Part shown: piece by piece, positions 1-48,586 of the stretch | How positions within the stretch are numbered: position 1 is the stretch's first letter | Layout: each line of letters starts with the position of its first letter | DNA from: Vasconcelosia minhoensis LEGE 07310 | Lineage (GTDB): Bacteria; Cyanobacteriota; Cyanobacteriia; Phormidesmidales; Phormidesmidaceae | DNA length: 48,586 nt | Direction: 5' to 3' | Assembly: GCF_015207255.1 (NCBI RefSeq) | Contig: NZ_JADEXG010000041.1 | Span: forward strand, 1-48,586 | Translations under genes and position numbers: made by a program | Notes under the pieces: model-generated | What the model was told of the DNA's origin: nothing | Databases searched by the model: none | Seen by the model: the letters and a program-made list of their open reading frames with translations, nothing else

Positions 1-468
1 CCCCGACTTCCCCCCCGTCTTCTGAATCACGCGGATACCGCCAATCTCTATCGTCTTTTCCAACGCCTTAGCCATGTCGTAGAGCGTCAGTGCGGCCACA
101 GAGACAGCTGTTAGAGCCTCCATCTCAACCCCAGTTTCAGCCGTCGTTTTGACTTTTGCCTGTAGTCGGTAGCCCGGTAAGGCAGGATCGGATTCCAGAA
201 GGACTTCAATTTGCCTGAGCGGCAGGGGATGGCAGAGCGGAATCAGTGAAGCGGTTTGTTTAGCCGCCATAATCCCGGCAATGCGAGCGGTACCCAGTAC
301 ATCGCCTTTGGGAGCGTTGCCAGTTTCGATCGCCGTGAGGGTAGCCGGTGCCATTTTCACATAGCCAATAGCCACTGCTTGACGGGCAGTCTTGGCTTTA
401 GCCGACACGTCTACCATCTGAGCCTGGCCCTGGGGGTCGAGGTGGGTAAGGCTGGAGGGGATTTCCAT
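1..468 (-). CDS. moaC: Cyclic pyranopterin monophosphate synthase MoaC (3' end cut by window edge)
   Basis: MoaC converts the 8-cyclo-GTP intermediate made by MoaA into cyclic pyranopterin monophosphate, the first stage of molybdenum cofactor synthesis in the cytoplasm. The reverse strand reads an uninterrupted 156 codons from ATG 468-466. The family signature [20 protein letters not shown] followed by CHPLPL is present around residues 60-85, as is the later block [12 protein letters not shown]. MoaC is usually about 160 residues, so only a few C-terminal residues lie beyond the left edge. The gene runs divergently from the tRNA-Arg gene, leaving about 50 bp between them. Molybdenum cofactor would serve nitrate reductase in a cyanobacterium, but no other moa gene is in view. 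Confidence 0.93.
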
Positions 469-517
469 AAAGTTTCTACGATGTTTAATGGGTTGTGCTA
501 ATATTAGGAGCCGGTGA

Positions 518-591
518 GGGCCTGTAGCTCAGTGGACTAGAGCACGTGGCTACGGACTACGGTGTCGGGGGTTCGAATCCCTCCAGGCCCG
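518..591 (+). tRNA. tRNA-Arg(ACG)
   Basis: A complete cloverleaf folds by eye. The acceptor stem GGGCCTG pairs perfectly with CAGGCCC and the discriminator is G. The D stem is GCTC/GAGC. The anticodon stem CGTGG/CTACG encloses loop CTACGGA, giving anticodon ACG at 552-554. The T arm is GGGGG-TTCGAAT-CCCTC with one G-T wobble. The A34 would be deaminated to inosine by TadA to read CGU, CGC and CGA. CCA is not encoded. A terminator follows at 623-652. Confidence 0.96.
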
Positions 592-622
592 CTTTATGAC
601 CATCCCCTAAGGGGCACAAGGG

Positions 623-652
623 ACGACGTTGGACAGACCCAGCGTCGTTTTT
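623..652 (+). terminator. Rho-independent terminator of tRNA-Arg
   Basis: ACGACG (623-628) pairs with CGTCGT (643-648). A T-G wobble and TGG/CCA extend the stem to about 10 bp around loop ACAGAC, and a five-T run (648-652) follows. It lies 31 bp after the tRNA on the same strand. Read on the other strand it lacks a U tract, so it should not terminate the MFS gene. Confidence 0.75.
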
Positions 653-679
653 GCTACGGTCTGCTTTTAGAATATGGCA

Positions 680-1972
680 CTACCGATCTAAAGAAATCGC
701 ATAGACGTCCCTGCCGCCGCCCAGGGCAAAGCGAACCGAGTGGGCCAGATCTTTGCTCGAAGCGGTAATGAAAATAATCAATCCCAGCAGGGTCATCAGC
801 CCGGCTAAACCAAAAGCGGTGCGGTAGCTGCTGAGGTCGGCAATCTGTCCAGCCAGCGGCCCGGCCAGCGCGATGCCCACGTCAAAGCCGGTGAGGCACA
901 GGCCAAAGGTCAGCCCGCGCTCATTCGGTCGAGAGCGGTCAGCCATCAGCGCGCCAATAATTGGGATCAGCGTGCCGCCCCCCGCGCCCTGGAGCGCTCC
1001 CGCTAGCAGCACCATTGGCACGCTGTCGGCTAGCCACAGGGTGAGCATCGATAGGGAATAAAACAGCAGCCCCAGGCTGATAAACCGGCCTCGACCGTAG
1101 CGGTCAGACGCTCGGCCCGCCAGCAGCCGAATCGCGAAACTAGCGATCGCGCTCATCGTATAGACCAGCCCAATATTGACGGCCAGCCCGGCCTCGCGGG
1201 CATACAGCGGCACAAACGTGACCAGCGACCCAAAGGCCAGCCCCACCAGCAGCAGAATTAATGCCGGAATCCGGATCGGCGGGGTGAAAATCAGACTCCA
1301 AAAGGCTTTTTTAGACTTGTTTGGTAAATTCTGTTCAGTTGCTGGGCTGGGCTCGCGATCGGGTTCACGGGAAAGCAGCACGCAAAGCAGGCCAACGCCG
1401 CCAATCGCCGTCATCGACAGAAAGGCCAGAACAAAATTTCCCTGAAAATATCCCCCCAGGGCAGGCCCCAGCGCCATCCCCACCGGATTTGCCAGGCTCA
1501 TGTAGCCAATCAGCTCACCGCGATGTCCCGGCGGCGCGAGGTCAGCGATCAGAGCGCTGTAGGCCGTGGCAAAAGCAGCGATGCTGAGGCCGTGAAAGGC
1601 CCGCACCAGCATCAGCAGCAAAACCGCTGAGTTGACCGGTCCGTTGGGGAGGTCCAGCGTCGTCGTTGGCAGATACTGGACCGCCAGATAGCCAATGGGG
1701 GCTAACGCGATCGCGCTAATCCCGATCATCAGCACCGGCTTACGGCCCCGCCGGTCAGTCAGCCGAGCCATCACCGGCCGAAAGGCCAGCAGCCCCACCG
1801 CAAAGCAGGCCATCACCAGACCAATCTGCTGCCCGTTCGCGCCAAAAGTCTCAATATAGAGCGGCAGATTGGGCAGCAGCCCCGCCAGCCCCGCCCAAAA
1901 GCAGAGACCCGCCACGAATAGAATGGCTAGGTTCCGGCGCAGCCCTGCCTCTAAGCTTAAAAATAGTTTCAA
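680..1972 (-). CDS. MFS transporter, drug-efflux-like
   Basis: This 430-residue protein has the hydrophobicity pattern of a 12-segment major facilitator. The loop after segment 2 carries the MFS motif A-like stretch RLTDRRGRKPVLMIG (about residues 70-84). A second copy of that pattern, RASDRYGRGRFISLG, follows at the equivalent place in the C-terminal half. A short hydrophilic loop rich in Glu, Pro and Lys near residues 205-222 separates the halves. The start appears to be TTG at 1972: an AGGAG lies about 7 nt upstream and no ATG is better placed. Motif A points to a proton-coupled exporter of the DHA1 kind, but the substrate cannot be told. It is divergent from the DUF1643 gene, with about 70 bp between starts. 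Confidence 0.85.
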   Translation of the reverse strand: MKLFLSLEAGLRRNLAILFVAGLCFWAGLAGLLPNLPLYIETFGANGQQIGLVMACFAVGLLAFRPVMARLTDRRGRKPVLMIGISAIALAPIGYLAVQYLPTTTLDLPNGPVNSAVLLLMLVRAFHGLSIAAFATAYSALIADLAPPGHRGELIGYMSLANPVGMALGPALGGYFQGNFVLAFLSMTAIGGVGLLCVLLSREPDREPSPATEQNLPNKSKKAFWSLIFTPPIRIPALILLLVGLAFGSLVTFVPLYAREAGLAVNIGLVYTMSAIASFAIRLLAGRASDRYGRGRFISLGLLFYSLSMLTLWLADSVPMVLLAGALQGAGGGTLIPIIGALMADRSRPNERGLTFGLCLTGFDVGIALAGPLAGQIADLSSYRTAFGLAGLMTLLGLIIFITASSKDLAHSVRFALGGGRDVYAISLDR

Positions 1973-2042
1973 AACCCCGCTCCTGAGTTCCTTGCCTTTC
2001 GGTGACTGAGCCGAAGACCGGACACTATCTGTTTATTTAGAA

Positions 2043-2609
2043 ATGTTAACAACTGGCCATGAATTAAGCTCGGGCTCGGCCCAATTCGACGCCACCGGCA
2101 CCTACCGCTATTCGCTCCATCGCCGCTGGGCCGCAGCCGGGCCAAACGTGGCCTTCATCATGCTCAACCCCAGCCGCGCCGACGCCCAACAGGACGATCC
2201 CACCCTGCGAGCCTGCACGCAATTCGCCCAGCGCTGGCAGTACGGTTCCCTCACGGTAGTCAACCTATTCGCCTACCGGACGCCCCATCCGCGCCTGCTC
2301 AAGACTGCGGCGGCACCGATTGGCCCAGAAAACGACCGCTATCTCTTGGCCGCAGCGCAAGCAGCCGACCGGATCGTACTGGCCTGGGGCAACGAAGGCG
2401 GCTTATGGGAACGCGATCGCGCCGTCCTAAACCTGCTCCTGACCCATCACCAAAAACTCTTCTGCCTCAGCCGCAACCGCACCGGCCACCCCCGCCATCC
2501 CCTGTATGTCCGACGGGATACAACCCCAACCCGCTTCACCCCCCAACCCGATCACCCGATCACTCTACCCACCACCCACCACCGTCCCCAAAACCCACTC
2601 CCGCAGTAG
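2043..2609 (+). CDS. DUF1643 domain-containing protein
   Basis: The 188-residue product matches the DUF1643 pattern: an N-terminal YRYSLHRRW, then FIMLNPSRADAQQDDPTLR near residues 39-57, then VVNLFAYRT and a C-terminal VLAWGNEG block. The biochemical function of this family is not established. The recognisable domain ends near residue 165. The last 22 residues, rich in Pro, His and Thr, are read from a C-rich repeat whose other strand encodes the end of the neighbouring hydrolase, so the two genes overlap tail to tail by 45 bp. The C-terminus is therefore probably an accident of repeat insertion and not part of the ancestral protein. Confidence 0.82.
   Translation: MLTTGHELSSGSAQFDATGTYRYSLHRRWAAAGPNVAFIMLNPSRADAQQDDPTLRACTQFAQRWQYGSLTVVNLFAYRTPHPRLLKTAAAPIGPENDRYLLAAAQAADRIVLAWGNEGGLWERDRAVLNLLLTHHQKLFCLSRNRTGHPRHPLYVRRDTTPTRFTPQPDHPITLPTTHHRPQNPLPQ
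2530..2586. repeat. G-rich degenerate repeat at the hydrolase stop codon
   Basis: On the minus strand this reads as GGTGGTGGGTGGTGGGTAG followed by AGTGATCGGGTGATCGGG. The TAG is the hydrolase stop codon (2565-2567). The same two modules occur in the same order at 5066-5155, and a related GGGTGATGG module occurs at 34958-34985. Confidence 0.6.
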
Positions 2610-3458
2610 CCCATTCACCTGCTCCGGCACCTCATCATGGGGACAGTGACCCGCCTTAAGAAAGTGCTCTTCCAGGTTGACGTAGTACTGACGATAGAGC
2701 TGACTGCGCTGGCGAGTATCCATCCAGGGATCGCCCTCGCCCCAGAGCAGCAGCAGCGGACAGGTGGTTGTCTCCAGCAGCCGGTCCACCGACTCTCCCC
2801 GAGGCGCTTTGAACAGGGCGGCAAAGGCGGCGGCGGCACCAGATTCAGTCGCTGGACGGTAGATATCTTCCACTAGCTGGTCGGTGACCGCGGTCCGGTC
2901 GAGGTAGACCTGCTCCAGGGTTTTACGAATCGCCGACCGTCGCCGCACGTATTGAAAAATCACCCAGCTTGGCAGGGGAGAGAGGACAAATCCTTTAATC
3001 AGGTCGCCAATGGCTTTTTGGAAGGGATTGGGCGGATTGACGACGGTCGTTTGACTAAAGGTCCCGACGCCGTTAAGCAGACAAACCCCAGCTACGTCCT
3101 GGGGATAGGCGGCGGCGACCGAAAGGCAAGTGTAGGCCCCGATGGAGTTGCCTGCCAGCACCGCCGGTCGGCCAATCTGCTTGGTAATCACGTCGTGAAC
3201 CAGGTCCCGCCAAAGGTCGGCGCTATAGCCCCGGTCGGGCTTGGACGACCGGCCAAAGCCAATCAGGTCGATTGCCCAAACTTCAAAGTCGGCCTCTAGC
3301 TCAGCAATATTTTTGCGCCAGTGGTCGGTTGACGCACCAAAGCCGTGGACCAGCAGCAGCGGCGGTCGGTCGGGGGCGCTGCCCGCTCGGACGAGGTAGA
3401 CCTGGTAGCCCTGCCACTGCCAGTGGCGGCCGGTGGACGATTCAACTGCGACGGTCAT
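2565..3458 (-). CDS. Alpha/beta-fold hydrolase
   Basis: A roughly 297-residue serine hydrolase of the alpha/beta superfamily. The oxyanion-hole strand LLLVHGFGAS lies near residue 40 and the nucleophile elbow GNSIGAY near residue 105 (Ser nucleophile). An acidic residue follows in LLWGEGDPWMD, and the catalytic His sits in KAGHCPHDE near the C-terminus. The lid and FQKAIGDLIKGFVLSPLPSW region resembles the cyanobacterial/plastid hydrolases related to pheophytinase and other ester hydrolases, but the substrate is not determined. I prefer ATG 3458. The upstream in-frame TTG at 3467 adds three residues and neither site has a clear ribosome binding site. The last residues, VVGGG-stop, are read from the G-rich repeat. 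Confidence 0.85.
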   Translation of the reverse strand: MTVAVESSTGRHWQWQGYQVYLVRAGSAPDRPPLLLVHGFGASTDHWRKNIAELEADFEVWAIDLIGFGRSSKPDRGYSADLWRDLVHDVITKQIGRPAVLAGNSIGAYTCLSVAAAYPQDVAGVCLLNGVGTFSQTTVVNPPNPFQKAIGDLIKGFVLSPLPSWVIFQYVRRRSAIRKTLEQVYLDRTAVTDQLVEDIYRPATESGAAAAFAALFKAPRGESVDRLLETTTCPLLLLWGEGDPWMDTRQRSQLYRQYYVNLEEHFLKAGHCPHDEVPEQVNGLLREWVLGTVVGGG

Positions 3459-3613
3459 GGGGATCAATAATTATTGTTAAAAACATGCTTCCTCAGTTTA
3501 TCGTGGCTATTTGCAGCAGGCTGTTATCGCGCCGCCTATCCCCGCGCGATCGCTTCCCGGCTAGGCTGGAGAACACCGGCTCCCCTTTTTGACTGTGTGC
3601 CCCTTCTGAATCT

Positions 3614-5068
3614 ATGTCTGCTCTGACTCGCCCCGCCTCCAAACGCACTTCTTCCCAACGCTCGTCTCGCCGTCCCCGCAAAGCCTACTGGTTTGAGCGG
3701 ATCATGGCCGTGATTGCGCTGGTAAACCTGATACTGGTGCTGTTTGACCTCAGCTATATCCGCTTTCGCGACCAGTACCTGCGCTTTTTTCCCGAGCTGA
3801 CCGTCTGGTATGGCGAGCAGCTGAAGGGAATTGAGCCAGAGCGCGCCACCGTTAGCTATTTGAGAACGGTGGACAGCCTGATTAGCCAGGTTGAAACCAG
3901 CGGCCTGGAGGCTAGTGAGAGTCAGGAAATCCTGGCCGACCTGCGGCAGCAGAGCGTCGAGATAATCGACGAAGATCCCTTTGCCTTGGCGAACAAGTCT
4001 GGGACGCTGGAGCAGATTAAGAACGAAATACGCGATCGCATCGGCGAGGAGTCGGCCAAGCAGTCGTTTCAGGATTTTTGGCGGGTGGCCTGGCTGCGGC
4101 GGCAGGGATTCACCGACGAGATTGGCTTTTTCAACGATGAAATTCGCCCCCTAATGGAGACCAACTACTACCGGGGGATCGATGAAACCGGCGGCCCAAT
4201 CGATCGGTTCTGGCTGATTGACATCTGGTTTATGGCCCTATTTGCCGGCGAGTTTGTCGCCCGTACCTATTTCCTTAGCCGCCGTCATGACAACGTCACC
4301 TGGTTCGACGCCATGCTCTGGCGGCTCTACGACGTACCGCTATTTCTGGGCTTTTGGCGCTGGCTGCGGGTGATTCCGGTCACCGTTCGGCTAAACCAGT
4401 CCAATCTGGTAGACATGGATCCGCTGCGCAATCGGCTCAACCGAATTTTTATTAGCCAGTTTGCGGTAGAGCTGACCGAAATTGTCATCCTGCGGGTGAT
4501 CGACCAGGCCCAAAACCTGGTGCGCAAAGGTGAGATCAGCGAATGGCTGCTCTCTGCCGCCGATCAGCGTCGCTACATCGATCTGAACGGCGTCGATGAG
4601 GTGCAAACCATCACCCAGCGAGTCAGCAGCGTCATTCTTTACCAGGTGCTGCCCCAGATTAAGCCCCAGCTTGACGCGCTGCTCCAGCACAGCGTCGCCA
4701 GCGCCCTCCACCAGGCCCCCGCCTATCAGGGACTGAAGCTGCTGCCAGGGGTAGCGCCTTTATCTGACCAGATTTCTCACCAGCTGGCGACCGAGCTGTC
4801 TAAAAGCCTGTACGAGGGTTTACAGAATGCTTTCTCAGATGAAACCGGTGCGGCTTTGACTGAGGAATTGGTCAGCCAGTTTAGCGCATCGCTGCGGACG
4901 GAAATAAGCAAGGACAATACTCTCAGCGAAATTCAGTCCCTCGTCAATGTTCTGCTTGAAGAAATCAAAATTAACTACGTCGAGCGGCTGTCGGCTGAGG
5001 ACTTTGAGCAGCTGGATGCCTCGCGATATCGGCTGTATGATGCGACACGGCAGGGGGAGAAGGGGTAG
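3614..5068 (+). CDS. Conserved membrane protein of unknown function (faintly channel-like)
   Basis: I do not recognise a named family. The 484-residue protein has a basic Ser/Arg-rich N-terminus (1-27) and a clear membrane segment (AVIALVNLILVLFDLSYI, about 34-51). A polar 140-residue region containing Glu/Arg helices follows, then a second segment near 198-218 (IDIWFMALFAGEFVARTYF). Next comes an amphipathic WFDAMLWRLYDVPLFLGFWRW stretch leading to LRVIPVTVRLNQ, whose spaced arginines recall the region around an S4 helix of voltage-gated channels. The remaining 230 residues are soluble and helical. Its TAG stop is the first unit of the heptamer repeat at 5066. It is probably a single-gene unit, ending at the terminator at 5298. 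Confidence 0.7.
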   Translation: MSALTRPASKRTSSQRSSRRPRKAYWFERIMAVIALVNLILVLFDLSYIRFRDQYLRFFPELTVWYGEQLKGIEPERATVSYLRTVDSLISQVETSGLEASESQEILADLRQQSVEIIDEDPFALANKSGTLEQIKNEIRDRIGEESAKQSFQDFWRVAWLRRQGFTDEIGFFNDEIRPLMETNYYRGIDETGGPIDRFWLIDIWFMALFAGEFVARTYFLSRRHDNVTWFDAMLWRLYDVPLFLGFWRWLRVIPVTVRLNQSNLVDMDPLRNRLNRIFISQFAVELTEIVILRVIDQAQNLVRKGEISEWLLSAADQRRYIDLNGVDEVQTITQRVSSVILYQVLPQIKPQLDALLQHSVASALHQAPAYQGLKLLPGVAPLSDQISHQLATELSKSLYEGLQNAFSDETGAALTEELVSQFSASLRTEISKDNTLSEIQSLVNVLLEEIKINYVERLSAEDFEQLDASRYRLYDATRQGEKG

Positions 5069-5114
5069 TGGGTGGTGGGTAGTGGGTAGTGGGTAGTGGG
5101 TAGTGGGTAGTGGG
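5066..5114. repeat. Seven tandem copies of heptamer TAGTGGG
   Basis: Seven 7-bp units run from 5066 to 5114, all TAGTGGG except the second, TGGTGGG. The first three bases are the stop codon of the preceding gene. A degenerate tail (GGGTGATCGGGTGATCGCG and a GAAGCGTCGCCGTAGGCG module) continues to about 5180. Short tandemly repeated heptamers (STRR sequences) are known from filamentous cyanobacteria, and this looks like that class. Confidence 0.85.
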
Positions 5115-5297
5115 TGAAGAGGGAAAAGGGAAGAGTGATGGGGTGATCGGGTGATCGCGAAGCGTCGCCGTAGGCGTTAGGACTGGATTGAGCGGGATAG
5201 AGATTAAGGGGGGCTCTGCAGGACGGGTGGGGGATGCGCTAGACTGGCTTATGCAGTAAACCTCCGTTTGCTGTCCCAATTCGTCGATCTACGAAGG

Positions 5298-5324
5298 GTG
5301 GGAGCTTGCGAGCCCACTTTTTTT
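5298..5324 (+). terminator. Terminator-like hairpin upstream of rimP
   Basis: GTGGG (5298-5302) pairs with CCCAC (5313-5317). Two further C-G and T-A pairs form inside a small AG bulge, and seven T residues follow directly (5318-5324). It lies 42 bp before the rimP start codon. It could end transcription from the membrane-protein gene, or act as an attenuator in the rimP-nusA-infB leader. The stem is short, so confidence is moderate. Confidence 0.5.
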
Positions 5325-5365
5325 ATTGGTTTATTGGATTGAATCCTGGCCTACCTGGAACTGTC

Positions 5366-5836
5366 ATGACGCATCCCCTGATTCCCGAAGTTTTAGCCCT
5401 GGCGACGCCCATCGCCGATGAGCTGGGCTTAGAAGTGGTGGATACCGTTTTTCAGACGAACCAAAGCCCGCCAGTGCTGCGCATTGACGTGCGCAATCCC
5501 CAGGCTGAAGATACGAGCCTGGAGGACTGCGAGCGCATGAGTGTGGCGCTGGAGGACGTGCTAGACGGCTCTGCGATTATTCCCGATGCCTATGTATTAG
5601 AGGTGTCGAGCCCGGGGGTGTCTGAGCAGCTGACGAGCGATCGCGACTTCTCTGTCTTCAAGGGGTTCATGGTCGAGGTGCAGCTGGCCGAACCGCACCA
5701 GGGCAAGCGCACCTGGGTAGGCCGGCTGGTGCGGCGCGACGACCAAAAGCTGGCGCTGAATCAGAAAGGACGCGCGATCTCGATTCCCCGCGAGCTGGTG
5801 CAAACCGTACAGCTCAGCAATCAGGTAGACGAATAG
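5366..5836 (+). CDS. rimP: Ribosome maturation factor RimP
   Basis: RimP binds the free 30S subunit and assists late maturation of its central region. The 156-residue product shows the family signature YVLEVSSPGVSEQLTSDRDF in its middle and the preceding LRIDVRNP and DCERMS blocks, followed by the C-terminal SH3-like half. ATG 5366 gives the expected N-terminus MTHPLIPEVLALATPIADEL. The in-frame TTG at 5306 would start inside the upstream hairpin and is unlikely. It is the first gene of the rimP-nusA-rnpM-infB operon, with nusA following 21 bp later. This order is shared by many bacteria. Confidence 0.94.
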   Translation: MTHPLIPEVLALATPIADELGLEVVDTVFQTNQSPPVLRIDVRNPQAEDTSLEDCERMSVALEDVLDGSAIIPDAYVLEVSSPGVSEQLTSDRDFSVFKGFMVEVQLAEPHQGKRTWVGRLVRRDDQKLALNQKGRAISIPRELVQTVQLSNQVDE

Positions 5837-5857
5837 AATTTTTAGGAGGATACGCCT

Positions 5858-7399
5858 ATGTCAATGGTGAGCTTGCCGAGTCTTCAGGACATGATCGACA
5901 GCATCAGCCGGGAGCGCAATCTACCCAAGACGGCTGTCCAAGAGGCGCTGCAAGAGGCGCTGCTGAAGGGATATGAGCGCTATCGGCGCACCCAGCAGAT
6001 GGACAGCAATCAGTTTGATGAAGAATACTTCGACAACTTTTACGTCGAGCTCGATACCGAAGAAGAAGGCTTTCGAGTGCTGGCAAACAAGACGATTGTC
6101 GAAGCCGTAGACAACTCAGACCATCAAATCGAGCTAAAGCTGGTACAAGAGGTAGCCCCTGAGGCCCTGATCGGCGATACGGTCGTGCTCGATGTCACCC
6201 CCGAGCAGGGCGACTTTGGCCGGATGGCGGCAATTCAGACCAAGCAGGTGCTGGCCCAGAAGCTGCGCGACCAGCAGCGCCGCCTGATTCAGGAAGAGTT
6301 TCAAGATCTGGAAGGCGAGATTCTGTCAGCCCGGGTGCTGCGGTTTGAGCGGCAGTCGGTAATTATGGCGGTGAGCAGCGGTTTGGGCCAGCCTGATGTC
6401 GAAGCCGAGCTGCTGAAGCGGGACCAGCTGCCCAACGATAACTACCGGGCTAATGCTACTTTTCGAGTGGCCCTCAAGCGGGTATCGGAAGGCTCTCACC
6501 GGGGGCCTCAGCTGCTGGTTTCTCGAGCCGATGCGGGTCTGGTGGTCGAGCTGTTTTCCAACGAAGTACCTGAAATTGAAGACGAAGTCGTGCGGATTGT
6601 GGCGGTCGCTCGCGAAGCCAATCCCCCGTCTCGGTCGGTCGGTCCCCGGACCAAAATTGCCGTTGACACCCTAGAACGGGACGTCGATCCGGTGGGGGCC
6701 TGCATTGGCGCGCGGGGCTCGCGGATTCAGGTCGTGGTGAACGAGCTGCGGGGCGAAAAAATTGACGTCATCCGCTGGTCTCCCGACCCGGCAACCTATA
6801 TTGCCAATGCGCTCAGCCCCGCCCGTGTGGACGAAGTGCGGCTGATGAACCCAGACGATCGCCAGGCTCACGTGCTGGTACCCGAAGACCAGCTTAGCTT
6901 GGCAATCGGGAAAGAAGGCCAGAACGTTCGCCTGGCGGCTCGGCTGACCGGCTGGAAAATCGATATTAAAGATTCCGCTAAGTACGACTATGAAGGTGAA
7001 GCCCGCAAGATGGAGGAGCTCGCCGAGGCCAGGCGGCTAGCGGCAGAGGAGCAGGCTGCCCTAGAAGCTGAGGAGATGGCCCTGGCGGAGGAAGCGCTGT
7101 CAGAAGTTGAGGATTTTCCGGAGGCCGGGACTTCCGAGGCAGCAGTCGGCAGCGAGGTCGGCTCTGTTGAACAGGCAGCCGAGCGAGCGGCGGTCGAGAT
7201 GATGGATGACGAGGATGCCGCCGCAACGATTTCGGCCGCAGTCGAAGCTGCGCCCGAAGCGATCGCGGTGGCGGACCCAGCTGCCGCTGCTGATGTGGAG
7301 ACCGCTGCCCCAGCCGAAACGCTTTCCGCTGAGACTGTGGGGTTTGATCCTGAGGCCGACTCGCTTAGCCCCGATGCCGCAGGAGGTGAAGCCCAATAA
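5858..7399 (+). CDS. nusA: Transcription termination/antitermination factor NusA
   Basis: NusA binds RNA polymerase and nascent RNA and modulates pausing and termination. An ideal AGGAGG (5844-5849) lies 8 nt before ATG 5858. The order is: N-terminal polymerase-binding domain (about 1-125), an S1 domain (about 135-200), then two KH domains with [18 protein letters not shown] near residue 280 and the second GxxG loop, [19 protein letters not shown], near 350. The KH region ends around 375. The last 130 residues are a low-complexity Ala/Glu tail unlike the AR repeats of enterobacterial NusA. That extension makes the protein longer than NusA usually is. Its TAA overlaps the presumed rnpM start. 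Confidence 0.95.
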
Positions 7400-7719
7400 A
7401 ACCCAACTACCGTCGCTGCATGAGCTGTCGTCGGATCGATCATCGACAAAACTTTTGGCGGATTGTTCGAGTACATCCGAGCCGACAGGTACAATTAGAT
7501 CAGGGCATGGGCCGTTCGGCCTACCTCTGCCCCAGGGCAGATTGTCTCACGGCGGCAAAGCGAAAAAATAGGCTGGCAAGAGTGCTTAAGGCACAGGTGC
7601 CTGAAACTCTCTACCAGACGCTAGAACAGCGACTGGAGCAGTCTGAAGAGGCTTCTGCTGGAGCGACTTCGGGGTCCGCTAACGGGGTTTCTGCTGGTGC
7701 AGCAGCGCCTCAACCCTGA
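7396..7719 (+). CDS. rnpM: RNase P modulator RnpM / YlxR family protein, apparent AUA start
   Basis: YlxR/RnpM is a small nucleic-acid-binding protein encoded between nusA and infB. In Firmicutes it binds the RNase P RNA and modulates its activity. The conserved core is plain: [12 protein letters not shown], then FWRIVRVHPSRQVQLDQGMG and RSAYLCPRADCL. The only ATG (7420) would cut off PNYRRC, part of the conserved P-R-C-x-x-C motif. Upstream in frame there are only 10 codons before a TGA at 7387-7389. The best candidate start is ATA 7396, which gives (M)KPNYRRC. AGGAGG (7381-7386) lies 9 nt upstream, and ATAA overlaps the nusA stop by 4 nt. The last 30 residues are a Ser/Ala/Gly-rich tail. 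Confidence 0.85.
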   Translation: MKPNYRRCMSCRRIDHRQNFWRIVRVHPSRQVQLDQGMGRSAYLCPRADCLTAAKRKNRLARVLKAQVPETLYQTLEQRLEQSEEASAGATSGSANGVSAGAAAPQP

Positions 7720-7821
7720 AAAACGAGTAGCATAGTGTCCTACGCTTAGGCTGAAATGTTGTTGTGATTAGAGCAGCAGGTCTTATGAATATGTAATAAT
7801 TTTTTCCAGAGGGAGAAGTGG

Positions 7822-10797
7822 ATGAGCAAAGGCAAGGTCAGAATATACGAGCTTTCACGCGAGCTCAAGCTAGATAACAAAGACATTCTGGCGATCTGTG
7901 AAGCGCTAGGGGTTGCGGTTAAAAGCCACAGCAGCACCATCAGCGAAGACGATGCGGATCGGATTCGAGCTGAAGCCCGCAAAGCTGGCAGCAGCGCCAA
8001 AACCAAAATCAAGAGACCGGTAGACAGGCCAGTGGATAAGGCGGTAGCTCCTAAAAAGGCAAACGAGAAGACAAAAGGGCCCAATCGGCCCGTGCGGAAG
8101 CAGCAAATCTTAGAAATTCGCCGCTATGCTAGCCCGGACTCACAGCCAGATGAACCGTCGAGCGAGCCAGAAACCGGTCAGGTAGCGGCTAACGGGTCCG
8201 AGTCAGATGAGCTACTGTCGCCACCGAGCCGGCCGTCGCGTCCAACTGCGCCAGCCCCGGTTAGCTCGGCTGCGGCCCCTGCCTCAGCGGCGAAGCCGAC
8301 CAGCCGCTCTGACTCGGATGACCTAACGGCCGACGATGCTCCCGAAACCCCGTATCTGCGTCCTAAGCTGGTACAGCCGCCGTCACGACCCGCCAAGCCA
8401 TCCGCTCGGCGAAGCGACGATGACGCTCGGCAGATTCAGCTGCCGGTGAAGCGGCGCGATCGCGAAGAGGCCAGACGCGACAGCGGCCGAGATGCTGGCC
8501 GAGACACCAGTGAAGTCGGCGGCGCAGCTAAACCTGGGCTCAGTCCCAAACCGTCAATTGAACTCAAGCGGCCGGTCTCCCGCGATACCATTCGCCCCAG
8601 CCGAGAGTCGCCTCGGGATACCGATACGGTTACGGACAATGACGACGGCGGTCTCTCAGACAGCGGTAGCGAAATTGCCGATCTGCGGCGTCCTTCGCCC
8701 CGACCACCCAAGCACAAGGCCCGCGAAGAAGAGGACGAAGAGCGGACGGAGTCTCGTCCTAAGTCTAAGACAAGCAAGGCTAGACGTCGCTCCCAGGTGG
8801 TCATCGACGAAGAAGAAGACTTTACTGATGACGGCAGCGGCAGCAGCGCTGGAATGCCGCAGGTGAGCCTTTCTCTCGTACGGCCCCCCAAGCCAAAATC
8901 TCAGCAAACCCAGGCCAAACCGGCCCCGACCGCTAAGAAAATTAGCCCGCGCGGCAGTCAGACTTCTCGCAGCCAGCGACGCGAGCGGCGGCAGGAGGAG
9001 GAGCCAGAACAGCCAGAGATGATCGTGCTGACCGGCAGCATCACCGTCAACGACCTGGCTGACCGGATGGCGACTCCCCAGACTGAGATTATTAAGTCGC
9101 TTTTCTTTAAGGGAATTGCCACTAACGTCAACCAGACGCTAGACCTGCCTACTGCCAAGATGGTGGCGGAAGAGTTTGGCATTGAGGTTGAGACAACTGA
9201 AGAAGAGTCAGAAGCGCGAAAAGTCACCGAGATGCTGGACGAAGCCGACCTAGAAAATCTTCACCAGCGACCGCCGGTGGTCACCATCATGGGTCATGTT
9301 GACCATGGTAAGACCAGCCTGCTGGACTATATCCGTCAGGCCAAGGTGGCCCAGGGCGAAGCGGGCGGCATTACCCAGCATATTGGGGCCTACCACGTTG
9401 ACCTAGAGCAGGAGTCTGGCAGCCGTCAGATCGTTTTTCTGGACACGCCGGGTCACGAGGCCTTTACCGCCATGCGGGCTCGCGGTGCTCGCGTCACTGA
9501 TATTGCCATTCTGGTGGTCGCCGCCGATGACGGCGTTCGGCCCCAGACGATCGAGGCGATTAGCCACGCCAAGGCGGCGGGGGTGCCGATTGTCGTCGCG
9601 ATTAATAAGATCGACAAGGAAACGGCCCAGCCTGACCGGGTAAAGCAGGAGCTGATGGAACACAACCTGGTTCCCGAAGAGTGGGGTGGCGATACCATTA
9701 TGGTGCCAGTCAGCGCTATCACGGGTGAGAGCGTCGATACGCTGCTGGAGATGCTGCTGCTAGTCTCCGAAGTGGAAGACCTCCATGCCAACCCCGACCG
9801 ACTGGCCCGTGGGACGGTAATCGAGGCTCATCTGGACAAGGCTCGAGGCCCAGTGGCCACGCTGCTGGTCCAAAATGGAACGCTAAACGTCGGTGACGCC
9901 ATTGTCGCCGGAGCGGTCTTCGGTAAAGTGCGCGCCATGATCGATGACCGCGGCGATCGCGTTGAGTCTACGCTGCCGTCCTTTGCGGTAGAGGTGCTGG
10001 GGCTGAATGATGTGCCGCCAGCTGGCGAAGAGTTCGAAGTCTACGCCGACGAAAAAGAAGCCCGAGCGGCAGCCGATGCGCGCGCCGTCGAACAGCGGCA
10101 GTCGCGGCTACAGCAGGCCATGGCATCGCGTCGGGTGACGCTCAACTCGCTTTCGGCTAAGGCCCAGGAGGGCGATCTCAAGGAGCTCAACCTGGTTCTC
10201 AAGGGCGATGTGCAGGGCTCGCTGGAGGCCATTCTGGCTTCGCTGCAGCAGCTGCCGCAGGATGAAGTCCAGATCCGGGTGCTGATGGCAGCACCGGGTG
10301 AGATTACGGAAACGGATGTGGATTTGGCCGCAGCCAGTAGCGCCGTGATCATTGGCTTCAATACTACGCTGGCACCGGGGGCGCGGCAGTCGGCAGACCG
10401 CCTAGGCGTTGACATTCGCGATTACGAGATCATCTACAAGCTCTTGGAAGATATCGAAGGCGCGATGGAAGGTCTGCTCGATCCGGAACAGGTGGAAGAG
10501 CCCTTGGGCCAGGTCGAAGTGCGGGCTATCTTCCCGGCGCGGCGGGGCACGGTGGCGGGCTGCTATGTCCTATCAGGCAAAGTCACCCGCAACTGCCGGG
10601 TGCGGGTCGAACGCGGCGGCGAGACCCTCTACCAAGGCAACCTGGATTCGCTGAAGCGGATGAAAGACGACGTCAGGGAAGTGAATGCCGGATTTGAATG
10701 CGGGATTGCCGTAAACGGCTTCAACGACTGGCAGGAGGGCGACATTATCGACGCCTTCCGGCTGGTGACCAAGCGCCGTACCCTCACGCCTGCCTAG
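7822..10797 (+). CDS. infB: Translation initiation factor IF-2
   Basis: IF-2 is the GTPase that delivers initiator tRNA to the 30S subunit and drives subunit joining. The 991-residue length suits cyanobacterial IF-2. An IF2-N module starts the protein ([26 protein letters not shown]). About 370 residues of charged, Pro/Ser/Arg-rich linker follow, then a second IF2-N-like module near 400. The G domain has G1 GHVDHGKTS (from about residue 491), G2 [11 protein letters not shown]3 DTPGHEAF and G4 NKID. Domains II, III and IV follow, ending in [10 protein letters not shown] 7822 is preceded by GAGGGAGAAG. It sits 102 bp after rnpM in the same operon. Confidence 0.96.
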
Positions 10798-10801
10798 TCC
10801 G

Positions 10802-11659
10802 ATGGCAGCTCGACGCGATCCTTACCTCTGGGTTCACCTGGCCGGGCTCGCGGCAGTTCCGCTCTTTTTGGAGCTCTGCTTAGCGGGCCTGGCCACGGGC
10901 CGACCGGTTTTACCGGCGCGGGCTGAGCTGGCAGGGGTGGCGATCACGGGCATTGTTCCAGTCGTCTGGATGCAGTGGCGCCGACCGTTCTACATTTTCA
11001 GCCTGGTACTGTTGGCGATTCGGCCAGCTGAGCTCAGCCTCGAACGGCGGCAGCTTTTGCCTCTATTTCGCTCGGGGCTGACAAAGCTGTTGACCCTGGG
11101 CGGCGCTGTCCTGGCTGGTTTTCTGCTCTGGCAGCTCTATCGGCTAGCCCCGCTGGCAGCGGAATCGACTCCGCTGGCGGGGCAGCCCCATCTGGTCGGA
11201 CTGCTGGTGGCGGCCCTGAGCTTTCTGGGGTTCAATCTTTTTCTCCAGGTGCCGCTCAGCGTGCTGCGGGTGCTGCTGGCGGATGAAAAGCAGCTGGCCG
11301 ACGCCACGCCCTACGAGGCCGACGCGATTGCAACCGACTTCTCGATCATCGGGCTGCGGGTGAACTGGATTTTGCCCGAGATTGCAGACCCGGTACCGGC
11401 TTCTTCTCCGGTCCCTTCTCAGGTCCCTTCTCAGGCCCCTTCTAAGCCGGAACCAATCCGGCCAGCTCAGGCTATGAGCGCGTCTGAAACATTCGAGCAG
11501 GAGGCGTTCGAGCCGGAAGAACCGCCAGCGCCTCCAGCCGATTCAACCGACGAACCAGCGCCAATTTCTGCTACTGATACACCCATAGCGATGGAGTCCG
11601 AACCAATCGAACCCACATCGGTCACCGACCCCCCAGTCAACGAATCTCACGAAGTCTGA
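10802..11659 (+). CDS. Low-complexity-tail membrane protein linked to infB
   Basis: The 285-residue product starts 4 bp after the infB stop, so it is almost certainly cotranscribed with it. It has four hydrophobic stretches (about 10-30, 40-60, 95-115 and 135-160) and a conserved soluble segment (DATPYEADAIATDFSIIGLRV). After residue 195 comes a disordered tail rich in Pro, Ser, Glu and Thr that includes a tandem VPSQVPSQAPS. This architecture fits the cyanobacterial family called low-complexity tail membrane protein. No function is known. Linkage to infB is the only functional clue and may reflect expression level, not a shared job. Confidence 0.75.
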   Translation: MAARRDPYLWVHLAGLAAVPLFLELCLAGLATGRPVLPARAELAGVAITGIVPVVWMQWRRPFYIFSLVLLAIRPAELSLERRQLLPLFRSGLTKLLTLGGAVLAGFLLWQLYRLAPLAAESTPLAGQPHLVGLLVAALSFLGFNLFLQVPLSVLRVLLADEKQLADATPYEADAIATDFSIIGLRVNWILPEIADPVPASSPVPSQVPSQAPSKPEPIRPAQAMSASETFEQEAFEPEEPPAPPADSTDEPAPISATDTPIAMESEPIEPTSVTDPPVNESHEV

Positions 11660-11742
11660 CCCACTCTCTACTCTTTACTCTTTCCCCTCCCCGCTTCTTC
11701 CATCCACTCCCAAAACTGTGGCAATTCACACAGCACCCCAAA

Positions 11743-11757
11743 AATACCTAAGGTATT
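11743..11757. promoter_or_regulatory. 15-bp perfect palindrome, operator candidate
   Basis: AATACCT-A-AGGTATT is a perfect inverted repeat with a one-base centre. It ends 42 bp before the start codon of the 66-residue gene. A possible -10 box, TATTCT (11754-11759), overlaps its right arm, the layout expected of a repressor site. No regulator gene sits next to it. Confidence 0.5.
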
Positions 11758-11799
11758 CTATGGAGAGTGACAGTACAACGCCCCAAGTCAGAGGTTCCT

Positions 11800-12000
11800 A
11801 TGGCCCGTCCGTCCTCCACACCCCCTAGCTCCTCGTCAGACAGTGCTGAGCTTTGGCAAAACCTGAAGTCTGCGATCGCAAACAGCTCCGGCTTTCGCAG
11901 CTGGCGGTCTGAGCAGCCCGCTGACCTGCTCGAAACCACTCCCCTCGACCCGCTGGTTCGCCTCTATCTGCGGGAAACCCTAGAGACGCTGGCCTACTAG
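11800..12000 (+). CDS. Small conserved-looking protein, 66 residues
   Basis: ATG 11800 (preceded by CAGAGG) opens a 66-codon frame. The N-terminus is Ser/Pro-rich (about 1-14). It is followed by SAELWQNLKSAIANSSGF, a middle RSWRSEQP, and an amphipathic C-terminal helix PLDPLVRLYLRETLETLAY. No signal peptide, metal site or membrane segment is visible. I think it is real because it has a tidy expression unit: a palindrome and -10-like box upstream and a strong terminator 35 bp after its stop. The C-terminal helix suggests a partner-binding or regulatory role, but I do not recognise the family. An upstream in-frame GTG (11767) would add 11 residues and overlap the promoter. Confidence 0.65.
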   Translation: MARPSSTPPSSSSDSAELWQNLKSAIANSSGFRSWRSEQPADLLETTPLDPLVRLYLRETLETLAY

Positions 12001-12034
12001 CCCTGCAACATTCCAATCCGTTAGCTCCCCCTCA

Positions 12035-12064
12035 TAGCAGGTGACCCAGTCGCTTGCTATTTTT
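12035..12064 (+). terminator. Rho-independent terminator of the 66-residue gene
   Basis: TAGCAGGTGA (12035-12044) and TCGCTTGCTA (12050-12059) form a 10-bp stem with two G-T wobbles around loop CCCAG, followed by TTTTT (12060-12064). It begins 35 bp after the stop codon at 12000. Confidence 0.8.
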
Positions 12065-12153
12065 ATTGTTCGGTATCAAATTTCGTAACCCGCTGACGCC
12101 GCCGGGGCCGACTGCCATACTGGGAACACCGGACAGCAGAGGAGCAAAGGGCG

Positions 12154-12249
12154 ATGGCAGCTAATGTCCAGGCTCAGCAAGGCGACCTCTTGGAGCTGCA
12201 AGACGATCAGGGCCAATCCATCGGCAGTCGGCGCTCGGCTATCGCCTGA
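12154..12249 (+). CDS. Possible 31-residue ORF
   Basis: In the otherwise gene-free stretch 12065-12295, an ATG at 12154 with AGAGGAG 10-15 nt upstream opens 31 codons. The product begins MAANVQAQQGDLLELQDDQG and ends SRRSAIA. It is hydrophilic, with no recognisable motif. It could be a small protein, a leader peptide or the 5' scrap of a lost gene. Only the ribosome binding site and a non-random look support it. Confidence 0.3.
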   Translation: MAANVQAQQGDLLELQDDQGQSIGSRRSAIA

Positions 12250-12295
12250 GCCGGCGGCAGCCCAACCGCAGCGGACATTAACCAATTGACGGCAT

Positions 12296-12321
12296 AAAAA
12301 AGGGACGCTGATGAGCGTCCC
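12296..12321 (-). terminator. Rho-independent terminator of the DUF4912 gene
   Basis: GGGACGCT (12302-12309) and AGCGTCCC (12314-12321) form a perfect 8-bp stem with loop GATG. On the minus strand six T residues follow (complement of 12296-12301). It lies 50 bp beyond the stop of the DUF4912 gene, read in the same direction. Confidence 0.85.
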
Positions 12322-12371
12322 ATGGGGCTTTATCGTTCAGCCGCTTTACGACTCAGACATTCTCGCTGGGT

Positions 12372-13634
12372 CTAAGCGAACCATTCCTCCACCGCCTCAT
12401 CCTTGGTATTGGTATGGCGGGAAGGTGTTTCGCGCTCAAAGTTCATATGGATTGAGCGGGTCTGCTCGCCGTCGGCGGCCACGGCCTCAATCGGATAGTC
12501 GATGACGCCGTCCTGGAACGACATCTGGAAGCGGAAGGTGCCATCGGCGTTGAGCTTAATCGGCTTGCCGCCGACGGTCACGGTGGCATCGGGCTCGGTT
12601 GCTCCATAGACGATCAGCTCGGCGTCGGCAATCAGCCAGAATTTACGAGGGCGCATCGGCGGTGCCGAGGCCGAGAAGCCTGCCCCCGACATGTTGACTC
12701 CAGAGGCGGTCGGTAGCGCCCAGAGACCCGCCCCAGAAGGAAAGACATAGGAACTGACGGCGCTCTCCGGCATCTGCGCCTGCTGCATCGAGCCAAACAG
12801 CGAACCAGCAACCCGCATCGCTTCGGCTGAACGGGTCTGGGCAAAGATCTCATCGTAGAGGGGATTGCTGCTGTCGCCTCTGGCAGCGGCGGCAGCGGCA
12901 GCGGCAGCGCGATGGCTCGGCGGCACCAGCTGCATGAAGGTTCTCCCTCTCAGCTCTTCATTGAAGTCAATCGTCATGAAGTGGTCTTCCATCCAGTCAG
13001 AGGGATAGACCGGCGGTACGCGCACCGGGGCCGAACGGGCCAAAATTAGCCAGCGTCCGTCGTTACAAACGTAGCCAATTTCGACAATGTAGTCGCGATC
13101 GCTGACCGGAATCGGCAAGTGCCATTCCCGCGCCATCTCATCGCATTCGTACTGTTGCAGGCTGTGGGGGCTCTGGTAGTTGAGGTCTACATCGGTGACG
13201 TCATAGAACCGCAGCGCCAGACGGCTGCCACCTTGATGACGCAGCTGCTCTTTATGCTCGTTGGGAACGTCCCAATAGACGTAGGCCCACTGCGGATCGC
13301 GAGGCAGCAGCACGATTCGGCTCTCACCATAGCCGCTCGGCAGCTCGCCCAAGCCATCGTCAACCGTAGCCAGCTCTTCAACCGTAGGCTGCATGGCTTG
13401 AGGTTCAGCCGGGGTCGAGAATTTAGACGCTTCGATCTCGGTCTGACCATCGACCGCTGTAATCGTCGAGACCGGAATCGGGGCAGCTCCCGCCGCCGTT
13501 TGCTTTTGTTGAATAGCTGCGATCAGTTCAACCTTCCGCATACGGCTGTAGCGGGAGACCTCATAGTCGCTGGCAACCCGACGGAGCTGGCGCAGGGTCA
13601 TCTCTTCGAGCGGAATGCGGGGTGGGTTAGGCAT
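12372..13634 (-). CDS. DUF4912 domain-containing protein with N-terminal Rho-N-like motif
   Basis: The 420-residue protein starts at ATG 13634, where GGAG lies about 7 nt upstream. A longer in-frame extension to 13703 reads through unlikely hydrophobic sequence. Residues 8-45 (LEEMTLRQLRRVASDYEVSR and YSRMRKVELIAAIQQ) look like the short helix-extended-loop-helix of the Rho N-terminus/SAP type. After a linker comes the DUF4912 block, with RIVLLPRDPQWAYVYWDVP and the paired LALRFYDVTDVD. A run of nine alanines is followed by a C-terminal beta-rich segment, PRKFWLIADAELIVYGATEP, resembling a second repeat. DUF4912 has been suggested to bind carbohydrate, but its role in cyanobacteria is unknown. 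It is monocistronic, with its own terminator. Confidence 0.82.
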   Translation of the reverse strand: MPNPPRIPLEEMTLRQLRRVASDYEVSRYSRMRKVELIAAIQQKQTAAGAAPIPVSTITAVDGQTEIEASKFSTPAEPQAMQPTVEELATVDDGLGELPSGYGESRIVLLPRDPQWAYVYWDVPNEHKEQLRHQGGSRLALRFYDVTDVDLNYQSPHSLQQYECDEMAREWHLPIPVSDRDYIVEIGYVCNDGRWLILARSAPVRVPPVYPSDWMEDHFMTIDFNEELRGRTFMQLVPPSHRAAAAAAAAARGDSSNPLYDEIFAQTRSAEAMRVAGSLFGSMQQAQMPESAVSSYVFPSGAGLWALPTASGVNMSGAGFSASAPPMRPRKFWLIADAELIVYGATEPDATVTVGGKPIKLNADGTFRFQMSFQDGVIDYPIEAVAADGEQTRSIHMNFERETPSRHTNTKDEAVEEWFA

Positions 13635-13782
13635 AGGTGTTCTCCATAAAACGACTGCATAGGCGCTGGGGATCACTATGACAAAGATCCCGTTGGGGAT
13701 CAAGTCTGTCGAGCGCTATTTATATTGATTTATTGGGCTATTGGGCGTTCCGGGGATCGTAAAGTCATGTTTTCATAACATT

Positions 13783-13869
13783 ATAAGCGGTTTTGGGATC
13801 GGACATATTACCGAATTCCATAACATTCTTGGGGAAATCCCGCTTATGACATGATGAAAAAGCGGTTTT
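13783..13869. promoter_or_regulatory. AT-rich promoter region with repeated AAGCGG(TTTT) boxes
   Basis: The 250 bp between the DUF4912 and DUF2993 start codons are AT-rich and repeat-bearing. ATAAGCGG (13783-13790) recurs inverted as CCGCTTAT (13840-13847). AAGCGGTTTT occurs twice directly (near 13785 and 13860), and CATAACATT occurs twice (near 13774 and 13819). Being shared by two divergent promoters, these boxes could be regulator sites. No known consensus is matched with confidence. Confidence 0.4.
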
Positions 13870-13884
13870 AGCCCAGGAGGCCCA

Positions 13885-14658
13885 ATGACCCAATCCAATT
13901 CTGAGCAAACCCCCGCAGCGCCCCGGGGTAGCCGTTTCCTGGGCCGCATTCTACCTGTGGCAGTAAGGCTATGGCTGCAATCCCAGGTCGAGCAGATCGA
14001 AGGGCTCAGCTTTGAGCTTCAGGGAAGCGATCGCGAAATTCTTTCAGGCTACCTCCCGGCTGTCTCTCTATCGGCTCGCCAGGCGGTATACCGGGGTATT
14101 CACGTGCAAGCGGTTGCGATCGCAGCCGACCAGATTCGGATCAATCTGGGTCAGGTGCTGCAAGGCAGGCCGCTGCGGCTGCTGGCGGCCTTTCCGGTGC
14201 GGGGCGAAATCCGCCTCAGCCGAGCTAATTTAAACGACTCCTGGCAGTCGCCGCTGTTGCAGGAAGGCCTGCAAGATTTTTGGGCCAGCTTATATGCGAG
14301 GCCCGGCTTTCAGGCCGAGCTGGCAGCTCGATATGGCTGGACTGAGCTAGGTCAGCTCCATCATTCCCAGGTCAGCCTGAGACCGGGCCAGCTGATCCTC
14401 AGCTTTTATCCCCAAGCTCCCTCAGCAGAACCTTCTATCCCACAGATTGTCATAGCCACCGGGCTCACGGTTCAGTCTGGGCATCTCCTGGTTTTGCAGC
14501 AGCCCCAGTGGTTGGCAACGCTCACAGCGCCAGCAGGAGACCCGATCGCCACGCTGGAAAATTTTCAATGGGACCTGGGCTCGCAAGCAAAGTTTGAAGC
14601 GTTTGAGCTGCTGGCAGACGCGGTTTACTGCCGGGGGCAGGTGCAGGTAACCCCGTAA
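13885..14658 (+). CDS. DUF2993 domain-containing protein (LmeA-like)
   Basis: AGGAGG lies 8 nt before ATG 13885. The 257-residue protein carries the DUF2993 pattern: an N-terminal helix ending in VEQIEGLSFELQGSDREIL, then GYLPAVSLSARQAVYRGI and IRINLGQVLQGRPLRL, with alternating hydrophobic beta strands to the end. The family includes mycobacterial LmeA, a phospholipid-binding envelope protein. In cyanobacteria the role is unknown but probably at a membrane surface. There is no cleavable signal peptide; only a short basic segment with moderately hydrophobic PVAVRLWLQ. It converges on cdsA, a phospholipid gene, with 20 bp between stops. The functional overlap is suggestive only. Confidence 0.82.
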   Translation: MTQSNSEQTPAAPRGSRFLGRILPVAVRLWLQSQVEQIEGLSFELQGSDREILSGYLPAVSLSARQAVYRGIHVQAVAIAADQIRINLGQVLQGRPLRLLAAFPVRGEIRLSRANLNDSWQSPLLQEGLQDFWASLYARPGFQAELAARYGWTELGQLHHSQVSLRPGQLILSFYPQAPSAEPSIPQIVIATGLTVQSGHLLVLQQPQWLATLTAPAGDPIATLENFQWDLGSQAKFEAFELLADAVYCRGQVQVTP

Positions 14659-14678
14659 TTGTAGGTTCTGTGCAGGTG

Positions 14679-15548
14679 CTAAACCGGCTTTAGCAGCGGC
14701 AGCAGCAGGGTAATAAAGTAGTAGACCAGCGGCGCGGTAAAAACATAGCTATCCGTGCGGTCAAGAATACCGCCGTGGCCGGGAATCAGCGTTCCTGAAT
14801 CCTTCACACCGGCGTCACGCTTCATCAGCGACTCGGTCAGGTCGCCGAGCAGACTAGAAACGCCAATCACCGACCCAAAGGCAATGCCGCTGATCCACCA
14901 GAGTGGCCAGCCCAGCGCCCAGCCGCCAGTTGCGCCGACAGCTAGACTTAGCGCCAGGCCAGAAAGCGCCCCCTCGACGGTTTTCTTGGGGCTGATGCTG
15001 GAGAGCGGGGTGCGGCCAATGGCCCGGCCAAAAACGTAGGCCCCAATATCCGCTGCCCAGATGCAGGCAAAAGCAATAAAGGTCGTGGCTAGCCCCAGCG
15101 GCAGCGCCGAAAACTCCAGACTGTGGGGCCAATAGCCAGACAGGGGCAGATTGGTAGTCCCAGCGGTGTCGATGTCCCGCAGCCGAATCCAGTAGCTGGG
15201 CAGATAGCCGCCGTAGAACAGGCCCATAATCGAGGCGGCAACGTCGGCAATCGTGGCAAACTTAGGCTGAAACAGCAGATAAAAGCAGATGCAGGTGCCC
15301 GCTAAGGACAGGACGGCATCGGCCAGCGGCGGGGCGATATGGGCCGAAATTAGCAGTACCTGGGTGACAATCAGCGTCGTCTTACCCGCCGGGTTGCCGC
15401 CTTTTGCTCTGACCAGTTCAAACACCTCTAGCTGGCCCAGGTAAATGATGATCCCCAATCCGATGGTGAAATACCAACCCCCCAGGACGATCATGCTGCC
15501 CGCGATCGCGATCGCGGCGGCTCCACTAATAATACGAGACCAGGGCAT
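14679..15548 (-). CDS. cdsA: Phosphatidate cytidylyltransferase CdsA
   Basis: CdsA condenses phosphatidic acid with CTP to CDP-diacylglycerol, the branch point for membrane phospholipids such as phosphatidylglycerol, which photosystems need. The 289-residue polytopic protein has the CDS signature near the C-terminus, [20 protein letters not shown] followed by [16 protein letters not shown]. It also has the upstream [16 protein letters not shown] segment. At least seven hydrophobic stretches are visible. ATG 15548 is the only good start. Its upstream region is shared divergently with the TonB-like gene. Confidence 0.94.
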
Positions 15549-15683
15549 AGGCTAAAGCGGCGATAGGAGCTGGAAACCAGTCACTTCATTGGACTTAGTG
15601 TAGGGTATCCGTCTCCCAGTTGGCTCCCCTAATTGGGGGATTAGGCGGGTCAGTGCTAGCTTAAAGAAGCTTTTTTGGTTGAG

Positions 15684-16757
15684 ATGTTCGTGGCTCAGTC
15701 CCTTCAGCAGAGACAGCATCGCGATCCGCCCAGACTATGGCCTTTACTCGCTGGGCTGTCGATGCTGGTGCATGGGGTGCTGCTAGGCTGGGTGCTGCCT
15801 ATGATGATGCGGCTGCGGCCCGCTTCAGAATCACAGGCGGGCGGCTTTACCGTACCCATTGAGCTGGTGCCGGGCGACAATCCGGCTGAAGCTCCAGCTG
15901 AGACTCTAGCTGAGCCCTTAGCGGGAATAGCGAATTCCCCAGACGGAAGCTTGAAGCCGCAAACAGCGTCTGCGCCCAGCCTGCTTGCCACCCAGCCCAG
16001 TGCCGATTTGCTCAAGCCGTCAAAGCAGGCCCCGTCCCTGTTCACCCAACCCGAGCCGCCACCGGTGCAGCCTGAGGATCCTGAAGACGCGAGTCGCTCC
16101 CCCGCCCCCAACCCGTTTCGCCCAGCGCCGCCAACTCAACTCCCCGAACCGGATCCACTCGCAACGCCAGCCCCGTCACCCGTCAACCCGCCACCAGACA
16201 ATCCATCCGCTAATGCGCCAGACGACCCGACAGATAACGGGCCAGACTCAGCCGCGGCGGGAACAGCTGCGCCGACCGACGCTCCGACCGAACTGCCGAC
16301 GCTGGCCGGGCAACCGATTGAGGAAGCTATCCCGAGCGGCGATCGGTTCGATTCGGCCAGCTCGGTTTTTATGAGTCTGATCGGCCATGGCTACGTGCCG
16401 GACCAGTTCGCCACGGATGTTCATCCAGAGCCGCCCCAGCCCAGTGCGGCCAACCCGCCAGGTAGCCCAACTGCGAGCATTATCCTCGACCCGCAGCAGG
16501 AAAACTGTGGTGACATCGATGCCAGCCAGCCGGGGACGTTTACTTTTCGAGTCGATATTTCAGCAACGGGGGAGCTGATTGGGGCAGTACCCTGGGATGA
16601 AACCGGTGCTGCCCCCAGCCCAACCGAGGATGCGCTGGCCTGCTTGCTACCCACGGCGAATTTGCGCTTTGAGCCAGCCCGGGGAGCCGATGGACAGCCG
16701 GTTTATGATGGCAACCTGCTGATCGATGTGCAGGTAACCCCAACTGCGCCGGGCTAG
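15684..16757 (+). CDS. TonB-like envelope protein with Pro-rich periplasmic arm
   Basis: The 357-residue protein has a basic N-terminus and one membrane segment (LLAGLSMLVHGVLLGWVLPM, about 20-40). A 200-residue region very rich in Pro, Asp, Asn and Ala follows. The folded C-terminal domain starts near residue 270 with a conserved-looking Cys (QENCGDID) and ends LRFEPA, then GQPVYDGNLLIDVQV. A membrane anchor, stiff Pro-rich arm and small C-terminal domain is the layout of TonB, and the last strand pair resembles the TonB C-terminus, but the similarity is weak. No ExbB/ExbD or TonB-dependent receptor is nearby. The start could be ATG 15684 or TTG 15675; neither has a strong ribosome binding site. 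Confidence 0.55.
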   Translation: MFVAQSLQQRQHRDPPRLWPLLAGLSMLVHGVLLGWVLPMMMRLRPASESQAGGFTVPIELVPGDNPAEAPAETLAEPLAGIANSPDGSLKPQTASAPSLLATQPSADLLKPSKQAPSLFTQPEPPPVQPEDPEDASRSPAPNPFRPAPPTQLPEPDPLATPAPSPVNPPPDNPSANAPDDPTDNGPDSAAAGTAAPTDAPTELPTLAGQPIEEAIPSGDRFDSASSVFMSLIGHGYVPDQFATDVHPEPPQPSAANPPGSPTASIILDPQQENCGDIDASQPGTFTFRVDISATGELIGAVPWDETGAAPSPTEDALACLLPTANLRFEPARGADGQPVYDGNLLIDVQVTPTAPG

Positions 16758-16847
16758 TCAACGCGGTCGAACTCGACCACCGGTTCAGGAGTCATAGCAA
16801 ATGTGCTAATTTAGTCTAGATATGGATGTGCAATGCATCGTTCAACT

Positions 16848-16918
16848 GCGGGCGTAGTTTAGTGGTAAAACCTCAGCCTTCCAAGCTGATGATGGGGGTT
16901 CGATTCCGCCCGCCCGCT
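16848..16918 (+). tRNA. tRNA-Gly(UCC)
   Basis: The acceptor GCGGGCG pairs with CGCCCGC and discriminator U follows. The D arm is GTTT-AGTGGTA-AAAC. The anticodon stem TCAGC/GCTGA encloses CTTCCAA, giving anticodon TCC. The T arm GGGGG-TTCGATT-CCGCC has a G-G mismatch at 51-63, where cyanobacterial tRNA-Gly normally has a full stem. CCA is not encoded. The overall fold and identity elements are otherwise standard. Confidence 0.93.
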
Positions 16919-17053
16919 TAGATTTTGTTCAATTTCAAATCAGACTATCCCCAAGGGTAGACCGCAGCTTCGGTCGCTGGGTAGTAACCGGCGCGGCCAG
17001 GTGTGACCGCATGGAGCAGGTCGCTATCATAGGGGAAGTTGATATTTCTTAAT

Positions 17054-18475
17054 ATGACAGCGTCTGCAACTTCTGAATCCGCTTTTAAGCAGTTCATTGA
17101 GAAAAGGGTGCTGCTGGGTCAGCCTCTAACGACTGAGCTAGTCGCCATCCTGCTGGTCTATTTTATCCAAGGCGTTTTGGGCCTGGCGAGGCTAGCGGTC
17201 AGCTTTTTTCTTAAAGACGACATCGGCCTGACCCCGGCGGAAGTCTCGGCGCTGATGGGGATTGCTGTTTTGCCCTGGACGGTGAAGCCACTGTTTGGTT
17301 TTCTATCAGACGGGTTGCCAATTTTCAAATACCGACGGCGGCCCTACCTAGTGCTGTCGGGGCTGCTGGGCGCGATCGCGTGGCTGGCCCTGGCGACAGT
17401 GGTTAATACCGCCTGGGCCGCGATTACGGCGATTGTCCTGACGTCGCTGTCGGTGGCCGTCTCCGATGTGATTGTAGATTCGCTGGTGGTCGAGCGGGCG
17501 CGGCAGGAGTCGCAAAGCGACGCCGGCACGCTGCAATCGCTGGCTTGGGGGGCCTCTGCCTTTGGCGGCCTAATTACCGCCTATCTAGGTGGACTGCTGC
17601 TGGAGCAGACCAGTACCCAGTTCGTTTTCGCCGTCACCGCCGCCTTTCCGCTGGTGGTTTCCGGCGTCGCCTGGCTGATTGCCGAAGAGCCAATCACTGA
17701 GCGACCGAACTTTCAGGCGATCTGGCAGCAGGTACAACAGCTCAAGGCCGCCGTAAGTCAGAAGGCAATCTGGATGCCTGCCCTGTTTCTGTTTCTCTGG
17801 CAGGCGACGCCCACAGCGGATTCCGCCTTCTTTTTCTTCACGACGAACGAGCTGGGATTTGAGCCCGAGTTTTTAGGCCGGGTGCGGCTCGTCACGAGCC
17901 TGGCGGCGCTGGTAGGGATCTGGATTTTTCAGCGGTTTCTCAAGTCGGTTTCCTTTCGGAAAATTTTTGCCTGGTCTACGGTGCTGTCAGCGCTGCTGGG
18001 GATGACGGCGCTGCTGTTGGTGACCCATACCAATCGCCAGCTGGGAATTGACGATCGCTGGTTTAGCCTGGGCGACAGCCTGGTGCTGACGGTGATGGGT
18101 CAGATTGCCTTTATGCCGGTTTTGGTGCTTTCAGCCCGGCTCTGCCCGCCGGGGGTCGAAGCCACCCTGTTCGCCTTGCTGATGTCAATTGTCAACTTGG
18201 CTGGCCTGCTTTCCCATGAGCTGGGAGCGCTGCTGACCCACTGGCTGAACGTCACCGATACCCAGTTTGACAATCTCTGGCTGCTGGTGGTGATCACCAA
18301 CCTGACAACGCTGCTGCCGCTGCCGCTGCTGCGCCTGCTGCCCCACTCGACAGCCCAGCAGGAGACCGCTCCATCGCCAAAAGACGAGACTAGCGCTGCT
18401 TTGAAGGGCCTTCAGGAAACCACCGTGACCGTCGGCTCCGCCGACCTGAAAGAGCCCGAACTGAATCAGCTTTGA
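17054..18475 (+). CDS. Folate/biopterin (BT1) family MFS transporter
   Basis: This is a roughly 473-residue, 12-segment membrane protein. Its N-terminal half carries the features of the folate-biopterin transporter family known from Leishmania BT1 and from plastid and cyanobacterial homologues: FFLKDDIGLTPAEVSALMG and TVKPLFGFLSDGLPIFKYRR near residues 50-95, then VSDVIVDSLVVERAR near 140. It probably moves folates or related pterins across the inner or plasma membrane. The C-terminal 40 residues are polar. ATG 17054 is favoured; an in-frame TTG five codons upstream sits closer to AGGGGAAG, so the start is uncertain. The carotenoid oxygenase follows 24 bp later and is probably cotranscribed. 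Confidence 0.85.
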   Translation: MTASATSESAFKQFIEKRVLLGQPLTTELVAILLVYFIQGVLGLARLAVSFFLKDDIGLTPAEVSALMGIAVLPWTVKPLFGFLSDGLPIFKYRRRPYLVLSGLLGAIAWLALATVVNTAWAAITAIVLTSLSVAVSDVIVDSLVVERARQESQSDAGTLQSLAWGASAFGGLITAYLGGLLLEQTSTQFVFAVTAAFPLVVSGVAWLIAEEPITERPNFQAIWQQVQQLKAAVSQKAIWMPALFLFLWQATPTADSAFFFFTTNELGFEPEFLGRVRLVTSLAALVGIWIFQRFLKSVSFRKIFAWSTVLSALLGMTALLLVTHTNRQLGIDDRWFSLGDSLVLTVMGQIAFMPVLVLSARLCPPGVEATLFALLMSIVNLAGLLSHELGALLTHWLNVTDTQFDNLWLLVVITNLTTLLPLPLLRLLPHSTAQQETAPSPKDETSAALKGLQETTVTVGSADLKEPELNQL

Positions 18476-18499
18476 CCGCCTAAACTACCCGCTAAAGCC

Positions 18500-19990
18500 A
18501 TGCAGACGATCAACAATACCAATCCAGCTGCTACCGCCTACGCCATGGACGACTGGCGCAGCGGCTACCGCTCCCAACCCCAGGAGTTTGCCTACTGGAT
18601 TGACGAGGTCGAAGGGACGATTCCTCCAGCGCTCAGCGGAACGATTTTTCGTAACGGGCCAGGGCTGCTCGACATCGGCGGCTACCCGGTGCGGCATCCG
18701 TTCGATGGGGACGGCCTGATCAGCTCTATTGCCTTTTCTCAGGGGCGGGCCTTCTACCGCAGCCGCTTTGTGCGGACGGCGGGCTACGTGTCTGAGCAGG
18801 CCGCCGGTAAGCCGCTCTACCGCGGCGTCTTTGGTACCCAGAAGCCGGGCGGCCCGCTGGCCAATGCCTTCGACCTGCGGCTCAAAAATATTGCCAATAC
18901 CAACATTATCTACTGGGGGGGCAAGCTGCTGGCCCTGTGGGAGGCGGCTGAGCCCCACCGGCTCGACCCCCATACCCTAGAGACCCTGGGACTGGACTAC
19001 CTGGACGGCCTGCTGCAAGCGGGCGACCCGTTTGCAGCCCATCCCAAAATTGACCCGAGCTGCGATCGCGCTCAGGGTCAGCCCTGCCTGGTCAACTTCG
19101 CTGTTAAGACCGGCCTTTCAAGCAAAATCATATTGTATGAGTTCGACCCGGCGGGTCGCCTGGTGCATCAGTGCAGCCATACGATTCCAGGCTTTGCCTT
19201 TATGCACGATTTTGCCATCACCCCCGACTACGCAATTTTCGTCCAGAATCCGGTCAGCTTTAACCCGCTGCCCTTCATTTTGGGTCTAAAAGGGGCTGGG
19301 GAATGTATTGGCTTTAACCCCAAACAGCCGACCCAAATCTTTGCCATTCCGAGGGACGGTCAGAGCCCGGTGCGCCGGTTCGAGACCGACGCCAGCTTTG
19401 TCTTTCACCATGCCAACGCCTACGAAGCCGATGGTGAGCTGGTGCTCGACTCGATTCGCTATGACCGCTTTCCTAGCCTGGACGACTCGGCTGACTATAG
19501 CGAAGTCGATTTTGACCATGTTCCAGCGGGACAGCTCTGGCGATTTAGGGCCAACCTAGACAACAGTCAGGTCTCGACTGAGGTGCTGATTGAGCGCTGC
19601 TGTGAGTTTCCCCACATCCATCCGCAGCGGGTGGGCCAGCCCTATCGCTATCTCTACATTGGAGCGGCCCATTCGGCTCAGGGCAATGCGCCGCTCCAGG
19701 CCCTGCTAAAGCAAGACCTGCATACGGGTCAGGAGCAGCTGTGGAGCGCGGCTCCCCGGGGATTTTCGGGCGAGCCGCTGTTCGTACCGAGGCCGGGCAG
19801 CAGCGCCGAAGACGACGGCTGGGTGCTGCTCATGCTCTACAATGCCGAACGCCGCTGCTCAGACCTGGCGATCTTCGATGCCCGGGACATCACTCCCGGC
19901 CCGGTCACCCGGCTGTTGCTGAAGCACCATATTCCTTACGGACTGCACGGCAGCTATACGCCTGATTATTTTGGACCAGCAGCATCCTAG
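18500..19990 (+). CDS. Carotenoid cleavage oxygenase (apocarotenoid 15,15'-oxygenase type)
   Basis: The 496-residue enzyme belongs to the RPE65/CCD family, seven-bladed propellers with an Fe(II) held by four histidines. The iron-ligand neighbourhoods are all visible: the His in FAFMHDFAITPDYAIF, the FVFHHANAYE segment, FPHIHPQRVGQPYRYLY, and the terminal GLHGSYTPDYF. The N-terminal GTIFRNGPGLLDIGG and HPFDGDGLI blocks are also typical. The length matches Synechocystis apocarotenoid oxygenase (about 490), which cleaves apocarotenals to retinal. That substrate is inferred by similarity. It follows the BT1 transporter closely and converges on the giant ORF with 12 bp between stops. Confidence 0.9.
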   Translation: MQTINNTNPAATAYAMDDWRSGYRSQPQEFAYWIDEVEGTIPPALSGTIFRNGPGLLDIGGYPVRHPFDGDGLISSIAFSQGRAFYRSRFVRTAGYVSEQAAGKPLYRGVFGTQKPGGPLANAFDLRLKNIANTNIIYWGGKLLALWEAAEPHRLDPHTLETLGLDYLDGLLQAGDPFAAHPKIDPSCDRAQGQPCLVNFAVKTGLSSKIILYEFDPAGRLVHQCSHTIPGFAFMHDFAITPDYAIFVQNPVSFNPLPFILGLKGAGECIGFNPKQPTQIFAIPRDGQSPVRRFETDASFVFHHANAYEADGELVLDSIRYDRFPSLDDSADYSEVDFDHVPAGQLWRFRANLDNSQVSTEVLIERCCEFPHIHPQRVGQPYRYLYIGAAHSAQGNAPLQALLKQDLHTGQEQLWSAAPRGFSGEPLFVPRPGSSAEDDGWVLLMLYNAERRCSDLAIFDARDITPGPVTRLLLKHHIPYGLHGSYTPDYFGPAAS

Positions 19991-20002
19991 CTTACCAGTG
20001 GC

Positions 20003-23000
20003 TTAGGATGCCGCTTCAGCTGTCGGCGCCAGCTGAGAGATTAGCGGCTCCGACAGCTGCTGATGTTTAGTTGAAAGAATCTGCTCTAGGTAAGCGCGCA
20101 GCCGCTTGCGCTGTTCCAGATTAGGAACATAGATCTGACCGTCCTGGCGCTCAAACAGCGGCGCTTCAGCGAAGGCCTGGTAGAGCCCTAGTTCTTGGGA
20201 CTGTGGGCTAATCAGTACCCGGTCAGCACCAGAGGGAATCAGTCCCGGCGGCAGATGGCCGCCCAGCAGCGCTAAAATATGTAGCTGGCAGACCTGCGTG
20301 TTGATACCGCGCTGTTCCAGCAGCTGCATAATCCTGCTGACCGGCTGAGGCTGTTGGGGAAAGCACCGCAGCAGCTCCATGAGCAGGAAATAGTCACTGT
20401 ACTGCTGGCGGTGAACGTCGAGCACCTGGGGATAGCGAGCCAGGTTGGCCAAGCCGTAGGCAACGCGGCTACAGCTGTTGGGGAAGCTGCCGCTGTAGGT
20501 ATCTTGAATGATGGTGGCATTGGGAAACTTCTGCCGTAGCCACCGCGCCAGCGCCGCCAGCGAGGCTGAACCACCGGTGCAGATCACCTGCTTAACCGCC
20601 TGGGCCGAAAGCCCCTGCTGGCTCAGCAGAATGTTCAAATGCCGCTTAATCCGCTGGATGTAAGGCAGGAAGATTCGGCTTTCCAACTCTCGCCGTTTAA
20701 CCAGCCAGCGATGATTGCCCAAATCAAGCTGGCATTGGGGCTGATGCTGGAGGACTAGCTTGAGATAGTGGGCTGCTTCCAGTAGGCTCTGGCCGAGGGG
20801 AGAGCTTTCCAACCGCTGCTGTAGCCGGTAGCGGTTAGCGATATCTGACTCGCCTGGCTGGGGTAACGTCAGCTGATCCAGCCCCAGACTCTGCCAGTCC
20901 TGATCGGCCCAGTCGGGCAGGTCGGCGTGCCAGTGCCAGTCCTGATTAGGGTCAGCTGAGGAAGGCGCTGGCACCAGGGACTGATTCGTTTCCGGCGGAT
21001 GCAGCAGCTGACAGATAATATCCTGGTCAAGGCTATTACCAGCGTAGGCAAAGCTACGCAGCGTAAAGGCGGAATAGCTCAGGTCGCTCAGCCGCTCGGG
21101 CAGATCGACCAGGGCAATCTCACTTAGCACAGCTCCAGCACTGATAATCGCCGTACCGCCTTGCCAGTCGCAGTTATAGAGACTGGGCTGGTGCGATGGG
21201 GTACCGGGGTCAGCCGCGCCGGTTTGCGGATCGGGCAGCCCCGACAGAACAGCCGCGATCGCGTCTTCCACAAAGAAAATCTGCTCTGTATGGTCCACCA
21301 GCCCAGCCGTCAGCAGCACCTCACGAATATTGAAGCTGTAGGTATCGGGCCAGTTAGTAGGATAGCCAACAATCGCCCCTTGCAGGGCGGCGATCACGGT
21401 CTGGAGCTGTTCCGCTTCTAACCCGACTGCTCCGCACTGGGGCTGATCGGACTGTCCCTGGTCTACCAGGCTTGACAGTAGTTTTTCCAGGGCCGACTGC
21501 ACCGCGACTAAGGGCAGCGATCGCTGCTCCGTCCATTGGATTAAGGGCTCATCAGCGTCTGCCGTCCGATGCGGTACGCCAACTTTGAGCAGCGGCTTCA
21601 GCTGTCGCACGGCGTAGCTGCCCTGCGTCGGGTCAGACGACTGGATCTGGCTGGCCTGATTCCAGGCCGCCGCTCCGACCGCTAAAACCTGGTGGTCTGC
21701 TGAGAGCCAGGCCACCGTCGGCAGTCGAAAGCGCTTCGTCGCCGGGTCGCCAGACTCATACCAGTAAAGCGGATAGACCTGACCGTCGGTCCGATTCATC
21801 AACACCGCCGATAGCCCCGTTGACCCCAGGTCAAGTCCCAGAAACCAGTCCGGTTCAGCACCGGGCGCGGCGGAATCAGGGGGGGAGATCGGCGATCGCT
21901 GCTCGGTGACCTCGGCAGCGGGCTCCGGCTGTTCTATCCTGTGCTCTGACTCTATCCTGGGCTCTGTCACGGGCGCAGCGGGGGCAATGGGCGATTCAAA
22001 GTCTGCCAGCATCTGGTCGAGGACATTCGACGAAGCCGTTTCTAACTCGGCCGCCCGGGCCGCCTCACGGTTTAGGGCCTCTAGCTGAGCGGCGAGATCC
22101 GTCGGCATCTCGCCCGCTAGCTCTGACTGGGTTAAATCATCGGCAGGGACCGGGGGCGGTGCTGACTCAGCCGACTCGCTATCGAATTCTTCGGGTTCAG
22201 GCGCATCCGGCACCATGGCCGACTCAGGCAGCTCTGGCGGGAAAGATTCCTCGAAGCCCATCTCAGCAAAGCTAGCCTGACCTTGGGTAACCGGCTCCAG
22301 GGCTGAGTCATCTAGCTCCAGACGTTCTGCGTCAGAATCTGAACAGGCTGACCAAGCGGCGTCATCCGCCAGCTCCAGGTCGAGGTCGAAATCATCATCT
22401 AGTTCTGTATCCAGATTGGTCGGTTTGGCGCTCAGCTCGGCCGACGCAGCGTCCATTGCAAAGATCTGATCGATGGGCTCATCCTCAAAATCGATATCGT
22501 CTTCGCTGACTTCAGAGACCAGATCCTCCAACGTTAGATCTTCCAGCGCTAGCGGTGCCTCATCCTCCAAAACCTCTGCTGAAGTTTGAACGGGCTCCGC
22601 TGGAGGCTCGGTAGCGGCCTCATCTTCCAGATCGAGGGCTAACGGGTCAGGTTCATCTATCTGGGTTGGCTCAGCAACCGGCTCAGCGATCGATTCCGGC
22701 TCGGGAATCGCGGCGGGGTTCTCATCGTCAGCGCGAAACTGATACCAGTCTGCCAGTGCGGCTGGATCGAGTTCTGGGTCAAGCTCGGGCGGCTGAACCG
22801 GGTCGAGGCTGAGTAAATCCTGATCGAGCTGACTGGATAAGTCCTGGCCAAATTCAAAATCGAGGCTATTTTCTTCATCCCCCCCAGCAGCTTCGGAGCC
22901 GAGTAGATCTTCACCCGCCGGAGCGGCAATATAGACGTCGTCCAGCGTTGCTTCATCCGCTTCGCTAACCGATTCAAAACTATCATTGACGCTAGAGAAT

Positions 23001-25024
23001 TCTACCGAGGCGGCCTGATTCGGATCGGGTAGCAGCTCAGATAGCGACTCTATTGTTTCAGCCGCCGGTTCTGGTGGCTCTGACGGCATCGTCAAATCGG
23101 GTCCAAAAAGGGCTTCCAGCGCATCTTCGTCGGCGTCCTCAGCAACCGGGTCGGGGCTGTCATCAGATTCAGGATTCAGCCAGTCGGGCGTCGGCGAGAC
23201 TGCCATCGCAGAGTCAGGCTCTAGACCAAACAGCCAGGTTTCGGCTTCAGCCAGATCGGAATCTGCGGTCTCTGGAGCAGTATCAGTAGCGATGTCGGAG
23301 GCTTCAGCCCCTCTCTGATTGGCATCATCGCTGCGCTCAACTTTAGGCACGGCCTGCTCAAATTCTACGGCTGCTTCCGGCTCGTCCCGTTTCAGCTGAG
23401 GGGCAATCCCTGCAGCAGCGGCCCGATCGTCAGCCAGACTATTCTCGGCCAAATCATCCGCGGCCTCAGCCTCAAACAGGTTTTGGTAGAGCGCATCTAG
23501 ATCTTCCCCTTCGGCGCCTTCGTCACTGTCCAGCTCACCGGTGATAGACCCCGGCAAATCGCTGCTGCTGGGCAGTTCGCTGTCAGCGTCATCAGCCAGA
23601 GAGGCATCGAGCAGCTCGAGTACGTCATCATCGGCATCCGCTGCCGGTGCTGTCGTCACCGGCGGTTCAGCGGGAGCTGCTGCCCCTGGAGCAGCGGCGG
23701 CTGGCTCAGACTGAGCCGCTGTCTCTTGATCAAATTCGAGAAAATCCAGATCGTCGTCGAGCGGATCGGGTGGGTCGAATCTCTCGTCAAAGCCGGCGTT
23801 GAGGTCCAGGTCAAGGATCTCAGCGTCGAGGTTATCAGACTCCGCCGCGGTTAGATTAAGGCCGGCATCCGGATCATCGTTCTCTAGCTGGACTGGCTCA
23901 TCCAGAGATTCATCAAAGTCGTCGTCAAGGTCAAAATCGAAGGTCTCCATTTCGATATCGTCATCGGCCAGATCAAGATCGGGGCCAATATCGAGGTCGG
24001 CGGCTAGGCTAGCCTCAGCAGCGCTGAGCGTATTGTCCGGATCAGGCGGCTCAGGCGCAGACGAGGTTTCATCTGGGATGTTGCCTGAGGCGGCGGGCGG
24101 CTGGAGCGGCCGGGAGCTGACGGTGACCGCATTAGCCGCTTCAGCGGTTTCAGCAGCCAGGTAAATTGAAGCTTCTTGACCCAGCTGCTGAGCCAGATAG
24201 CTGACCAGGGCGCGCACCACGCCTTCACCCTGACGACCCAGGCCGTGCATACTCTCCAACCCCTCAGCCAGAGACTCCTGATAGCTGCTAACGCTCTTTT
24301 GCAGCGCTTCAAACACGACTTGCAGGGTCGAATCTAGCTTGAGTAGGAGCTGGTCTGACTGAGCCTGGAGCAGCCGCAGCTGTTCTAAGCGCTGGGCCGG
24401 ATGCAGCCTTAGTTCAGCGGCGGTAAGCTCGGCTGCAGTCGCGTTGGGGGCCAGCAGTAAATCATCGGCTCGACCTGCCTCTAGCTTGGCCAAGGTCCCT
24501 GCGACTTGGGCCGACAGGTTTGCCTGCAGGCGGGCCATCAGAGATTCTAAGAAGCGGTTGAGCTGCTGCTGATTGACGCTTTCGCCCATGCCTGCCGTAG
24601 CACTGGGCTGGGTGCGCTGGTCAGCAAGCTGCCTGAGTTCGGCCTGAAGCGCATCTCGCTGCTGACTCAGAGACTCAATCTCCGATCGCAGCGGCTGTAG
24701 CGTATGCGTTTTCAGATGCTGCATCTCAACTAGCAGCGCTTGCAGCACATGCTCAGCCGTATCGCCGGGCGTCACCGCATTGGCACCTGCCGTCGAGGAT
24801 GGAGAAGCGATTTGACCAGTCGTGGGATTGATCGGCCCCCAGCCCCCCGGCGTCTCGAGGACCTGCTGAAGCGACTGTAGGTACTCTTTTGTATGGGCTA
24901 AAACCTCCTGCTGCTGCGTGGTCTCGCTGGACATTACCCACGGTAAGCGAGGATTGGCCTGGCTGCTTAAGGCCGCGTTGATTTCGGCAATCAGCGTCTG
25001 AATTTGATCCTTCTGAGAAGTCAC
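20003..25024 (-). CDS. Giant acidic protein with C-terminal Hsp70/actin-like ATPase domain
   Basis: A single 1673-codon frame from GTG 25024. Residues 1-270 are helical with coiled-coil character (LRSEIESLSQQRDALQAELR; LRLLQAQSDQLLLKLDSTL). Residues about 300-1040 are extremely acidic, with many Asp/Glu/Leu/Phe tracts such as FDFDLDDDFDESLDEP and few basic residues. From about 1056 comes an actin-fold ATPase: phosphate-1 loop WFLGLDLGSTGLSAVLMN, phosphate-2-like CDWQGGTAIISAG near 1282, and adenosine-motif-like VICTGGSASLAALARWL near 1478. A 170-residue helical C-terminus follows. The actin fold suggests ATP-dependent chaperone or scaffold behaviour. The acidic spacer suggests binding of basic partners or a flexible tether. 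It is divergent from crp. I know of no characterised homologue of this architecture. Confidence 0.8.
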   Translation of the reverse strand: MTSQKDQIQTLIAEINAALSSQANPRLPWVMSSETTQQQEVLAHTKEYLQSLQQVLETPGGWGPINPTTGQIASPSSTAGANAVTPGDTAEHVLQALLVEMQHLKTHTLQPLRSEIESLSQQRDALQAELRQLADQRTQPSATAGMGESVNQQQLNRFLESLMARLQANLSAQVAGTLAKLEAGRADDLLLAPNATAAELTAAELRLHPAQRLEQLRLLQAQSDQLLLKLDSTLQVVFEALQKSVSSYQESLAEGLESMHGLGRQGEGVVRALVSYLAQQLGQEASIYLAAETAEAANAVTVSSRPLQPPAASGNIPDETSSAPEPPDPDNTLSAAEASLAADLDIGPDLDLADDDIEMETFDFDLDDDFDESLDEPVQLENDDPDAGLNLTAAESDNLDAEILDLDLNAGFDERFDPPDPLDDDLDFLEFDQETAAQSEPAAAAPGAAAPAEPPVTTAPAADADDDVLELLDASLADDADSELPSSSDLPGSITGELDSDEGAEGEDLDALYQNLFEAEAADDLAENSLADDRAAAAGIAPQLKRDEPEAAVEFEQAVPKVERSDDANQRGAEASDIATDTAPETADSDLAEAETWLFGLEPDSAMAVSPTPDWLNPESDDSPDPVAEDADEDALEALFGPDLTMPSEPPEPAAETIESLSELLPDPNQAASVEFSSVNDSFESVSEADEATLDDVYIAAPAGEDLLGSEAAGGDEENSLDFEFGQDLSSQLDQDLLSLDPVQPPELDPELDPAALADWYQFRADDENPAAIPEPESIAEPVAEPTQIDEPDPLALDLEDEAATEPPAEPVQTSAEVLEDEAPLALEDLTLEDLVSEVSEDDIDFEDEPIDQIFAMDAASAELSAKPTNLDTELDDDFDLDLELADDAAWSACSDSDAERLELDDSALEPVTQGQASFAEMGFEESFPPELPESAMVPDAPEPEEFDSESAESAPPPVPADDLTQSELAGEMPTDLAAQLEALNREAARAAELETASSNVLDQMLADFESPIAPAAPVTEPRIESEHRIEQPEPAAEVTEQRSPISPPDSAAPGAEPDWFLGLDLGSTGLSAVLMNRTDGQVYPLYWYESGDPATKRFRLPTVAWLSADHQVLAVGAAAWNQASQIQSSDPTQGSYAVRQLKPLLKVGVPHRTADADEPLIQWTEQRSLPLVAVQSALEKLLSSLVDQGQSDQPQCGAVGLEAEQLQTVIAALQGAIVGYPTNWPDTYSFNIREVLLTAGLVDHTEQIFFVEDAIAAVLSGLPDPQTGAADPGTPSHQPSLYNCDWQGGTAIISAGAVLSEIALVDLPERLSDLSYSAFTLRSFAYAGNSLDQDIICQLLHPPETNQSLVPAPSSADPNQDWHWHADLPDWADQDWQSLGLDQLTLPQPGESDIANRYRLQQRLESSPLGQSLLEAAHYLKLVLQHQPQCQLDLGNHRWLVKRRELESRIFLPYIQRIKRHLNILLSQQGLSAQAVKQVICTGGSASLAALARWLRQKFPNATIIQDTYSGSFPNSCSRVAYGLANLARYPQVLDVHRQQYSDYFLLMELLRCFPQQPQPVSRIMQLLEQRGINTQVCQLHILALLGGHLPPGLIPSGADRVLISPQSQELGLYQAFAEAPLFERQDGQIYVPNLEQRKRLRAYLEQILSTKHQQLSEPLISQLAPTAEAAS

Positions 25025-25382
25025 AATAAATGCCCTTGATGCTAGCGATGGGAGTAAGCGGTCTTTTGTACTCTGGTTTGTACGCTGGGATTAATCTGGG
25101 GATTGTGCCTAAGATTGTCAATTTTCGATAGCCCGATAAGGATAGCTCAGATAACATGTTTGAAGAAAAAAGGCAATCTCCAGGTCGAATGCTCAAAGTT
25201 TAGGATAGGCAGGCCAAAAAGTCATAGTCTCGCGACAAGATTCCCGTTCTTTTCTGAATTTGACCGAATCTTAGACGAAATCACTCAGATGTAGGCAATT
25301 TTCCGAAAGTTCCCGACCTGGTGCGCTAGCGGTTATCTTGAGTGAGCAACCCAATGCGGCCCGATACAGCCTAGTATTGCTT
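25025..25382. other. Divergent intergenic region between the giant ORF and crp
   Basis: These 358 bp hold no gene I can support. A 12-bp element is tandemly duplicated (TTTGTACTCTGG 25065-25076, TTTGTACGCTGG 25077-25088), about 40-65 bp before the giant ORF. On the minus strand a TTGACA (complement of 25117-25122) is a plausible -35 for that ORF, but no good -10 is at the right distance. The region must carry promoters for both divergent genes. Confidence 0.4.
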
Positions 25383-26087
25383 ATGGACGTCCGTTACAGC
25401 TCTGGCGATCGCGCCGCCGAAAGCGACCTGATTCGCTCAGCTCCTTTCTTTGCTGAGCTGACGGATGAGGTAATCGATCGGGCCGTGGCTCAGGTCGTGA
25501 CTCTCCGCCATCCAGCCGATCAGGTGATTTTGCGCGAAAATGATTGGGGCAGCTCAGTTTATTTTATCCTGGACGGCTGGGTCAAAATTTGCACCTACAA
25601 CCTGGACGGCAAAGAAGTTACGCTCAACATTCTGGGTAAGGGCGAGCTGTTTGGTGAAATGGCCCCGCTCGACGAGGTGCCCCGCTCAACCGACGTGATT
25701 ACGCTGTCATCGACTGTAATCGGCAGCATGCCAGCCCGGAGCTTTGTGCAGCTGATGCAATCAGAGCCCCTAGCGGGCATTCGGTTGGCCAAGCTGATGG
25801 CTCGACGCCTGCGGCAGGTGAACCGGCGGCTGCGGCTGCGCGAATCAGACAGTCAGGCCCGGGTGGTCGATATTTTACTTTTTCTGGCCGAGGGTCAGGG
25901 GCGAGCAGCGCAGCGCGGAACTGAGATTCCTAACCTGCCCCATCGGGAACTGAGCAGCCTCAGCGGCCTAGCTCGCGAGACGGTCACCCGGGTGCTCAGC
26001 AAGCTCGAAAAAAAGGGCCTGATTGAGCGCGATCGCGCCGTCCTAAGAATTTTTGACCTCACCGCTTTAGAACGTTTTTTGATTTAG
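25383..26087 (+). CDS. Crp/Fnr family transcriptional regulator
   Basis: The 234-residue protein (from ATG 25383) has an N-terminal cyclic-nucleotide-binding fold. The phosphate-binding cassette is around FGEMAPLDEVPRSTDV, with the Glu and the Arg-Ser pair that contact cAMP in Crp. A long dimerisation helix follows (RLAKLMARRLRQVNRRLRLR). The C-terminal winged helix has recognition helix LSGLARETVTRVLSKLEKKG, containing the RETVTR pattern of Crp. cAMP response is plausible from these residues but unproven, and Fnr-type iron-sulfur cysteines are absent. An in-frame TTG at 25338 would add 15 residues; neither start has a clear ribosome binding site. It is probably cotranscribed with the DUF2232 and CobT-like genes, and its DNA targets are unknown. 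Confidence 0.9.
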   Translation: MDVRYSSGDRAAESDLIRSAPFFAELTDEVIDRAVAQVVTLRHPADQVILRENDWGSSVYFILDGWVKICTYNLDGKEVTLNILGKGELFGEMAPLDEVPRSTDVITLSSTVIGSMPARSFVQLMQSEPLAGIRLAKLMARRLRQVNRRLRLRESDSQARVVDILLFLAEGQGRAAQRGTEIPNLPHRELSSLSGLARETVTRVLSKLEKKGLIERDRAVLRIFDLTALERFLI

Positions 26088-26105
26088 CGCTCCAGTTAGC
26101 CCCGC

Positions 26106-26876
26106 ATGACTATTCCACCCGACAATCTGCCTGCCTCGGCCTCTGGTTCAGAAGTCGGTGACAGTGCGCCTTGGATTGAGGACGACCCGCCAGTCCCGGT
26201 CGCCAAAGTCGGTTCGCCTCGCCGCCCGGTGCGGACACATAAGGGACCGCTAGCGATGGTCGAAACGGCGTTTCTGGCCAGTGCGGCTAGCCTAATGTGG
26301 CTGGTCAACTTTTACTTTCCCCCCGGTCCGCTACTGCGTATCCTTTTCCCCCTTCCTATTGCGCTCGTCTATCTGCGCTGGAACCAGCGGGCGGCCTGGA
26401 TGTCGGCGCTGACCGCGGGACTGCTGCTGGCGATTTTGATGGGGCCGCCCCGCAGCCTTTTATTTGTCATGCCCTACGGGCTGCTAGGGGTGCAGCTGGG
26501 CTTTCTCTGGCGCCGTCGGGCGAGCTGGGCAATCTCGATTGGGCTAGGCGCACTGGTGGTTTCGCTAGGCGTCTTCTTTCGCATTTGGCTACTTTCGTTG
26601 ATGGCCGGAGAAGACCTCTGGGGCTATCTGACGGCACAGATTACGCAATTTCTAGCTTGGGGCACGAACCGGCTGGTGGATTGGGGGCTGGTGGGCCTAG
26701 GGGCGATCGGGCAGCCCAGCCTGACGGTGATTCAGGCACTGGCTGTGGTGTCGGTATTGCTGAGCAGCATCGTCTATCTATTTACGGTGCATCTGGCGGC
26801 CTGGCTGGTGCTGTCTCGCCTGGGTGAATCGATGCCTGGGCCGCCCCACTGGGTGCAGGCGATTCTCGATGAATGA
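26106..26876 (+). CDS. DUF2232 integral membrane protein
   Basis: The 256-residue protein begins 18 bp after crp. A 55-residue polar N-terminus rich in Pro, Ser and Arg leads into six or so membrane segments. The DUF2232 signature is ETAFLASAASLMWLVNFYFP, GPLLRILFPLPIALVYLRW and PRSLLFVMPYGLLGVQLGF. The family is widespread in cyanobacteria and Firmicutes and resembles the membrane S component of ECF-type transporters in hydropathy. No function is established. Its stop overlaps the next gene's start in ATGAATGA, indicating translational coupling to the CobT-like protein. An S-component-like role in cobamide-precursor or nicotinate uptake would fit this pairing, but that is a guess. Confidence 0.85.
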   Translation: MTIPPDNLPASASGSEVGDSAPWIEDDPPVPVAKVGSPRRPVRTHKGPLAMVETAFLASAASLMWLVNFYFPPGPLLRILFPLPIALVYLRWNQRAAWMSALTAGLLLAILMGPPRSLLFVMPYGLLGVQLGFLWRRRASWAISIGLGALVVSLGVFFRIWLLSLMAGEDLWGYLTAQITQFLAWGTNRLVDWGLVGLGAIGQPSLTVIQALAVVSVLLSSIVYLFTVHLAAWLVLSRLGESMPGPPHWVQAILDE

Positions 26877-28011
26877 GCCCGTGAGGCTAGCCCCACCGCT
26901 AGCGGCTGCGGTTAAGGTCTATACGGCTACCGTGACAGGTCAAACCTGGCTTCAGCACTATTGCGGCCTGCGACCGCTGTTTGCCTGCATTTTAGGATTT
27001 ACCGAGACCGGGCTGCTGCCCCAGATTTCCGCCGCCGGGGCGACGCCTGACCAGCGGCGCTATACCGCGATCGCGGATGCAGAGTTTCTCTACGACGGTG
27101 CCTATCCCGCTCCCCACCATGCCCTGCCGCCGCTGACGGCGGGCGCATCACCAGCGATGATCTCGCGGGCGGTGCTGACGGGTCAGGAAATTCCACTCTA
27201 TCTGTTTAATGCGGGTTTGCCGCAGCCGCCGGTCGTGCCCCACATCGACCTGGCCGGTCTGCCCGCCCGGTCGCTCCAAACCGGTCAGGCGCTGCCGCGC
27301 GATCGCGTTGAAGCGCTTTTTACCCAGGGCCTGCAATGGGGCGCGCTGCTCGCCCAGAAGAATCCCCACAGCTATCTGATCTTGGGCGAATGTGTAGTAG
27401 GTGGAACGACAACGGCTCAGGCCGTACTGACCGCGCTGGGCTATGCCGTCAGCGGCCGTATGGGCAGCAGTCATGCGGTATGCAATCACGCTCAGAAAGC
27501 AGCTCTGGTCACGGCGGGGCTGCGCCATTGGCCCGGCTATCGCCCGAATGTTCCCGCCGGGCAAGCGGCCCTAGCCGCGATCGCGGCAGTTGGCGACCCC
27601 ATGCAGGCAGTGGCGGCAGGGATGGCGATCGCGGCCAGTCGCTACGGCGGGGTGATGCTAGCGGGCGGCAGTCAGATGCTGGCCGTATTCGCGATCGCCC
27701 GGGCGATTGCCCAGGAACAGGCGCTGACCTGGCAGCCAGCGCAAATTGTGGTCGGCACCACCCGCTGGGTAGCGGAAGACCCCAGCAGTCAGGCAGTGGG
27801 GCTAGCTGAGACGATCGGTGACGTTCCTCTAATCGCCAGCCAGCTTAGCTTTGGCCCGTCTCGCTATCCGCAGCTGCGAGCCTATGAGCAGGGATTTGTA
27901 AAAGAAGGCGTTGGGGCAGGGGGCTGCGCGATCTCGGCCCAGCTCTATCGCGGCTGGACGCTGATGCAGCTATTAGCCGCCGTCGAAGCCGTGTTGGCCA
28001 GCTGTCGATGA
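26869..28011 (+). CDS. CobT-like nicotinate-nucleotide phosphoribosyltransferase family protein
   Basis: The 380-residue product has the features of the TIGR00303 branch of CobT relatives: ILGFTETGLLPQISAAGATP at the N-terminus, ILGECVVGGTTTAQAVLTAL near residue 170, GRMGSSHAVCNHAQK, then VMLAGGSQMLAVFAIARAI and VKEGVGAGGCAIS. CobT moves phosphoribose from nicotinate mononucleotide to the lower-ligand base of cobamides. Cyanobacteria generally make pseudocobalamin with adenine as lower ligand, so this protein's true acceptor is uncertain. I chose ATG 26869, which overlaps the DUF2232 stop by 8 nt. The longer frame to 26824 lies wholly within DUF2232. It shares an operon with DUF2232 and probably crp. 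Confidence 0.85.
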   Translation: MNEPVRLAPPLAAAVKVYTATVTGQTWLQHYCGLRPLFACILGFTETGLLPQISAAGATPDQRRYTAIADAEFLYDGAYPAPHHALPPLTAGASPAMISRAVLTGQEIPLYLFNAGLPQPPVVPHIDLAGLPARSLQTGQALPRDRVEALFTQGLQWGALLAQKNPHSYLILGECVVGGTTTAQAVLTALGYAVSGRMGSSHAVCNHAQKAALVTAGLRHWPGYRPNVPAGQAALAAIAAVGDPMQAVAAGMAIAASRYGGVMLAGGSQMLAVFAIARAIAQEQALTWQPAQIVVGTTRWVAEDPSSQAVGLAETIGDVPLIASQLSFGPSRYPQLRAYEQGFVKEGVGAGGCAISAQLYRGWTLMQLLAAVEAVLASCR

Positions 28012-28043
28012 AGCTACTCGATGCTTTGGCCCGATGCTTTAGC

Positions 28044-28397
28044 CTAATAGCTGCGGTGGGTCAACAGCTGTTCTTCCAGGGTTGCAATCCGGTTATAGGC
28101 AGCGGTCAGCTGTGCCGTCAGGCGCTGAATCTGAATTTCGGGCGACAGAGTGGGATAGGGGCTGGTCTTATCTTCGGTTGGAGCATCGTCGAGCAGCACA
28201 TCCTTGTGTTCTAGGACCCGGTCTAGGCCCCGGCGAACGGCTAGGCCCTGGACACCGGCGTCAGCCGGGATGGGCTGAGCGACACTCGGGGGCAATCCCT
28301 CCAGGCCCGAAACCTTGTCATTCAGCTGCTGCATGAGGCTGTAAAGCGAATCGACCTTATCCGTCAGGTCGCGGACCTGGGCTTGCAAAATATCCAT
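28044..28397 (-). CDS. Small coiled-coil protein
   Basis: The 117-residue protein has two heptad-repeat helices. One is N-terminal (ILQAQVRDLTDKVDSLYSLM then QQLNDKVSGLEG, about 3-35) and one C-terminal (IQRLTAQLTAAYNRIATLEE, about 88-112). A Pro-rich, probably flexible middle with a conserved-looking VQGLAVRRGLDRVLEHKDVL separates them. It has no membrane segment or known catalytic motif. It resembles short cyanobacterial hypothetical proteins, but I cannot name a family. It converges on the CobT-like gene and is divergent from petE. Confidence 0.65.
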   Translation of the reverse strand: MDILQAQVRDLTDKVDSLYSLMQQLNDKVSGLEGLPPSVAQPIPADAGVQGLAVRRGLDRVLEHKDVLLDDAPTEDKTSPYPTLSPEIQIQRLTAQLTAAYNRIATLEEQLLTHRSY

Positions 28398-28683
28398 AGG
28401 AATTCACTTAGATTGATGATTGACAGCTTCAATCCTAGAAACTTTCATCGGGTTCTGCGGCGTTATTCCTGAATCATTTAAGCTTTATTACGTTTATCTG
28501 TAGAAAGGTAACGGGGATCGGATGGGGATCGGGTCAGCCGGGTTTAGGAATGGACTCAAATGCTGACGGTATCGGTATGGAAAAGTACGGAAAACCTACC
28601 CTAGTAGGGACGTGAAACGCCCTCAAATCGAGATATAGTACTACTGACGTAAGCCTATTACATCTATTAATCGAGGTCACTCT
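28398..28683 (+). promoter_or_regulatory. petE upstream region
   Basis: This 286-bp AT-richer stretch has no ORF. Near petE there is a -10-like TATAGT (about 28633-28638) overlapping the palindrome TAGTACTA. GTAA-GCCTA-TTAC follows (about 28650-28662), an inverted repeat that could bind a regulator. Plastocyanin genes in cyanobacteria are copper-controlled through a BlaI-type repressor, but I cannot match a documented site. A doubled GGGGATCGG lies near 28515 and 28525. Confidence 0.35.
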
Positions 28684-29091
28684 ATGAACTTTATTTCTCA
28701 AGTATGCCGTCGCCTAGGGGCCGTTTTCCTAACGACTGCTCTGGTCATCGGCAGCTGCATCCTAATGGCTTCTCCTGCGGCAGCGGCTGATTATGAAGTC
28801 AAAATGGGCTCGGATGCCGGACTGCTCGTCTATGTACCCGCTACGCTAACGGTTCAGCAGGGCGATACGGTCACCTGGGTCAACAACAAGATGGCCCCCC
28901 ATAACGTCATCTTCGACCCCAACAATATTCCCGCCGATAAGGCGACGGCCGATGAGCTATCCCACGACAAACTGACCTTCTCGCCGGGTGAGTCTTACTC
29001 CTCCACGTTCGACGTTCCCGCCGGTGAATACACCTACTACTGTGCGCCTCACCGCGGTGCCGGCATGGTCGGCAAGATCATCGTCGAATAG
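28684..29091 (+). CDS. petE: Plastocyanin
   Basis: Plastocyanin carries electrons from cytochrome f to photosystem I in the thylakoid lumen. The 135-residue precursor has a Sec signal peptide ending near ASPAAAA (residue 35). The mature cupredoxin begins [12 protein letters not shown]. The blue-copper ligands are visible: His73 in APHNVIFD, Cys120 in YTYYCAPH, His123 and Met128 in RGAGMVGKI. Length and ligand spacing are normal. GAGGTCACTCT precedes ATG 28684, and a strong terminator follows 30 bp after the stop, so it is monocistronic. Copper control with cytochrome c6 as alternative carrier is typical of the group, but no petJ or petR is in the window. Confidence 0.97.
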
Positions 29092-29120
29092 GCCCATGCT
29101 CAAGCGCTAGCTCGACATGA

Positions 29121-29153
29121 GGCGGTGGTTCTCTCAGGAACCGCCGCCTTTTT
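29121..29153 (+). terminator. Rho-independent terminator of petE
   Basis: GGCGGTGGTTC (29121-29131) pairs with GAACCGCCGCC (29138-29148) in an 11-bp stem with one T-G wobble and loop TCTCAG. TTTTT (29149-29153) follows. Confidence 0.9.
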
Positions 29154-29353
29154 GCTGTCAAAGCCGCAAAAAGCGCGACCTGATCGATCGGCTTACCGAC
29201 CAGATGGCTCGGTCCCAGCCCAATGCCGCCCCCTACCGCTACGCCAGCCTATCGCTCCTACCAGGCGCCCGCTTTTTTACCGCCGCCGCTGTCGTCGCCC
29301 CAGCCCTACAGCCCGTCTTACGACTGCGATCGCTAAACCGGCTATATCCCTAA

Positions 29354-29424
29354 AGGCGGCACCCAGATTCGAACTGGGGATAAAGGATTTGCAATCCTCT
29401 GCCTTACCACTTGGCCATGCCGCC
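29354..29424 (-). tRNA. tRNA-Cys(GCA)
   Basis: On the minus strand, acceptor GGCGGCA pairs perfectly with TGCCGCC and discriminator U follows. The anticodon stem GAGGA/TCCTT (one G-T) encloses TTGCAAA, anticodon GCA. The T arm CCCAG-TTCGAAT-CTGGG is perfect. CCA is not encoded. Confidence 0.95.
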
Positions 29425-29599
29425 ATCCGAAGACCTAATATACCAAATTTCATCTGCCTTCAGCCCGCGCTCGCTTATCTAGTCAGCCTGAAATGGGGGC
29501 ATCGGCTACTAGGTGAGGCTGCGATCGCGCTGCGATCCCCCTCAGGCCATCGCATAGGATTAAAAAAACGATGCCTATCGCCAATCTCAGGAGGTCTCA

Positions 29600-29671
29600 A
29601 TGACGCTGACTGTAAAAGATTTAGAGCGGTTGCAGGCCAAGCTGGACGGCAGCTATCGGGTAGTTTTCTAG
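29600..29671 (+). pseudogene. N-terminal remnant of a Uma2-family gene
   Basis: A strong AGGAGGT (29589-29595) lies 4 nt before ATG 29600. The frame reads MTLTVKDLERLQAKLDGSYR and then VVF-stop (23 codons). This start matches the usual N-terminus of one Uma2 subfamily of PD-(D/E)XK-fold proteins, where the sequence would continue for about 170 more residues. The frame ends directly against the stop codon of the convergent fructosamine kinase gene, so the rest was deleted or replaced. The intact ribosome binding site suggests the peptide may still be translated. Confidence 0.6.
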
Positions 29672-30538
29672 CTAGGTCAGCAGGCGTTCAATCATGCCAT
29701 TGGCCTGGGATTGGTAGCTGCCGCCGAACTGGTTGAAGTGGTTGAGGATGTGATAGAGGTTGTACAGCGTTTTGCGCCGAGCATAGCCGGGGTCAAGCGG
29801 ATAGGCGGCTTCGTAGGCTTGATAGAAGGCATTGGAAAAGCGGCCAAACAGCTCCGTCATGGCTAGATCGACCTCGCGATCGCCATAGTAGGTCGCCGGG
29901 TCTACAATTACGGGCTCACCGTTCTCCGCCACGGCCGCATTGCCCGACCACAGATCCCCATGGACTAGGGCTGGGGCTGGGTCGTGACCCGCTAGCAGAT
30001 TCGGCAAATGCGCCAGCAGCTGCTTTGCTTGGGGAAACCGCCCGCCGCGCCGGCGGGCTAGCTCAAACTGGTATTCCAGCCGCTGCTGGCGATAAAACTG
30101 TAGCCAGCTTTCAGACCAGGTATTCTGCTGCGGGGTTTCGCCAATCGTATTGGCCCGATGCCAGCCGAAGCCCTGCGGGTGAGTCACCCGATGCATCGCT
30201 GCTAGCCGCTCGCCCATCTGTGCCCAGGCGCTGTCGTTACCCCGGCCCAGCGGCAGCCATTCCATCACAATGTAAGCGGTATCACCAGCGGTGCCGCAGC
30301 AGAGCGGCTGGGGTACGCGGATCGTCTGGCTGGCGTAAATTTCCTGTAGGCCCGCCTGCTCGGCCTCGAACATGTCTAGCCGGGTGGCCTGGTTGAGCTT
30401 GACGAAAAAGGTGCGATCGCGATCCCCAACGGCATAGGCCTGGTTGATGCTGCCACCGCCAATAGTGCGGCGATCCCTCATCTCAAACGGCTGACCGGTG
30501 GTTTGGCTGATTTGCTCAGCGATTCGCTCCCAGATCAT
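29672..30538 (-). CDS. Fructosamine kinase family protein
   Basis: The 288-residue cytosolic kinase belongs to the fructosamine-3-kinase family, which phosphorylates the sugar of glycated amines so that the adduct falls apart. The nucleotide-loop start IGGGSINQAYAV, the lysine in TFFVKLN and the hinge AYIVMEWLPLG are visible. So are the catalytic loop LVHGDLWSGN (about residue 190) and the metal-binding VDPATYYGDREVDLAM with GDRE. Length is normal. It begins inside the stop of the M16 protease (ATGA overlap), so the two are translationally coupled. Together they may deal with damaged or glycated proteins, which is an inference from context. Confidence 0.92.
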   Translation of the reverse strand: MIWERIAEQISQTTGQPFEMRDRRTIGGGSINQAYAVGDRDRTFFVKLNQATRLDMFEAEQAGLQEIYASQTIRVPQPLCCGTAGDTAYIVMEWLPLGRGNDSAWAQMGERLAAMHRVTHPQGFGWHRANTIGETPQQNTWSESWLQFYRQQRLEYQFELARRRGGRFPQAKQLLAHLPNLLAGHDPAPALVHGDLWSGNAAVAENGEPVIVDPATYYGDREVDLAMTELFGRFSNAFYQAYEAAYPLDPGYARRKTLYNLYHILNHFNQFGGSYQSQANGMIERLLT

Positions 30539-31830
30539 GCCGCCTCTGGCCGCAGCGTCACGACGCCGTAAGCTGCCGTCGGCAAATACTGTTGGACTGC
30601 CGCCTGAATGTCCTCTGCCGTGACTGACTGAATCTTCGCAGGATAGCTGAGGGCGTCGTCTAGACTGCCCGTCACGGATTGGAAATAGCCGTAGAGACCA
30701 GCGCGATCGCTAGGCGTTTCACTGCCAAAGACAAAACGATTCGCCACCTGGGTTTGTACCCGCCGCAGCTCCGCCGCCGTCACTGGCTGATCGTGCAGCC
30801 GCTGAAGATGGGCGACAATTTCGGCTTCCACCTGCTCCAGATTTTCAACGGAGAGCTGAGCGGCGATATAGAACACGCCCTGCTGGGCCAGGGTCATATT
30901 GCTAGCCGAGATACTGTTGACCAGACCGCGCTCCTCGCGCAGGTCGCGAATCAGTCGAGCCGTCCGCCCCTGGCCCAAAATCGACGCCAGTACGTCGAGC
31001 CCGTGGGTGTCGGCTAGCGCAGTCATGCCGGGAACGCGCCAGCAGAGGATCAGGCGAGCCTGCTGGAGGGCGCTGTCGGTATAGTCCACCCGGCAGATCT
31101 GGTCGAAGGGAAGTTCTGAGGGCAGCAGCGGGGAAAACGCGATCGCGGGCGGTATCGGCTGGCGCTGCATCGCCTGGTCAAAGCTATCCTCAACCCCTTG
31201 CAGCAGCTCCTCCACCGGCAGATTACCCACCGCTACCGCCGTCATCCGCTGGGGCTGATACCAGGTTTGGTGAAACGTCCGCATCTGCTCAGCCGTCAGC
31301 TGCCCAACCACCTGAGCTGAGCCCAGCACCGGCCGACGGTAGGGTAGCTGGCTAAAGGACAGCTGCATCGAATGCCGAAAGGTTCGTCGCTGGGGACTGT
31401 CTTCAGCCCGGCGAATCTCTTCCAAAATGACCGGACGCTCGCGCTCAAAGTGCTCAGCTTGCAGACTGGGGTTCAGCACCAGCTCGACCTGGAGCGGTGC
31501 CAGGCGAGCAAAATCCTGGGGTGCCGTAGTGATGTAAAAATGGGTGTAGTCTTGGCTGGTGGCAGCGTTGGTCACTGCGCCCCGCTCCTCGATCAGGCGC
31601 TCAAACTCGCCGCAGCCGATCAGCGGCGTCCCCTTAAAAATCATATGCTCTAGAAAATGGGCCATACCGTTGATCTCGTCCGGCTCGACCCTTGACCCAA
31701 TATTCAACCAAATATCTAAATTCACCGCCTCAACCGGCATTTGCTCAGCTACGATAGACAGCCCATTAGGCAGGTGGCGAACAGTCGGAGCAGACAGGGC
31801 GAGCTGAGGTAACGTCAGGGTAGACGGCAT
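30535..31830 (-). CDS. M16 family zinc metallopeptidase
   Basis: A 431-residue protein of the pitrilysin/processing-peptidase family. The inverted zinc motif HFLEH (His58, Glu61, His62, counted from ATG 31830) is intact, and the distal glutamate lies in VILEEIRRAEDSP, so the subunit should be catalytic. The C-terminal half includes the R/Y-type substrate region ARLIRDLREERGLVNSISAS. No signal peptide is seen, so it is cytosolic unless exported otherwise. The frame remains open to 31923, but ATG 31830 gives the usual N-terminus. It is coupled to the fructosamine kinase, and its promoter region is shared with the lysozyme gene. Confidence 0.9.
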   Translation of the reverse strand: MPSTLTLPQLALSAPTVRHLPNGLSIVAEQMPVEAVNLDIWLNIGSRVEPDEINGMAHFLEHMIFKGTPLIGCGEFERLIEERGAVTNAATSQDYTHFYITTAPQDFARLAPLQVELVLNPSLQAEHFERERPVILEEIRRAEDSPQRRTFRHSMQLSFSQLPYRRPVLGSAQVVGQLTAEQMRTFHQTWYQPQRMTAVAVGNLPVEELLQGVEDSFDQAMQRQPIPPAIAFSPLLPSELPFDQICRVDYTDSALQQARLILCWRVPGMTALADTHGLDVLASILGQGRTARLIRDLREERGLVNSISASNMTLAQQGVFYIAAQLSVENLEQVEAEIVAHLQRLHDQPVTAAELRRVQTQVANRFVFGSETPSDRAGLYGYFQSVTGSLDDALSYPAKIQSVTAEDIQAAVQQYLPTAAYGVVTLRPEAA

Positions 31831-31890
31831 AGGTTCAAACAATGTTAAGTTTGCTCCATTGTAAAGGGCGACACCCCCCAGCCGCAGGGG

Positions 31891-31937
31891 CAAATTACCT
31901 GAATTTGCTAGAGTTTGATGCAAAATACCTGAATTTG
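31891..31937. promoter_or_regulatory. Two tandem 17-bp palindromes, operator candidate
   Basis: CAAATT-ACCTG-AATTTG (31891-31907) is a perfect 6-5-6 inverted repeat. A near copy, CAAAAT-ACCTG-AATTTG (31921-31937), starts exactly 30 bp later, about three helical turns, so both would face the same side of the DNA. They lie in the divergent region between the M16 protease (start 31830) and the lysozyme (start 32033). This is what a pair of dimer-binding sites for one regulator looks like; the regulator is unknown. Confidence 0.6.
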
Positions 31938-32032
31938 TCAGCGTTGGATCAGGCTGACTGCTTTACACTGCTGTTTGACAGAATCACCCAGGTTACAGTC
32001 CGTAAAAAGAGCCGTTAGCAGAGTGGGAAGGT

Positions 32033-32698
32033 ATGGCCACGTGGATTAAGGAAACAGATGAAGCGATTTACCTAATGGAAGGGGCGTACTACATTTCAAA
32101 AATCTCAAAATATCCTTCTCAGCGCAATCCGACCGAAAAGGTCTTGAATATCGTCGGGATGAAAGCCTGGTTTGCCCGGGAGGATGCGCCCCGGGGGATG
32201 ACCGTCTCACCTGGGGGGTTCGAGCCCCAGCCGATGCCCAGCTTCGATCCCCCGCCTATCGTCTCCAAACCCAGACAGGCCAACGCCAGCGGGCTCCAGC
32301 TGGTCAAGTCGTTCGAGGGCCTGCGCCTGAATGCCTACCGTGACCCGGTCGGAATCTGGACGATTGGCTACGGCACGACTCGCGGTGTGAAGCCGGGCAT
32401 GGTAGTGACCCCAGAGCAGGCAGAGTCGCTGCTGCAAGGTGATTTAACTCGGTTTGAGCAGGCCATCAGTGAAGCGGTAGAAGTACCGCTCACCGAGAAT
32501 CAGTTTTCGGCCCTCGTCTCCTTTACCTACAATGTGGGCGCCAGCGCCCTTCGCAGCTCAACCCTGCTGAAACGACTCAACCAAGGTAACTATGCTGCCG
32601 CGGCCGATCAGTTTCCCCGCTGGAATCGGGCCGGCGGGCGGGTGCTAGCCGGGCTGACCCGGCGGCGTAACGCAGAGCGGGCGCTATTTCTCAGCTAG
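32033..32698 (+). CDS. Phage-type lysozyme (GH24) with an extra N-terminal domain
   Basis: The 221-residue protein has a C-terminal T4-lysozyme-type muramidase domain from about residue 86. The catalytic trio matches: Glu95 in SFEG, Asp104 in AYRDPVG and Thr110 in WTIGYGTT, with the later NQFSALVSFTYNVG block. It would cleave the MurNAc-GlcNAc bond of peptidoglycan. Residues 1-60 form a separate domain (IYLMEGAYYISKISKYPSQR), then a Pro-rich linker. No signal peptide or adjacent holin is seen, so how it reaches the wall is unclear. GGGAAGG precedes ATG 32033. No other phage gene is nearby, so it looks domesticated. The permease gene follows 17 bp later. Confidence 0.88.
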   Translation: MATWIKETDEAIYLMEGAYYISKISKYPSQRNPTEKVLNIVGMKAWFAREDAPRGMTVSPGGFEPQPMPSFDPPPIVSKPRQANASGLQLVKSFEGLRLNAYRDPVGIWTIGYGTTRGVKPGMVVTPEQAESLLQGDLTRFEQAISEAVEVPLTENQFSALVSFTYNVGASALRSSTLLKRLNQGNYAAAADQFPRWNRAGGRVLAGLTRRRNAERALFLS

Positions 32699-32715
32699 AG
32701 GCAGGAGCACGGACG

Positions 32716-33600
32716 ATGAAGGCTAACTTACGCTGGCTGACGCCCTACTTATTTCTGGCCCCGGCTTTGCTGGTGCTGGGGATCACGGTGTTCTGGCCAG
32801 CGGCGCAGGCATTTTACCTAAGCTTTACCCGCTATGGCTACGACATCACCCAGCCGCCAGACTGGGTTGGGCTCGAAAATTTTCAGCTGCTGCTGAAGGA
32901 CAGAATCTTTTGGAAGACGCTGAAAAATACGCTGATCTATCTGGTGGGGGTGGTGCCTATTTTAGCGATCGCGCCCCTCGTCTTAGCTATTTTAGTAAAC
33001 CAAAAGCTGCGAGGCGTCCGCTGGTTTCGGGTGGCCTACTATACGCCCGTGGTAATTTCCATGGTGGTCGCGGGGATTGCTTGGCGCTGGCTCTATGCCG
33101 AGAACGGTCTGCTCAATCAGCTGCTGCAATGGGTCACCCGTAGCAACCTCAGCCTACCCTGGCTGACCAGCCCCAACTTTGCCCTCTACAGCGTCATGGC
33201 AGTGACCGTCTGGAAGGGGCTGGGCTACTACATGGTGATTTACCTAGCCGGGCTGCAGGGCATTCCCAACGACCTGTACGAAGCGGCGGCGATCGATGGC
33301 TCAGACGGCTGGCGGCGCCATTGGGACATTACCCTGCCGCTGATGCGGCCCTATATTTTTCTGGTGGCTGTGATTTCTGCGATCGCGGCGACCAAAGTGT
33401 TTGAAGAAGTTTTCATCATGACCCGCGGCGAGCCCCGCAGCAGCTCTAAGACCGTGGTCTACTACGTTTACGAGCAGGCCTTTCAAGACCTGGATATGAG
33501 CTATGCCTGCACCATCGGCCTAGTGCTATTCCTCGTGATCCTGGCGCTCTCTCTAATTCGGTTGAAATGTGCCCCAGCGTCACCCGAAACGCTGCTGTAA
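32716..33600 (+). CDS. Carbohydrate ABC transporter permease (MalF/UgpA-like)
   Basis: The 294-residue inner-membrane protein has six hydrophobic segments and the EAA loop that docks to the ATPase: DLYEAAAIDGSDGWRRHWDI then TLPLMRP near residue 195. The N-terminal YLFLAPALLVLGITVFWPAA and the LENFQLLLKDRIFWKTLKNT block are typical of the sugar-permease family 1. GGAG precedes ATG 32716. The partner permease, binding protein and ATPase are not in the window, so it must work with subunits encoded elsewhere, as is common in cyanobacteria. The substrate (trehalose, glucosylglycerol, maltose or other) is not known. Confidence 0.88.
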   Translation: MKANLRWLTPYLFLAPALLVLGITVFWPAAQAFYLSFTRYGYDITQPPDWVGLENFQLLLKDRIFWKTLKNTLIYLVGVVPILAIAPLVLAILVNQKLRGVRWFRVAYYTPVVISMVVAGIAWRWLYAENGLLNQLLQWVTRSNLSLPWLTSPNFALYSVMAVTVWKGLGYYMVIYLAGLQGIPNDLYEAAAIDGSDGWRRHWDITLPLMRPYIFLVAVISAIAATKVFEEVFIMTRGEPRSSSKTVVYYVYEQAFQDLDMSYACTIGLVLFLVILALSLIRLKCAPASPETLL

Positions 33601-33646
33601 TGAGCCTGGGATCGCGCTGCTCCTGGGTATCTGCTGACTCATCCGC

Positions 33647-33997
33647 TTAATCGGCAAAGGTCACCCCGTGCAGCTCTACCCAGTCCAGCCCTTCCAGCTG
33701 CATGGCTTGATTAATCAGCCGGTCGAGCAGCTCAGGCGAAAAGACATAGCCGCTGAGAATGATAACGCGCCCGCGCTGGCGCACCTTTAGCGACTGCTGC
33801 GAATCGTCGGCCATTGACTGGAAGGCGTGGCGCACCCGATTCGCTAAGCCGTAGTAGTCGTACTCCCCAGACAAACCAATCCGCTCAGGCGGGCTGGATC
33901 TAAAGCCCAGGGTCTGAAAGCAGAGGTCGGATGACCCTAGAGAAAACTGGGGCTTGACTGGGACGGCTCCCATGGCAGCTTGACCTAACACACCCAT
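33647..33997 (-). CDS. Small protein with a BON-like domain
   Basis: The 116-residue protein has a loosely structured N-terminus. From residue 45 to the end it has the BON-domain pattern: an amphipathic helix (LANRVRHAFQSMADDSQQSL), then strand-turn-strand KVRQRGRVIILSGYVFSPEL, a helix (LLDRLINQAMQLEG) and final strand WVELHGVTFAD. BON domains are thought to bind phospholipid or act in envelope and osmotic-stress proteins. GAGG lies upstream of ATG 33997. It is convergent with the ABC permease. Family assignment is by pattern only. Confidence 0.6.
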   Translation of the reverse strand: MGVLGQAAMGAVPVKPQFSLGSSDLCFQTLGFRSSPPERIGLSGEYDYYGLANRVRHAFQSMADDSQQSLKVRQRGRVIILSGYVFSPELLDRLINQAMQLEGLDWVELHGVTFAD

Positions 33998-34387
33998 AGC
34001 AATTACCTCACAACGTAGTTCTGAACTGATCGCCGCCTGGGGTTCTCAAAAATACAAAATCCGCCGCTGACCCCAGCCCAAGACGCTTGACTGACCTAAA
34101 AATTCGGCTGTCTCAAAACAAGTGGCGCTCAAAAGTAACCTTCAAACAAGTCCCTCTTGCAAGCTCCTCTTGCAATAATGGTCAGCATTGATTGTCTTAA
34201 AAGATTCCCATTAAAGCGCTGCGGCCCTCACGAGAGCTTCATTAAAACTTCGGTGGTTTTGGGGTTTCTTCCGCAGCAATTGACAAATCTTATAAAAATT
34301 ACCCGCAAAATTACGTATCCCTTGCGACCTTTTGCCCACTTTTCTTTGCAAAATGTTTATCTTTCTACGCCAAGCTTTGAATGTTCT
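33998..34387. other. 390-bp AT-rich intergenic region, no gene
   Basis: This stretch separates the BON-like gene from the end of ispF and is clearly AT-richer than its flanks. A plus-strand frame (34157-34459) has no motif, no good ribosome binding site and runs into ispF, so I reject it. CCTCTTGCAA occurs twice (34153-34162 and 34166-34175). A TTGACA lies at about 34282 on the plus strand without a matching -10. The promoter of the BON-like gene must be near 34020-34100. Confidence 0.4.
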
Positions 34388-34873
34388 TTACACGCTTCCC
34401 CGCTGGAGAAGAACAACCGCATGGGTGGCAATTCCCTCTTCTCGACCCACGGGTCCTAGCTTTTCATTCGTTGTCGCCTTGATCCCGACCTGGTCAGGCT
34501 GCAGCTGCAGGACCTGGGCAAGCCGCTGCTGCATGGCCTCGATATGGGGTTTGAGCTTGGGTCGCTCGGCGACGATCACGCTGTCGATGTTGCCGATCTG
34601 CCAGCCCCGCTGCCGCACTAGCTGATGCACCTGCGCTAACAGCACCAGACTGTCGGCATTGCGCCATTGGGGATCGCTAGGCGGAAAGTAAAGGCCAATA
34701 TCGCCTAGGCTCAGCGCCCCCAGCATCGCATCCATGATCGCGTGGGTCAGCGCATCGGCATCGCTATGGCCCAGCAGGCCCAGCTGATGGGGGATATGAA
34801 TACCACCCAGAATGAGTTTGCGATCGCGAGTCAGACGATGAATGTCGTAGCCGTTCCCAATCCGAAATTCCAT
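34388..34873 (-). CDS. ispF: 2-C-methyl-D-erythritol 2,4-cyclodiphosphate synthase IspF
   Basis: IspF cyclises CDP-methylerythritol 2-phosphate to MEcPP and CMP in the MEP isoprenoid pathway, which supplies carotenoids, phytol and quinones. The 161-residue protein has the zinc ligands Asp10 and His12 (NGYDIH) and His44 ([10 protein letters not shown]). It also has [22 protein letters not shown] and the C-terminal [16 protein letters not shown]. Length is standard. The ATG at 34873 lies inside a 13-bp tandem duplication that creates a second, out-of-frame ATG just upstream. The start is nevertheless certain from the family N-terminus. Confidence 0.95.
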
Positions 34874-34890
34874 AGATAAATTCCATAGAT
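34865..34890. repeat. 13-bp tandem duplication over the ispF start codon
   Basis: AAATTCCATAGAT occurs at 34865-34877 and again at 34878-34890. Each copy contains CAT, so on the minus strand two ATG codons stand 13 bp apart and out of frame with each other. Confidence 0.9.
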
Positions 34891-34957
34891 AAATTTATCT
34901 GCCGGGCTAAATCAAGCACTGATGATTTCAGCATAGTCCCTGCCCATGATTAAATAC

Positions 34958-34985
34958 TCCATCACCCCATCACCCCCACCCCAAA
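34958..34985. repeat. G-rich repeat at the methyltransferase stop codon
   Basis: On the minus strand this reads as a G-rich run with GGGTGATGGGGTGATGG. The first TGA is the methyltransferase stop (34964-34962). It is related to the GGGTGATCGGGTGATCG modules near 2545 and 5140. Confidence 0.55.
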
Positions 34986-35660
34986 CAGCGACAGCCCCAC
35001 TGGTGGCGGCATCCTCTCCTCCAAAGCTTGCAGCACCGGAACGCAGCGGTCAAACCAGGAAACCTGCGATTGGGGAGGCGTTTGCCGTCCTAACAAGCTG
35101 CCATTCAGCCACCAGCCCGGAATCCCGGCGGCGTTGAAGTACCAGACCTGAGAACGCGACAGATCGGCCTGCTGTATGACTGACTTGAGTCGCTGCGGCG
35201 TATACCTGCGGTGGTGTCCAATTGCTTTGTCCATCGGGCTATAGAGCCACTCCAGGGCAGGCACTTTCAGAATCAGCCGTCCGCCGGGTCTTAGGGCCAG
35301 TCGCAGCTGCTGAAGCAGGTCGCAGTCATCAGCAATGTGCTCCAGTACGTCCAGCAAGACGACGCTGTCGAAGGCTCCGTGCCACTGCGACTGGGCCGCC
35401 AGCTGAGTCGCATCGAGCTGGTAGATTTTAACGTCGTTGCCCTGTAGCCTTTCCCGAGCCGCTTCAACGTAGGCCGCATCGAGATCAATTGCCACAACCT
35501 GACGGCCCTGTCGCAGCAGCTCGGTAAAGTTGCCGTTGCCGCAGCCGACCTCTAGGACATGCTGGCCCAGATGTGGCGAAATTTGCGAGAAAATCCACCG
35601 GTTATAGTTGCTCGCCTGCTGGAGCTGATTTAGCCAAAAGGTCTGGGCTCGATTATCCAC
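34962..35660 (-). CDS. Class I SAM-dependent methyltransferase
   Basis: The 232-residue protein has a Rossmann methyltransferase core. Motif I is VLEVGCGNGNFTELL (about residue 33), motif II is VVAIDLDAAYVEAAR, an acidic loop reads IYQLDAT, and motif IV is FDSVVLLDVLEHIADD. PGGRLILKVPALEWLYSPMD and GHHRRYTP follow, a pattern common in methyltransferases of glycan or lipid-linked clusters. The start is GTG 35660 with AGGGA about 6 nt upstream. It lies 49 bp downstream of the GT2 gene on the same strand and may act on the same glycan product. The very C-terminus (GVGVMG) is repeat-derived. Confidence 0.85.
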   Translation of the reverse strand: MDNRAQTFWLNQLQQASNYNRWIFSQISPHLGQHVLEVGCGNGNFTELLRQGRQVVAIDLDAAYVEAARERLQGNDVKIYQLDATQLAAQSQWHGAFDSVVLLDVLEHIADDCDLLQQLRLALRPGGRLILKVPALEWLYSPMDKAIGHHRRYTPQRLKSVIQQADLSRSQVWYFNAAGIPGWWLNGSLLGRQTPPQSQVSWFDRCVPVLQALEERMPPPVGLSLFGVGVMG

Positions 35661-35709
35661 GGGGTTCCCTGCTTTCTTGATCTGCTGAACGAATCGTCCG
35701 GTTCAATCT

Positions 35710-36543
35710 CTAGCCCATCAGCCGAAACCAGATAATATAACCCAGCGCTCTGAAGCCGTCTTTCCAGCTGATTTTCTTGCCCTCATCGTAGGTTCGCCCG
35801 TAGTAGGAAACGCCGCTTTCGTAGAGCCGCCAGCGGTGGGCAGAGCGGCTTACTTTAACCGTAAATTCCACCTCGAAGCCAAACCCATCGCAGCGCAGCG
35901 CTAGGCCGTTTAGCACTTCAGCCCGAAACATTTTGTAGCACACCTCAATGTCGGTAAACATGGTGTTGCACAGCAGGTTGACCAGCAGCGTGATCAGCTT
36001 GTTGCCCAAAAAATGATGAAAGTACAGCACCCGATGGGGGTTGCCATAGAACCGTGAACCATAGACGACATCGGCCCGGCCTTCGGCCATCAGCCGCCAC
36101 ATTGGCTCCCAGTCCTGGGGCGTATATTCCAGGTCGGCGTCCTGAATTACAATCACCTCGCCCGTAGCGGCGGCAAACCCGGTCCGCAGCGCTGCCCCTT
36201 TGCCCTGGTTGCGGGGATGAAAGAGAGCTCTAATGATAACTGGGGCAGGCAGGCGATCGCGCTGCTCCGTGACGGTTGAGCTGCCAGCGGATAGCGGCAT
36301 CGTCGGTACCACCGGTCTAAACTCTGCTGGTGGAGGGGACGGCAGCGCCATCGATGGCAGCTCGGCTTCAGCAGTCGCGGGTTGGATCGTGTGGGCCAGC
36401 CACTCTCGTGTACCATCAGTGGAGCCGTCATCCACAACGATAATCTCTTTGGCCACCTGGGGAAGAGATCGCGCCACCTCGGCTAGGACGCTATCCAGGG
36501 TATGAAGCTCGTTGTAGACCGGCACAATCACGGACAGTTTCAA
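35710..36543 (-). CDS. Family 2 glycosyltransferase with a linker inserted in the GT-A domain
   Basis: The enzyme (277 residues from TTG 36543) resembles polyprenyl-phosphate mannosyl/glucosyl transferases. It has LSVIVPVYNELHTLDSVL at the N-terminus, KEIIVVDDGSTDGTREWL, the NQGKGAALRTGFAAATGEV block, the metal-binding QDADLEYTP, and GNKLITLLVNLLCNTMFTDI before the end. Between TDGTREWL and the FHPRNQGKG block about 60 extra residues, rich in Pro, Ala and Ser, interrupt the fold where relatives have a few. The TTG start gives the standard MKLSVIVPVYNE and has GGGGAGAG 7 nt upstream. ATG 36594 would overlap the divergent gene. It probably supplies lipid-linked sugar donors to the GT-C proteins next door. 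Confidence 0.85.
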   Translation of the reverse strand: MKLSVIVPVYNELHTLDSVLAEVARSLPQVAKEIIVVDDGSTDGTREWLAHTIQPATAEAELPSMALPSPPPAEFRPVVPTMPLSAGSSTVTEQRDRLPAPVIIRALFHPRNQGKGAALRTGFAAATGEVIVIQDADLEYTPQDWEPMWRLMAEGRADVVYGSRFYGNPHRVLYFHHFLGNKLITLLVNLLCNTMFTDIEVCYKMFRAEVLNGLALRCDGFGFEVEFTVKVSRSAHRWRLYESGVSYYGRTYDEGKKISWKDGFRALGYIIWFRLMG

Positions 36544-36581
36544 CCTTTGACTCTCCCCAGACCCACAGCAGTCAATTGCGG

Positions 36582-38306
36582 ATGAATTTAACATATCCAA
36601 AGGGCTTTTCCCATTGGGGTTGGCTGGCCCTCAGCCTGCTGGTGCCGCTGCATTACGGCTTCTGGTCATGGCGCTACGCCCACAGCGCGGCCTATATCGT
36701 GCAGGACGATGCCCGGCTGCATTTGATCTGGATGCAGCGGTGGGTTGACCCGCAGCTGTTTGCCAACGACGAGATCGCGGACTACTTCAGCACCATTCAG
36801 CTCCCCGGCTTCCAGGCCCTCTACGGCGGCTTGGCCCAGCTAGGCATCGGGCCGATGATGACTGCGAGCGTTTTACCGACGGTTTTAAGCCTGATTGCGA
36901 CGGTCTATCTGTTTCGGCTAGCGCAGCTGCTGCTGCCGCTGGCCGCCGCTGGCTTTTGGGTGACGCTGATCTTCAATCAAAATATTTGGATTAAAGACGA
37001 CCTGATCTCGGCTACGCCCCGGGCCTTTGTCTACCCGCTGTTTACCGCCTTTCTCTACTATCTGGCCCGGCGGGCCTACCTGGGCTGCGGCGTGACCCTA
37101 GTGCTCCAGGGGCTGGTGTATCCCCAGCTGCTGCTAGTTAGCGTCGGTACGCTTACCCTGCGGCTATGGCGCGGCGGACCGCGGCTCTCTCGCCGCTGGC
37201 AGGACTACGCCCTCTGGTTAACCGGCCTGGCTATGGCCGGGATAGTAGCGGTGGTCTTTTCTAGCGCTGTCTCGGCTCAGTATGGCTCCATCGCTACGGC
37301 GGCACAGATACGAGCCCTGCCCGAGTTTCAGCTGGGGGGACGGTCGGAGTATTTTGGCATTCCGGCCATCTACTTTTGGTTTAGAGGGGCGAGTGGCATG
37401 CGGATACCGCTATTTCCGCCGATTATTTTGACTGGCCTGGCGCTGCCGGTGCTCTTCTATTGCTGGCGACCAACCAAGCAAATCACGTCTCAGATTGCCC
37501 TACTGCGCGATGTATCGCTGGCTTCGATAGGACTTTTCGGCCTAGCCCATTTGACCTTCTCCCGGCTCTACCTGCCCAGCCGCTACAGCTACTACAGCGC
37601 CAGAGTGGTGATGGCGATCGCGACCGGCCTTTTGATAACGCTATTCTTCCAGCAGTTCTGGCGCTGGTGGCGGCGTTCTCGCGGCGTTCCGTGGATCAAA
37701 GGAGTAACTGCTGGGTTAGTGGGGTTGGCTTTGGTAATGGTAGTGACGGTGCCGCTGATTCCTTCGCTGTTCCTCACTGGCCATAACTGGGTGGCGGGCC
37801 AGTACCCTGGCCTGTATGAGTTTTTGGCGCGGCAGCCCAAGAGCAGCCTGGTGGCTTCCCTTAGCCGCGAGGCCGACAATCTGCCCGCCTTTGCCCAGCG
37901 GTCGGTACTATTTAGCCGCGAACTGGCGCTGCCCTACCATCCCAGCTTTTACGCCCCAATGCTGGCGCGCTTGCGAGATATTGTTGAGGCTCAATACAGT
38001 CCCCAGCTGTCGCAGGTCAGCGAGGTGATTAAAACTTACGGCGTCGATTTCTGGCTGCTCGGCCGTCAGTTTGACCAGGCAGGGTATCTGCGCGATCGCG
38101 ACTGGCTGATGCATACCAGCGTTCGGGCTGAGGTCGCTGAGCAAATTAACCAGCTTCAGGCCGGCCAGACGCCAGCGCTAGCTGGAATAATCGATGACTG
38201 CACCGTTTTTGAGGAGAAAGATCTGATCCTGCTGGATGCGACCTGCATTACTCGGGCGGCGCAGGCCGAAGGCGGATCTGTAATCCCTGCGCCAGACAAC
38301 AGTTGA
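36582..38306 (+). CDS. Large polytopic membrane protein, probable GT-C-type glycosyltransferase
   Basis: The 574-residue protein has about ten membrane segments. An early external loop carries paired acidic residues (VQDDARLHLIWMQRW, about residue 40), placed where GT-C enzymes have their catalytic Asp/Glu. A C-terminal soluble part of roughly 180 residues follows (about 390-574), with KTYGVDFWLLGRQFDQAGYL. It does not match a named family that I can recall. Neighbours support a glycan-assembly role: a GT2/methyltransferase pair lies divergent, and a GT39-type gene starts within its stop codon (TGATG). The start is ATG 36582; an in-frame TTG lies six bases upstream. Confidence 0.7.
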   Translation: MNLTYPKGFSHWGWLALSLLVPLHYGFWSWRYAHSAAYIVQDDARLHLIWMQRWVDPQLFANDEIADYFSTIQLPGFQALYGGLAQLGIGPMMTASVLPTVLSLIATVYLFRLAQLLLPLAAAGFWVTLIFNQNIWIKDDLISATPRAFVYPLFTAFLYYLARRAYLGCGVTLVLQGLVYPQLLLVSVGTLTLRLWRGGPRLSRRWQDYALWLTGLAMAGIVAVVFSSAVSAQYGSIATAAQIRALPEFQLGGRSEYFGIPAIYFWFRGASGMRIPLFPPIILTGLALPVLFYCWRPTKQITSQIALLRDVSLASIGLFGLAHLTFSRLYLPSRYSYYSARVVMAIATGLLITLFFQQFWRWWRRSRGVPWIKGVTAGLVGLALVMVVTVPLIPSLFLTGHNWVAGQYPGLYEFLARQPKSSLVASLSREADNLPAFAQRSVLFSRELALPYHPSFYAPMLARLRDIVEAQYSPQLSQVSEVIKTYGVDFWLLGRQFDQAGYLRDRDWLMHTSVRAEVAEQINQLQAGQTPALAGIIDDCTVFEEKDLILLDATCITRAAQAEGGSVIPAPDNS

Positions 38307-39958
38307 TGAAGGCCCGACCTCCAGTCCAGTCTGCTTCATCTCGCTGGCCGCTAGCCCGCTGGCTAATCGTCAGCTTGATGCTCGTCGGCGTTTTTTTTCG
38401 AATTGCGACGCTGGACCAGCGGGTCTACTGGGTAGATGAAGTTGCGACCTCCGTGCGGGCCTCGGGCTATCCGCTGGCGACCGTGGTGGAGCAGGTGACG
38501 ACAGGGGCTGAGCTCAGCCGGGACGACCTGCTGCAATATCAGCGGCTAAGTCCCGAGCGCACCTGGTCCGACACGCTATCTGCCCTAAGCCAAAATCCCG
38601 AACATGCGCCGCTGTATTTTTTGATCGTTCGGGGCTGGGCGGAGTGGTTTGGCAGCTCGGTGGTTGCCATTCGCAGTCTGTCGGTGGGCTTTGGTCTACT
38701 GGTGCTGCCTGCCCTCTATGGCCTGTGCCAGCGGCTGTTTTCAGCCCCGGTAGGCGGCATGGCAGTCGCTTTGTTCTCGGTCTCGCCCTTCTTTGTTGCT
38801 TACGCCCAGGAGGCCCGTCCCTATAGCCTGTGGACATTGCTGCTGGTGCTGTCCTGCGGTTCATTACTGAGCGCGTTGGAGCGCGATCGCGCCCTGGACT
38901 GGCTAGCCTATGCGCTGGCGGCAACGCTGGGCCTATATACGTCGATTCTTACTACCCCAGTGCTGCTAGCCCAAGGACTCTATGTCGGGTTGCTGAGGTG
39001 GCCTCGGAGTAAGGGTCAAAGTTTAGTCTTGGGCGATCGCGTTTCTCACTATTTACTGGTGGTTGGCAGCGCGATCGCGCTTTTCTCTCCCTGGCTCTGG
39101 GTGATTTACCAGCAGCGATCGCTGCTTCAGGCCAACGTGGTCTGGATGCAGCAGCCCCTGTCTCCGGCGCTGATTGTCGGCACCTGGCTCTACAGTCTGG
39201 TTATCCTATTTTTTGATTGTCCCGTCGTGCCCGAGCCGTCGGTAGCGCTGGCGGTGGAAGCCGCGATCGCGCTGGCAGTTTTGGGGCTACTTGGGGCAGC
39301 CTTTTTTCACCTGTGTAGAACCGCTCCCCGCCGGGTTTGGCTGCTGCTGATTGCCTTTTCGCTCTCAACGCTGGTGCCTTTAGCGCTAATCGATTTAATC
39401 ACCGGCGGCCAGGCTTCAGCCACGCCCCGCTACCTGATTCCGGCCCAGCTCGGCGGGCTGATTGCGGTTGCCCACTGGCTGACGACAAGCCCCTGGCGAC
39501 GGCGGCTGGCGGCGGGGCTGATTGGCCTCAGCCTGGTTTCCTGCTGGGTTGGCCTTGCTCACACGCCGGACTACCTGAAAACGCGCAGCCGCTCCAACGG
39601 TGCGATCGCGGCCCGGCTCGGCCAAGCCTCCAATCCGCTGCTCATTGCCGAATCTGCCCAAACCTTTGACCTGCTGTCCCTCAGCCACAGCCTCCGGGAC
39701 CCAATCGGCATCCGAATTCTGCCAATGCCCCAGCTCCCTACCGACCTGGATCTTTGCCGACCGACCTTTCTACTCAGCCCTTCCGCTGCCTTACAGACGA
39801 ACCTGCCGACTAATGCCCGCCTGGAACCGGCCTATCAGCCCAGGCTGCTCACTGCTGAGGATCGCCACCTAGCACTCTGGCAGCTGATCTCTGGCGATCC
39901 TCTCCCTGACGAGCCTCAGTATCGCGGTCGTCGTGACTGCGCTGAACCTCAGCGCTAA
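38306..39958 (+). CDS. ArnT/PMT-like (GT39) glycosyltransferase
   Basis: The 550-residue membrane protein has the hallmark of the GT39/ArnT superfamily: acidic catalytic site in the first periplasmic loop (DQRVYWVDEVATSVRASGYP, about residues 35-55), then NPEHAPLYFLIVRGWAEWFG, and AQEARPYSLWTLLLVLS near 170. About eleven membrane segments and a soluble C-terminus complete it. Such enzymes transfer a sugar from a polyprenyl-phosphate donor to lipid or protein outside the membrane. The start ATG 38306 overlaps the stop of the previous gene by one base, indicating coupling. Acceptor and sugar cannot be inferred. Confidence 0.85.
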   Translation: MKARPPVQSASSRWPLARWLIVSLMLVGVFFRIATLDQRVYWVDEVATSVRASGYPLATVVEQVTTGAELSRDDLLQYQRLSPERTWSDTLSALSQNPEHAPLYFLIVRGWAEWFGSSVVAIRSLSVGFGLLVLPALYGLCQRLFSAPVGGMAVALFSVSPFFVAYAQEARPYSLWTLLLVLSCGSLLSALERDRALDWLAYALAATLGLYTSILTTPVLLAQGLYVGLLRWPRSKGQSLVLGDRVSHYLLVVGSAIALFSPWLWVIYQQRSLLQANVVWMQQPLSPALIVGTWLYSLVILFFDCPVVPEPSVALAVEAAIALAVLGLLGAAFFHLCRTAPRRVWLLLIAFSLSTLVPLALIDLITGGQASATPRYLIPAQLGGLIAVAHWLTTSPWRRRLAAGLIGLSLVSCWVGLAHTPDYLKTRSRSNGAIAARLGQASNPLLIAESAQTFDLLSLSHSLRDPIGIRILPMPQLPTDLDLCRPTFLLSPSAALQTNLPTNARLEPAYQPRLLTAEDRHLALWQLISGDPLPDEPQYRGRRDCAEPQR

Positions 39959-39994
39959 ACTAGAGTCAAACTCGCCTTTAGCCTGTCCAGCGCT

Positions 39995-40636
39995 ATGGTC
40001 ACTTCTCCTCCGCCGCAAATTCTGACAGACACCTGGGTTAGCACCTCCTGGGATGAGTTCTTAGCCATTACAGATGCGCCTGTTTACAAAGATGGCAGAG
40101 CTTACTTTGATGCTGGCAACATGAGGATTGAAATGGCTGCATTGGGAGCGGGTCACGGGCGGCAAAATTCGGTTGTGCTCAAGGTCGTTGATCTCTATGC
40201 AGCGCTGCACCAGCTGAGGATAGTTGGGTTTATTAACTGTAGTTTTCGCAAAGCCGGAGAGCAAGAATGCCAGCCAGACGCTGCCTATTACGTGGGAGAA
40301 AACTTTCAGCTCCCCCCTCAGAACAATCAGCCGATTAATATTGAGCTTTTTGGCCCGCCGACTCTGGTGATTGAGATTGGAGCTAGCTCGCTCAGCGACG
40401 ATTTAGGTCCCAAACGCCTGCTTTACGAACGGTTGGGGATAGCAGAATATTGGGTCATCGACGTCAAAGCGCGGCGGGCGATCGCGTTCTCCGTCGCAGC
40501 CGGGCGCAGTGGACAAATCCAAATCTCTGAAGCATTGCCAGGTCTGGAGCTGAGCCGAGTCGAAACGGCCCTGAGGCGTTCTGTCACCGAAGATGATGGC
40601 GCGATTACCCGCTGGCTCATGCAGACTTTGGGATAA
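39995..40636 (+). CDS. Uma2 family endonuclease-like protein (intact)
   Basis: The 213-residue protein has the Uma2 PD-(D/E)XK-like core: ECQPDAAYYV near residue 95, PPTLVIEIGASSLSDDLGPK near 125-145, then RLLYERLGIAEYWVIDVKAR. The family is greatly expanded in cyanobacteria. Its members are predicted restriction-type nucleases of unknown target, often carried on mobile or unstable loci. Length and motif order suggest a complete, possibly active copy, although the usual second catalytic acid in the ExL strand is read here as EIG. The next frame, a damaged Uma2 gene, starts 4 bp after its stop, so this may be a decaying tandem pair. Confidence 0.83.
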   Translation: MVTSPPPQILTDTWVSTSWDEFLAITDAPVYKDGRAYFDAGNMRIEMAALGAGHGRQNSVVLKVVDLYAALHQLRIVGFINCSFRKAGEQECQPDAAYYVGENFQLPPQNNQPINIELFGPPTLVIEIGASSLSDDLGPKRLLYERLGIAEYWVIDVKARRAIAFSVAAGRSGQIQISEALPGLELSRVETALRRSVTEDDGAITRWLMQTLG

Positions 40637-40640
40637 GCCT

Positions 40641-40985
40641 ATGATTGCCAAAAGCCATGCCTACTTTACGCCTGAAGACTATTTAGAAATTGAGCGCATT
40701 AGCCCGATCAAGCACGAATATCTCCAGGGACAGATGGTCGCCATGGCGGGCGCAACCAAAACGCATGTAATCATCACTGGCAATCTGTCGGCGCTACTGG
40801 TCAATCATCTCCGGGGTAAGGCTTGCATCGCCTATGCCATGGCTATGAAAGTGCGACTGCCGGAGCTAGGGATTTCAGACGCGCTAGGGCTTCAGAGCAG
40901 AGTTTACAAAATATTCGCTACAGGCTTCTTCAAATTCTCAAGAAAGAGGTTGACCGTCGTCTGGCTACTTCTCTGCATGAGTTAG
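40641..40985 (+). pseudogene. Truncated Uma2 gene, 5' part only
   Basis: From ATG 40641 the product reads as a typical Uma2 N-terminal half (MIAKSHAYFTPEDYLEIERI, then SPIKHEYLQGQMVAMAGATK) up to VRLPELG at about 40871. A normal protein would go on to the catalytic PDV and E-x-K strands. Here the homology stops abruptly and the frame continues 37 codons through unrelated sequence to TAG 40983-40985. The catalytic half is absent, so it cannot be an active nuclease. The junction abuts the NACHT-protein remnant, read in another frame. Confidence 0.75.
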
Positions 40986-41544
40986 TCAAACTAGATCTAT
41001 ATATGGAAGACCAGGGGTTGATTTTCGGGATAAGGAGTGAACAGATTCAACCTGCAGAAAAGCTGGGATGGTCATTTAATCGTGGGATGTGCAGTGGGTT
41101 GCTTAGCTGACTGATGACTGGGCTGTTTTTCGGACTGATTGGTGGGCTAATTGGCGGGTTGGATACTGAGCAGATCAAATTTAAAGAAATTGCTAATCAA
41201 GGAGTTTGGAAGTCGCTACACAATGGGTTAAAGTGTGGGCTGATTGGCGGGCTGATTGGCGGGCTGCTAGCCGGTCTGAGTAATGAACCGTTTTTTAATC
41301 TGAGTTTCGTGCTGAATTACGGTCTGTTTTTTGGGATAATGGGGGGCTGATTGGTGGGCTAACGGAAGTTATTAAACACCTCATTCTACGCATCTTTTTG
41401 ACTAAGAATGGCTACGCACCTTGGAATTATGCACTTTTTCTTGAACACGCTGCAAAGCACCGCTTTATTCAAAAAACAGGTGGCCGCTATCGTTCCATCC
41501 ATGATTTGCTGCGAAAGCACTTTGCAGCAATGCCACTTGAGTAG
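40889..41544 (+). pseudogene. Remnant of a NACHT-type NTPase with GLIGGL membrane repeats
   Basis: The frame at 40889-41107 reads SLQNIRYRLLQILKKEVDRR and then LATSLHELVKLDLYMEDQG, like the segment preceding the NACHT domain in cyanobacterial NTPases. It then jumps straight to the membrane tail typical of their C-termini. The tail continues in the same frame after TGA 41108-41110 (GLFFGLIGGLIGGLDTEQI; GLKCGLIGGLIGGLLAGL). It ends at TGA 41348 after a G-run (41341-41346) and resumes in another frame from 41347 (NGYAPWNYALFLEHAA, then RYRSIHDLLRKHFAAMPLE) to TAG 41542-41544. The P-loop NTPase core is missing entirely. The gene has therefore suffered an internal deletion, a stop and a frameshift. 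Confidence 0.7.
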
Positions 41545-41602
41545 CTATAGTTTCAGTAGGCAGCCAGGCGAAATCTCTTTCTTCCTATTTCTTGCTAAAA
41601 AG

Positions 41603-42091
41603 TTAGCTTTCCTGAGCCAGCTGTAAGATCTGGCGGTAGACTGCTCGTCTCATCCAAAAACCTGCCTGGCCAACTAGCCGATCCATTACTGGTTGAACTG
41701 CTGGGATAATACCCTGGGCTTTAGCTGCTAATAAAATTCCTAAAATGCCAATGACTTTAAGCCCTAAGCCAGAAGCTATTTGATAGCCTTTGCGTTCGTC
41801 TATCACCAATAACTGCGCCTTCAGCTCAAGTGCGAGCACAATAGCTTCTGCCTCGCCAATATCCAGGTCAAACAAAAGGCTTTCTAACGGCTCAGTATTC
41901 AAAACTGGCTGAGTTTTGATCCAATCATGAGACTGAACTTCAGCGGCACCCGGCACCTGCTCTGGTATATCTACCAATTCTTTGAAAACGGCTTCAGGAA
42001 TAACGATCTCCCCGTACAGCGCCTGCAAAAGGTTCAAGTATTCAATCGCCGCTAGGTTTGTGATTGCCGAAGTGTCGCAAACAACAATCAC
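41603..42091 (-). CDS. DUF3368 PIN-like toxin
   Basis: The 162-residue protein is a DUF3368 member, a PIN-like nuclease family found as toxin partner of UPF0175. The conserved acids are visible: Asp6 in VVCDTSAITNL, Glu36/Glu40 in PEAVFKELV, the DIGEAEAIVLALEL block (about 76-89) and LLVIDERKGYQIA. It probably cleaves RNA. The start is GTG 42091, overlapping the antitoxin stop as GTGA, the usual coupling for toxin-antitoxin pairs. Base composition is lower in GC than the housekeeping genes around it. Confidence 0.88.
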   Translation of the reverse strand: MIVVCDTSAITNLAAIEYLNLLQALYGEIVIPEAVFKELVDIPEQVPGAAEVQSHDWIKTQPVLNTEPLESLLFDLDIGEAEAIVLALELKAQLLVIDERKGYQIASGLGLKVIGILGILLAAKAQGIIPAVQPVMDRLVGQAGFWMRRAVYRQILQLAQES

Positions 42092-42333
42092 AGAGTTCCT
42101 AGTTCCTTGAGAGTTTGAATATCTGACTCTAGCTCGGCTATGCCATAGTGAACCGGGATCTGTCTGCTAGCTAACAGATGCTGAAACTGAATACGAGGGA
42201 GCTGAGCCAGTCGGCTGGCCTGGGCCAGAGTTAGTTTTTCTCGCTGAAAGAGTAATACGGCCACTTCTTGAAGCAGCTCAGACTCTGTCATCCGAGCATT
42301 TTTGAGGACGTCGTCTGAGATCACAACTGCCAT
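42088..42333 (-). CDS. UPF0175 family antitoxin
   Basis: The 81-residue protein shows the UPF0175 pattern: ESELLQEVAVLLFQREKLTL followed by AQASRLAQLPRIQFQHLLAS, a helix-turn-helix-like region, then RQIPVHYGIAELESDIQTL. UPF0175 proteins are antitoxins and probably bind their own promoter. It precedes and overlaps the DUF3368 toxin. The 98 bp between it and the divergent Uma2 fragment must hold the promoter and any operator. Confidence 0.87.
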   Translation of the reverse strand: MAVVISDDVLKNARMTESELLQEVAVLLFQREKLTLAQASRLAQLPRIQFQHLLASRQIPVHYGIAELESDIQTLKELGTL

Positions 42334-42431
42334 GCCGCTCCTGATAAAATCAAGCTGATGCTGACAATGCTAATATTTAGAGTAAAATTCTGCCACAGAA
42401 TTACGTTAGATGAAGCATCTTCTCGGCATTT

Positions 42432-42812
42432 ATGGTTACGCTTCAGATTAGGCAGATCAAAGTGCCACCCGGTCAGCGCGTTGATTTAGAAAACGTTGGC
42501 TGGCAGGAGCTTGAGGAAATTTTGGCAGAGCTGGGCAATAGCCGCAGCACTCGGATTGCCTACAGTGACGAAACCTTAACTATTGCGACACCGCTATTCA
42601 GTCATGAAAAGTCCAAAATAGTCTTGGGCGACCTGGTCAAGGTTTTGCTGGAGGAGCTGGGTATTGACTATGACGCCTCTGGCTCAACCATGCTGAAGCG
42701 CCAGGATTTGGGTAAAGGGGTCGAGCCGGATGACTCCTTTTACATGATGACTTCGCTGCGAGCCGGAGTGAGGACGCGATCGCAGCCCCCTTTTGCCTTG
42801 TCCGCAGCCTAG
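42432..42812 (+). pseudogene. Truncated Uma2 gene (second subfamily)
   Basis: From ATG 42432 the 126-codon frame reads a Uma2 N-terminal half: VPPGQRVDLENVGWQELEEI, then ATPLFSHEKSKIVLGDLVKV and LGKGVEPDDSFYM. In full-length relatives this last motif leads into the aspartate-bearing catalytic strand and about 70 more residues. Here the homology stops at about 42747. The last 22 codons are Arg/Ser/Pro-rich and end just before the convergent TPP enzyme. The fragment lacks the catalytic core. It belongs to a different Uma2 subfamily from the copies at 39995 and 40641. Confidence 0.7.
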
Positions 42813-42837
42813 ACCGAACCGGCGTGCAGAGAATCAC

Positions 42838-45042
42838 TCAAAGCAGACGCTTGGCGCAGTCTGCCAGCTTTTCAGCCGTCAGGCCGTTGAGCGTAAACAG
42901 CTGGCCAGGGCTAGCTGCGGTTTCTCCCCGTTTCCAGGCGGCAACATCCCTGGGTAAAGAACTGCGCAGCATAATTGGCTCTAGGATGGCGCTGGCCCCG
43001 CCGGTGACGCCCACCAGCGCATCGCCGTCAAACAGTGTTTGGAACTCAGCCTCGTCCAGGAATTTGCCATCGGCTTCAGCGCAGGTCTCCCAGGCCACGT
43101 CTGAGGCGCGGTAGAGCCGTCTGGGATTGACGACCGAGGTCACTTTGGAACCAATGCCCTGTTCAGCCAGCAGCCGCACTGCATCCAGCACCGGAATCAG
43201 CATCATGTCGCCAACCACTGCGAATACGACGGTTTTATCTCCGGGCGTTTCCTGAAGCTCAATCGCGCCTCGCTCCAGCGCCTCACGGTTTTGGGCAAAG
43301 GTCGTCCGGATCGGCAGCGGTGACTTACTGGCGGTGATGGTGATGCCCTTGTTCTTCTGCGTCACCGCCCAGTCGTAGCAGACCTGAATGCTATTGGCGT
43401 CAATTGGGAACAGCGGAAAGATATTGCCATTGCGCATCATCGCGGCAAAGTAGTTCTCGATTTCCGGACGCTGGTGGGTCCAGCCGTTGCGGCCCTGTTC
43501 CAGGGCACCGGCGGTAAACAGGGTGACGGTGGCTGGAGTCGGACGCCGCAGCTCGGCCATTGCCTGGGTTACCGTCTGCCAAATTGGCAGGCCGTTGACC
43601 GCAAAAGATTCGTAGGAGCACCAGAGCGATCGCGCCCCAAACAGGGCCTGCCCTGCCGCCAGCCCGGCGCAGGCATCTTCGCTCAGCGGCTCATACACCT
43701 GTCCGCCGGGGCCTTGGAAGTAGGTTTCGTCTACCGTAGGATGCAGAATCTTCAGCGCCTGGTTGATGTTATTAATCCCCGAAGCCGCATTGCCGTCGGC
43801 ATTGGTGACGATAAAGTTCGGATCCTGCTGCCCCACATGGGCCACCAGCAGCCCCATAGCGGTGGTCGCCACCTGCTTGTCGCCCTCCACCGAAAACTCG
43901 TTCAGCGGCAGCTGACCCAGGTCCGCCAGCGGTAGCTCAGACTCGGTCACAGCGGTTTTCGCCGCCGGTCCACCGTTGGAGCGGACGTAGTTGGTGCGCA
44001 CCAGCTCCCAGGCTTCAGGGGGGAGCGATCGCGCCTCCAGCGCCGACTTAATATAGTCCTTCTCCACCGTGTCACCGGCATAGAGGTTATGGGCCTGAGC
44101 GCCGCGCTTGTGAACGCCCGCCCCCTTCAGCTGCTTGATAATCAGCACGGTGAAGGTGCCGCTCAGGGCCTGCCTGGCGGCCCGGTCGGTGGCTTCTAGC
44201 ACGGCCTGGGTAAAGGCCAGCCGCTGCGGCATCGAAAAGGCGGTGCTATCGACATAGGGCCCCGGCTGGTCGGCATCGTCATAGTCTTTAGCGTCTACTA
44301 AGATCACATCTTCTAAGCCGTTGCCCCGCCAGTAGGCGATCATCGCCTCGTTCGACTGGGTGGAGACCATGCTGTGGTGCTCCTGGGAAAAGCCGTTCCA
44401 AACCAGGATGGGCAGGAAGTTAGTAATCTCTGGGTAGGCCGTATGGAAGTGGGCCAGGCTGCTGGCGATGTAGGGTTCGCCCAGGCCGCCGTCGCCAATC
44501 GTGACGGGAAAGAGCTGGTCGCGGTGTAGCTTGGCTCCGGCCATGGCAAAATGCTGCCCCTGCCCCAGCGGCCCAGCCGGGCTCAGCAGGCCAGGAATCT
44601 GACCGGAAAGGTGGCCCAGCAGCCCGTGGGTTTCCCGGAAGCGATCGCCCAGCTGCTCCACCGTTTCAATCCCCATGGCTTCTAGGGAACGGTCGAGAAA
44701 GACGTTGCTGTAAAAGCCGGGGGCGTGGTGGCCGACTTCAGTAACGATGTTTTTGTAGCCCAGCATCACGAGGGACGCGATCGCCTCGGTGACGCTAGCA
44801 AAGCCGCCCGGGTGGCCGGAGGATTTACTGGCGGTAACCTGCAAGGTCAGGTAGCGCAGCGCGTCAGCAGCCAGTAGGGTCTGGTAGACAGCGGCGGGGT
44901 CGGTCGGGGACGCGATCGCCCGCTGACCTTCACCAATGGCAGGGGTCTGACCGTATTTTTCAAACTCGGCTGGGGGTTCGCCAAAGTAGCGAATTCCTGC
45001 GCAGAATTTGGGAGCTGTAGAAGCCTGGGTTGCCGCCGTCAT
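42838..45042 (-). CDS. TPP-dependent enzyme of the transketolase/phosphoketolase superfamily
   Basis: The 734-residue protein uses thiamine diphosphate, shown by GDGGLGEPYIASSLA with the asparagine about 30 residues later (ILVWNGFSQEHH). The N-terminal half has a transketolase-type SKSSGHPGGFASVTEAIASL. The C-terminal half looks like phosphoketolase: a glutamate in YEPLSEDACAGL, SYESFAV, and NGWTHQRPEIENYF with PIDANSIQVCYDW. It is shorter than classical phosphoketolase (about 790-820). It could split or transfer ketol units in the pentose or Calvin cycles, but its donor and whether it uses phosphate are undetermined. It lies 110 bp downstream of the FAD oxidase on the same strand. Confidence 0.8.
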   Translation of the reverse strand: MTAATQASTAPKFCAGIRYFGEPPAEFEKYGQTPAIGEGQRAIASPTDPAAVYQTLLAADALRYLTLQVTASKSSGHPGGFASVTEAIASLVMLGYKNIVTEVGHHAPGFYSNVFLDRSLEAMGIETVEQLGDRFRETHGLLGHLSGQIPGLLSPAGPLGQGQHFAMAGAKLHRDQLFPVTIGDGGLGEPYIASSLAHFHTAYPEITNFLPILVWNGFSQEHHSMVSTQSNEAMIAYWRGNGLEDVILVDAKDYDDADQPGPYVDSTAFSMPQRLAFTQAVLEATDRAARQALSGTFTVLIIKQLKGAGVHKRGAQAHNLYAGDTVEKDYIKSALEARSLPPEAWELVRTNYVRSNGGPAAKTAVTESELPLADLGQLPLNEFSVEGDKQVATTAMGLLVAHVGQQDPNFIVTNADGNAASGINNINQALKILHPTVDETYFQGPGGQVYEPLSEDACAGLAAGQALFGARSLWCSYESFAVNGLPIWQTVTQAMAELRRPTPATVTLFTAGALEQGRNGWTHQRPEIENYFAAMMRNGNIFPLFPIDANSIQVCYDWAVTQKNKGITITASKSPLPIRTTFAQNREALERGAIELQETPGDKTVVFAVVGDMMLIPVLDAVRLLAEQGIGSKVTSVVNPRRLYRASDVAWETCAEADGKFLDEAEFQTLFDGDALVGVTGGASAILEPIMLRSSLPRDVAAWKRGETAASPGQLFTLNGLTAEKLADCAKRLL

Positions 45043-45152
45043 GCTGAGATACCTTTAGAATCGCTTTTCCCATACTATAGGCACCCAGGGAGGCGGGATC
45101 GGTAAAAGCGGAACTGATTGATGAGAAATTATTGGGGCCGGTATTGAATTTT

Positions 45153-46325
45153 CTAAACCAGCGGGCGCTGCGGCGACAGGTTGGCCAACAGCGGCCAGTC
45201 AGTCCCCTCTGTCCACCGGGCAAACTGTTCGGCAATCGGCGGCAGCATTGCAAAGGGACTGGTAAAGCCGGTAAATACGTGCAGTCCGTCTACGTCGGCG
45301 ACTGGCCCCACCAGGGGTAGGCTATCGCTTGTAAAGCTGACCAGGCAATGACGCCAGGTACCAGGCACGTCTTTGATTGTGGGCATCTGGGCAGAGATTG
45401 CCTCGCGCAGCAGGGCTTCGCTGGTGGCGGCATCGGCAATCGGCTCTAAGGACGTGTGGAGGCGGCTGATCTGGCCGATGCGAATACTGCGGTCTAAAAA
45501 CTGGATGACGCCGGTATCTAGAATTGGCGGCGCGATCGCGCGTCCCGGTTCTGACCAGAGATCGGCCTGCTGGGGCTGCCTGGCTTTTTCCTCTAGCTCA
45601 GCCCGGGCCGAGTAGGCTGGCATGATCAGCGTCCTCAGCGACAGCTCCAGCGGCGGCGTTTCGATGATTTCAGCATGGGTAAAGCAGAGCGGCAGCGGCA
45701 GCTTGACGGCCTGTAGCAATTTGCGGGTGTAGGCTCCCGCCGCTAGTACGACATTGCCTGCCGGATAAGCCTGAGATGATGTCGTCACCCCGGTCACCTT
45801 TGCGCCCAGCCGCACCAGCCCGGTCACCGGGATGATGAAATGCTGTCCGCCCAGCCGCCGAAACGCCTGATTGTAGGCCGCGACCGTCGCAGTGGGGTGG
45901 ACATGGCCTTGCCTGACGGTCAGGGCAGCCGCGATCGCGCCCGGGTCAAGCTGCGGCTCTAGCGCCTGGGCCTCCTGCGGTGAGATCAGCTGCGGCGGTC
46001 GGTCACAATGCGCATACTGGGCAGCCAATGCTTGGGGATCCTGATCGGGCAAAATCGTCAGCAGCAGATCGAGTTCGCGAAACTGGGTCTCTGCCCCCAG
46101 CTCTGAAGAGAGGTTACGCTGCCGTTCCATGCCGGCTCGGTAGAGCGATCGCGTCAGCGCATCGGTGCCTGCCCAGTCGGGAATCCCGCCATAGCTGTAG
46201 CGGGTACCGCTGTCAGGGTTGGCATCGTCGAGCAGCAGCACCCGCTGTCCCACCTTGGCCAGCTCATAGCTCAGGGCGGCTCCCGCCAGCCCGTTCCCTA
46301 CCACAATCCAGTCGTAGGTTTGCAT
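45153..46325 (-). CDS. FAD-dependent oxidoreductase (DAO/glycine-oxidase-like)
   Basis: The 390-residue flavoprotein starts with the dinucleotide fold WIVVGNGLAGAALSYELAKV (GxGxxG) and LLLDDANPDSGTRYSYGG. A mid-region strand, GNVVLAAGAYTRKLL, and a C-terminal HCLVSFTSDSLPLVGPVADV and GLHVFTGFTSPFAMLPPIAE block follow, as in D-amino-acid oxidase, glycine oxidase and sarcosine oxidase relatives. It is cytosolic; the substrate is not predictable. It begins 3 bp after the HAS-barrel gene and so belongs to the ndhS operon. A role next to an NDH-1 subunit gene is unexpected and unexplained. Confidence 0.85.
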   Translation of the reverse strand: MQTYDWIVVGNGLAGAALSYELAKVGQRVLLLDDANPDSGTRYSYGGIPDWAGTDALTRSLYRAGMERQRNLSSELGAETQFRELDLLLTILPDQDPQALAAQYAHCDRPPQLISPQEAQALEPQLDPGAIAAALTVRQGHVHPTATVAAYNQAFRRLGGQHFIIPVTGLVRLGAKVTGVTTSSQAYPAGNVVLAAGAYTRKLLQAVKLPLPLCFTHAEIIETPPLELSLRTLIMPAYSARAELEEKARQPQQADLWSEPGRAIAPPILDTGVIQFLDRSIRIGQISRLHTSLEPIADAATSEALLREAISAQMPTIKDVPGTWRHCLVSFTSDSLPLVGPVADVDGLHVFTGFTSPFAMLPPIAEQFARWTEGTDWPLLANLSPQRPLV

Positions 46326-46328
46326 CGG

Positions 46329-46994
46329 CTAAGGGTGGATCTGACTCAGGATCATCCGCAGCCGGTCGTAGTCATCCTTCAGCAAAACGCTGACCGTGCG
46401 CCCGGCCCGGATCAGCCAGTCGCGGTCCAGATGCCGCTGCTGGTAGACCGTGCGGATTGCCGCCGCCGCCAGGCTTTCCGTCGGGACACCGCTGACCTGC
46501 AAGAGCGTCCGCAGAAAGTCGAGCTCCTCGGTAAACTCGATAACCTCGTCGGCTTCGCAGCGATACACAGCCTGATGCACCTGCGGCGGGCGGGGCGGCA
46601 GATGCTGAAAAATGCGATCGCCCAGCTCCAGCCCCTGATATCCCTCTTGCATAGGCCGAAACCCGACAATTGCCACCCGAAATTCCGTCTTCAGCATGGC
46701 AAAAATCTGCGGCTGCTGCTGCCGCAGCTCTGCCAGCGACAGGCCCAAGGCCCGGGCTCGGTGCACCGAGTCGAGCGGGCTGGTCGTCGCGTGGTAGACG
46801 ATACCGTAAATCTGGTTGCGGGCTTCTTCGTCATAGGACTTGACCCAGCTGCCAAAGGGCGGCATCACCGGGAAGCTCAGATCCTCGGGCTCCAGGCACT
46901 GGGCCAAAAATTCAGTCGTCGCAGTCTCAATCACCTCGGCAATGTGAGCCGGATGGCGAGCCGCCGCCGCAAACTGAGGTAAGGGCAGGCGCAT
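46329..46994 (-). CDS. HAS-barrel-like conserved cyanobacterial protein
   Basis: The 221-residue protein begins MRLPLPQFAAAARHPAHIAE and continues through FLAQCLEPEDLSFPVMPPFG, SWVKSYDEEARNQIYGIVYH and ATTSPLDSVHRARALGLSLA. That N-terminal beta-barrel fits the HAS-barrel found at the N-terminus of HerA-type ATPases and ATP synthase subunits, but no ATPase domain follows. A helical C-terminal half (residues 120-221) has LLQVSGVPTESLAAAAIRTV. It looks widely conserved in cyanobacteria, function unknown. It starts 4 bp after ndhS and ends 3 bp before the FAD oxidase, so it is a core member of this operon. Confidence 0.7.
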   Translation of the reverse strand: MRLPLPQFAAAARHPAHIAEVIETATTEFLAQCLEPEDLSFPVMPPFGSWVKSYDEEARNQIYGIVYHATTSPLDSVHRARALGLSLAELRQQQPQIFAMLKTEFRVAIVGFRPMQEGYQGLELGDRIFQHLPPRPPQVHQAVYRCEADEVIEFTEELDFLRTLLQVSGVPTESLAAAAIRTVYQQRHLDRDWLIRAGRTVSVLLKDDYDRLRMILSQIHP

Positions 46995-46998
46995 GGAC

Positions 46999-47193
46999 TT
47001 ACTTACCCTTGCCGCGCTTGGGCTTCACCACTTCCAGGTCGGACAGCTTAAAGGTGACGAGCTTATCCCAGTTGCCGCCTTCAAACATGACGGCCACTTT
47101 GCCATCGGCCACCCGCTGGACCTGGCCTTCAAACCCATAGTAGGTATCGTCAACGTTGGTAATGCGAACAGGGGCGCCGGGAAGAACTAGCAT
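46999..47193 (-). CDS. ndhS: NAD(P)H-quinone oxidoreductase subunit S (NdhS)
   Basis: NdhS is the small SH3-fold subunit of the cyanobacterial/plastid NDH-1 complex that helps bind reduced ferredoxin on the cytoplasmic side. It thereby supports cyclic electron flow. The 64-residue product has the diagnostic [20 protein letters not shown], then [20 protein letters not shown] and LSDLEVV, and a basic tail. Length agrees with the cyanobacterial family. ATG 47193 starts a tight ndhS-HAS-barrel-FAD oxidase operon with gaps of 3-4 bp. No other ndh gene is nearby. Confidence 0.88.
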
Positions 47194-47298
47194 GGGTGAT
47201 CGGGGTGCAAAACGTCTTTTACATAGCTTAATCGCGAATCGCCATCCCAGCCTCGTTTTCTGCGGGATTTGACCTAAATTCCAGCAGAAGAGATAAAG

Positions 47299-48586
47299 CT
47301 AGGCCAGGTAGTAGGCGCGGGTGCCGCGAGCATCGAGGGCCTCGCCCAGCCGTTCCAGGGCGTGGATATAGGCCGCAGTTCGAGGAGAAACGGCCTGCCG
47401 CTGGGCAATCTGCCAGATCGCTTCAGCTTCGGTGACGATTTGTTTTTTCAACCGCTGGTTAACTTCTTTTTCACTCCAGTAGAGGCCGCTGCGGTTTTGC
47501 ACCCATTCAAAGTAGCTCACCGTCACGCCGCCGGCGTTGACCAGGATATCTGGGAAGAGGTAAATGCCTTTCGCTTCTAAAATCGGGTCGGCATCGGCGG
47601 TAACGGGGCCATTGGCGACTTCAAAGATATATCGCGCCTGAATCTGGTCGGCATTGGCTGCGGTAATCTGATTTTCTAGCGCCGCCGGAATCAGAATATC
47701 GACGTCCAGGCTCAGCAGCTCTGCATTGGTGATGGTGTCGTGCTCAACAATGCTGCAAACGCTGTCTTTGCAGTAGACCGCTTTGACGTTGTGATTAACG
47801 GCTTTGAACTGCTGAATACTGGGAATATCCAGCCCCTGAGGCGCGTAGATTCCCCCCTGCGAGTCGCTGACGGCGACCACTTTATAGCCGGCCTGAAATA
47901 GATGCAGCGCGATCGCGCTACCCGCATTGCCAAATCCTTGAATGGCCACGGTCGTCTGCTCGGGCGATCGCGAAAATTTTCGCATCATCGCCTGAAGCAC
48001 GTAAAAAGCCCCTGTCCCGGTCGCCTGATTCCGACCTAAACTGCCGCCCAGGCTCACCGGCTTGCCGGTGATCACCGCCGGACAGCGCTGCCGGCGGATG
48101 ATGCTGTACTGGTCCATCATCCAACCCATGATCATGGCGTTGGTGTAGACGTCGGGGGCGGGGATGTCAACGTCGGGGCCAATGAAATTTGCGATCGCGT
48201 CTATGTAGCCCCGGCTCAGCCGTTCCAGCTCAAACTTAGAGAGCGTTTTGGGGTCGAGGGTAATGCCGCCTTTGGCCCCGCCAAAGGGCAAATTCACCGC
48301 CGCACATTTGAAGGTCATCCAAAAGGCCAGCGACTGCACTTCGTCCATCGAAACGCCGGGATGGAAGCGGATGCCGCCTTTGGTCGGACCGCGGGTATCG
48401 TCGTAGCGCACCCGATAGCCTTCAAATACGCGCAGCTTGCCATCGTCCATCCGGACGGGGATGGAGACCTTGAGGCTGGCTTTGGGCGATCGCAGTCGCT
48501 CGCTGGCATCGTCAGAGATGTTGACATACTTGAGGGCACGTTCGAGACGGCGGCTGGCGTCGGTGAAGAGGGGGGTGGCTGTCTCT
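47299..48586 (-). CDS. Glu/Leu/Phe/Val dehydrogenase (5' end cut by window edge)
   Basis: This amino-acid dehydrogenase interconverts an amino acid and its 2-oxo acid with NAD(P). The frame is open past the right edge; the first residues read ETATPLFTDASRRLERALKY. Active-site segments are intact: GPTKGGIRFHP, then VNLPFGGAKGGITLDP with the catalytic Lys, and DIPAPDVYT with the catalytic Asp. The nucleotide site is VAIQGFGNAGSAIALHLF, followed by PAALENQITAANA, FEVANGPVTADAD and LVNAGGVTVSYFEW. It is most like cyanobacterial glutamate dehydrogenase, but Leu or Val specificity cannot be excluded by eye. An internal ATG at 48450 is not the start. About 30 N-terminal residues are missing. Confidence 0.92.
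   Translation of the reverse strand, partial: ETATPLFTDASRRLERALKYVNISDDASERLRSPKASLKVSIPVRMDDGKLRVFEGYRVRYDDTRGPTKGGIRFHPGVSMDEVQSLAFWMTFKCAAVNLPFGGAKGGITLDPKTLSKFELERLSRGYIDAIANFIGPDVDIPAPDVYTNAMIMGWMMDQYSIIRRQRCPAVITGKPVSLGGSLGRNQATGTGAFYVLQAMMRKFSRSPEQTTVAIQGFGNAGSAIALHLFQAGYKVVAVSDSQGGIYAPQGLDIPSIQQFKAVNHNVKAVYCKDSVCSIVEHDTITNAELLSLDVDILIPAALENQITAANADQIQARYIFEVANGPVTADADPILEAKGIYLFPDILVNAGGVTVSYFEWVQNRSGLYWSEKEVNQRLKKQIVTEAEAIWQIAQRQAVSPRTAAYIHALERLGEALDARGTRAYYLA

Follow-up and report, generated by a model that had tools for sequence, protein, structure and literature searches.

The window, meaning the whole stretch of DNA analysed (48,586 nucleotides from Vasconcelosia minhoensis LEGE 07310, contig NZ_JADEXG010000041.1), carries on its reverse strand a long gene with a divergent Crp/Fnr-family regulator gene and further conserved neighbours beside it (Table 1). 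Homologues of the encoded protein share a (V/M)TSQ-type beginning, and in 18 rows of the 25-row alignment of N-terminal regions (A2) the mechanically called open reading frame begins at the shared start or at most three residues away from it. This alignment holds 25 out of 28 N-terminal matches, since two EamA paralogues and L056 were left out, and seven of its rows were trimmed to the shared start. The chain opens with a coil domain at its N-terminus, followed by a long acidic arm that carries a single conserved motif; an Hsp70-type head comes next, and a conserved domain makes up the C-terminal end. The initial annotation of this DNA had proposed a coiled coil, an acidic spacer and an Hsp70-type head in a single reading frame, with the nucleotide fold standing at the end of a long arm. 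This layout is borne out by the frame itself, the heptads, the composition and the predicted fold, and the earlier description largely holds, except for the place of the phosphate-2 loop and the purely helical nature of the tail, both of which are corrected below.

When the 1673-residue protein was compared with family collections, nothing scored above a Pfam cut-off, and NCBIfam returned a weak match to HscA (E 0.00096; 17.7 bits, where the cut-off is 708.55), as well as another match at E 0.039. Sequence search with the protein found no solved structure at E 1. A reading as a defence system was rejected, because PADLOC matched neither the whole protein nor the head, and the coil only weakly.

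Table 1. Coordinates of the features in the window, with the basis of each assignment
Feature	Residues	Coordinates	Strand	Basis or detail
Entire gene (1673 aa from a GTG start, with stop codon)		20003..25024	-	Start common to homologues
Conserved N-terminal domain	1-310	24095..25024	-	A2, 25 sequences, columns 39% identical on average
Coiled coil with clear heptads	88-140	24605..24763	-	Heptad score reached by 0/500 shuffles
Stretch shared with EamA-type transporter paralogues	~88-290	24155..24763	-	A2 profile positions 72-280 in L148
Acidic, probably disordered arm	313-1055	21860..24088	-	218 D/E, 15 K/R of 743
Docking-like motif 1, DALYQNLF	510-517	23474..23497	-	Pattern in 70/89 spacers
Possible motif 2, LDQMLADF	1002-1009	21998..22021	-	20/89 vs shuffled mean 0.83, max 3; weaker
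Hsp70-type nucleotide-binding head	1053-1529	20438..21868	-	AlphaFold model, Foldseek, VIA, hhalign
Phosphate-1 motif LDLGSTG (Asp1065 = DnaK D8)	1064-1070	21815..21835	-	D in 97/98 rows
Lys1143, DnaK K70 equivalent	1143	21596..21598	-	K in 92/99 rows; placed by global hhalign
Glu1253, DnaK E171 equivalent	1253	21266..21268	-	E 90, D 5 of 100 rows
DWQGGT, upstream of the true phosphate-2 loop	1286-1291	21152..21169	-	Profile alignments
Ser1295, at the phosphate-2 Asp place (DnaK D194)	1295	21140..21142	-	S 53, N 35, D 6 of 100 rows; profile alignments
Adenosine-motif Gly-Gly	1484-1485	20570..20575	-	G in 102/102 and 94/102
C-terminal domain, winged-helix-like on weak evidence	1530-1673	20006..20437	-	Model pLDDT 76.6; VIA best Z 7.5
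Crp/Fnr-family regulator, divergent neighbour		25338..26087	+	Pfam cNMP_binding, HTH_Crp_2
DUF2232 membrane protein, conserved neighbour		26106..26876	+	Neighbour-gene profiles
CobT-like phosphoribosyltransferase, conserved neighbour		26824..28011	+	Neighbour-gene profiles
Small 117-aa protein C4, conserved neighbour		28044..28397	-	No Pfam match over cut-off

Within the conserved N-terminal domain the heptad signal is confined to one stretch; the same test fails for residues 1-60 (score reached by 97 of 500 shuffles), 145-190 (344 of 500) and 205-295 (72 of 500). It is not wholly specific, as a stretch of the head (residues 1050-1300) gave a score reached by just 4 of 500 shuffles. The coil profile also matches a second protein in many of the same genomes, for instance the 605-residue product of L148 in the genome of this strain (E 6e-19). 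Seven such coil-bearing second proteins were fetched and five of them scanned, and in all five the Pfam EamA domain scored above its cut-off. By profile comparison, the same coil module is therefore found both on a membrane transporter and on the 1673-residue protein. EamA-type transporters whose N-terminal coil is a homologue of the one described here are encoded at L148:8253-10070 (G000:C43, own genome), L047:17115-18965 and L055:17787-19661, as well as at L156 and L164.

The spacer that follows, annotated earlier as about 750 acidic residues, corresponds to the 743-residue arm of Table 1, which is 29% acidic and 2% basic and has a mean hydropathy of 0.441 against a disorder boundary of 0.511. 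Its length varies from 0 to 1673 residues across proteins that carry coil and head in one chain. A short motif of the type [DE]-x-[LF]-Y-x-[SN]-L-F-G (motif 1) lies a median of 117 residues past the coil domain. In its relaxed form the pattern occurs in 58 of 70 fused proteins and in 12 of 19 spacers that are not fused to a head, while 100 shuffling rounds gave a mean of 0.49 and a maximum of 2; nearly all spacers having the motif (68 of 70) hold it as a single copy. Twelve fused proteins lack the pattern, among them those of Phormidesmis (L084, L105) and Leptothoe (L072), and the motif is therefore not required in all members. The same relaxed pattern was not found in any of the four coil genes from genomes without a head gene, which represent three genera only; one of them, L160, carries the near variant DEHVYESLL. 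The idea that motif 1 is common to other proteins was tried with the DNA pattern DxLYxxLFG, which misses the copy in the window because that copy has no Gly, and was rejected: eight genomes gave four matches in four genomes, all lying in this gene, and the backward control gave three matches in three genomes. No other carrier of motif 1 was found in this search, in which the count by itself is not distinct from the backward control.

The head and the C-terminal domain were modelled together. Residues 1053-1673 were aligned with 28 relatives (A1, from which L059, another Hsp70-like protein, and L060, with no match in the search, were left out), and AlphaFold gave a mean pLDDT of 87.9 and a pTM of 0.90, and the predicted model has the actin/Hsp70-like fold that the initial annotation had expected. 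All 50 Foldseek matches listed, with a best E of 1.7e-14 and 12-16% identity, are of Hsp70 type by title, although one title names just a ciliary complex. Among the 50 VIA matches listed, with Z between 20.4 and 22.6 and 15-19% identity, 49 are of Hsp70 type; the remaining one, which scores as high as many of the Hsp70 rows (Z 20.6, 312 residues), is a model of the MreB-type actin Mbl. When alignments from close genomes were used, hhalign of the head against four families gave E 2.1e-15 for an Hsp70-like family of 533 residues, 1.4e-5 for MreB, 3.4e-5 for DnaK and 0.11 for PilM; these values shift with the rows used, that for DnaK being 7.8e-9 with four proteins of this strain's own genome vs 3.4e-5 with up to 25 rows close to L141. 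Among the four families compared, the nearest kin of the head on profile evidence is thus the stand-alone 533-residue cyanobacterial family. At the level of Pfam, the protein scores 9.1 bits for HSP70, under the cut-off of 20.6, and 20 of 29 members match this family (best E 6.4e-4). The score for PilM_2 is 12.1 bits, under the cut-off of 27, and an identity as PilM was rejected, since the Pfam matches are weak (20 of 29 members, best E 0.0011) and the hhalign comparison with PilM of close genomes gave the poor value mentioned above.

To read the nucleotide site we used columns of 102 distinct proteins, reduced from 111 matches, with rows that have a gap in a column set aside (L059 and L060 are gaps in the phosphate-2 column). 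The columns are referred, by number and role, to the DnaK residues D8, K70, E171, D194, T199, K270 and R271. The phosphate-1 and adenosine motifs, which looked intact in the initial annotation, are kept in most rows, and homologues keep most of the phosphate-binding residues. An altered phosphate-2 loop had also been recognised correctly, but it had been placed at DWQGGT; profile alignments to DnaK and to the 533-residue family put it at IISAGAVLSEI, a placement that coincides with a predicted strand-turn-strand in the head model. At this place the metal-binding Asp of Hsp70 is replaced by Ser or Asn in 88 of 100 rows, and only five rows have Thr at the place of T199, so that the head family departs from the Hsp70 phosphate-2 motif D-L-G-G-G-T. 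In the adenine pocket, Lys is found at the place of K270 in 96 of 101 rows, and Leu or Ile at that of R271 in 91 of 102. The state without the Asp is probably the derived one, because the nearest kin, the 533-residue family, keeps an intact DFGGGT loop. Mutants of Hsc70 at the phosphate-2 Asp hydrolyse ATP more slowly, while binding is not abolished. Judged from this change of the Asp, the ATPase activity of the head may be weak.

The protein could form actin-like cytoskeletal filaments, with the head polymerising and the coil and arm serving as a brush or a membrane anchor. The superfamily of the fold, the Mbl model standing level with Hsp70 rows, and the like scores of the MreB and DnaK profiles speak for this, as does the fact that cyanobacteria own an actin-like morphology protein, FcmB, according to the part of the source available (PMC12645912). 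The nearest profile, however, is that of an Hsp70-like family, the phosphate-2 Asp is lost, and an acidic arm of this size would be expected to repel its neighbours in a dense filament; we regard filament formation as unlikely. Still less likely is a true but divergent Hsp70 chaperone, in which the head would use ATP on clients held by the arm or by the C-terminal domain. Hsp70 proteins do dominate the structure matches and the equivalents of K70 and E171 are kept, but the substitutions at the places of D194, T199 and R271 and a score under the Pfam HSP70 cut-off argue the other way, and so does the region behind the head. There the predicted models contain just short strands, with neither a beta-sandwich of the Hsp70 substrate-binding type nor a lid, and the earlier statement that a DnaK-type substrate-binding domain is missing agrees with them.

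What does follow the head is a conserved end, which had been described as 170 helical residues. A conserved end is indeed present, but it measures 144 residues and is not only helical: the model of it folded alone has three helices and some further short ones, after which come a beta hairpin and one more helix, and the domain has a conserved core of its own in an alignment of 27 sequences (A4, with L057 and L058 left out). Foldseek found no match to this model at E 0.001. Winged-helix proteins, including some that bind plasmid centromeres, make up almost all of the VIA rows listed for it, and the best Z is below the trust level of the aligner. These rows are what favours a DNA-linked regulator or partition factor, in which a C-terminal winged helix would bind DNA and the head would act as a nucleotide sensor. 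Apart from the low Z and the empty Foldseek search, an acidic arm of 743 residues would be expected to repel DNA, and the compact members of the family (L149, L150, L158) stop short of this domain, with head matches that run only to profile positions 454-470 of 612. We consider a role on DNA improbable, more so than a chaperone.

The family is cyanobacterial. It was detected in 50 of the 59 genomes searched, that of the present strain included, and those relatives that have names are Leptolyngbyaceae and other cyanobacteria. Across 292 genomes of the phylum the coil profile matched 74 and the head profile 104, of which 66 matched at E 1e-40 or below, five at about 1e-19 to 1e-16 and 33 at 2.4e-11 or above; those of the 33 weakest matches with a listed place look like the other Hsp70-like family. 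Among the best 80 of 252 confirmed loci, which lean to close relatives and in which some genomes are counted twice, 60 are fused, four are split and 16 show a head only. Thirteen of these head-only loci start at a contig end and the other three lie within 760 bases of one. In further relatives, nine coil-plus-arm genes have a head gene directly after them, with the arm (13-31% D/E) on the coil gene, and a wider comparison of loci showed more such side-by-side pairs. Coil and head travel together, fused or side by side.

Some of the split forms need care. All four in the best 80 (L073, L102, L107, L115), together with L046, are overlapping pairs of reading frames and may be frameshifts in draft genomes, whereas L047 in G040 and L154 in G150 are pairs with a clear gap in single-contig genomes; in L047 the acidic arm sits on the coil gene. 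The possible frameshifts could suggest that unrelated genes were fused by sequencing error, or that the protein is a decaying pseudo-ATPase without function, but such a relic or artefact is very improbable given that the fused form prevails among the best 80 of 252 loci, in drafts and near-complete records alike, and that head, coil and neighbours are all conserved. The compact forms L149, L150 and L158 keep head and coil and have little or no arm. Four genomes of three genera (L160, L161, L162, L273) have a coil gene beside the same crp gene and no head gene at that place; genome-wide, the head profile gave only E 7.5e-8 to 6.5e-5 in them, the level of the other Hsp70-like family. The phrase "tethered ATPase scaffold" in the initial annotation was right about a long arm in front of the head, but the tether reading is too simple: because some genomes have the coil and the arm but no head, and others place the arm on a separate coil gene, the arm is not merely a tether. 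In a tree of 86 of the 111 rows (66 labelled; Nostocales thinned), which was built quickly and has long branches and many open forks, the fused, split and compact states need 11 changes, an upper reading because the 17 split rows include doubtful overlapping pairs, and gain is not separable from loss.

Taken together, we favour, at a probability of about 40%, the reading that the protein is a cyanobacterial nucleotide-switched scaffold or switch of the Hsp70/actin superfamily, adaptor-like in its action and distinct from a folding chaperone. In such a scheme the coil would oligomerise and, by pairing with its relative on an EamA-type transporter, may gain contact with the membrane. The head would bind ATP, hydrolyse it slowly or not at all, and open and close with the nucleotide. 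The single motif of the arm could be a docking place for the head (in cis if fused, in trans if split) or for a partner that accompanies the head, and the nucleotide state would thereby control the building of the coil-arm assembly, making the protein a nucleotide-gated adaptor. More tentative, and rather doubtful at this level of detail, is the proposal of a cyanobacterial class of the Hsp70 superfamily that has abandoned client folding, in which a head with an altered loop binds the arm motif, within one chain or between chains, and gates a coil scaffold joined to a transporter by the shared coil.

Several known systems have features in common with this putative nucleotide-switched scaffold. 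With the nucleotide-binding domain of Hsp70/DnaK (PF00012) the head would share, as judged from model and alignment, the fold, the phosphate-1 and adenosine motifs and the catalytic Lys and Glu; unlike DnaK, the head family has Ser or Asn in the phosphate-2 loop of most members, no substrate-binding domain in the models, and a coil and an arm in front. The 533-residue family, the best of the four profile matches, differs in its intact loop and in starting with the nucleotide domain, which leaves no room for a coil or an arm. It is a separate gene, found with a best E of 1.8e-74 or better in all 24 genomes searched; in the genome of this strain it lies at L145:1027-2619 (G000:C89), and slr0086 of Synechocystis is presumably a member. 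Further likenesses come from the literature. In Nostoc, a DnaK1-DnaJ3-GrpE system acts on type IV pili, a cyanobacterial Hsp70 serving regulation and not only general folding; as far as the available part of the source goes, this is a DnaK with a J-protein and an exchange factor, and it is likened to the head by description only (PMC9239167). The recently described actin-like morphology system FcmB/FcmC resembles our case, in the portion of the source seen, as an actin-superfamily protein that works with a second protein encoded beside it; FcmB is ParM-like according to its authors and is set beside the head by description only (PMC12645912). No description of the coil-arm-head family was found in the open-access PMC literature. 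The fold is known; for the architecture, for the altered loop and for the motif, the open-access literature searched offered no precedent.

Since the protein is conserved in many cyanobacteria and occurs naturally in fused, split, compact and head-less forms, these forms offer a way to study how an Hsp70-type nucleotide switch functions when it has no substrate-binding domain, and which roles beyond tethering a long disordered arm can have. The coil shared with EamA transporters is a direct lead to a membrane partner.

Divergence from a Crp regulator, noted in the initial annotation, is a general property of the family: a survey of homologues found a Crp-type gene divergent within 1.5 kb at 88 of 102 loci whose flanks were long enough, a set that counts some genomes twice and leaves out 22 loci without room. 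At most loci where the contig extends far enough, crp is followed by the genes for the DUF2232 protein and the CobT-like enzyme and by the small gene, again with some genomes counted twice; the neighbour profiles left out the crp paralogue L043 and the DUF2232 rows of L056 and L058. CRP sites of the E. coli type (TGTGA-N6-TCACA) between the gene and crp were considered and rejected, as they occur at two mismatches in 17 of 80 unique intergenic stretches vs a shuffled mean of 24.1 and are not enriched, so the case for regulation by the neighbouring Crp comes from gene order. The small protein C4 gives short coil-like Pfam matches below their cut-offs. Elsewhere in the window, two reading frames on the forward strand have no Pfam match at E 0.01, one of 484 residues at 3614-5068 and one of 576 residues at 36576-38306, the latter directly before a PMT_2 glycosyltransferase-like gene. 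The block at 40001-42000 has a G+C content of 0.486; the remaining 2-kb blocks of the window range from 0.541 to 0.625.
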